Assembly: GCA_000827265.1 (NCBI GenBank)
Contig: KN834855.1
Location: forward strand, 38,561 to 66,865
Reading direction: 5' to 3'
Length of the DNA: 28,305 nt
Source of the DNA: Collybiopsis luxurians FD-317 M1
Taxonomy: Eukaryota; Basidiomycota; Agaricomycetes; Agaricales; Omphalotaceae
Shown: positions 1-28,305 of the stretch, piece after piece
Layout of the letters: the number at the start of each line of letters is the position of its first letter
Numbering within the stretch: position 1 is the first letter of the stretch
Made by a program: the position numbers and the translations under genes
Notes under the pieces: generated by a model
What the model was told of the DNA's origin: nothing
The model's input: the letters and a program-made list of their open reading frames with translations, nothing else
Databases searched by the model: none

Positions 1-650
1 CACCGAACGGTATGTTGGCATGGAGCTGGTTCACACAGTTGACCTACGACGAACGGTAGATTGACAAAAAGGCTGGCTTTGAAACGTACCCAAGCAGTTC
101 CAGCCTGCAAGGGGTGAGCTATCTAAGTGCACGATTAATATCCTTGCTGAAGACGGCTGAGGCTAAGCAGTACATCGTATCGTTGGCTTGTCGAATAACA
201 TCTAAAAAATTGTCGTGAATATCCGAAGATGCAACGGCACACTCAATACTGCATACCCTCTTCATCTTCAAATTTGATAATGACACCAGCAGGACCGAAA
301 ATCTCTTCCTGTACGATTCTCATGTCAGGAGTGGTGTCGGTGAAGATGGTTGGCTGAATAAAGAATCCTTCCGTGCCATGATGTTCACCGCCAAGGTAAA
401 CAGTAGCCCCCTGCTCCTTGCCGGATTCGATGTAGTCCATAATACGTTATGAACGATACGAAACGTTACATGTCGATTTAGAGATACAAAAAAATCACGA
501 ACATCATACTGGATCTGAGACATCTGCGGTCCCTGATAGGAGTCGGTGGCAAACAGGTCGCCAACCTTCAGGGCCCTGAATTTCTCGGTGAACTTGGCCA
601 AAAATTCGTCATAAATACCAGACTGAACGAAAATACGAGAACCAGCGTGT
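1..650 (-). pseudogene. ALDH1/2-class aldehyde dehydrogenase, C-terminal relic
   Basis: The minus strand encodes the C-terminal half of a class-1/2 aldehyde dehydrogenase (NAD(P)-dependent oxidation of aldehydes to acids). Visible blocks run AGSRIFVQSGIYDEF (about 645-600), KVGD..ATDSYQGP, then after an intron (502-447) MDYIESGKEQGATV, GFFIQPTIFTDTTPDM and QEEIFGP (440-250), then DVIRQAND (about 181-160), and finally VNCVNQLHANIPFG at the left edge. Breaks: the first intron ends in AA instead of AG (447-448), and a one-base loss near 150 puts a TAG in frame after the INRAL block. The catalytic Cys segment is missing because ALDH3 sequence joins at about 650-670. The relic continues off the left edge. 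The family call is firm and non-functionality is very likely. Confidence 0.85.
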
Positions 651-669
651 AAGGGTATGGATCCTACTC

Positions 670-2250
670 GAGTGCGGACAGACTGATGAGGACGTAATCT
701 GGCGATACACAGATCTGGATAACGAGTCAAGGTTTCAGTTTTTTTCAGTCATGAGCAGAAAGTTTGGTCGGGGAGGGTAGGATGGAGGGAGAGGGTATGT
801 AGCAGGAAGTGAGAGGAAGTGTGAAGCAAAGTAAAATGAAAAAAAAAAAAAAAAAACACAGGGAAGAACTCTGCAAAAAAGGAGAGAAGAATGGAGCCGA
901 AACTTAGAGAATTCGGTTCTGCTCTTGAGGTGCAGCCACAATGCAGCATGTGGTATCGCATGGTGAGGTATGGTATCATATGGTATGGCATCTATGGTAT
1001 GGCGTAGTATCGCATAATATTGGATCGTATCATATCGTATCCGTATCAAGAAGGGCCTTGTGAATGAAGTATACGTAGCTGTCCACAATTCGTCAACTTC
1101 CCCAACAGCGCCCTCTTCATCGCGAGCTCCAAATTGCATTTCGAATCAGCAAGCACAGGTGAATTGCCACCTAACTTGAGATTGAGGGGTGTGAGGTGTT
1201 TGGCAGCTGCAGCGTCGACGATCCGTGCGATGGTTGCGGTTCCCGTGTAAAAGATTAAACCAAAGGGATCAGTTGGTCGAGCATTCGGGAGTGAGAATAT
1301 GTAAGGAATATGACGGCGCAGTTAAAGTATCACAGTACCTAGAACAATGGTACCAGGACACAGATAAGAAAAGTTGAAGGAAATGGAACGGAACGGAATG
1401 AGCGGGACTCAAATGTACTATGATCCCTCTTCAACTCCCGCACCTTCGTAATCTCCGGTACACCCACACATACAACCCTTATCACATCTTAATCGAGGTA
1501 TTTTGGTAACAGTTCGCGCAGAGACCCTGCATAATGTGAAGTGACTTTGGTGAGTTTGTCGCATACGGTACACCTGGCCGCGAAGGCGCCTATTATAGCT
1601 TGAATCTACTAAGTTCCGAATGATGATTGAGTAGAGCAAATCGTCATGATTGAACAGCGATGGAAATAGAGGATACAGATAGAATAAGGAGATAGATCCT
1701 GCTGAACAAGACCGGACGGCATCAGCACAAAGCAAAAAACTGAACAGAAACCCAAAAAAACTCACCAACGAGTAATACCAAGCACCACTCCTTCGGTATA
1801 GGCGCCAACTTAGGCTTTGAAGCCTTCTAAGGCTCCGGCCGATCTGGATACCCTGTACAACTCTTCTCCCTCGCCAACTCTGTTACCCTCTTTGCCGAAA
1901 TAATAACCCGATTGATCTTTTGGTTGATGTCACCGATGTAGACCTCGACGGCGGATTTACGGAGGACAGCGTAGACGGTGGAAGCAAACAAGGAGTAGTC
2001 TTCTTGGAGCATGCCGGCGACTTGGAGGTGTTGGCATGGACGCCAAGGAATGGAGAAGGTTTCGCGGGAGGTGAAAGTTGTGTCGATTGAGGTGTCGATC
2101 TAGATAGTAGGGTGATTAGATCCAAGAAGGAGATAGAAGAAGGAGTAGAAATAACCTTTGAAATATCCTCCAAGGGTGTATCGACCACCTGGAGGCTAAG
2201 AATGCTTCCGTGTCGTTACGGCGTCGCGATCTCAAGTACCAGTGAAAATG
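670..2250 (-). pseudogene. ALDH3-class aldehyde dehydrogenase pseudogene, copy A
   Basis: Degenerate class-3 (fatty-aldehyde-type) aldehyde dehydrogenase read right to left: a start-proximal VVDTPLEDIS block (about 2190-2155), an intron, an N-terminal helical block (MLQEDYSLFASTVYAV, about 2012-1960), a P.PKLAPIP block, a central VGVPEITKV exon (about 1480-1440), the AAAAKHLTPLNLKLGGNSP block followed by LTNCGQ (about 1235-1085), and the catalytic-Cys exon CVSPDYVLISLSAL (about 713-670). Breaks: TAG after the PDRPEP block (about 1830), a frameshift before the GITRW block, an in-frame TAA in the central exon (about 1487), and GGKSP changed to GGNSP. No ATG start is visible. The 3' part is replaced by ALDH1 sequence. 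The intron between the GGNSP and Cys exons contains an 18-A tract (839-856) and degenerate GGTAT repeats (about 948-1045). Confidence 0.85.
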
Positions 2251-2284
2251 GGAAAGACGTAGAGATAGGATAGGTCATTAAGCA

Positions 2285-2293
2285 CTTATATAG
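2285..2293 (-). promoter_or_regulatory. TATA box of ALDH3 relic copy A
   Basis: CTATATAAG on the minus strand lies just upstream of the first ALDH3 block and is conserved at the same place in copy B (9719-9727). It is a fossil core promoter in both copies, since the genes it serves are broken. Confidence 0.45.
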
Positions 2294-2294
2294 A

Positions 2295-4002
2295 GGTGCG
2301 AGTAAAATGGCCGTAACGATCATTAGTGAATGACGACGGTTGAAAAAGGTGCATTTACTACACGTACCAGCCGGGCCGGTGATGTTTAAACACCGACGGA
2401 GCGAATTTCCGTCCTCCTTGAGGATCTCTCTTCCTCAATCCACTTCCAATATGTTCCCCGCCTCAAACCTAGTGCCGCTTGGATTTAAATGGACAGATAT
2501 ATATTGGGATAGAGTAACCGAACAAGCAGATTATTCATGACTGAAAATAAGTAATAGTGATGCGAAGTCGGCGTCAGGCGAAGTAAAGTATCAGAGCCAA
2601 CGGTTAGAGCAACGGCCCACGGGCAATCTAACAATGAGAATCTTCGACATTATATCCCTGTCTGGCAAATTGCAATGGCGAAGTTCAATCAGTCAAGACT
2701 CAAGGGCCAGTTCCACCCCACTACACGCATCGACACTTCATAACTACTTCCATTAACGACTAGGATAAATATGTTTGGCGCAAGTCAGCTCTTTTAAACT
2801 TGGCAACACTTGTGTATGCTCGTGTCTAATGATAACATGTGTGAATTCCACGCATGGGTATAATGGCCAAGATAGACTCCTGTCAGTGAGACAACGAAGG
2901 CCGTCAGCGAGTGCAAGTTTGACTCAAGTTCATTCTACTCTACTTCTTTTCCTTTGACCGAGGTTTAACTCATTAACTTCAGCTTTGTATCAGTACTTTT
3001 GAACACCACGACGACTGCCAGAAACCGGTTTTTCATCCCGGCCTTAGTTGACGCTTAAGTTTAGAAAGGTTACTACACTCCGAAGAATATTACCTACCTT
3101 TCCCTGTTATGTCTCAATCACAGCACCGGTACTACTGAGAGGCCAAGGTCTCACGAAAGTTATTATGTCCCGCAGCAAAGACCTATAAACGAATTCAAGT
3201 TGTTCACGATTTACTTTCAATACGCTTTAGTAAAACAGTAAATTTAATGGCCAGTTCATATAGTGAAAATGATGTACATAGCATAGCGACCTATCAACCG
3301 AAAAATAAAAAAAAAAGAGAACATAATACGGAATCGCCCACCACAAAAAAAATGAACAATCAGCGCACACAATAAATAACGAAGTATCTCATTCAAACCT
3401 AGGTCCTAAATACAAGGTTTGCATGGCACGAATTCAAGTTGTTCACGATTTACTTTCAATACGCTTTGGTAAAACAGGAAAATTTAATGGACAGTTCATA
3501 TACAAATGATTTCCTATTCTGGTTACAAGTGAAAATGATGTACATAGTATAGTGACCTACCAACCGAAAAATAAAAAAAAGAAAAAGAGAACATAATACG
3601 GAATCACCCACCCCAAGAAACAATGAACAATCAGCGCACACAATAAATAACAAAGTATCTCATTCAAACCTAGGTCCTAAATAAAAGGTTTGCATGGCCT
3701 CCTTTGCACTAGCCTGTCTGGTAGACAAAGGTAGAACATACACACTGATACTGAGCCTGAGGCTCTGAGCTAGTGCAATCCTCAGATAGACCGCGCCAGA
3801 GAGTGATTGCGAGTATATATCTCCATATATCAAGCAACCGCCAGACAAATTAACCGATCACTACAAAAAAAAAAAATACGCATAAATAATAGGAAAGGTG
3901 TTCAAGCACAAAACATTTATTGAAGAGTGAAGTTTGTATTAGCTTCATATGTATTCTGACACAGGCACTGGAGCTAATACCACAATTATCATTTTATGAT
4001 GA
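2295..4002. other. Non-coding duplicated spacer between ALDH3 relic A and NLR 1
   Basis: About 1.7 kb with no convincing coding sequence. Short open frames on both strands are not conserved with the matching spacer at 9745-11188, although the DNA itself is clearly homologous along its length. It holds the 239-bp tandem duplication annotated separately and presumably the 3' untranslated region of NLR 1. Confidence 0.7.
3191..3698. repeat. Two-copy tandem repeat, period 239 bp
   Basis: Copy 1 (3191-3429) and copy 2 (3430-3698) both start GAATTCAAGTTGTTCACGA and end at GGTTTGCATGGC. Copy 2 has a 27-bp stretch (CAAATGATTTCCTATTCTGG and flank) that copy 1 lacks. The matching spacer of unit 2 has the block only once, at about 10596-10854, and contains that stretch, so copy 2 is the ancestral form and the duplication happened after the large segmental duplication. 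Confidence 0.9.
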
Positions 4003-6955
4003 TCATTTCCTGCTGTGTATTTTGAACAGCCTAAAAATTCCCTTGAATGCTTTATGGGAAGGTTTTTTAGATGGAGCAATATCTGAGGTAGGAGTGTCAA
4101 TGTCAGCTCGGATTTCCATCAACTTTTCTATTCTGCTGATAGTATAAGGGTGCTGCTCTCCTAATGTTTGCTTAGACATCTCCACAAGTGGCTCTAAGAT
4201 CTGCAGAGCTTCTTGATGTCTTCCAACTCTAGAGTATATGCTTGCCAAGATTTGCATTGCAATGAGAGTCGAAGGATGCTGCTCTCCCAGTAAGTTCCTG
4301 CACATCTCCAATACTGACTCTTCAATTTGCAGAGCTTTCTCATTGTTTCCAATGCAAGAGAGCTCTGATGCCAAATTGCCCAGTCTAGCGAGAGTATGTG
4401 GATGTTCTTCTCCCAGTACTGTCTTTGACAGCTCTGCCAGTGGCTCTCCAATCTGCAGAGCTTCCTCAAATTTGTCCATTTCAAAGTAGATGTTTGTCAA
4501 GGCTTGCATTTTGTTGAGAGTATCAGGATGATGTTCTCCCAAAATTTCAACTGACATTTTCACCAGTGGCTCTGAAAGCTGCAGTGCTTCATTGTATCTT
4601 CCCAAACATGAATAAGACATGGCTAAGTTGGATATTCTGGTCATAGTAACACGATGTGGCTCTCCCAAGATTTGCTTTGATATGTTTACTAAAGGCTCTT
4701 CAAGGTGCCGGGCATCATTATATCTTCCTAAATGAAAGTAATCCCCGGCCAAGTTATGTATTCTTCCAAGTGTATCAGGATGTTGCTCCCCCATTATCTC
4801 CTTTGACATTTCCACCAGTGGCTCTAAAATATTTAGTGCTTCATTGTATCTTCCTATGTCACTGTAGCTAATTGCCAAGTTACCCAGATTATCTAGAGTA
4901 TCAGGATACTGCTCTCCCAAAATTTCCTTTGACACTTCCACTAGTATGCTTCTAATCTGCAGAGCCTCTAGAAACCTTCCAACTTGAGCATATCCAATTG
5001 CCAAATTGTTCAATCTGGTGAGAGTTGCGGGATGCTGCTCTCCTAATACTTTCTTGGACATCTCCACCAATGGCTTATCAATTTGTAGAGCTTCATTCCA
5101 TCTTCCCATATTGGAATATTGGTTTGACAAGGTATGCATTCCACGGAGAGTGAGTAGATCCTCCTCTCCAAATGATTCTTTTGTCATTTTCAACATTGAC
5201 TCTGCAAGCTTCATAGCTTCCTTATTTTTTCCCAGGTTGCCCAGCACTTCTATAACCCAATTCATTTGATCTAGAGTCAGACGATGCCTTTCTCCATATT
5301 TCACCTCCAGTTTATGCCACAGTGGTTCCCACAAATCATAAGCTCTGGAATAGTAGCCACATTTAAACCACAGATAGCCTATTGCCCAGTCAGTGTGGTA
5401 ATCTCCTGTAATGTCAAAATCTGTACAGTGCGGAACTAGTGACCTTAAAAATGCCATATCTGCATCATTCATGGCAATTGCTACAGTACTTTGAGCTTCT
5501 AGCTGAAAGTCTGTTTGCTTGGCACTCTCAATGCTGTCTCGAATCCAGTGATGGACTAATGGATGCAATGAATATGTCCCTCCCTTGTCAATACTAATCA
5601 GAGAATATGAGCTGATTATTTGAACAATGTTGTCCATCCAAAGTTCATCCCACTCTAATTTTTGTGATGTAAGAAATGACAAAACAGGATAGGCTGCCAA
5701 AGTCTCTACTTCTTTTTCCCATGGGAGATTATTCAATGCCCTCTGAAATAATTTTCTCGAAATCCCTTCATAGTGATAGAACGAACACAACCTCAAAAAT
5801 GTTTTACATTGTTCATCCAATTTTTCCCAGCTAAGATCCCAGGTAGCATAGACTGATAATGAATATTTTTCCATGCTTTGGGGCAGGCTCCTAGTCATCA
5901 ATGCTCGTTGATGCTGTTCCAATCTGTGTAGATATGAATCCAAACAGTTTTGCTGTGATATATAGGACCCAGCATGCACAAGAGCTAAAGCAAAGTAATG
6001 CAACTTTGCTGCAATATCAGATGCCATTGATTCTTCCTCTGGAGTTGCCTGATGGTCTTTTATAGCATGCTTCAAAAATAACAGAGTGCCATCCTTGGGT
6101 TGCATATTTTTCAACTCTTTGGACTTGGTGCTGATCTGTTTGAGGGTACCATTCCTCGAAGTTACAATGATGTTACCATGACTAGACTGAGGCAGAAACT
6201 TCCCCAAGTCAAGGTCAGGATCATCTGCATTATCATAGAGAATCATCCATTCTTCTTGATGCTGTGCCAGCCATCTAAGTCCAGCTTCCCAGTTGCTGAA
6301 GTCACCAAGCCCATTCTTGAGAGCAATATCATAGTAACATGCATTGATTGATTCTTCAGAGTGCGCAGTAATCATGTAGCACTGAGTAAATCTTCAAAGG
6401 GAGAGTGTTATTCTTCTGACATCCATTCTCATAATTTCAAACACTGCTACCTTTTTCTGAATGAATTCATGAACTTCAAAGCAGTTTGAGTTTTTCCTGC
6501 TCCTCCCATCCCATAAAGAACAAATATTTTTCTTTCATCAGCTCTCATTGAAGGAGACTCAACGCTGAAATAAGTTTCAAGCTCTGAGAGAATATCCTTT
6601 CTCCCTGTAAAAAATGGAGAGACTGGACTAAGGTCAGTCATGCCTGCAGTGAATCCTTTTAGTTTCTTTCAGTAAATAAATCCTAGCATGTTAAAGTGGA
6701 GGATGTTACCAGCTGGAGCGGTTGCAACTGCATTTTCTTTAGGTTTAGCTGCTCCATTTATGTTGACATTTCCACGGATGGTAAAGTTTGATGCTCCAGA
6801 GAAATAGTCTCCTCTGTAAGGATTTACATTAACTCCAAACTGTTACAATATCTTGTGTTGGTACTCACGAGTAGTGTGTGGCAGATGCCGGAATATTTTG
6901 TTCTGGACTGGACATATGTGCAGTCACATGTGATGCTCCAGGAAAAATAGCACCT
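4003..6955 (-). CDS. NLR-like STAND ATPase (NB-ARC/TPR), copy 1, 5' end damaged
   Basis: Fungal NLR-type signal ATPase, probably cytosolic. Such proteins oligomerise on ATP binding once the repeat domain senses a ligand; the ligand and effector here are unknown. Proposed exons: 6955-6869, 6813-6710, 6643-6451, 6391-4003; introns 55, 66 and 59 bp. Visible parts: two Gly-rich N-terminal modules (GAIFPGAS, GDYFSGASNFTI), Walker A GMGGAGKT, Walker B ILYDNADD, IIVTSRN sensor, FALALVHAGSYI helix, a winged-helix end with HPLVHHW, about ten TPR units punctuated by LGEQHPDTL-like motifs, and a basic C-terminus. The 66-bp intron would remove an in-frame TGA that is read through otherwise. The upstream exon matching copy 2 (about 7113-7014) is out of frame with these exons; the first usable ATG is at 6915, giving about 910 residues. 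It may be a functional short form or an early pseudogene. Confidence 0.85.
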
Positions 6956-7206
6956 CTGTAAAAATTTATGTTTACTTTCAACCGAATTCACAATTTCGTG
7001 TGTCATCACTGACAAATTGTGTGTGACATTACTCCCAGAGCTCCGAACATGTTGTTGCAGACCGGAAATAGGTGAATGAACAATTTGTTGACTTCTAAGG
7101 TGACGGAGAACATTAGATATTTTTGTATTGATCAAAATTTTTCCCACCTATCGGCCATTGGGCAGAAGTTGAACCTGGGGATCAAACAACCGCCAAGGGT
7201 TCTACA

Positions 7207-7217
7207 TTTTATATATA
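7207..7217 (-). promoter_or_regulatory. TATA box of NLR copy 1
   Basis: TATATATAAAA on the minus strand, about 100 bp upstream of the ancestral ATG position (7113). An equivalent TATATATAAG is found at the same spacing upstream of NLR copy 2. Confidence 0.6.
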
Positions 7218-7221
7218 CCCG

Positions 7222-7833
7222 CCAGCGGCTGATTACATGCGATTATCATCATATAATCATACATTCACCACTTGACATTCCATTCACATGATGCTGTACT
7301 AATGAATTGAAAGCGATGTATCGCACACCTCCAGATATTCAGTCCATCAACCTTTCTGCCGCCCTCCGACACTTGTCGGAAAATTGGGCGGGCAGGAGGG
7401 TTCTTGGTTCCTGACTTATTGCAACACATTGCGATCAAATACTGATCACTCTATATCCACTCAAAGCTATGCCGGTGTGGCTGAATGCCAGCACATCTCA
7501 TATCCACAGCTCAAGCGCTTGACATTTAAGCGGCTTTATGCATCCATAATTTACCCGTTTTACCAAAACCTCGCAATACTTGTTAGCATACAATACAGTC
7601 AGTGGGAAAACAACATTTCAAGTTATTCTCTCCTCTCACTCTCCTGCTTTATCACAGGGACGACCCGAGTGTGAATACAAGGTTATGAAACACAATGTTC
7701 CAGCGTCAAGGGTGCATGCGAATGCGAGACAGGAATGTGACGAGTCCGAGGGGAAAAAGATAGGATTAGAATTAGGATTGCAGTGCGATGATAACCCCTT
7801 GGACGAAAGCCAAAGAAAAAGAAACAAGAACAC
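7222..7833. other. Promoter spacer between NLR 1 and ALDH3 relic B
   Basis: About 600 bp shared almost base for base with 14264-14872. It contains the 16-bp dyad and, on its right side, an intron-like remnant starting with a GT donor after the last ALDH3 exon. A plus-strand frame (7384-7674) with a counterpart at 14432-14719 has no recognisable domain and I do not regard it as a gene. Confidence 0.6.
7365..7380. promoter_or_regulatory. 16-bp inverted-repeat dyad upstream of NLR 1
   Basis: TCCGACACTTGTCGGA: perfect 7-bp arms around CT. It is identical at 14411-14426 upstream of NLR 2, each about 150 bp upstream of the TATA box. CCG...CGG half-sites in opposite orientation resemble sites of Zn2Cys6 regulators; that reading is inference. 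Confidence 0.4.
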
Positions 7834-9660
7834 TCACCTCTCACTAACCCAATCACAAGCCTTCCTAACAAACCCCGCCTCCTCCAAGTCCACGATCGTC
7901 AAAATCAGTCCAAATGTCTCGGATTCCAACAACACATCCCCTTCCTTTACCAAAACAACCATCGGCTCGACCTTCAACACTTTCTCATCCATGCGACCTC
8001 CTATGAGGATCTTTCCTCTCGTCTTGTCGAGGAGGCCTAATTGGGACATTTTAAGCTGAAACCGTAACCGAAGCCAACGCCAAAAAAAGACAAGAACGTA
8101 TAATAGGAACATATAATACATGTATAACATACACCTTTGATCCTATTAAAATGTTGCAAATTAATGATACGCGCATACAAATCTGACCCCAACGCGGCGC
8201 CTTGTTTAGCAGGGTGCATCTCCTTATACGCCTTCTTCAACCCTTCAACGTACCGCGGGAGAGCGGCAGGGCTGACGAGGGCGTAGTCGGGTGATACACA
8301 GATCTAGATAACGAGTCAAGATGTTTATTTTTTTTAGTTATTCAGTCATGGGTAAAGAGGTTTAGTCGGGGAGGGCGGAATGGAAGGAGAGGATACATGG
8401 CAGGAAGCAAAGTAAATTTTAAATATTCGGCTCCACGCTTGTAGCGCATCGTATCGTATCATGTAACATATGAGAAACGTAGGAGGTACACGCACCTGTC
8501 CACAATTCGTCACCTTCCCCCACATTGTCCACTTCGCCGCGAGCTCCAAATCGCATTTCGGATCGACGATCACGGGAGACTTGCCGCGCAACTTGAGGGT
8601 GAGAGGTGTGAGGTGTTTGGCGGCTGCGGCGGCGATCATGTGTGCGATGATTCCGTTTCTTGTGTAGAAGACTAGATAGAAAACGAAGGGATCAGTCAAT
8701 CCATTCATCTATCCATCCGAGTCATTGATAAACCAGGTTGAAGGTGTAGGAGATATGAGATATGAGGGTTCAGTCATAGACCACCCTAAACCGAACAGCG
8801 ATACATAGACAAAACAACCTTGAATGGAATGAACTCTCGAAAAAAAAACTCAAACGTCCTATGATCCCACTTCAACTCCAACACATTCGTCATCTCCGGA
8901 ACACCTCCACGCACCACCCTAATCACATCCTGGTCGAGAAATTTCGGTAGGAGTTGTTGGAGTAGTTGGACACGACTTCACTGAGTTTGAGGCATACGGC
9001 TGCGATGGCGCCTATCGTAGCTTAGATCTATGTTCCCAAGTTCTGAATATCATATAGATCATGATACACGGATGGGAATCGAAATAGCATGTATGGATGG
9101 AACGAGGGGATCATTCTTGTTTGACAAGAACGGGTAGACCACAAATACGTGGAATTAGCATCCGAGCAAAAGCAGGTTGACAAAATACGCACTAAGGACT
9201 AATAGAAAGCACTGCCCCCTTCGGCGTAGGCACCACCTTGGGCTTCAACGCCTTCCGCACCTCGGCAAATCCACATGCCCCATATAACTCTTCTCCCTCG
9301 CCCTCTTCAGCATCCTCCTCGCTGAAACAATCGTTATATCGATCATAACGTTGATTGCACCCAATGTAGCAATTGAACGCAGGTTTTCTGAAGTCGACTT
9401 GATGGCGGGGGCGAAGGACTGGCAGTTTTCTTGGAGCATGCGGGCGAGTTGGAGGAGGAAATTATGGCGGTAGGGGAGAGGGAGAGATTTTAGAGAGGTC
9501 AAGGCAGTGCGGAGGAAGGCATGAGTCTAGATATCTGGATGAGAGGGTAATTAGTTTGAAGAAGGATAGACGAAGGGGCTAGAAATTACCGTTGAAATAT
9601 CCGACAACGGTGTATCAATCGTCGGGCGAGTAGGAAAGCTTCCGAGTCGTTGTGAGCGGA
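7834..9660 (-). pseudogene. ALDH3-class aldehyde dehydrogenase pseudogene, copy B
   Basis: Best-preserved ALDH3 relic. Right to left: IDTPLSDIST (about 9630-9595), intron, FLRTALTSLKSLPLPYRHNF with LLQLARMLQEN (about 9520-9410), KALKPKVVPTPKGAVL (about 9255-9210), central exon LLPKFLDQDVIRVVRGGVPE (about 8960-8870), FYTRNG...AAAAKHLTPLTLKLRGKSP and GKVTNCGQ (8670-8497), intron, catalytic-Cys exon CVSPDYALVSPAALPRYVEG to RIKG (8308-8130), then LLDKTRGKILIGGRMDEK to ACDWVSER (8040-7840). The catalytic Cys codon is kept. Breaks: a frameshift before KALKPK, a TAG after LSISP, no ATG, ESETFGL instead of the usual EEEIFGP, and no C-terminal exons. The missing C-terminus is shared with copy C, so truncation preceded duplication. 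Confidence 0.85.
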
Positions 9661-9718
9661 GTGATCTTCAGCCTTGCTACAGAGAAAGGATACTCGTAGG
9701 AAAGGCCGTTAAGCAAGC

Positions 9719-9727
9719 TCTTATATA
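9719..9727 (-). promoter_or_regulatory. TATA box of ALDH3 relic copy B
   Basis: CTATATAAG on the minus strand upstream of the first ALDH3 block, in a stretch nearly identical to 2275-2310 of unit 1. Confidence 0.45.
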
Positions 9728-9744
9728 GAGGTGCGAGTAAAATG

Positions 9745-11188
9745 GCCATAACGATCATGGTTGCGAAAGACGACGGTTGAAAATAGTGCATTTTACTACA
9801 CAAAGCCACCCGGGCCGGTGACGTTTAAACGCCGACATAGCGACTTTCCGTCCTTCTTGAAGTTCTCCCTTCCTCAATCCACATCTCATATGCTTGCCCG
9901 ACTCAAACCCAGTGCCGCTTGGATTTTAATGGACGGATATATATGGGGATAGAGTAACTGAACAAGCAGATTATTCATGACTGAAAATAATGGTGATGCG
10001 AAGGTCGGTGTCAGGCGAAGTTAAGAATCAGAGCAACGGTTAGAGCAACGGCCCATGGGCAATCCAACAATGGGAATCTTTGACATTATATCCCGGCCTG
10101 GAAAACGGCAACGGCGAAGTACAATTGGTCAAAACTCAAGGACCAGTTCCTCCCGAGTTCACGCATCGACACTTCATAACTACTTCCATTAACCACCGCA
10201 ATATATATGTTTTGCGCAAGTCAGCTTCTTTTAAGATTTGCGATGCTTTTGTTTGGTTGTGTCTAATCATAAGTTGTGTGAATTCCACGCATGGGTATAA
10301 TGGCCAAAACAGACTCATGCCAATGAGATTACGAAGGCCTTCAGCAAGTGCAAGTTTGACTCAAGTTCATTCTACTCTACTTCTTTTTCCTGTGACCGAG
10401 GTTTAACTCATTAAATTCTGCTTTGTACCAGTACTTTTGAACACCACGACAACTGCCAGAAACCGGTTTTTCATCCCGGCCTTAGTCGACGCTTAAGTTT
10501 AGAAAGGTTACTACATTTCGAAGGACTTTACCTACCTTTCCCTGTTATGTCTCAATCACACTACCGGTACTACCGAGTGGACAAGATCCATAACCGAATT
10601 CAAGTTGTTCACGACTGACATTCAATGCGCTTTGGTAAAACAGTAAATCTAATGGCCAGTTCATATACAAATGATTTCCTATTCTGGTTACCAGTGAAAA
10701 TGAGGTACATAGCATAGCGACCTACCAACCGAAAGAAAAAAGCAGAACGTAATACGGAATCGCTCACCCCAAGAAGCAATGAACAATCAGCGCACACAAT
10801 AAATATCGAAGTATCTCATTTCAAACCTAGGTCCTAAATAGAAGGTTTGCATGGCCTCCTTTGCACTAGCCTGTCTTCTTGTAGACAAAGGTAGAACATA
10901 CACACCGATAATGAGCCTGAGGCTCTGAGCTAGTGCAATTTTCAGATAGCCCATGCCAAAAAGTGATCGCAAGTATATATATCCATATATCAATCAGCCT
11001 CCATTGCTGTATTCCGTTTTCTGGGAGACAAAATAGCAGATCGCGGCAAAAAAAAAAGAAAATTCACATCAATAATGGGAAAGGTGTTAAAGCACAGCAT
11101 GTTTATTTAAGAGTGAAGTTTGTATCAACTTCATACATATTCTGACACAGGCACTGGAGCTAATACCACAATTATCATTTTATGACAA
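9745..11188. other. Non-coding duplicated spacer between ALDH3 relic B and NLR 2
   Basis: Homologous to 2295-4002 but with only one copy of the 239-bp block (10596-10854). No conserved open frame, RNA gene or element termini were recognised. It should contain the 3' untranslated region of NLR 2. Confidence 0.7.
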
Positions 11189-14159
11189 TCATTTCCTGCT
11201 GTGTTTTTTGAACAGCCTAAAAATTCCCTTGAATGCTTTATGGGAAGATTTTTTAGATGGTGCAATATCTGAGGTAGGAGTGTCAATGTCAGCTCTGATT
11301 TTTATCAAGTCTTGTATCCTACTGAGAGTATCAGGGTGGTGCTCTCCTAATGTTTGCTTAGACATCTCCACAAGTGGCTCTAGGATCTGCAGAGCTTCTT
11401 GATGTCTTCCAACTCTAGAGTATAGGTATGCCAAGGTGTCCATTTTACAGAGAGTTGAAGGATGCTGCTCTCCCAGTAAGTTCCTGCACTTCTCCAATAC
11501 TGGCTCTTCAATTTGCAGAGCTTTCTCATTGTTTCCAATGCAAGAGAGATATAATGCCAAATTGCCCAGTCTAGTGAGAGTACCTGGGTGTTCTTCTCCT
11601 AGTACTGTCTTTGACAGCTCTGCCAGTGGCTCTCCAATCTGCAGAGCTTCCTCAAATTTGCCCATTCCAGAGTAGATGTTTGCCAAGTCTTGCATTTTGT
11701 TGAGAGTATCAGGATGGTGTTCTCCCAAAATTTCAACTGACATTTTCACCAGTGGCTCTGAAAGCTGCAGTGCTTCATTGTATCTTGCCAAATATGAATA
11801 AGACATGGCTAAGTTGGATATTCTTTGCATAGTAAGAGGGTGCTGCTCTCCCAAGATTTGCTTTGATATGTTTACTAAAGGCTCTTGAAGGTGCAGGGCA
11901 TCATTATATCTTCCTAAATCAAAGTAACTCCTGGCCAAATTCTGTATTCTTCCAAGTGTATCAGGATGTTGCTCCCCCATTATCTGCTTGGACATTTCCA
12001 GAAGCGGCACTGAAATCTGTAGTGCCTCATTATATCTTCCTATCTCTCTATAGATGACTGCCAAGTTACCCAGTCTATCTAGGGTATCAGGATGCTGCTC
12101 TCCCAAAATTTCCTTTGATACCTCCACTAGCATGCTTCTAATCTGCAGAGACTCTAGATACCTTCCAACTTGACTATATGTATGTGCTAAATTTTGCAAT
12201 CTGGTGAGAGTGTTCGGATGCTGCTCTCCTAATACTTTCTTGGACATCTCCACCAATGGCTCATCAATTTGTAGACCTTCATTCCATCTTCCCATATTCG
12301 AATATTGGTTTGACAAGGCATGCATTCCTCTGAGAGTCATTGGATCCTCCTCCCCGAATGATTCTTTTGTCATTTTCAAGAGGGACTCTGCCATCTCTAA
12401 TGCTTCTTTATTTCTTCCTAGTCTTTCCAGAGTTTTTATAACATTGATCATTTGATTTAGAGTCAGAGGGTCCATATTCCCATATATCACCTCTAGTTGA
12501 TGCCACAATGGTTCCCATACATCATAGGCTCTGGAAAAGTACCCACATTCAAACCACAAATGACCCATAGCTCTATTGGTGTGTATATCTTCTGTAATTT
12601 CAAAGTGAATGCAATGAGGAACTAGTGACCTTAAAAATGCAAAGTCTGGATTGTTTATGGCAATTGCAACAAGACTTTGAGATTCTAGCTGGAAGTCTCT
12701 TTGCTTGACACTCTCAATGCTTTCTCGAATCCATTGATGAAGCAAAGAATATGTCCCTCCCTTCTCAATACTGATCAGAGAATATGAGCTTATTGTCTCC
12801 ACAATGTTGTCCATCCAAATGTCATCCCACTCCAATTTCTGTGATGTTAAAAATGACAGAACAGGATAGGCAGCCAAACTCTTTACATCTTCTTCCCATG
12901 AGAGATTATCCAATGCCCTCTGAAATAATTTTCTTGGAATACCTTCATAGTGATAGCATGAACACAATCTCAGAAATGTTTGGCACTGTTCATCCAATTT
13001 TTTCCAACTAAGATCCCAAGTGGCATAGACTGACACAGAATAGTTGTCAATACTTTGTGGAAGACTCTTTGTCATCAATACTAGTTGATGCTGTTCCAAT
13101 CTGTGTAGATATGAATCTAAGCAATTTTGCTGTGATATATAAGAGCCAGCATGGACAAGAGCTAGGGCAAAGTAATGCAATTTTGCTGCAATGTCAGAGG
13201 CTGTCAATTTTTGCTCTGGAGTAGCCTCATGGTCTTCAATAGCATGCTTCAAAAGTAATTGTATGCCATCCTCTGGTTCCATGTCCTTTAACACCTTGGA
13301 CTTGATGCCGATCTGTTTGAGGGTACTATTCCTCGAAGTAACAATGATGTTACCATGACTAGATTGAGGCAGAAACTTCCCCAAGTCAAGGTCAGGATCA
13401 TCGGCATTATCATAGAGAATTATCCATCCTTCTTGATGCTGTGCAAGCCATCTAAGTCCAGCTTCCCAATTGCTGAACTCACCAAGTCCATTCTTGAGAG
13501 CAATATCATAGTAACTTGCCATGATGGATTCTTCAGAGTTTGCAATAATCATGTAGCATTGAGTAAACCTTCAAACAGAGAGAGTTATTCTTCAAGACAT
13601 CCATTCTCATAATTTCAAACACTGTTACCTTTTTCTGAATGTATTTATGAACTTCAAAGCTGTTTGAGTCTTCCCTGCTCCTCCCATCCCATAAAGAACA
13701 AATATTTTCTTTTCATGAGCTGAAGTCGGGAGAGACTTAACAAGAAAATAGGTTTCAAACTCAGAGAGAATGTCCTTTCTCCCTGTAAAAAATGGAGAGA
13801 CTGGAGTAAGGTCAGTCATGCCTGCAGTGAAACCTTTTTGTTTCTGTGAGTAAATAGATTCTGGTATATCAAAGTGGAAAATTCTACCAGCTGGAACAGT
13901 TGGAACTGCATTTTCTTTAGATCTCTCTGCTTCATGTATGTTGATTTGTTGAAAAGTGGAAGATGGACCAACAGTCACATATGACGCTCCAGGAAAAATA
14001 GCCCCTCTATCAGAATTTGTGTTAACTTCCAACCGAATTCACAATTTCCAGTATCATCACTGACGAATTGTGTGTAACACCCCCAGAGCTCGGACCATCT
14101 TGTTGCAGATTGGAAATGGGTGAATTAGTTTGTTGACTTCTAAGGGGGATGGAAATCAT
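11189..14159 (-). CDS. NLR-like STAND ATPase (NB-ARC/TPR), copy 2, intact
   Basis: Four exons: 14159-14065, 14006-13888, 13821-13629 and 13568-11189 (introns 58, 66 and 60 bp, all phases compatible) give a 928-residue protein with an ATG start and no stop. Parts: a Ser/Gln-rich start, Gly-rich module GAIFPGASYVTV (about 32-43), FFTGRKDIL linker, Walker A GMGGAGKT (about 116-123), Walker B ILYDNADD (about 186-193), IIVTSRN (about 210-216), FALALVHAGSYI helix (about 269-280), winged helix, TPRs about 470-905 with ten LGEQHPDTL-type linkers, and a basic tail. No transmembrane or signal peptide is seen, and no known effector domain precedes NB-ARC. Relative to copy 1 a three-residue deletion removes most of the HPLVH motif of the winged helix. 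The 3' splice site of the last intron is the AG at 13570-13569; a nearer CAG used in a naive copy-1 model is CAA here. Family role: allorecognition or innate defence; the specific role is unknown. Confidence 0.9.
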
Positions 14160-14252
14160 TAGATATTTTGTTTTGATCAAATTTTCCCCACCTATCGGGC
14201 ATTGGGCGGAAGACGAAACCTGGGGATCAAATGACCGCCAAGTGTTCTACAC

Positions 14253-14263
14253 CTTATATATAC
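14253..14263 (-). promoter_or_regulatory. TATA box of NLR copy 2
   Basis: TATATATAAGG on the minus strand about 95 bp upstream of the ATG at 14159; position and spacing are conserved with copy 1. Confidence 0.65.
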
Positions 14264-14872
14264 CCAGCCATTGATTAGATACAATTATCATGATATAATC
14301 ATACATTCATTGGTTGACATTCCATTCACACGATGCTGTGCTGACTAGTGAATTGAAAGCGATGTATCGCACACCTCTAGATATTCAGTCCATCAACCTT
14401 TCTGCCGCCCTCCGACACTTGTCGGAAAATTGTGCAGGCAGGAGGTTCTTGGTTGCTGACTTATTGCAACGCATGGCGATCACATGCCAATCACTCTATA
14501 TCCACTCAAAGCTATGCCGGCGTGAACGAATGCAAGCATGTCTCATATCCACACCTAAAGCGCTTGACATTCAAGCGGCTTCATACATCCATAATTTACA
14601 TGTTTTACCAAAACCTCGCAATACTTGTTAGCATACAATACCGTCAGTGGGAAAACACCATTTCAAGTTACTCTCTCCTCTCACTCACCTGCTTTATCAC
14701 AGGGATGGGTCGAGTGTGAATATATCAAACACAATGTTCCAGCGTCAAGCGTGCATGCGAATATATGAAAGGAACATGGCGAGTCTGAGGGGGAAAAGAT
14801 AGGATTAGAATTAGAATTGCAATGTGATGATAATCCCTCGGACAAAAGCCAAAGAAAAAGAAACAAGAACAC
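14264..14872. other. Promoter spacer between NLR 2 and ALDH3 relic C
   Basis: Homologous to 7222-7833. It contains the conserved dyad at 14411-14426. No protein-coding gene is supported. Confidence 0.6.
14411..14426. promoter_or_regulatory. 16-bp inverted-repeat dyad upstream of NLR 2
   Basis: TCCGACACTTGTCGGA, identical to the copy upstream of NLR 1, within a block where flanking bases differ between copies. Confidence 0.4.
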
Positions 14873-15503
14873 TCACCTCCTACTAACCCAATCACAAGCC
14901 CTCCTAACAAACCCCTCCTCCTCCAAGTCCACGATCGTCAAAATCAGTCCAAATGTCTCCGATTCCACTAACACATCCCCTTCCTTTACCAAAACAACCG
15001 TCGGCTCGACCTTCAACACTTCCTCATCCATGCGACCTCCCATAAGGAACTTGTCTTTTTTCTTTTCGAGGAGACCTAATTAGGACATTTTAAGCCGAGC
15101 CCATACCAAAGCCAAAGCCAAAGCCAGAGTCATAAAAAACAAGAACACATAATAAGAACATATAATACATGTATAACATACACCTTTGATCCTATTAAAA
15201 AGTTGCAAATTAATGATACGAGCATACAAATCCGACCCCAACGCGGCGCCTTGATCAGCGGGGTACATCTCCTCGTATGCCTTCTTCAATCCCTCAACAT
15301 ACTGTGGGAGAGCGGAGATGAGAACGTAGTCAGGCGATACACAGATCTAGATAACGAGTCAAAGTGTTAATTTTTGTAGTTATTCGGTCATAAGTAAAAG
15401 GTTTAGTCAGGGAGGGTGGAATGGAGGGAGAGGATATATGGCAGTAAGCAAAGTAACACGCACCTGTCCACAATTCGTCACCTTCCCCCACACCGTCCTC
15501 TAC
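14873..15503 (-). pseudogene. ALDH3 pseudogene fragment, copy C (third partial unit)
   Basis: Holds the catalytic-Cys exon CVSPDYVLISALPQYVEG to RIKG (about 15349-15183) and the following exon GGRMDEEVLKVEPTVVLV to ACDWVSRR (about 15080-14875), plus the end of the preceding KVTNCGQ exon (about 15503-15467). Intron positions match copy B. It shares the ESETFGL motif with copy B, so this alteration was in their common ancestor. Homology stops abruptly at about 15503, inside an exon, so the gene is truncated. Confidence 0.85.
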
Positions 15504-16199
15504 TGTCGATGCTTTGACTTCGTCGCATTCAAATGAAGTGATCTTGAATCACTGATCAATGGTCTTGATATATAGTAAGCTTCAAGAGATCGATGTTTGC
15601 TCGAGGACATATATCTATGATATTACTTACTAACCTCAGAATACTTGTTCACATACGACACAATCCATAATAAACCTCAAACTGCTCTCTCCCCTCCTTC
15701 AAGAGCTTGATCTATCTGAGGAGTTCGATATCAGTACACATACCAATACCGTGTTCATGTTAATGGCAGAACAGAGGCCGCCGTATGTAAGGATGTCCAC
15801 AGAGGCTTGAAAGAAAAATCCCTCAGGAAAAAACAACAGAAAGTATGTACAATCGAATTGCACTACAATATCATTTGACACGAGACCTTCGCTTGTGTGT
15901 CAATGTGCTTGGCGGAGTAGAATCGTCAGTGTTTGGTTTAGACAAGGCAGAGGAGTATGGCGGATGAGAGGAGATTAAAGGGATCACCCTCGTACTGTAA
16001 GGTACGACGTACAAGACAAGGCGGTGACCGGGCCTAGTATGAGATCTGGCGGATCTTAAAGAAGAAAAACAATCAACATGTTGGTTCAAACATCGTATGC
16101 GTAAATGCACAAGAGAACGAAGCGAATCTGAGGAGAGGGATGGATGGCATAGCATACCATGGTAGCATGCAATGCAATGGTAGAGCCTTACATGAAGAA
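15504..16199. other. Rearranged spacer between ALDH3 fragments
   Basis: About 700 bp without a supported gene. A stretch near 15636-15700 (ATACTTGTTCACATACGACA and CTCTCTCCCCTCC) resembles the NLR promoter spacer at about 14625-14690, suggesting scrambled remains of another unit. A minus-strand block near 15820-15750 (DILTYGGLCSAIN) might be an ALDH C-terminal exon, but the match is weak. Confidence 0.4.
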
Positions 16200-16530
16200 T
16201 ACACTCACCTCGCACTAATCCAACTCCTTCCTCTTGCGACTCCAGAATCGTCAATGTCGGCCCAAATTCTAATAGAATATCTTCGTCCTGGGCAAGAACA
16301 GCTGCAGGCTCGACCATCAATCGGAGGTAAATTAGAAGCGAACAGGACATAGGAGAGTTTTGTCGTAGAAACCCGAACAAAAATACATAGACAACTTGGA
16401 TGGCGAGACGTACTGTGATCCCATTTCAGCTTGAATACCTTTGTAGCTTCGGTACACCCCCACAAATCATCAGTGTGGTATCCTGGTGGAAGTTTATCGG
16501 CAACAGTCATTGGAGACGCCATGCCCGTTA
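16200..16530 (-). pseudogene. ALDH3 pseudogene fragment, copy C'
   Basis: Two ALDH3 pieces on the minus strand: EATKVFKLKWDHS (about 16460-16410), matching the central exon, and LMVEPAAVLAQDEDILLEFG to TLTILE (about 16325-16240), matching the exon after the catalytic Cys. The exons that should lie between them, including the catalytic Cys, are deleted. The segment is more diverged than copies B and C. Confidence 0.65.
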
Positions 16531-16929
16531 TTCGACAAAATCTTATTGAGCTTTAGGTGCACTGTGTACCTGGCTGCGTTGGTGTCTGCCGTAACCTGAA
16601 CCTACCTAGATCTGAATGAATATTGTTACACCAGAAATAGAATGCGGACACAGATGGAAAGGATGAGGGGACAGTTCCTTCTACAAGTCAAAAACCATTA
16701 ACCCTTGTCCACACACTTAAACTATCGACCCCAGCATCAGCACCACTATCAAAATTCACTCAGGGAAGATCATGAGGGCCGTCCCCTTCAGCGTTACCGG
16801 CACTGGACACAACACAGGCCATTGTATCGTTTCATAGCATTCCATATCTACATCAAGAACGCATTCGTATCATATCAAGAAGGCTCTTCGTACTCGAAAA
16901 AAACTGTATTCCCGTAAACAAAAAGAACA
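16531..16929. other. Non-coding spacer
   Basis: No gene, repeat terminus or RNA recognised. Parts (about 16600-16690) resemble the ALDH3 intron following the central exon in copies A and B, so the stretch is probably decayed ALDH3 intron. Confidence 0.4.
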
Positions 16930-17112
16930 CGTCACCTTTCCACAATTCGTGACCTTCGCTCACATCGTGCTCTTCACTACGAGCTCCAAATTGCATTTCG
17001 GGTCCACAATGATGGGAGACTTGCCGCCCAACTCGAGGGTGAGAGGTGAGAGGTTTTTGCGGCTGCGGCAGCGATGATGCATGCGATGGTTTCATTTCCC
17101 GTGTAGAATACT
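16930..17112 (-). pseudogene. ALDH3 pseudogene copy D, GGKSP exon
   Basis: Encodes LSPLTLELGGKSPIIVDPKC, then NLELVV and KVTNCG, the exon preceding the catalytic Cys. A TGA replaces the Trp of the TMWGKV block. It is the 3' neighbour of the exon pieces at 18498-18569 and 24903-25343: read on the minus strand, these three parts form one ALDH3 gene split by two transposon insertions. Confidence 0.75.
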
Positions 17113-17354
17113 AGATGAAGAAAAGAGCGAAGGCATCAGTGAGTCAATTAAAAATCGCGAGTGAGTCAGCAAATGAGTGAACAAGCGATGATGGGTGCGA
17201 TGATTCCGCTTCTTGTGTAGAATAAGCGAAGGCATTAGCGATTCAGTTAAAAGTTGCGAGGGAGTCAGCTAGTGAGTGAACAAGATATAGGGCGTAAGAG
17301 GGGTTCACTTCAGTCAATGTATCACTGTAACCCAGATAAAGGCAAGAAAACAAC

Positions 17355-17405
17355 TGAATGGAATGGAACTGAATGGAACTGAATGGAACTGAATTGAACT
17401 GAATT
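17355..17405. repeat. 10-bp tandem repeat GAATGGAACT, about five units
   Basis: Short tandem array inside the ALDH3 copy D intron, next to the left end of the MULE-like element. The intron in copies A and B has only one or two loose GGAATG units at the matching place, so it expanded locally. Confidence 0.8.
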
Positions 17406-17444
17406 GCATAAAAAAGGGGTTAGTGATTTTAACGAGCGGCCAAT

Positions 17445-18045
17445 CCGAGCTTCCGAGCAAGTCCGAGCAAGTCCGAGCAAGTACGAGCAAGTAGGAAGAG
17501 CAGCCTCCAAGTAATAAGCCCAGACCTAGGCCACGTATGATAACTAGAGCAAAAGGTGGGAGGAGTTAGATTCAGTGAAGTAGTTACTTTATTACTATAT
17601 GCAATTTACCTGTGCAACCTTCGTCGCTGCCTTTCTCTCCTGTTGAGAATGTGCGAGAAGGTACTTACACATTCTAGGAGCGACTCAAGCAGTGCTCCAT
17701 TGTTTTCTTAGTAATCTCTTTAAGTATTATCGAAATTAGTAGAATATTCTAGAAGTAATTACTCTAGGTATAAAAGATGTACGTAGAGTAGCTAAACAAC
17801 AAGAAGTTTCACTATTCCTGAAGTACTTGCCATAACCTTTTCTCAACATCTCCTGAAGACACTTATGCCTGGTCATGCAAGCAAGTACAAGCAACTACAG
17901 GCACATCCGAGAAAGTACAAGCAAGTACGAGCAGGTACGAGCAGGTACGAGCAAGTACGAGCAAGTACGAGCCACTGGTCCGAGTGTCCGAGTGTCCGAG
18001 CAACTTCAGCGAGTGTCCGAGCAGCTTCAGTGTGTGTCCGAGCCA
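17445..18045. repeat. Decamer arrays (GTCCGAGCAA / GTACGAGCAA) in the expanded left TIR
   Basis: Runs of a 10-bp unit occur at about 17447-17502 and again at about 17880-18045, the second including CCGAGT variants; the right TIR has only two or three units (about 18434-18460, inverted). The solo LTR separates the two blocks. This is tandem expansion of a subterminal motif on one side only. Open frames reading through the array are repeat artefacts. Confidence 0.8.
17641..17848 (+). mobile_element. Solo LTR of a retrotransposon, 208 bp
   Basis: Begins TGTTGAGAA and ends with the exact inverse TTCTCAACA (TG...CA termini), flanked by a perfect 5-bp duplication TCTCC (17636-17640 and 17849-17853). 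A TATAAAAG box lies at 17769-17776, as expected for an LTR promoter on the plus strand. There is no internal retroelement coding sequence, so this is a solo LTR left by LTR-LTR recombination. Copia-type is my guess from the small size and TGTTGAGAA start. It is nested in the MULE-like element and is therefore younger. Confidence 0.9.
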
Positions 18046-18497
18046 TATCAATGGAGGTTAGAGGTACCTAAGGATGTCATTTTATGTCTTATTTTATCAA
18101 ACTTGCTAAGCACAAAATGTCACAGCAGAATTTGCATAGCTAATGCAGTGTACCTTCATATATATTTAATTGAAGATTGAGTTTCTGAGCGTTTCGAGCA
18201 TTTTTCAGAAGTATACAACCTTTAATTGTGGTATTGGCAAGTATATATCAAATGTACTTTGAGAATGGAAGATAGCTAGTTTCTTCTCTATGCACCGAGT
18301 ATGCAAGATCACTAAAAAGTTCAAGTAGTTCATTCAATGATTGTTGAGCCCTATTAAATGTCTGTAGCTTAGCGTTATGGACCTAAATACACATTAACAA
18401 AATATTTCCATATGGCTCGGACCTCGGAGATTTTTGCTCGTACTTGCTCGGACACTCGGATAGGGCGCTCGTTAAAGTCTCCACCCCGCATAAAAAA

Positions 18498-18569
18498 GAA
18501 CAGCCCGGACTCGACTCAACGTCCACCACCTTCATAATCTCTGGGATACTCCCACATGCCACTCGAATC
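18498..18569 (-). pseudogene. ALDH3 pseudogene copy D, central exon, left half
   Basis: The minus strand reads IRVACGSIPEIMKV, matching VIRVVRGGVPEMTNV of copy B. The exon breaks at CTCGAATC and resumes, in phase with the paralogues, at 24911 (ACATCCTGGTCGAG), beyond the 6.33-kb insertion. Confidence 0.85.
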
Positions 18570-18592
18570 GGTTTAGTCGCCGTTCATGTGGG

Positions 18593-18614
18593 TATGTTAT
18601 GTATACATAACATA
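18593..18614. repeat. Perfect 22-bp palindrome near the left transposon end
   Basis: Arms TATGTTATGTA / TACATAACATA with no loop, 24 bp inside the left border. The GTTATG/CATAAC motif recurs near the right end (24547-24607), so this is a candidate transposase-binding site. Confidence 0.6.
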
Positions 18615-18835
18615 TGTGGCAGTGCCGTTCGGGTTAAGCGGTGCAGGCAGACGGACCGCATTCTTTATCTATTTAATATCTAATCTCTGAATCACACGCG
18701 CACTGTGCATGTAAAACGACGACACAGCTACAAGCGCATTTTCCTGTGCTCTATCTCTTTCCGCTACTCTCTTTCCACTTTTTAAATTCAATTTCCTTTT
18801 TTGCGATAAGTTGATTGGATTGTGGGCAAAGGTCA

Positions 18836-21800
18836 ATGGATAATGAGCCTCCGAAACGTGCAAGGGGCCGCCCGAAAGGCTCCAAAACCAAAGAAAGACA
18901 GCCTGGCGCACCCAGACTTGGCCGTCCACCGAAAAATCAGACAAATGGTATATCTTTTGATCTCTATTGTATAATATTTACAAGTACTATAATGCTGTTA
19001 GATTTTTCAATTACGTCCTTACCTGCACAAATAAATCAAAGTGCATCTCAAAGTAACACTGTACCATCGGGTATATCTAAACTTCTGTCTGGATTTCTTT
19101 GCATGAAACTAACTCAATATCTTTAGAGGAATCAAACAGTGCATTACCAGCATTGGAAAACTCAAACTCACCCAGTCAAGAACAGGGAGGCAGCATTGAA
19201 GCCAGTTCCACTACCCAGCCTGGAACTGTGTTTGAAAATCGCAATAAAGGTAAATTGTCCTAATTTTTACTTTAATAGTTTCATTAACCACATCTGGACT
19301 GAATTAGCCTACAGCCAACATCTTGAAGAGCTCAAGAGATACCAAGATGCCGCTGCTTTGGGCAGTTCAAGTAAGGACTTTGTCTTCAATTTTTCTCTTA
19401 TTTTATTAGTTATCATTCTTTGCTGCAGAGCCTTTCTTTACATCTAAAAGCCGATGGAATTCCAGTGTTGATAATTTTCCATTGGATAATGGATATGATT
19501 CTGATGAATCTGACCATGACTCAGATGATGGAGAGTATGGAGATGGAGCAGATGTGACAGCAGTACCTTTGAATAGCTTAGGATTTGACCACTTTGGCAG
19601 TGAAGAGCAAGGTAAACCTTATAACTTTCTCCATTTCCTATTGATCAGCTTTCATTAATTTTCTTAGGATGGTTTCCAAGACCAGCTAACATGTCTCCAT
19701 GGCTTTATCAATTTTTCATTAATAAGGTAAAGCCATTGCTTTCACGGAAAACTGGTGTACACTCTGCACCCCCCCCCCCCCTTCCTATTCAGCAACGTTC
19801 TCACTCTACAGTCCTGTATCAATGTGGTTGAATTCTCCTGATGCTTTTATCAACCTACATAGCTACAGATTTGACCCACATAATCTTCAAATACCCTGTA
19901 TCTGTCTCTGGCTTCCCCATCACTTTGTTCCAGAGCTTAGATGCCCTGAATGTAGTAACAAGCTGACTGTACATGGAATACGGCCCCCTCGCCGTATCAC
20001 TGATCTGGAAGATAATTTCTGGATTACTACACAGCGCTATCTCTGTGCAAAGAATAAGGGGCAGTCCCAAACCCATAGTGGCTGTGGTCGCACTTTTATT
20101 GGATGGTCTCCTCGTCTCATTGATTCACTCCCAGCATATGTCAGACTTGCTTTTCCTTGTGTACTCTCACGGAAGAGTGGTCTCTCAAATCGGGTGATGA
20201 CACTACTGCATGTCGCAAATCAGCACAAGATGGGTCCTACAGGTGCTCGTGCTTTATTGCTTGAGGCCCATACAAAACGATTCAATACATGCCAGCTCAT
20301 GTATCTTGAAGCTATATTTGAGCGGGAACAAGGAGCAGAGTGTAATGATGTTGTTGGAAATCAACCAACTTTATATTATTTCCGTTCAGCAGAGAAAATG
20401 GCTGAGTTTGGTAGCTTTGATGATATCAATGGCTATGGTGGCTTTGTGCCTTCTTGCTCATACCTTATTACAATGCTTAACCGTGACATTGAGCGGGATG
20501 AGGTGTCAGCAAACCAGCACACTGCATTGCTTCCCTTTAAGACTGGGCATGTTGATGACTCACACAAGGTTTTTCAATTTCCATTCATAGCCTGTGATAC
20601 AGAACAGTAATTAGTTGTTATATCTTAGATTGTAAAGTGTCTTTCTAATGGTTCTGGAGTTCATACCTTTAATGGTCTCTGGACTCTGATGAGTGGTTGG
20701 TTTATACGGAAGCAGGTTCTAACTTTTACCAAGTCTCATCTTGAGCGCCAAGGACCAATGCATTCACTTGCAGACTCACTGAGTCTATATGGCTATGCAG
20801 AGCCTCAACTTTGGTTCTCAGATGTCCCAGATAAGGTTTGTTCAAGATGTCATAGTGTCTGTATTGTTGCCTGTTGATTGTGCTTGGCAGGACAAGAGCC
20901 TAATTGAAGATGCATTTCCTAAAATAGCAGAGGGATTGCATCCAATGGCTGAGGCTCAAGGACTCAAATCCCTCACAATACCTGAGGATTTTCAAATCCA
21001 GGTTGTTGATAATCCAAGTATTGTTAACACAATTCTCTGCCCCAAATTGATTGAGCTTCATGACAATGCTACTTCATCTCTCCATTATCATTTTGATGCA
21101 GAATGGAATCGGTCCTGCTCTCTTGGGGTTTCAGTAATTGTTCTGCTAGAGCATGAAAATAATCAAGTATACATCTTCAGAGTATGATTTTTTATTACTG
21201 CTTCATGATTTCAAATGTCTGATATTAAATATCTTACTTATATCAATATGCTGAGCTACCTGAAAGTCTTGCCCGTCTTCTTCTTCATCCTCAAGTTTTC
21301 TTTATTGGGTCAAATATTGCAAGTGATTTTGGGCGGCTCAAGCGGCAGTTCTCTACTCTTGCCAACCATCAATTCAGAAACCTTATCAATCTCAAATCAT
21401 TGGCAAAAGATCGAGGGCTCATCCTTTGGGATGAATCTGGTGCACTTGCATACCTGATGAAAAAGCTTCTCAGTATTCATTTACCAAAAGAGGACTATAG
21501 CCGCATCTGTGAGCGCTGGGAACTACCTTTTCTTGAGGATGACTTGCGCCAGTATGCTGCACATGATGTGTATGCTTCACAATGCCTATATCAACATATA
21601 TCTGCTACTTGTCCTCCACTACAAGTTGACACTTCCTGTGCACCAGGAACCAAGGTAGCCATTCACATTAATGAAGGAGGTCCCATTGCAGCCATTGGTC
21701 AAATTTCTAATAGCCAGTCTGGGAAGATACATGGGGTAGCAATCAAAACTCCAGCTCAGACCCGTTTAGCTGTTGATATTGAGACAGTTATTCTTCCAGA

Positions 21801-24305
21801 TGCATGTTCACTTCTGCATTTTCCTGATTCAGCTCCACCTTCTAGGGTAAAAACAGGAACTCGAGGTCTCACCCTTCGTCAGTTAAGGGGTGAACATGCA
21901 GATGCAAATGGTATTTTTCAAATTGTTGCCCATGTCAAGCAAGTAACCTTCTATAACAATGAGGTCAGTTGGCATTTTAAAGTCTTATATGTGTTATCTT
22001 GAGCTACTATTGCTTTGTAGTTGGTTCTTCCTTCACCAGCCCACAGTATTGCCTGGGAACCTTCAGCCTTAATACCAGAACAAAATCAGCAGAGTGGCAG
22101 TGATGGTGATGAGGATGAGTTAACAGAGGAAGTTCCTGCCCTTCTAGAAAATAACCTTGATAATGATTCCAATGCAAACTCTGTGGCCCAATTGATGGGT
22201 GATCATGCAAAGGGTGAGTAAAACAATGTTACTGGAATGCTCCATTCAAACTATTTATGTAGCACAAACTGCATCCAATTGCCCAGATCCTTCTGATCCA
22301 CAAACAATAAAGCCTTTCCTCACTGAACTTGCAAGACTCATAGAGTCAGCACCATCTCTTTCTGAAAGTGAACTCTACACTCGCATCAAAAAGGATCTCT
22401 TCCATGCCTTTCATATGATTGAGGTCCCAGCTAATCATGGTCTGAAATCCACCTTCTCTCGCATAATGCGCGACCACATTCTGTCTTGGGATCCAGTCAT
22501 ATGTGAAAGGATTGACAAAGTATGCAGGGAGAAACTGTCAACTACTTTTGAGGGTATGCTTGCAAGAAATCCAAAGTGGATTCAAAGACGTTGTCCTCGA
22601 TATGTTCCACCACCATCAGTACTTGTTACTGTATTGCAATATGTTTTCCAAGTATTTGGACATGCAAAAGATGCAAAAACAGGTGTGCCATTGTTCAATG
22701 AACGAGCATGGCAAAAGGCAAATGCTGTTCTTGACCTGGCACGTAATGGCTACCTTTCTGATTCTCGAGAAATTGGTTTATATGAGCCCTCTGGCTCTGA
22801 TCAATATGGGCTGGAGCTATTCGGGTGTATTTGGGGATCTGGAACTGTGAGGCAGTGCATAGTGGATTTTATGGTCATCTTCCATCAAAGCATTGTAAGC
22901 TCTACATTCCTAATGTTAGAAGCAGTTAATTAAAATCACATAACAGGTACACCCCGGTTTGTAGTTAATTGGATGACTGATGCTCGAACTTGGCATAATT
23001 TGCAAGCAAGTAACTCTTTCTTCAGCTTCCTATCAACCTAACTTTAGTCTTTTATACTAGGCATATGCAAAACATCAGTTTGGCTCTAACTAGGAATATC
23101 ATCATTCAATTTCAATGATAAACCGGACTCACATTCTTCTCAATTATCTGGATGGGATAGTTGATGGGGCCCAGTCTTACTCTAACTGGCTCAACTGTGA
23201 TCTTTTTGCCCCAACAAAAGAAATATTTAGTATATCTATCTTTCCAGGTTAGTGTATGGTTAAAATTTTGTTCTGCTTGTTCCAATATTCAAATAATAAA
23301 CAGAGCTACTACAAGTTCATCTCAAAATGGAACCCTTTGATGAGATGACATCTCCCCGAGGATTACATGCTAATGATGATTGGCTTCGCTGACGGCAGGG
23401 ACTTGCACTTCCAGTAATTCCTCCCTCAACTTCTCAGGTGCGAAAATATTTCTTTGAAAAGCTGCCAAAGTATGCCTTGCAAGCCAGCCAGGAAGGCAAG
23501 AGCAGAATAGACTGGACAAAATTTGCTCAAGACTGGAACTCTGAAGCTGATGGCACCTTCCACTTCTATGTTACTGTTGAGATTCTTGAGGCATATGCAA
23601 AGAATTGGGACAAAATTACCAATCAGCATGCATCCCAGGAGCTCATCACTGAGCATTTGACTATTCTTAAGCAAACAAGTCAAATTTTTAGTGGGCCCAA
23701 TCAGGATTTTCCAGCCCAGATCACCTCTGCAAGCTTCCCACTGATTGTTCAACCAAGTCGAGGTGAAATTGAAATTGACCTTGGCCCCCAAATTGATGAT
23801 AGCCAGAGGGTGCCTCAAAGTCTTTCAACTTCCCTTTCAGTTTCTCAGCCAAATTTAGCTCAAACATTTTTGGCAGAGGGATCTTCTTCCAGGTAAGCTT
23901 TTATTCAGCCTTAATACCAATTTATATATATATACACTTATGTGATTGCTTCAGAAATACTGAACAGAATGGTGCCGACTCTCACCTGCATTCTGCAGAA
24001 AATGAAGTTGATGATAGTGGGTGAGTAGTAAATTTTCTGCTCAAATGGGGATTTGCCACTGATTAATACTTTATTCCTGAACTAGGCGACCACTTAAACG
24101 GGCACGCACCTCAACAAAAAAACCCAAGTCCTGCCGACGATGTAAAAGTGAGAAGTGCAAGGGAAGCGGTGATCTCTCGTTGTGTCCTGAACCTTGTATC
24201 ACTCCATGCAAGCATTGTGGCAGCCTCGATATTCAAGTATGCAAGGGTGTGGATAAGGGGCGCAGATGTACTAACAATATTCAATCTTCTGGTTCAGTGC
24301 CTTGA
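18836..24305 (+). pseudogene. AT-hook / DUF6729 zinc-ribbon / DDE-like / DEDDy exonuclease transposase gene
   Basis: Exons: 18836-18947, 19002-19070, 19127-19249, 19308-19370, 19429-19611, 19668-20568, 20629-20835, 20891-21181, 21256-21963, 22021-22213, 22263-22894, 22947-23005, 23061-23247, 23304-23892, 23955-24020, 24086-24305. Order: AT-hooks (ARGRPKG, RLGRPPK); disordered then acidic linker; zinc ribbon CPEC...CGRTF (19942-20095) typical of DUF6729; VDDSHK and LWFSDVPDK (20821), read as the first two DDE acids; 3'-5' exonuclease with DAEW (21095), ASDF (21325) and YAAHD (21553-21567); helical region; GT..EAVHSGFYGHL, possible third acid (22849); basic stretch and Cys-rich knuckle CRRCKSEKCKG...CKHCG. 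Breaks: a 13-C run (19769-19781) one base out of phase, frame loss near 22845, TAG at 23091, TGA at 23390. Intact length would be roughly 1250 residues. The 23006 intron needs a GC donor. This copy is probably inactive. Confidence 0.8.
19769..19781. repeat. 13-C homopolymer at a reading-frame junction
   Basis: Upstream exons up to QFFINK (phase-consistent through six exons) and the downstream zinc-ribbon frame beginning at about 19783 differ by one base across this run. No GT-AG intron around it gives an open product. The true length may be misread, or it may be a natural slippage mutation. Confidence 0.8.
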
Positions 24306-24902
24306 CTAGGTTTGATGTATTATTTCGCTGACTCAGTATTGCCAAATTTACATGAAAATTGGTAATTAGCTGCTCCGGGGAATAAAAATAATATGTATTT
24401 ACTTTTTACGCCTTAACGATAAAGCCTTGAGGCTATGAAAGACCTGCCAGCAGCAACATCACAACTTCGGCAAGTTTCAATCAATAAGCGCCTGCACCTG
24501 TGTTCATGTGATTCAGCAAGTTACGTGTCAATGTCTCATGACTGCACATAACATGAACATAACAAGCGCCGAAAATGTTTGAGCGCCGATGTTATGTCCA
24601 TGTTATGATAAATGATTTTCTACAGTGCCATTGAAAAGAGTACATAACAGTTCCTTTGGTAGTTAGTGTATTATATCTATCCTAAATCTGCCTGCTTTTT
24701 TCTGAAAGGTGTAGGCAAGGGATTAACTCTCGCAACCAGAAACTTGCATCGAAGGTTTTATTTCGCTACTGCACCCGTGCTCTCGGCCATCGGCCATAAT
24801 TAATTTCAGAAATGTATTGAAATTCTCTCTCTCTCGGATTTTATTTTATTTTATTTCAGGCAAAATCCCCGCTTCCTTACCCACACGAATGAAATCAAAA
24901 CC
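24306..24902. other. Non-coding right end of the 6.33-kb transposon
   Basis: About 600 bp after the stop codon with no open gene. It contains the inverted repeat at 24547-24607, another ACATAACA near 24642, a CT/TTTTA-rich tract (about 24824-24858) and the right terminal repeat ending in AAACC at 24902. Confidence 0.7.
24547..24607. repeat. Subterminal inverted repeat with CATAAC motifs
   Basis: 18-bp arms (24547-24564 and 24590-24607) with one mismatch, each made of two CATAACA-like units, around a 25-nt loop that holds GCGCCGA twice. Same core motif as the left-end palindrome. Likely cis-acting DNA of the transposon. Confidence 0.65.
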
Positions 24903-25343
24903 CTCGAATCACATCCTGGTCGAGATATCTTAACAAGAGTTGTTGGAGGCGCCCAGCATAGTTGGATGTGACTTCGCTGAGCTTGAGGTAAACAGTCCAC
25001 TCGGCTGCAATGGCGTCTATTGTCACTTGGATGTGTGTAAGTAGGTGCCCAAGGTTTGGGTAATCATGATTGAGTATTAGGTATTGATAGGGAATGGAAT
25101 GGATCTTGGAATGTACAGATAGAATGAGGGGGTAGTTCCTATTCAACAAAATCAGTTAGACCCAATCTAAACAAGGTTGACGGAACCCCTCCAAAATAAA
25201 CACCAAGCATCACCCCCTTCGATGTAGGCACCACCTTGAGCTTCCAAGCCTTCTCCGCCTCCGGCAAATCCAGATGCCCTGTATAACTCTTCTCCCTCGC
25301 CCACTACCCTCTCAGCTGAAATAATTGCGCTATCGATCACAGG
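24903..25343 (-). pseudogene. ALDH3 pseudogene copy D, N-terminal and central parts
   Basis: The minus strand shows REKSYTGHLDLPEAEKAWKL and KVVPTSKG (about 25310-25205), then the central exon AAEWTVYLKLSEVTSNYAGR and LLRYLDQDVIR (about 25010-24903). It continues at 18569 across the transposon. Its N-terminal end is cut at about 25343, where the inverted-repeat element begins. An intron of about 100 bp separates the two blocks. It is a relic because of truncation and the insertion. Confidence 0.8.
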
Positions 25344-26026
25344 TCAAGGGGGTCCGAAAAAAAAAAAAATTTATATACCGGGGGTCCGAAAATTATTTTC
25401 GGGCCTCCGCTGCGAACCTACCTACCACCACGTGATATTTGCGGTCACGTGTAATTCAAAGAAGGAAATTGATTATGCTAATTAAATACCGCACAACTCT
25501 TTTACCCAAGTACTACACCCCCAATTGAGTCTTGTAAAGCCCTCAACTGACTCCAAAGTTTTAATATCAAGTATGATACTGTGGACCAAAATACAAATTA
25601 GAAAATGATATTCCACAGTCATAATGCCAATAACTACCTGTATCGTCAACGTAACCCAGCCTGTGCCCTTGCCAATTCATTTGATGTAGTTCAGGCATAA
25701 CACCTTGCTACCTGTATCAATGGTCAGATTCTAAAGAGGTAAGTTAGCAAGTATTCATGAATAAGCAAAACTCCTTACCACTGGTAAGGAGTTACCAGAT
25801 TGCTATTACTTTCAGACATCTTTACAAGAAGAAAGTGATAAACAATCAAAAAGGAGTGAGCAATTGAGAATTCAGATTCAAGTGGCATGCAGATCATGTC
25901 GGCATTGAGTTCGGCACTGCTATTTGAGGGTCCTCAATATGTCAGTCAAAAAATATTTTTCAGGCCTCATCGCCCAACCTACCTACCTACCCTTGGTCCG
26001 AGATTTCCCGGCCTGGACCCCCTTGA
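25344..26026. mobile_element. MITE-like element with 12-bp terminal inverted repeats
   Basis: TCAAGGGGGTCC at 25344-25355 is exactly inverted at 26015-26026. Inside, related blocks also occur in direct orientation (about 25390-25427 and 25950-25987, both ending CAACCTACC/GAACCTACCTACC-like), and CCGAAAATTATTTTCGG (25386-25402) forms a hairpin. No target duplication is found: the left flank is ALDH3 sequence and the right flank is not, so one side has been rearranged or deleted. No protein gene inside. Class unassigned. Confidence 0.45.
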
Positions 26027-26229
26027 GTGAAGTACATGTACCTGGTTCAACTCTGGCAGCGCAGGCGCACCTTCCTTTTGACCCTACAAACTTGCGGGAT
26101 GTGGGCCATCGCGCTGCGCGCATGGCATGTACAAGTCCAGATGCTTGTTCTGACTTACGACTTTGCAATAGCACTTTCTGTCACTGCATCCATTATAGAT
26201 ATCCACCACATGAAATGTACACGCTATTG
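26027..26229. other. Unassigned spacer
   Basis: Open plus-strand frames through here contain hydrophobic and Arg-rich stretches, but no domain is recognised and they run antisense into the MYND relic. Nothing else is seen. Confidence 0.4.
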
Positions 26230-27048
26230 CTATACAAGAATACCATTGTTCATAAATGCCATCATGTTTTGCTTCCACCCATTGCTATCCTCAGTATCCT
26301 CTTCAATCTTGCCGACAGAATACGGAAACTCCACTGGCAAAACAACACTAATGTCGAGATCGGTGCAAACGATAATAACAAATACTGAACCCTTCATCCC
26401 ATTCAACCTAGCTTTCATGTTTACACGAACGACTTCATCTTGTAAAATCTCTTTAACCTGACCTACATCACCAATATCTTTCACTGAAGCATCTGTGACA
26501 AAGAAGGCTGTCTCTCGACGCACACGGCTTCCAGGGAAAAGCTGGCGGCAATGTGATGCAAAGACCACCGGCACCTTGTGCAAAGCATCCTGTGGTCTTG
26601 TTCACAGCTTGAAGGAATTGAATGCGGCTTGCGCAATGGTCGGCCGATGTTTCGCAATGAATTTACGCAGAGCTTCAATGGCAATGTGTCGCTCCGGAGC
26701 CTATGGCACCCTATTTGTTCTGTTACACTTGCACTTGGCTTTATGAGAAGCCCAATCCTTCTTCTGGCATTCACAGCTCTACAAACAGGCAGGAATCAGT
26801 TTAGGAATATGGTAAGTGACAGCAACTCGTACACAATACTTTTCCACCAGACAAGCAGAGCATTTCCTCAGGGGACTGGACACAGTGTGGATAACATGGC
26901 ACTGGGCACACTGATTAAGCTGCCTGTACAAAGGTTCGGCATGTACAGAAGTCGAGGGTCCAACTAGTGAGACCAGAGGTACGGTTATAGCGGTAAGGAG
27001 CATTGCTGATTGCTCAGCAGAAAGACCAGTCGAAGTAACAGTTTCCAT
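26230..27048 (-). pseudogene. MYND zinc-finger protein, probable pseudogene
   Basis: ATG at 27048; exon 1 27048-26833, intron 26832-26779 (54 bp, GT-AG), exon 2 from 26778. Across the splice the MYND pattern is complete: CAQC, CSAC, EKYC, then ECQKKDW, ASH and KC, a zinc-binding protein-interaction finger widespread in mushroom proteins. The same frame then meets TAG (26703-26701), continues with PERHIAIEALRKFIAKHRPT, meets TGA (26604-26602) and continues with VPVVFASHCRQLFPG to MMAFMNNGILV (stop at 26230). Either a 97-residue MYND-only peptide is made or, more likely, this is a nonsense-mutated gene of about 260 codons. The partner and role are unknown. Confidence 0.75.
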
Positions 27049-27070
27049 TTCTTTGAGCTTCAGTGCACAC

Positions 27071-27085
27071 TATGTATATATATAT
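27071..27085 (-). promoter_or_regulatory. TATA-like tract upstream of the MYND relic
   Basis: An alternating TATATATATACATA stretch on the minus strand, 23 bp upstream of the ATG at 27048. It is close for a TATA box and may be only simple sequence. Confidence 0.3.
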
Positions 27086-27099
27086 CTTGAGCAAGGATG

Positions 27100-27500
27100 C
27101 TTACATGCATGACTCATGAACTTAACAATGTCTGAGAGCAAATGTTAGGGGCTTTTAAGTAATTGAAGCAGTGAATCCGAGTGAGATCCATTTTGATAAT
27201 GTCCAGATGTTATCTGTAAAGTCATATTCGCCATGGATTCGATGGGCGGTGGGTCTATCCTACATAGTTACTCTGACTCCGAGGTCTCTGCACAAACTGA
27301 GGCGCAGATAACCGGAGATGGATTAGGGCGATTGTATTGATCTTATTTGCGCTGGTGTCCAGCCAACAGTTGATTGTCAGACAATTATTAAATGGACCGT
27401 ATTACCTGTCATGCTGTGGACAAAGTAGATGGTTCTGTGGATGGATGCGGTAGGTAGTCCATATTTGACATCTAATTAAGAGTAGTCTGTCAGTCTCGAG
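27100..27500. other. Non-coding spacer
   Basis: About 400 bp of AT-rich sequence in which I see no gene, repeat or element terminus. Confidence 0.5.
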
Positions 27501-27842
27501 GTAATAAGGTAATATACGTTTAGTGGTCTTCTGCCCTTTGAGATTAATATCTGTGTATTGAGGTACAAGAAAGAACCAAGTCGATAATTACTTTACATAT
27601 GAGATCCGGATTTGACTTGCTTTTGACAGACTGATGAATAAATATGTACTACACAGCAGTCGAAGAAATAAAACAGTGAGAATATAAGGTAATACACGTT
27701 ATACATTTAGTGGTGTTCTGTCCTTGCAGTTTAATGCCCATGTATCGAGGTACAAAATCGAATCAACCCAGTAATTACTTTACTTATGATGTCTGCTTTT
27801 GACTTGCTTTTGACAGACTAACAAATTAATTTTTCTACATAG
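27501..27842. repeat. Two-copy direct repeat, period about 180 bp
   Basis: Copies at about 27501-27654 and 27681-27842 share AAGGTAATA(T/C)ACGTT, TTTAGTGGT.TTCTG, TTGAGGTACAA-like blocks, TAATTACTTTAC and TTGACTTGCTTTTGACAGACT. They are diverged by many substitutions and small indels, so it is an old duplication. No coding potential. Confidence 0.75.
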
Positions 27843-27889
27843 GAGTGTGGCCTATAATCACAGAATTGATATATTTCAAAACATGGTCC

Positions 27890-28140
27890 ATCACAAAAAA
27901 TACCTAAAGCCTAGGCAAACTCAGTTTACCTGAGGTGTTCCAGGAATTAGGCCAAATCCTAGGGAACTTGAGAGTGCCTGAAAACCCTCTAGCTACCTAG
28001 GCCACCTGGTAAGCCCAGGATATGGCCCAAATCCTGGGTGCCCTGGAGGCTCCCTGGAGGCTCCCTGGAAGAAGCCTCTGAGTCTCTAGGATTTGGGCCA
28101 AATCCTAGGCATCCCTGGGGATCCCTGGGAGTCTTTGAGA
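27890..28140. repeat. Palindrome-rich CCTAGG/CCTGG low-complexity block
   Basis: Repeated GCCAAATCCTAGG and GGAGGCTCCCTGGA units. A perfect 23-bp palindrome at 28086-28108 has arms CTAGGATTTGG / CCAAATCCTAG around a single G. Another GGCCAAATCCTAGG lies at about 27951-27964 and GGCCCAAATCCTGGG at about 28023-28037. It could be an element terminus or a satellite-like block; the class is unknown. Confidence 0.6.
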
Positions 28141-28194
28141 CATGTTTAGAAAAATATATATAAATATTTCAATTTAGATATTTCATTTGCATCT

Positions 28195-28305
28195 TTTATG
28201 CTTTTTTCACTCCTTACTCCTCACCTCCCATTTTTAACTCTCACTTTCATTTCCTATCTTTATTCTCTCTCTCACCCTTACCCTCCCTTGCCTATATTCT
28301 TACCC
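28195..28305. other. Pyrimidine-rich tract at the right edge
   Basis: About 110 bp strongly enriched in C and T on the plus strand (CTCTCTCTCACCCTTACCCT and similar), continuing past the edge. In fungi such CT tracts often precede transcription starts, so a plus-strand gene may begin beyond the window; this is inference only. Confidence 0.4.

Follow-up and report, generated by a model that had tools for sequence, protein, structure and literature searches.

The closest described system is Dada, whose transposases in Laccaria bicolor and Ectocarpus were reported in 2013 to carry a DEDDy exonuclease inside the transposase, and for which Kojima and Jurka proposed that this exonuclease processes 3′ ends (PMC3706591, available sections). 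The accessible part of a later fish survey still gives Dada duplications of 6-7 bp and targets that are mostly RNA genes (PMC8869645). KolobokD is likewise a DDE transposon with a 3′-5′ exonuclease, but it differs in its TTAA 4-bp duplications and in carrying DEDDh instead of DEDDy (PMC9587614, in the text available). According to the accessible text of PMC12730594, Dileera, Zisupton and most hAT elements make 8-bp duplications, as the family described here does, whereas Kyakuja, a KDZ element, makes 7 bp and has no TIR.

The window analyzed here, a 28,305-bp stretch of contig KN834855.1 of Collybiopsis luxurians FD-317 M1, holds an exon interrupted by a transposon with an exonuclease-bearing gene. 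A preliminary description of the locus had regarded the gene as cargo. The link between such a gene and a transposon has a precedent in the Dada transposases reported in 2013 from Laccaria and Ectocarpus (PMC3706591, available sections). We consider it very probable that the insert is a TIR transposon whose gene encodes its own DDE transposase, a Dada relative, and not cargo. The borders, the duplications, the full-length relatives elsewhere and the conserved residues are direct observations for this reading; the remainder we infer.

Borders of the element and the interrupted exon

The 8-bp direct repeat CTCGAATC, exact in both copies, encloses a transposon of 6,333 bp (Table 1), and the first 28 bases of the latter are identical at 19 of 28 positions to the reverse complement of its last 28. 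Both borders were also obtained without use of the duplication: homology begins exactly at 18570 in three of the five left-end matches, and ends within 1 base of 24902 in five of the nine right-end matches, three of these five having a common outer flank and not being independent. Once the insert and one of the two repeats are taken out, the flanks align without a gap across the junction to an uninterrupted paralogue at 8872-9033, which served as a stand-in for the empty site, and they are rejoined in frame (YLDQDVIRVACGSIPEIMKVV vs FLDQDVIRVVRGGVPEMTNVL in the paralogue). We take both the interrupted exon and the paralogue to be ALDH3-like. The complete 6.33-kb TIR transposon and the restored exon of the preliminary description are therefore both borne out. 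The chance identity of two fixed 8-mers is 1.5e-5 in theory and was found in 8 of 200,000 random pairs from the window (a range of about 1.5e-5 to 4e-5), and the combination of an exact 8-bp repeat with an 18/26 inverted repeat occurred 0 times in 200 mononucleotide shuffles, 20 for each of 10 loci.

Table 1. Features of the element, its gene and its target (positions in the window)
Feature	Position	Strand	Basis
Left target-site duplication CTCGAATC	18562..18569	.	exact repeat
Transposon, 6,333 bp	18570..24902	+	homology borders, TIRs, exact repeat
Left TIR	18570..18597	+	19/28 vs right TIR; identical first base in C25, C61, C119
First coding exon (predicted), two GRP motifs	18836..18947	+	splice sites by eye
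DUF6729 exon, then D1 of predicted DDE triad (VDDSHK, codon 20554-20556)	19809..20568	+	Pfam, alignments, model; 5′ edge approximate
Exon with D2 of predicted triad (FSDVP, codon 20821-20823)	20629..20835	+	alignments
Exon with first exonuclease motif DxE (FDAEW, D codon at 21095)	20891..21181	+	alignments
Exon with remaining DEDDy exonuclease (SDFGRL; YAAHD 21553-21567)	21247..21963	+	Pfam DNA_pol_A_exo1, alignments; 5′ edge approximate
Exon with DxxH (DLFH, 22394-22405) and catalytic Glu position (Arg in this copy, 22849-22851)	22287..22894	+	alignments
In-frame TGA, C-terminal part (WLR*RQG)	23390..23392	+	translation
Cys-rich C-terminal tail (CRRC...CKGSG...C)	24090..24305	+	sequence, alignment
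Right TIR	24875..24902	-	end agrees within 1 base in C52, C57, C107, C148, C166
Right target-site duplication CTCGAATC	24903..24910	.	exact repeat
ALDH3-like exon (presumed), interrupted, one side	18516..18569	-	alignment with paralogue
ALDH3-like exon (presumed), interrupted, other side	24911..25038	-	alignment with paralogue
Uninterrupted paralogue	8872..9033	-	alignment with rejoined flanks

The gene of the window element

In a Pfam scan of seven exon pieces, which covered the C-terminal part incompletely, the gene product matched DUF6729 (E = 1.2e-12) and DNA_pol_A_exo1 (E = 4.9e-8), both over the Pfam cut-off, and its C-terminal tail carries CxxCxxxxC, in agreement with the zinc domain, exonuclease and Cys-rich tail described earlier. 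The two GRP motifs of the first exon are presumably AT-hook-like, and the Cys pattern of DUF6729 would be Zn-binding. The gene model is approximate because its splice sites were picked by eye, exons 1-5 joined in this way contain three stops, and the joint at 21247 is without an AG acceptor. The nearest database protein is from the same strain, with 99% identity over 88% of the query. D1, D2, DxxH and the exonuclease residues are all kept in the window copy, and the catalytic Glu position and the in-frame TGA are as given in Table 1; this copy has probably lost the ability to act on its own.

Gene-bearing and gene-less copies in the genome

The assembly searched comprises 64.26 Mb in 200 contigs, denoted here by C-numbers. 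Relatives of the window protein were found at 20 other places (matches within a few kb merged), and the DUF6729 profile matched at 12 places including the window, 11 of them over the cut-off. The surroundings of 10 gene copies were inspected (window, C9, C55, C7, C27, C33, C11, C3, C29:211500-219500, and C59). Four of them lie in elements with TIRs and an exact 8-bp duplication, namely the window copy, C9:306664-312271 (5,608 bp, CTAATGCA), C55:156256-162353 (6,098 bp, ATCTTTGC), and C7:501790-508702 (6,913 bp, GAAATGGT), with TIR identities of 18, 18, 21, and 22 of 26 among the four. These four copies come from three lineages of the tree described below and support the view that the gene belongs to the transposon. 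The flanks of the C27 copy agree at 7 of 8 positions. A second full-length copy, at C33, shares 97.4% identity with C9 inside identical borders, and its flanks do not match. C11:903208-908964 (loci L065, L053) has paired ends with flanks (GAAATACA vs GAAACGTG) that agree at 4 of 8 positions; the four differences are all transitions and could be the decay of a duplication. No pair of ends was seen in the 7.5-8 kb inspected at each of C3, C29:211500-219500, and C59.

The ends of the C9, C7, and C55 elements were also used as queries for gene-less relatives, and the borders of seven such copies were fixed before their flanks were compared. Only copies whose two ends share a contig and an orientation entered the test, which leaves out places with one end (for example C79, C174, C18, C45, C163, C8, C1, C158, and C108). 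Left borders were extrapolated in C44, C139, and C57 (by 12, 14, and 9 bases, respectively), and for C16 and C82 the left flanks were known before border setting while the right flanks were not. With borders set by homology in this way, three of the seven copies have an exact 8-bp duplication: C29:350106-351514 (GATGTTTG), C16:634768-636150 (GATACTTA), and C57:238051-244778 (GAGTTTGC), the last being a 6.7-kb element with the ends of the family and no match to the gene. The flanks agree at 6 of 8 positions in C82 and at 3 or 4 of 8 in C94, C44, and C139.

The several copies that have no exact duplication might suggest that an ordinary host gene lies in a segment moved by recombination, with 8-bp repeats arising by chance. 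Against this stand the total of seven exact duplications (4/10 gene copies and 3/7 gene-less copies), three of them at borders set by homology first, and the restored reading frame of the rejoined exon, and we find such an origin hardly credible.

Of the window's own ends, the left one recurs at four other places in the assembly, and the right one at nine others on eight contigs. A protein search of the assembly gave a gene match at none of these places, and within this subfamily the gene is present in the window copy only. The right-end copies at C107:150.5k, C148, and C166 (loci L023, L024, and L025) have one common outer flank (TACTTGCTACC...) and were therefore copied inside a larger repeat, not inserted three times. 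C25 and C52 are the two copies with both ends seen, and neither has an exact duplication. Thus, of what the preliminary description had expected from a search with these ends, the same borders were recovered, but neither the gene nor an exact duplication at C25 and C52.

A 2,341-bp element is nested in the C148 copy of the window's family (L024:4098-6438). It has ends GGCTCACGTCC, inverted at 24 of 28 positions, and an exact 8-bp duplication AACATCGG, and it showed no match to the transposase proteins compared.

Conservation, fold and tree of the protein

Homologue alignments were built from 18 of 40 (A1), 56 of 78 (A2), and 46 of 81 sequences with a window exon (A4); the sequences set aside were short, partial or overlong models and P0001, which is the window gene itself as modelled in the database. 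In the 56 homologues, counting rows without a gap, the predicted triad is invariant (D 50/50, D 53/53, E 52/52) and DxxH nearly so (D 49/51, H 51/51). The exonuclease lies between D2 and DxxH, and its DEDDy residues are nearly invariant, the D-D-E residues being conserved at least as strongly. Four cysteines of DUF6729 (C45, C48, C79, and C92 of the exon) are nearly invariant as well.

The structural comparison used a predicted model of a Mycena protein. The ISCth4 transposase (6xgx) aligns with this model at row 40 among the best 50 matches listed, behind exonucleases, a match known by its first and last aligned residue alone, with the exonuclease lying within. Foldseek gave no transposase among the best 50 matches listed for the model, and a PDB sequence search did not match ISCth4 at E up to 1. 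One of 18 homologues has a Pfam MULE domain match (E = 0.15). ISCth4 belongs to the IS256 family, with Mutator kin, and unlike the family here it is not known to have an exonuclease insert or DUF6729. Because of the conserved D-D-E triad, the DxxH motif and, more tentatively, the fold, we read the gene as a transposase.

DEDDy exonuclease domains too have an RNase-H-like fold, and it could be argued from this fold and from the nearly invariant exonuclease residues that the active site of the transposase is in fact the DEDDy domain and that the D-D-E triad is structural. However, the closest folds and sequences of the domain, among the matches listed, are the WRN, EXD2 and Nibbler exonucleases, the D-D-E residues are no less conserved, and among Dada transposases the domain is reported only in Laccaria and Ectocarpus in the available sections of PMC3706591, all of which makes this assignment very improbable.

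In a quickly built, midpoint-rooted tree whose branches are long, the bounded elements fall into three lineages: the window together with proteins from Mycena, Psilocybe and others; C9, C33, C55, C11, and C59; and C7 and C27 with Tricholoma and Lyophyllum proteins. The most distant bounded lineages are about 26-37% identical by piece. If common by descent, the TIRs and 8-bp duplications would predate the splits between the three lineages.

The cargo reading would require a non-autonomous hAT (or KDZ/Zisupton) element that had captured an exonuclease gene and is moved in trans by a different transposase, one likewise producing 8-bp duplications. It is in keeping with the 8-bp length, which is usual for hAT and Zisupton duplications (PMC12730594, accessible text), with the at least 19 hAT dimerization-domain matches in this genome, and with the other places that have the window's ends and no gene match. 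On the other hand, the gene family sits inside TIR elements of all three lineages, it keeps the D-D-E triad and DxxH, and its modelled fold aligns, at row 40, with a transposase; by coordinates, 0 of the 19 listed hAT matches lie inside bounded elements. KDZ and hAT elements have other transposases, and a Pfam scan of 18 homologues, run with HMMER filters on and E up to 10, lists neither the KDZ family nor the hAT dimerization domain. We therefore judge capture as cargo unlikely.

Two distant homologues from ENA/JGI sources, P0077 (1,733 aa) and P0076 (1,136 aa), have the same motif order, and P0077 has several AT-hook-like motifs.

Relation to Dada and proposed mechanism

As far as the available sections of PMC3706591 describe Dada, the likeness extends to a multi-exon DDE transposase of similar size (1,402 aa in Dada-U6_DR), the same order of motifs with the exonuclease between D2 and DxxH, a D1-D2 spacing of 69 here and 68 in Dada, an N-terminal four-Cys motif (whose spacing in DUF6729 is unlike that of Dada-U6_DR), a possibly corresponding C-terminal Cys motif (CCHC in Dada, CxxCxxxxC in the window copy), and internally deleted derivatives. 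In the homologues, too, DxxH stands between the second Asp and the Glu of the DDE triad, this Glu being replaced by Arg in the window copy. The differences lie in the ends, the duplications and the targets. Described Dada elements with definable ends lack TIRs, whereas those here are about 25-28 bp; their duplications are 6-7 bp, whereas seven elements here have exactly 8 bp; and they reside mostly in snRNA, tRNA and 5S genes, whereas one target here is the presumed ALDH3-like exon (PMC3706591 and PMC8869645, accessible parts). In an Rfam search of 98,739 bases, taken from the window and 12 loci, no family exceeded its gathering score. The bases searched include the sequence flanking the elements of the window, C9, C33, C55, and C7, as well as gene-less places in six loci; they do not extend to the flanks of C27, C11, C16, C29 and of the copy on C57 at 238-245 kb. 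There is no tRNA in the window. Because of the TIRs, the 8-bp duplications and the lack of an Rfam family in the bases scanned, we do not file these elements as canonical Dada; by the architecture of the transposase, compared with its published description, they represent the exonuclease-bearing Dada branch or its sister.

In the mechanism that we propose for the transposase, the TIRs would be bound by the AT-hooks together with the DUF6729 zinc domain, and the D-D-E residues would be gathered in one RNase-H fold, there to excise the element and insert it into a target cut with an 8-bp stagger. Lying between D2 and DxxH, the WRN-like DEDDy exonuclease may trim the 3′ ends exposed in the reaction, in the role proposed by Kojima and Jurka, and copies that lack the gene but have these ends would be mobilized by proteins of this type.

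Pfam lists DUF6729 as a domain without a known function; the present reading gives it a predicted role, as it does to fungal genes named 3′-5′ or Werner-like exonucleases in databases, and unnamed DUF6729 fungal proteins are likely explained as such transposases. The domain is absent by name from the open-licence PMC literature searched, and the accessible texts of that literature (with Repbase, subscription papers and supplements lying outside it) yielded no prior mention of TIRs or of 8-bp duplications in the exonuclease-bearing, Dada-like lineage whose ends and target duplications are now fixed. The role of an exonuclease inside a DDE catalytic core becomes a testable question, as does how some relatives became tied to RNA genes and the elements described here did not. 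More tentatively, and with the odds somewhat against it, the elements may form a separate mushroom superfamily near Dada, with true TIRs, 8-bp duplications and no RNA-gene target, in which the exonuclease of the split catalytic core has to trim the ends of transposon or target for the reaction to proceed and whose transposases include many fungal proteins annotated as 'DUF6729' or '3′-5′ exonuclease'.

Two further features of the window may be mentioned. A 681-bp stretch at 25345-26025, with inverted ends CAAGGGGGTCC and GGACCCCCTTG, adjoins the same ALDH3-like fragment and is perhaps another short element. Two open frames on the minus strand, 4003-6375 (790 aa) and 11189-13552 (787 aa), contain many TPR repeats, the former with a weak NB-ARC match under the Pfam cut-off.
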